A stretch of DNA of 6,566 nucleotides, taken from assembly GCA_030445695.1 (NCBI GenBank), contig JASUTF010000023.1, positions 1-6,566 of the forward strand, written 5' to 3'. Position numbers and translations under genes: made by a program. This DNA comes from Candidatus Iainarchaeum sp. (GTDB lineage: Archaea; Iainarchaeota; Iainarchaeia; JAADDC01). The notes beneath the pieces are model-generated. The model did not search any database. It saw nothing but the letters and a program-made list of their open reading frames with translations, and had not been told where the DNA came from. Positions 1 through 6,566 of this stretch are shown one piece after another (position 1 is the first letter of the stretch; each line of letters starts with the position of its first letter).

Positions 1-1
1 G

Positions 2-433
2 AAAGGTGTATCACCGGTTATAGCCACGGTCCTTATGGTGGCAGTAGCCATCGCCGCCGCAGTAGTGGCCTACTCCTGGTTCATGTCCATGCAGGCATCG
101 GTCCAGGCAGAGGCGTCCAGGGGCGCAGGCACCATCGGCAAGGAACGGTTTGCAGTTTCGTCTATTTTCTGCGATGAGAGCAACTACCTACACTTTGTCA
201 TTCAGAATATGGGTGACGAACCAGTGAACAACGCGAATATCACGGTTTATGTGAAGAATGCAGACACCAGCGAAGTGAACGCGTCTACCAAAGTTTCTAA
301 CCAGAGCTTTCCCGCAAGCAACCCGCAGGAGGTCAATACGGGTATTCCTTGCAGCAACCTTCCGGACAACGTTATAGTAGAGGTGCACCTCCCGGGCGGT
401 TCTGTGGTTAGCGGTACGGCAAGGATACGCTAG
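2..433 (+). CDS. Archaeal type IV pilin (class III signal peptide), 5'-truncated by window edge
   Basis: The frame ending at TAG 431-433 is open to the first base of the window. Its first codons read KGVSPVIATVLMVAVA, followed by more Ala/Val-rich sequence. This is the prepilin cleavage site (expected between G and V) plus the hydrophobic helix of archaeal Pilin_N-type pilins, so the true start lies left of the window. The first in-window ATG, at 35, falls inside the hydrophobic helix and is not credible as a start. The mature part would be about 141 residues: a hydrophobic N-terminal helix of about 25 residues, a short polar linker, then a region predicted to be beta-rich. Two cysteines (SSIFCDES and GIPCSN contexts) could form a disulfide. 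Three N-glycosylation sequons are visible: NIT (236-244), NAS (278-286) and NQS (299-307). By family, this is a subunit of an extracellular filament processed by a prepilin peptidase, which is not seen here. Whether the ATPase operon about 1.8 kb downstream assembles it is inference. Confidence 0.88.
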   Translation, partial: KGVSPVIATVLMVAVAIAAAVVAYSWFMSMQASVQAEASRGAGTIGKERFAVSSIFCDESNYLHFVIQNMGDEPVNNANITVYVKNADTSEVNASTKVSNQSFPASNPQEVNTGIPCSNLPDNVIVEVHLPGGSVVSGTARIR

Positions 434-436
434 AAC

Positions 437-442
437 CTTAAA
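437..442 (+). promoter_or_regulatory. TATA-like box (CTTAAA) for the reductase gene
   Basis: CTTAAA is centred about 25 bp upstream of the GTG at 465, just after the pilin stop codon. This is the spacing expected for an archaeal TATA box driving a transcript that starts at or next to the start codon. There is no Shine-Dalgarno sequence before the GTG, which agrees with a leaderless mRNA. The purine-containing TAGAAC just upstream could serve as a weak BRE. This is a pattern call only. Confidence 0.5.
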
Positions 443-447
443 CAGCA

Positions 448-464
448 CCCTCTCTCTTTTTCTT
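448..464 (+). terminator. Pyrimidine/T-rich tract after the pilin gene, possible terminator
   Basis: An uninterrupted 17-nt pyrimidine run, including a T5 stretch, lies 15 bp after the pilin stop and directly before the reductase GTG. Archaeal RNA polymerase can terminate at T-rich non-template tracts without a hairpin, so this could end the pilin transcript. It may equally be just the initiator region of the next gene. No stem-loop is evident in front of it. Confidence 0.3.
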
Positions 465-1508
465 GTGAACGTTCTCGTTGTTGGGGCAGGGCCTGCTGGT
501 TTAAGAACTTCAGAGTTTCTTGCGGGAGAAGGAGCTTCTGTCACCGTTCTTGAGCGCAGTTCAGAGATTCGGAGGAAGGTGTGCAGCGGACTACTGAGCG
601 CGAAAACGGTGAAGCGCTTTGCCTTGGAGGACGCAGCGGAGAATACGGTCCACGGTGCAAGAATCCACGCAGGTAAAGAAGGGGTTTTCGTTGAGCGGAA
701 GAACGTTGCATACGTATTTGACAGGAAGTTACTTGACTCCCTTCTCCTTGAACGGGCAGAAGCGGCAGGTGCAGAGGTGCATTTTGGAAGAGGGTTTGAC
801 GGATCAATGCGCTTTCCCCATGATGTCCTCGTGGGTGCAGATGGGTTTGCATCCACCGTTCGTTCCCTTATCGGTCTTCCTGCTCCGCGCTACGTTATGG
901 GTGCGATTGGTTTCATCAGGGGCAGTTTCGACGATTATGTGGATATCTACCTTGACAGGGACCTAGCCCCAGGGTTCTTTGCGTGGGTGATCCCGAGGAG
1001 CGAGAACACTGCGGAGATCGGGCTTGGTGTGAACGGAAAATTCTCATCTAACGTTCTGGAATATCTGAATAGGTTCTCCCGCTTCCTCGGCTTCGATTCC
1101 TACGAACTCCTTGGGGCGAGGCCGATACCGGTGGACTTCCCCATGCTCCGCGTGATATACGGGAACACGGCTCTTGTTGGTGACGCTGCTGTCCAGACAA
1201 AGGCGACCACGGGCGGTGGGATCTCCTACGGCCTTCGGGCGGCAGACGCACTTGCCCATGCAGTTCTTTCGGGCGATCTCTACTCTTACCAGCGGCTCCA
1301 CCGCATTCACATATATCCACGGCTGCTCCTCCATGCCCTTGCGAGGAAGTATCTGGACCACGTCGATCCGGAACGCCTGCTCCGAATGATTAAAGAATAC
1401 GGTCTAGAGAGGGATTTATCGCGGGGCGGCGATATGGACGACCCTTTCTTCTTGTTTAGCCCGCGGTTCTTCGCATTTATTTTCCGAAGCGCCGTTCTCT
1501 TGATCTGA
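465..1508 (+). CDS. Geranylgeranyl reductase family FAD-dependent oxidoreductase
   Basis: This 347-residue protein has the layout of FAD enzymes of the geranylgeranyl reductase family. The N-terminal dinucleotide fold has GAGPAG at residues 7-12 and an acidic E30 at the end of the second strand (VTVLER). Next comes a K-V-C-S-G segment (38-42) where family members usually carry a K-x-C-G-type motif, then VGADGF at 123-128, then the FAD-binding VGDAA (238-242) followed by TTGGGISYGLRAADALA. Family members hydrogenate double bonds in geranylgeranyl chains of archaeal lipids, quinone tails or dolichol. It is somewhat shorter than typical archaeal digeranylgeranylglycerophospholipid reductases (about 390-400 residues). 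The C-terminal 20 residues are strongly hydrophobic and may contact the membrane. The GTG at 465 is chosen because the Rossmann motif begins immediately and a TATA-like box lies 25 bp upstream. The 3' end overlaps the convergent cis-prenyltransferase by 32 bp. The substrate cannot be read from sequence; the neighbour suggests a polyprenol/dolichol role (inference). Confidence 0.85.
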   Translation: MNVLVVGAGPAGLRTSEFLAGEGASVTVLERSSEIRRKVCSGLLSAKTVKRFALEDAAENTVHGARIHAGKEGVFVERKNVAYVFDRKLLDSLLLERAEAAGAEVHFGRGFDGSMRFPHDVLVGADGFASTVRSLIGLPAPRYVMGAIGFIRGSFDDYVDIYLDRDLAPGFFAWVIPRSENTAEIGLGVNGKFSSNVLEYLNRFSRFLGFDSYELLGARPIPVDFPMLRVIYGNTALVGDAAVQTKATTGGGISYGLRAADALAHAVLSGDLYSYQRLHRIHIYPRLLLHALARKYLDHVDPERLLRMIKEYGLERDLSRGGDMDDPFFLFSPRFFAFIFRSAVLLI

Positions 1509-2217
1509 ACTCCTCATATATTTTTTCAAGATCTTCCCTTTCAATTTCCGGCCATAACTTCGGGTAGAATATGAGCTCGGAATACACGGACTGGATGGGG
1601 AGAAAACCGGAGGTGCGCATCTCACCGGACGTTCTCACTATGACGTCAGGGAACGGGATCTCTGGTGCATAGAGGTTCTGGACAATCGTGTTTTCGGTAA
1701 TGTCCTCCGGCCGGAGGATTCCTGCTTTTACCTTCTCTGCCACCGATCGCACCATATCCACGATCTCCGCCATTCCCGTGTAAGCCATTGCGAGGACAAT
1801 TGCGGGGCCGTTGTTGTTCTCGGTTTTTTTCTCCACCTCGCGAACGAGCGAGCGTATGTTTTCAGGGAGCTCGTGTATCCGCCCTATGAACCGCACCCTC
1901 GCGTTCCAGCGGTTGTCAATGAGTACCTTGCGTGCCTCCTTTTCGAAGGCCCGGAAGAGGAAGGAGAGTTCCGCCTGCGATCTTTTCTTCAGGTTCTCCA
2001 GCGATAACGTGTAAAAATACACGTGTTTCGTCTTCGTGTTCTCCACGACGTAGTCCATAAGCTCTTCCGCCTTTCTTATGCCCCTGAGGTACCCCTCCTG
2101 GAGGGGGATCCCCAACTTCCTCGCGTACCGTCTGTTACCATCGGGGATTACTCCTATGGTCTCCGGATCGTCCACAGAAGAAAAATGTGCCGATTCGAAT
2201 AAAAAAGAGGACACCAT
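1477..2217 (-). CDS. uppS: Cis-prenyltransferase (undecaprenyl/dolichyl diphosphate synthase family)
   Basis: This 246-residue protein condenses isopentenyl diphosphate onto an allylic primer with cis geometry, giving a long polyprenyl diphosphate. In archaea this is the precursor of the dolichol-type sugar carrier. All conserved blocks are visible. The first is IPDGNRRYA at 24-32, with catalytic D26 (same number as E. coli UppS D26). YTLSLEN lies at 69-75 (bacterial counterpart YAFSSEN), and AMAYTGMAEI corresponds to the N-Y-G-G-R-x-E-I region. RTSGEMRTSGF is at 195-205, with diphosphate-binding Arg195 and Arg201, followed by YSE with E214, matching the metal-binding glutamate. Length is normal for the family (about 230-260). 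The start is unsettled: ATG at 2217 is the longest choice, but GTG at 2175 (residue 15) lies about 27 bp from a TATA-like tract and would give 232 residues with the catalytic block intact. It is convergent with the reductase (32-bp overlap) and divergent from the ATPase operon. Confidence is high for the family; product chain length is unknown. Confidence 0.93.
   Translation of the reverse strand: MVSSFLFESAHFSSVDDPETIGVIPDGNRRYARKLGIPLQEGYLRGIRKAEELMDYVVENTKTKHVYFYTLSLENLKKRSQAELSFLFRAFEKEARKVLIDNRWNARVRFIGRIHELPENIRSLVREVEKKTENNNGPAIVLAMAYTGMAEIVDMVRSVAEKVKAGILRPEDITENTIVQNLYAPEIPFPDVIVRTSGEMRTSGFLPIQSVYSELIFYPKLWPEIEREDLEKIYEEFRSRERRFGK
1521..1526 (+). terminator. T6 tract downstream of the reductase stop
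   Basis: Six consecutive T residues on the + strand begin 13 nt after the reductase TGA, preceded by an AT-rich ATATA. This suits a hairpin-independent archaeal terminator for the reductase. The tract sits inside the 3' coding part of the opposite-strand cis-prenyltransferase, so it would need to serve both purposes. Confidence 0.35.
2198..2206. promoter_or_regulatory. AT-rich TATA-like element between divergent genes, possibly bidirectional
   Basis: AATAAAAAA is centred about 25 bp upstream of the ATPase GTG at 2227, the canonical spacing for a leaderless archaeal + strand transcript. Read on the - strand, the same bases give TTTTTTATT about 27 bp upstream of an in-frame GTG (2175) of the cis-prenyltransferase. 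No Shine-Dalgarno sequence precedes either start at usable spacing. If the cis-prenyltransferase instead starts at ATG 2217, this element lies inside its 5' coding end. The + strand role is the better supported of the two. Confidence 0.45.
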
Positions 2218-2226
2218 TTTATTTGT

Positions 2227-4137
2227 GTGGATCGTCGGCTCATCCGCGCAGCGAGGCGGTTGCTGAAGAGGGCAGCGAAGAGGGACGAGATATTCTCCCT
2301 CATAGGTTCCGGTGCGGAACCGCTCTCCCTGCCTCCCTCTGCCCCTGTACCCCCCATTGAGGACTCGGAGGATGTGCCTATTTCTCCGGCGCCGCCTCCG
2401 GTTCCGGAAGAGCCCCCTGTGGAGCCAACCGAGCCGCAGGTCTCTGTGGCCCCAGAGGTTGTGGAAGCAGCCACGGAGCCGGTTGGGCCCATCATGGTTT
2501 TTGACGAGCTGAAGCTCGATTCACAGGATCTTTCGGAGTCGCACCTGGGGGACGAACTCGTTAAGAATGCTCCCGTTGTTCTGCATGCTCTCCCGGAGGA
2601 TCTCAGGGAGTCCGTCCCTGCCGAGTGGACACCGCCCAGTTTCCGCGACGTGGACGAGAGGTATCCACTAATACCTCCCCACGCGGAGGCCCACATATAC
2701 TGGAGCGAGGAAGAGAGCAGCATCCGGTACGATGTGATCGAGCCGCCCCTCACCCGCGAGGAAGAAGAGACCATAAACCGCATAAAGGATCTTCTCCTTG
2801 ACCTGATAGAGGTCAGTTCTTACGATATATCCCGGAGGGGGAACCCGGAGAAGTATATGAGGGAGAAGTTTGAAGAGGTGGTGGACGACTACGGGTTTGA
2901 TCTCACACCCGCCCAGCGTGAGAAGTTTGCCTACTACATCATACGCGACTTCGTGGGGCTGGAGAGGATCGAACCCCTTATGCGCGACCCCAACCTTGAG
3001 GACATCTCGTGCATCGGTCCCGGGATCCCCGTCTACGTTTACCACCGCAAGTACGGATCCCTGAAGACGAACGTGGTGTTCAAGTCCTCGGAAGAACTGA
3101 ACCGTTTCATCGTGAAGCTGGCCCAGATGTGCGGCCGCCACGTCTCCGTGGCAAACCCCCTGCTGGAAGGTGCCCTGCCGGACGGTTCCCGTGTCCAGGC
3201 AACCTATGCCATCACGAAGGACATCTCCACAAGGGGAAGCACATTCACCATTCGAAAGTTCACGAAGGATCCGCTCACCATAACGGACATGCTGAACTTC
3301 GGCACGATCCCGCCGCTGCTGGCAGCATACCTCTGGCTCGCCATAGAGTACCGCCAGTCCATCCTCATATCGGGTGGAACCGCCACGGGAAAGACGTCCA
3401 TGCTGAACGCACTATCCCTTTTCATTCCTCCCGAAGCAAAGGTTGTCTCCATCGAGGATACGCCGGAGCTGCGTCTTCCCCATGAGCACTGGATCCAGAA
3501 GATCGCGCGCGAGGGAGTGGAGGGCGCCGGTGCCGTCACGATGTTTGATCTCCTGAAGGCGGCGCTACGTGAACGTCCCGACTACATCGTCGTGGGAGAG
3601 GTGCGTGGAAAGGAGGCATACGTGCTCTTCCAGGGCATGGCCACGGGACACCCCGGTCTGGCAACCATCCACTCGGAGGATATGGAGACGCTGGTGGACC
3701 GCCTCACGACACCGCCCATTTCCCTGCCCCCGTCCCTGCTCCACGCGCTGGACATCATCATCTTCATGGGCAGGTCAAGGATTGGCTCGGTGGACGTGCG
3801 TCGCGTCCGTGAGATGCACGAAGTAATCACTGTAGACGTTAAGAACGGGCGCCCGGTTACCAACAAACTCGCACACTGGATTCCCGGTGACGACCGCTTC
3901 GAGTTCGCGTCCGACAAGAGCTACGTGATCGACAAGATCATAAGGGAGAGAGGCATATCTCCCGAGAGTGTCTGGGGCGAGCTGCGGCGCAGGGCATACG
4001 TGCTCAAGTGGATGAGGGATAACAACATCCGCTACTATCGCGACGTGGGCAGGATCATAGCCCGCTACTATAAAGAGCCGGAAAAGTTGCTGGAGGAAAT
4101 CGGCTATGCTGAAGCCCCTGATGAGGATCGGGTATAG
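2227..4137 (+). CDS. Archaeal type II/IV secretion (type IV pilus) ATPase, GspE/TadA-FlaI superfamily
   Basis: This 636-residue hexameric motor ATPase would power pilin assembly or secretion at the cytoplasmic face of the membrane. Residues 1-22 form a basic amphipathic helix. Residues 32-76 are a proline/acid-rich linker with 17 prolines. A helical region lies at about 177-250 and the N-domain at about 255-340 (LEDISCIGPG and GALPDGSRVQ blocks). The RecA-like core follows: Walker A GGTATGKTS with K389, Asp box SIEDTPEL (E410, D411), Walker B DYIVVGEVRG with E458, and His box GHPGLATIHSED with H475 and H482. A tail of about 95 residues (to 636) follows. All catalytic elements are intact. It is longer than typical FlaI (about 550), mainly because of the N-terminus. 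The GTG start is supported by the TATA-like element 25 bp upstream and the short space to the divergent gene. It overlaps the next gene by 32 bp, so the platform proteins are probably co-translated. An archaellum role is not supported, because no fla/arl accessory genes are visible. Confidence 0.94.
   Translation: MDRRLIRAARRLLKRAAKRDEIFSLIGSGAEPLSLPPSAPVPPIEDSEDVPISPAPPPVPEEPPVEPTEPQVSVAPEVVEAATEPVGPIMVFDELKLDSQDLSESHLGDELVKNAPVVLHALPEDLRESVPAEWTPPSFRDVDERYPLIPPHAEAHIYWSEEESSIRYDVIEPPLTREEEETINRIKDLLLDLIEVSSYDISRRGNPEKYMREKFEEVVDDYGFDLTPAQREKFAYYIIRDFVGLERIEPLMRDPNLEDISCIGPGIPVYVYHRKYGSLKTNVVFKSSEELNRFIVKLAQMCGRHVSVANPLLEGALPDGSRVQATYAITKDISTRGSTFTIRKFTKDPLTITDMLNFGTIPPLLAAYLWLAIEYRQSILISGGTATGKTSMLNALSLFIPPEAKVVSIEDTPELRLPHEHWIQKIAREGVEGAGAVTMFDLLKAALRERPDYIVVGEVRGKEAYVLFQGMATGHPGLATIHSEDMETLVDRLTTPPISLPPSLLHALDIIIFMGRSRIGSVDVRRVREMHEVITVDVKNGRPVTNKLAHWIPGDDRFEFASDKSYVIDKIIRERGISPESVWGELRRRAYVLKWMRDNNIRYYRDVGRIIARYYKEPEKLLEEIGYAEAPDEDRV
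4092..4096 (+). promoter_or_regulatory. Shine-Dalgarno (GGAGG) for first TadC-like gene
   Basis: GGAGG ends 9 nt before the ATG at 4106 and lies inside the 3' end of the ATPase gene. It supports the ATG at 4106 over the in-frame ATG at 4121. It also contrasts with the leader-free start of the operon's first gene. Confidence 0.65.
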
Positions 4138-4990
4138 GTTTTTTGGCAAGCGTGTCCACCGCTACCGTGCCCGTCTCCAGCCGCTGGCGGACCGCCTCAG
4201 GGTTGCCCGGCTTCCATACTCCGTCGAGGAGTACGTTGCAGGCGTTGTTCTTCTAACACTCCTTGCCTTTATCGTTTCCTTTACCACGGCGGCGGTCATG
4301 TTCGCAGCGGTCTACAAGTATAATATCGTGACGTCCCTCGCTGTCGCCCTCATATTATCCGTTTCCATCGCCGGCCTCGTCTGGATAGGCCTTATGGGAT
4401 ATCCGGGCTACGTTGCTGGAAACCGGAGGGACGAGATCGATGCGCGCCTGGCCTTTGCGGTTACGCACATGGCCACGCTGGCAGGTACAGGCATCCCTCC
4501 GATCGTTATGTTCAAAGCCCTGACGCGGTTCAAGGACTACGGTGAAATATCCAAGGAGTGCGCCTACATCGTCCGGGACGTGGAGGTTTTCGGGAAGGAC
4601 CTTTACACGGCCATAGCAGACGCCGCACGTTATTCCCCGTCCAAGGCGTGGTCAGACGTTCTCTGGGGCATCGTCTCAACGCTCCGTAGTGGCGGAAACC
4701 TGCGCGCGTATCTATCCGAAAAGGCACGGCAGCTCGTTGAGATGCACGAGCGCGAGGAAAAGAAGGCGATGGAGACGCTTAACGTGCTCACGGAGATTTT
4801 CATGGTGATCTTTGTCCTCGCACCCATCACCGGTGTTATCATGATCGTGTTCATGAGCTTGCTCGGGGGGACGGTCTTCGGTGTCGATCCTCGCACCCTT
4901 CTGCTCTTTGTGATATACTTCCTCCTGCCCGTCGTGGGTCTCGGGTTCCTGATGGTGGGTAACATGAGCAAGCCAAGGGAGGTTCTGTGA
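4106..4990 (+). CDS. Type II/IV secretion membrane platform protein, GspF/TadC family (first of two)
   Basis: This 294-residue integral membrane protein carries one T2SSF-type domain. The N-terminus (1-40) is strongly basic, hence cytoplasmic. Two membrane segments at about 42-70 and 74-103 precede a helical cytoplasmic domain (about 107-225). That domain has features typical of the family: a LAGTGIPPIVMFKAL segment near its start, then DVEVFGKDLYTAIADAA and LRSGGNLRAYLSEKARQL. Two more membrane segments follow at about 227-258 and 264-287, with a short cytoplasmic tail. By family it forms, with the second copy, the inner-membrane platform on which the ATPase acts during filament assembly. 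It overlaps the ATPase by 32 bp and its TGA shares one base with the ATG of the next gene. FlaJ of the archaellum is usually a single larger protein; here, as in TadB/TadC systems, the platform is two polypeptides. Confidence 0.88.
   Translation: MLKPLMRIGYRFFGKRVHRYRARLQPLADRLRVARLPYSVEEYVAGVVLLTLLAFIVSFTTAAVMFAAVYKYNIVTSLAVALILSVSIAGLVWIGLMGYPGYVAGNRRDEIDARLAFAVTHMATLAGTGIPPIVMFKALTRFKDYGEISKECAYIVRDVEVFGKDLYTAIADAARYSPSKAWSDVLWGIVSTLRSGGNLRAYLSEKARQLVEMHEREEKKAMETLNVLTEIFMVIFVLAPITGVIMIVFMSLLGGTVFGVDPRTLLLFVIYFLLPVVGLGFLMVGNMSKPREVL
4978..4982 (+). promoter_or_regulatory. Shine-Dalgarno (GGAGG) deciding the start of the second TadC-like gene
   Basis: GGAGG lies 7 nt before the ATG at 4990 but only 4 nt before the in-frame GTG at 4987, so the ATG is the better start. 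The stop of the preceding gene and this ATG overlap as TGATG, an arrangement that allows translational coupling. Confidence 0.65.
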
Positions 4991-6207
4991 TGCCGCTGAA
5001 AATCAGGATCGGTAAAAGAACGTATAGGGTCAGCGATTTCGCCGTTGTGTTCACAGTTTCGCTCCTGTTCGCGGTTGCAGTGATAACATATGGGTTTTAC
5101 AAGTATGCGGACACGCCATACTTTTACACGCTGGTGTTCGCAGGTGTTATGGGCTTCATACTACCTGTGGGCGGTTATATCTACTACGGTTACGTCAAGC
5201 TGCAGGAGAAGGAGTATTATTTTCCACAGTTCCTGAAGGATCTGGCCGATGGGGCGAGGGCAGGCCTTTCCCTCCCGCAGGCGGTTATGAACGTCTCCAA
5301 GATCAACTACGGTGCCCTCACCGATGACGTGAGGCGGCTTGCAACATACATCTCTTGGGGGGTACCCTTTGACGAGGCCATGCGTCGTTTCGCGGAGAGA
5401 ACAGGGAGCAAAATGATACGGTCGTCTGTAGACCTCATACTGGAGGCGTATACTGCCGGCGGTGGCATTGCGGATATACTCGATACAATGGCAGAGGATG
5501 CAGGGAAGATGCGCTCGCTAAAGGAGGAGCGAAAGACGCGATTCAGCGGGTTCATAAGCACCATGTATGCCGTTTACGTTATTTTCCTCCTCATAGTTAT
5601 GGTCCTTGTCAACGCCCTTCTGCCGGAGATCCCCACCATGCCGTCGTTCGGGAAGAGCGGGGGGACTCTCTTCGTGAGCTTCGGAGTAGCCGGTGCGAAG
5701 CCCATACCTGAGGACGAGCTGATGGCCATATTTTTCCATCTTGCCATGATAGAGGCGGTCTTTGCAGGGCTGCTGGCAGGTGTGGCCGGTGAGGGGAGCA
5801 TTGCTGCAGGAATAAAGCACGCACTGATACTCATCTTCATCGGCGTTGCCGTGTTTCAGATATTTATACCGATTCCCGATCCGGTTGACAGGATCGCCCG
5901 TGCCATCGCCAAGACCCCTGCAAACATAGACGCCACTGTTTTTGTGGGCCGCTACTTCGTTGACCGTAGCATAACGGTGGGCATGATTTCAGAGGCAGTG
6001 GAGGACCGCCTGAAGCAGATGAACCTGCCAATCATCGGCTCGAGGGGGTCCATACGCTTTGATATCGACTCGGCAGGTTGCGAGCCCTGCTCGTCGGGTT
6101 ATATTCAAGTCCTTCCAGATGCAATTATCGTGAAGAGACCTGCATACGTCACGTTCAGGATAAAGACGGATCCGGATCGTGGTGCCTATGTCATCTACGT
6201 CTCCTGA
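4990..6207 (+). CDS. Type II/IV secretion membrane platform protein, GspF/TadC family (second), with C-terminal extension
   Basis: This 405-residue protein (ATG start; 406 if GTG 4987 is used) has a basic N-terminus and two membrane segments at about 17-40 and 44-70. A cytoplasmic T2SSF domain (about 72-190) contains DLADGARAGLSLPQAV and TAGGGIADILDTMAEDA. Three further hydrophobic segments lie at about 186-212, 244-265 and 273-296. Starting from a cytoplasmic N-terminus, five segments put the C-terminus outside the membrane. Residues 297-405 are a soluble, beta-rich-looking extension not usual in TadC/GspF proteins, with a C-E-P-C pair at 364 and 367. A roughly 30-residue loop between segments 3 and 4 would also be external. 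The role is probably partnering with the first copy in the pilus platform; the extension may contact pilins or the cell envelope (inference). It is translationally coupled to its upstream neighbour by TGATG and overlaps the next gene by about 20 bp. The T2SSF assignment is firm; the extension was not recognised. Confidence 0.87.
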   Translation: MPLKIRIGKRTYRVSDFAVVFTVSLLFAVAVITYGFYKYADTPYFYTLVFAGVMGFILPVGGYIYYGYVKLQEKEYYFPQFLKDLADGARAGLSLPQAVMNVSKINYGALTDDVRRLATYISWGVPFDEAMRRFAERTGSKMIRSSVDLILEAYTAGGGIADILDTMAEDAGKMRSLKEERKTRFSGFISTMYAVYVIFLLIVMVLVNALLPEIPTMPSFGKSGGTLFVSFGVAGAKPIPEDELMAIFFHLAMIEAVFAGLLAGVAGEGSIAAGIKHALILIFIGVAVFQIFIPIPDPVDRIARAIAKTPANIDATVFVGRYFVDRSITVGMISEAVEDRLKQMNLPIIGSRGSIRFDIDSAGCEPCSSGYIQVLPDAIIVKRPAYVTFRIKTDPDRGAYVIYVS

Positions 6208-6566
6208 TTTCTGGAAGATGCCCCCGCGCATAAAGATCTATGAGGCGCTGGGAAGCATAGCGGACGGAAGAGTGCACGCCATTTCGGACTCCGAGGCTTT
6301 AGTTATTTCTTCTGACGGATCCAGGCGTTACCACGTTCGTATGGTGGGTGATGCGATCTCTTCTGATGACAACGGCTCTGTCTACCGTGGCTATCTTGGT
6401 TATCCCGCCATCGCCTTTTTGATGCTGAGAGGAAGTATCCCCTTTGACGAGCGCGTGGCGAAAATGCTGAAAGGGATCCCGTGGCGGGAGCTGAACGAGC
6501 GGTTCAAGCGGTATGATCTGGTGGAGCAGTATGTCCTGGACCGTGTTCCTGATCCGGACGCCGTGA
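6188..6566 (+). CDS. Unrecognised protein, fourth gene of the pilus operon, 3'-truncated by window edge
   Basis: An open frame of 126 codons starts at ATG 6188, overlaps the end of the second TadC-like gene by 20 bp, and has no stop before the window ends. An alternative ATG at 6218 would leave a 10-bp gap and begin MPPRIKIYEALGSIADGRVH. Neither start has a convincing Shine-Dalgarno sequence. The visible part is soluble, with no signal peptide and no membrane segment. It begins with a helix-like IKIYEALGSIADGRV segment, then a strand-rich stretch (ALVISSDGSRRYHVRMV), then a mixed helical region ending in a charged segment (WRELNERFKRYDLVEQYV). Codon use and base composition match the upstream operon, and the stop-free frame continues directly from the tightly packed genes, so it is probably real. 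I do not recognise the family. Position suggests a cytoplasmic accessory of the pilus system, or simply an operon passenger. Confidence 0.72.
   Translation, partial: MSSTSPDFWKMPPRIKIYEALGSIADGRVHAISDSEALVISSDGSRRYHVRMVGDAISSDDNGSVYRGYLGYPAIAFLMLRGSIPFDERVAKMLKGIPWRELNERFKRYDLVEQYVLDRVPDPDAV

Follow-up and report, generated by a model that had tools for sequence, protein, structure and literature searches.

A CxxC-containing domain at the outer end of a half-platform protein in an archaeal type IV pilus locus

We have found that the second of two adjacent platform genes in an archaeal type IV pilus locus encodes a protein that continues for about 109 residues beyond its last membrane helix. 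The observation is real and beyond chance, as the tail is homologous in two archaeal phyla, carries a conserved CxxC motif and is predicted to fold with high confidence. An earlier note on this DNA had described such an extension, with a C-E-P-C pair, after the last hydrophobic segment, and the open reading frame, the hydropathy profile, AlphaFold and 26 homologous tails all bear it out. Platform proteins have been described as the most poorly characterised core component of type IV filaments (PMC10191384), and a natural lineage with a platform-borne outer domain would offer a handle on the outer-side events where pilins exit the membrane.

The split platform and the position of its tail

The window, by which we mean the whole stretch of DNA analysed, is an entire contig of 6566 bp (G000:C16) from a 664-kb archaeal genome (G000). 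At its left edge lies a type IV pilin gene (2-433, plus strand; Pilin_N E 3e-6, arch_flag_Nterm E 1e-9), truncated at the 5' side by the contig end, whose product contains two cysteines (codons 170-172 and 350-352), as had been noted; the pilins encoded near other extended platforms have paired cysteines as well. A geranylgeranyl-reductase-like protein and an undecaprenyl diphosphate synthase (minus strand) are encoded between this pilin and a FlaI/TadA-type pilus assembly ATPase (2227-4137, plus strand; T2SSE E 9e-34, archaellum ATPase model E 2e-128). The ATPase is followed by a partner half-platform protein of 294 aa (4106-4990, plus strand; Pfam T2SSF E 3e-15), with four membrane segments by hydropathy and no extension, and then by the 405-aa protein studied here (4990-6207, plus strand; Pfam T2SSF E 6e-18), whose gene starts with the ATG at 4990, ends with the stop codon at 6205-6207 and is coupled to the partner gene through a TGATG overlap. 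The score of the 405-aa protein against PF00482 (T2SSF) is 65.4 bits, above the curated cut-off of 25.2, and it is co-encoded with a secretion ATPase and a type IV pilin, as expected for a member of this family.

The two neighbours contain one T2SSF domain each and thus form a split platform: the ArlJ/FlaJ models match the 294-aa partner with their N-terminal half and the 405-aa protein with their C-terminal half. The latter is not an ArlJ/FlaJ equivalog, since its 66.5 bits lie far below the NCBIfam cut-off of 400. Denise et al. (PMC6668835) assign the C-terminal half of ArlJ as TadB-like and the N-terminal half as TadC-like, and because the 405-aa protein matches the C-terminal half we consider it the TadB-equivalent, and not a second TadC-like protein as had been proposed.

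Other features of these loci deserve mention. Directly 3' of the platform gene, and overlapping it, the window (6188-6566, plus strand) contains the start of a gene for a member of a conserved family of ~157 aa (KLPPRIKVYEALGAIADGR...), also found at L031:11199-11672, which had no Pfam match and ends in a QxTLF motif resembling a PCNA-binding peptide. The same genome has a second, Epd-like pilus locus (L156, G000:C17) with an ATPase, two extension-free T2SSF proteins, an A24 peptidase and a pilin that has a class III signal and is free of cysteines, providing an internal contrast to the window locus. Two Diapherotrites MAGs have a LAGLIDADG intein inserted in their pilus assembly ATPase (L042:5723-8887 and L044:1982-5269).

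Hydropathy of the 405-aa protein identifies five membrane segments (residues 14-32, 46-64, 193-211, 244-262 and 278-296) followed by a polar tail (297-405), and the helices and tail of the AlphaFold model are consistent with this profile. Between TM2 and TM3 lies a helical T2SSF domain (residues 65-192; 5182-5565, plus strand) that aligns with the cytoplasmic domains of PilC, OutF and EpsF with Z scores of 12-13, and this cytoplasmic fold fixes the orientation of the protein, with the N-terminus inside and the C-terminus outside. The charges fit the positive-inside rule, as loops 1-2 and 3-4 have few positive residues and the N-terminus and the cytoplasmic domain have many. With five membrane segments and the N-terminus inside, the 109-residue tail (5878-6204, plus strand), including C364-E365-P366-C367 (6079-6090, plus strand), is placed outside; the odd number of segments and the extracytoplasmic tail of the earlier note therefore hold. 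Its statement that TadC/GspF proteins normally end in the cytoplasm is not supported. Bacterial PilC/GspF has three TM segments linking two cytoplasmic domains (PMC10191384) and for that reason ends outside, and the chain of archaeal homologues without the extension stops right after TM5. Ending outside is thus normal for the family, and only the added domain is unusual.

Two single cases fit this location. One genome, G232, encodes a fused form (L117) and also a free-standing copy of the extension domain (L125:903-1340, G232:C24) of ~145 aa, which starts with MLSFNSKIILVSFLILTASIGCLAPKEN, has a lipoprotein-type signal and sits between genes that by inspection are L24e-like and nucleoside diphosphate kinase-like; its predicted export supports the outside location. 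In the other, a non-extended relative (L012, G126:C3), the last ~100 residues form at the same end a different, surface-type Ig-like tail with weak CarboxypepD_reg/MG2 matches (CarboxypepD_reg E 1e-5, below the cut-off) and no CxxC, and this may be read as a further sign of an outer position for that end of the protein.

Distribution, origin and fold of the extension

A set of 389 archaeal genomes sampled across the whole domain contained 24 with the extension, all of them confined to two phyla. In the DPANN phylum whose records are titled mainly Diapherotrites it was present in 16 of the 19 genomes examined, including all five that are at least 90% complete, and in the window's own phylum in 9 of 87, belonging to two families. 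Homologues from Methanosarcinales, Bathyarchaeota, Thermoplasmata, Aenigmatarchaeota, Nanohaloarchaea and Asgard archaea do not have it. Scanning the genome contigs with a single sequence returned no homologues, and these were recovered from the contigs only by alignment-based search. The extension may serve as a marker domain for both of these DPANN groups; their relatives in culture live in attachment to other cells (PMC11291902).

In trees of the core computed without the tail columns, both a quick and a careful one, all 25 extended copies fall on one side of a branch, which in the careful tree (61 rows) has a support of 98/94 and appears in 96% of bootstrap trees. With the root of the tree not inferred, the simplest reading of this topology is that the extension was gained once. 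If the tail had no function, being a neutral appendage or a fusion annotated in error, this would agree with its absence from most archaeal homologues; its retention in two phyla with a conserved motif, a confident fold, a single origin and a continuous reading frame in the fused copies found speaks against this, and we regard such a reading, largely refuted by the cross-phylum conservation, as having almost no chance of being correct.

The alignments comprised twelve full-length homologues and 26 tails. From the 26 tails, AlphaFold predicted the tail alone with a pLDDT of 95 and a pTM of 0.87, in the order helix, strand, helix, strand, CxxC turn and four strands, that is, a mixed fold in which six strands are combined with one long helix and further short ones. 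The tail had been described as polar and beta-rich in appearance; it is polar, but the predicted fold is mixed alpha/beta with a long helix rather than purely beta. No confident Pfam or NCBIfam match to the extension was obtained, a Pfam scan of all 26 tails giving only scattered weak single matches, and a profile of the tail searched against PDB sequences returned no match. A structure search with the whole model matched only the T2SSF core and the membrane helices. With the tail alone, Foldseek against the PDB found nothing below E 0.3 and a search of viral structures nothing below E 0.02, and the best VIA structural match, to SusE (Z 3.1, 70 residues, 3.7 A), is not confident. The extension thus has a structure that is predicted with confidence but was matched in none of these searches, it is unassigned in Pfam and NCBIfam, and neither did we find a report of this platform extension in the open-licence literature. 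Given the caveats of these searches, we do not claim that the missing structural matches amount to a new fold.

The cysteine pair and the putative role of the domain

The motif and the extension are conserved together, a point that the earlier note had proposed to check: CxxC occurs in 25 of the 26 tails, 14 of these 25 having CxPC, and the remaining tail, L008, carries CC there and is also missing the long helix region. C364 and C367 are the sole cysteines of the 405-aa protein, and in 23 of the 25 fused copies (L035 is cut by a contig end; the standalone L125 is excluded) the pair likewise represents the only cysteines, the other two having one extra. No conserved histidine was found in the 26 tails. 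The earlier note had left the choice between a disulfide and metal binding, and as there are two cysteines, histidine is not conserved and one tail has CC instead, a disulfide fits better, metal binding by a single chain being unlikely. A zinc ribbon or rubredoxin knuckle in one chain was rejected, as four Cys/His ligands are required. Two protomers could in principle hold one ion with 2 x CxxC in the manner of a zinc hook, joining platform subunits outside the membrane, given that platform proteins are oligomeric (PMC10790770, PMC8978795), that the CxxC with its nearby Gly is like a metal knuckle and that two members show a sub-threshold match to the Desulfoferrodoxin N-terminal model (best E 0.21). 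We consider this very unlikely, as no further ligand is conserved and a CC variant is ill-suited to a Cys4 site.

Most likely, the CxxC would form an intradomain disulfide that stabilises the extracytoplasmic fold, a role that probably also falls to the cysteine pairs in the co-encoded pilins. Pilin-like operon neighbours of extended platforms have mostly 2, 4 or 6 cysteines. Counts of proteins with a single N-terminal TM segment near platforms were 26 even to 7 other for extended and 43 to 31 for non-extended ones (Fisher p 0.049), a marginal excess that relies on crude gene calls and is suggestive only. VKOR was not found in the window genome nor in 19 genomes of the other phylum, which counts against the disulfide proposal; Thioredoxin_4 was not found in the window genome either.

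The lack of a detected VKOR, together with the conserved CxxC, its frequent CxPC form and the cysteine pairs of the co-encoded pilins, would suit a putative redox module on the platform, acting on cysteine-paired pilins by oxidation or isomerisation during their entry into the filament. The window genome also encodes an anchored thioredoxin-family protein (L155, G000:C24:60400-61900) with a CPHC motif and an N-terminal hydrophobic segment, and the adjoining gene encodes a membrane protein that is CcdA-like by eye, without a CcdA Pfam match. This reading is nevertheless improbable in our judgement: none of the 26 tails matches a thioredoxin-family Pfam model at E <= 1, the tail has no confident structural match, the CC variant is tolerated and no obvious catalytic residue is conserved beyond the cysteine pair. 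Its stronger form, in which transient mixed disulfides between the CxxC and the pilins would couple pilin oxidation to polymerisation where VKOR is not found, we hold to be even less probable. As a separate observation, large secreted cysteine-rich proteins (7-23 Cys) are encoded near the pilus locus at L031:12294-15339, L038:6539-8182, L034:4252-5955 and L036:13167-14894 (all minus strand); they mostly carry a W-rich C-terminal motif (e.g. PWW...W) and had no significant Pfam match where tested.

In our proposal the protein supplies the TadB-equivalent second half of an archaeal type IV pilus platform that is split in two, with the usual N-in, five-TM layout and the C-terminus outside. To this outer end a compact alpha+beta domain may have been joined in the ancestor of this platform lineage and then retained in Diapherotrites/Iainarchaeota-type archaea and in two families of the window's phylum. 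Because the domain is located where pilins exit the membrane, handling them is its likeliest job: it could take up pilins at the platform's outer mouth, guide them or hold them there, and so do locally the work for which archaella and bacterial pili have separate stator or alignment subunits. A platform-pilin interface through the extension, as the earlier note suggested, is therefore plausible. Taken as a whole, with a single gain, an intradomain disulfide and a pilin-receiving role, we see this proposal as evenly poised between being right and wrong.

Alternatively, the domain could anchor the platform, as a stator, to the S-layer or to a surface protein without contacting pilins. The archaellum reaches the S-layer by means of ArlF/ArlG (PMC8978795), and G126, with its unrelated Ig-like tail in the corresponding position, suggests a general outer docking role. 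The tail also evolves faster than the core (identities of 43% vs 72% to L002 and 20% vs 38% to L010), which we count in favour of this reading as well as of the pilin-receiving one. On the other hand, an S-layer partner gene was not consistently seen in the inspected operons and the free-standing lipoprotein copy of G232 would have to dock alone, so that we find an anchoring role rather unlikely.

Comparison with known platform systems

With its putative pilin-receiving domain, the protein can be set against several known platforms. The TadB/TadC and Epd-type split platforms (PF00482) resemble it in having one T2SSF domain per protein, a cytoplasmic helical domain like that of PilC, OutF and EpsF, an adjacent gene pair and a FlaI/TadA ATPase and a pilin alongside; at the level of domain layout, the difference is the folded domain of about 105 residues that follows the last membrane helix. 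Compared with the ArlJ/FlaJ platform of the archaellum, it is split in two genes and carries the extension. The bacterial GspF/PilC platform shares the cytoplasmic fold and the N-in, C-out arrangement, but it has no outer domain, and proteins such as PilNOP or GspLM serve these systems as separate subunits in the periplasm (PMC10191384). The G126 homologue is also a half-platform protein with a domain fused to this outer end; because that domain is a different one and has no CxxC, it is probably an independent addition. The platform machine is thus a known one, and the new part is its lineage-specific outer domain.
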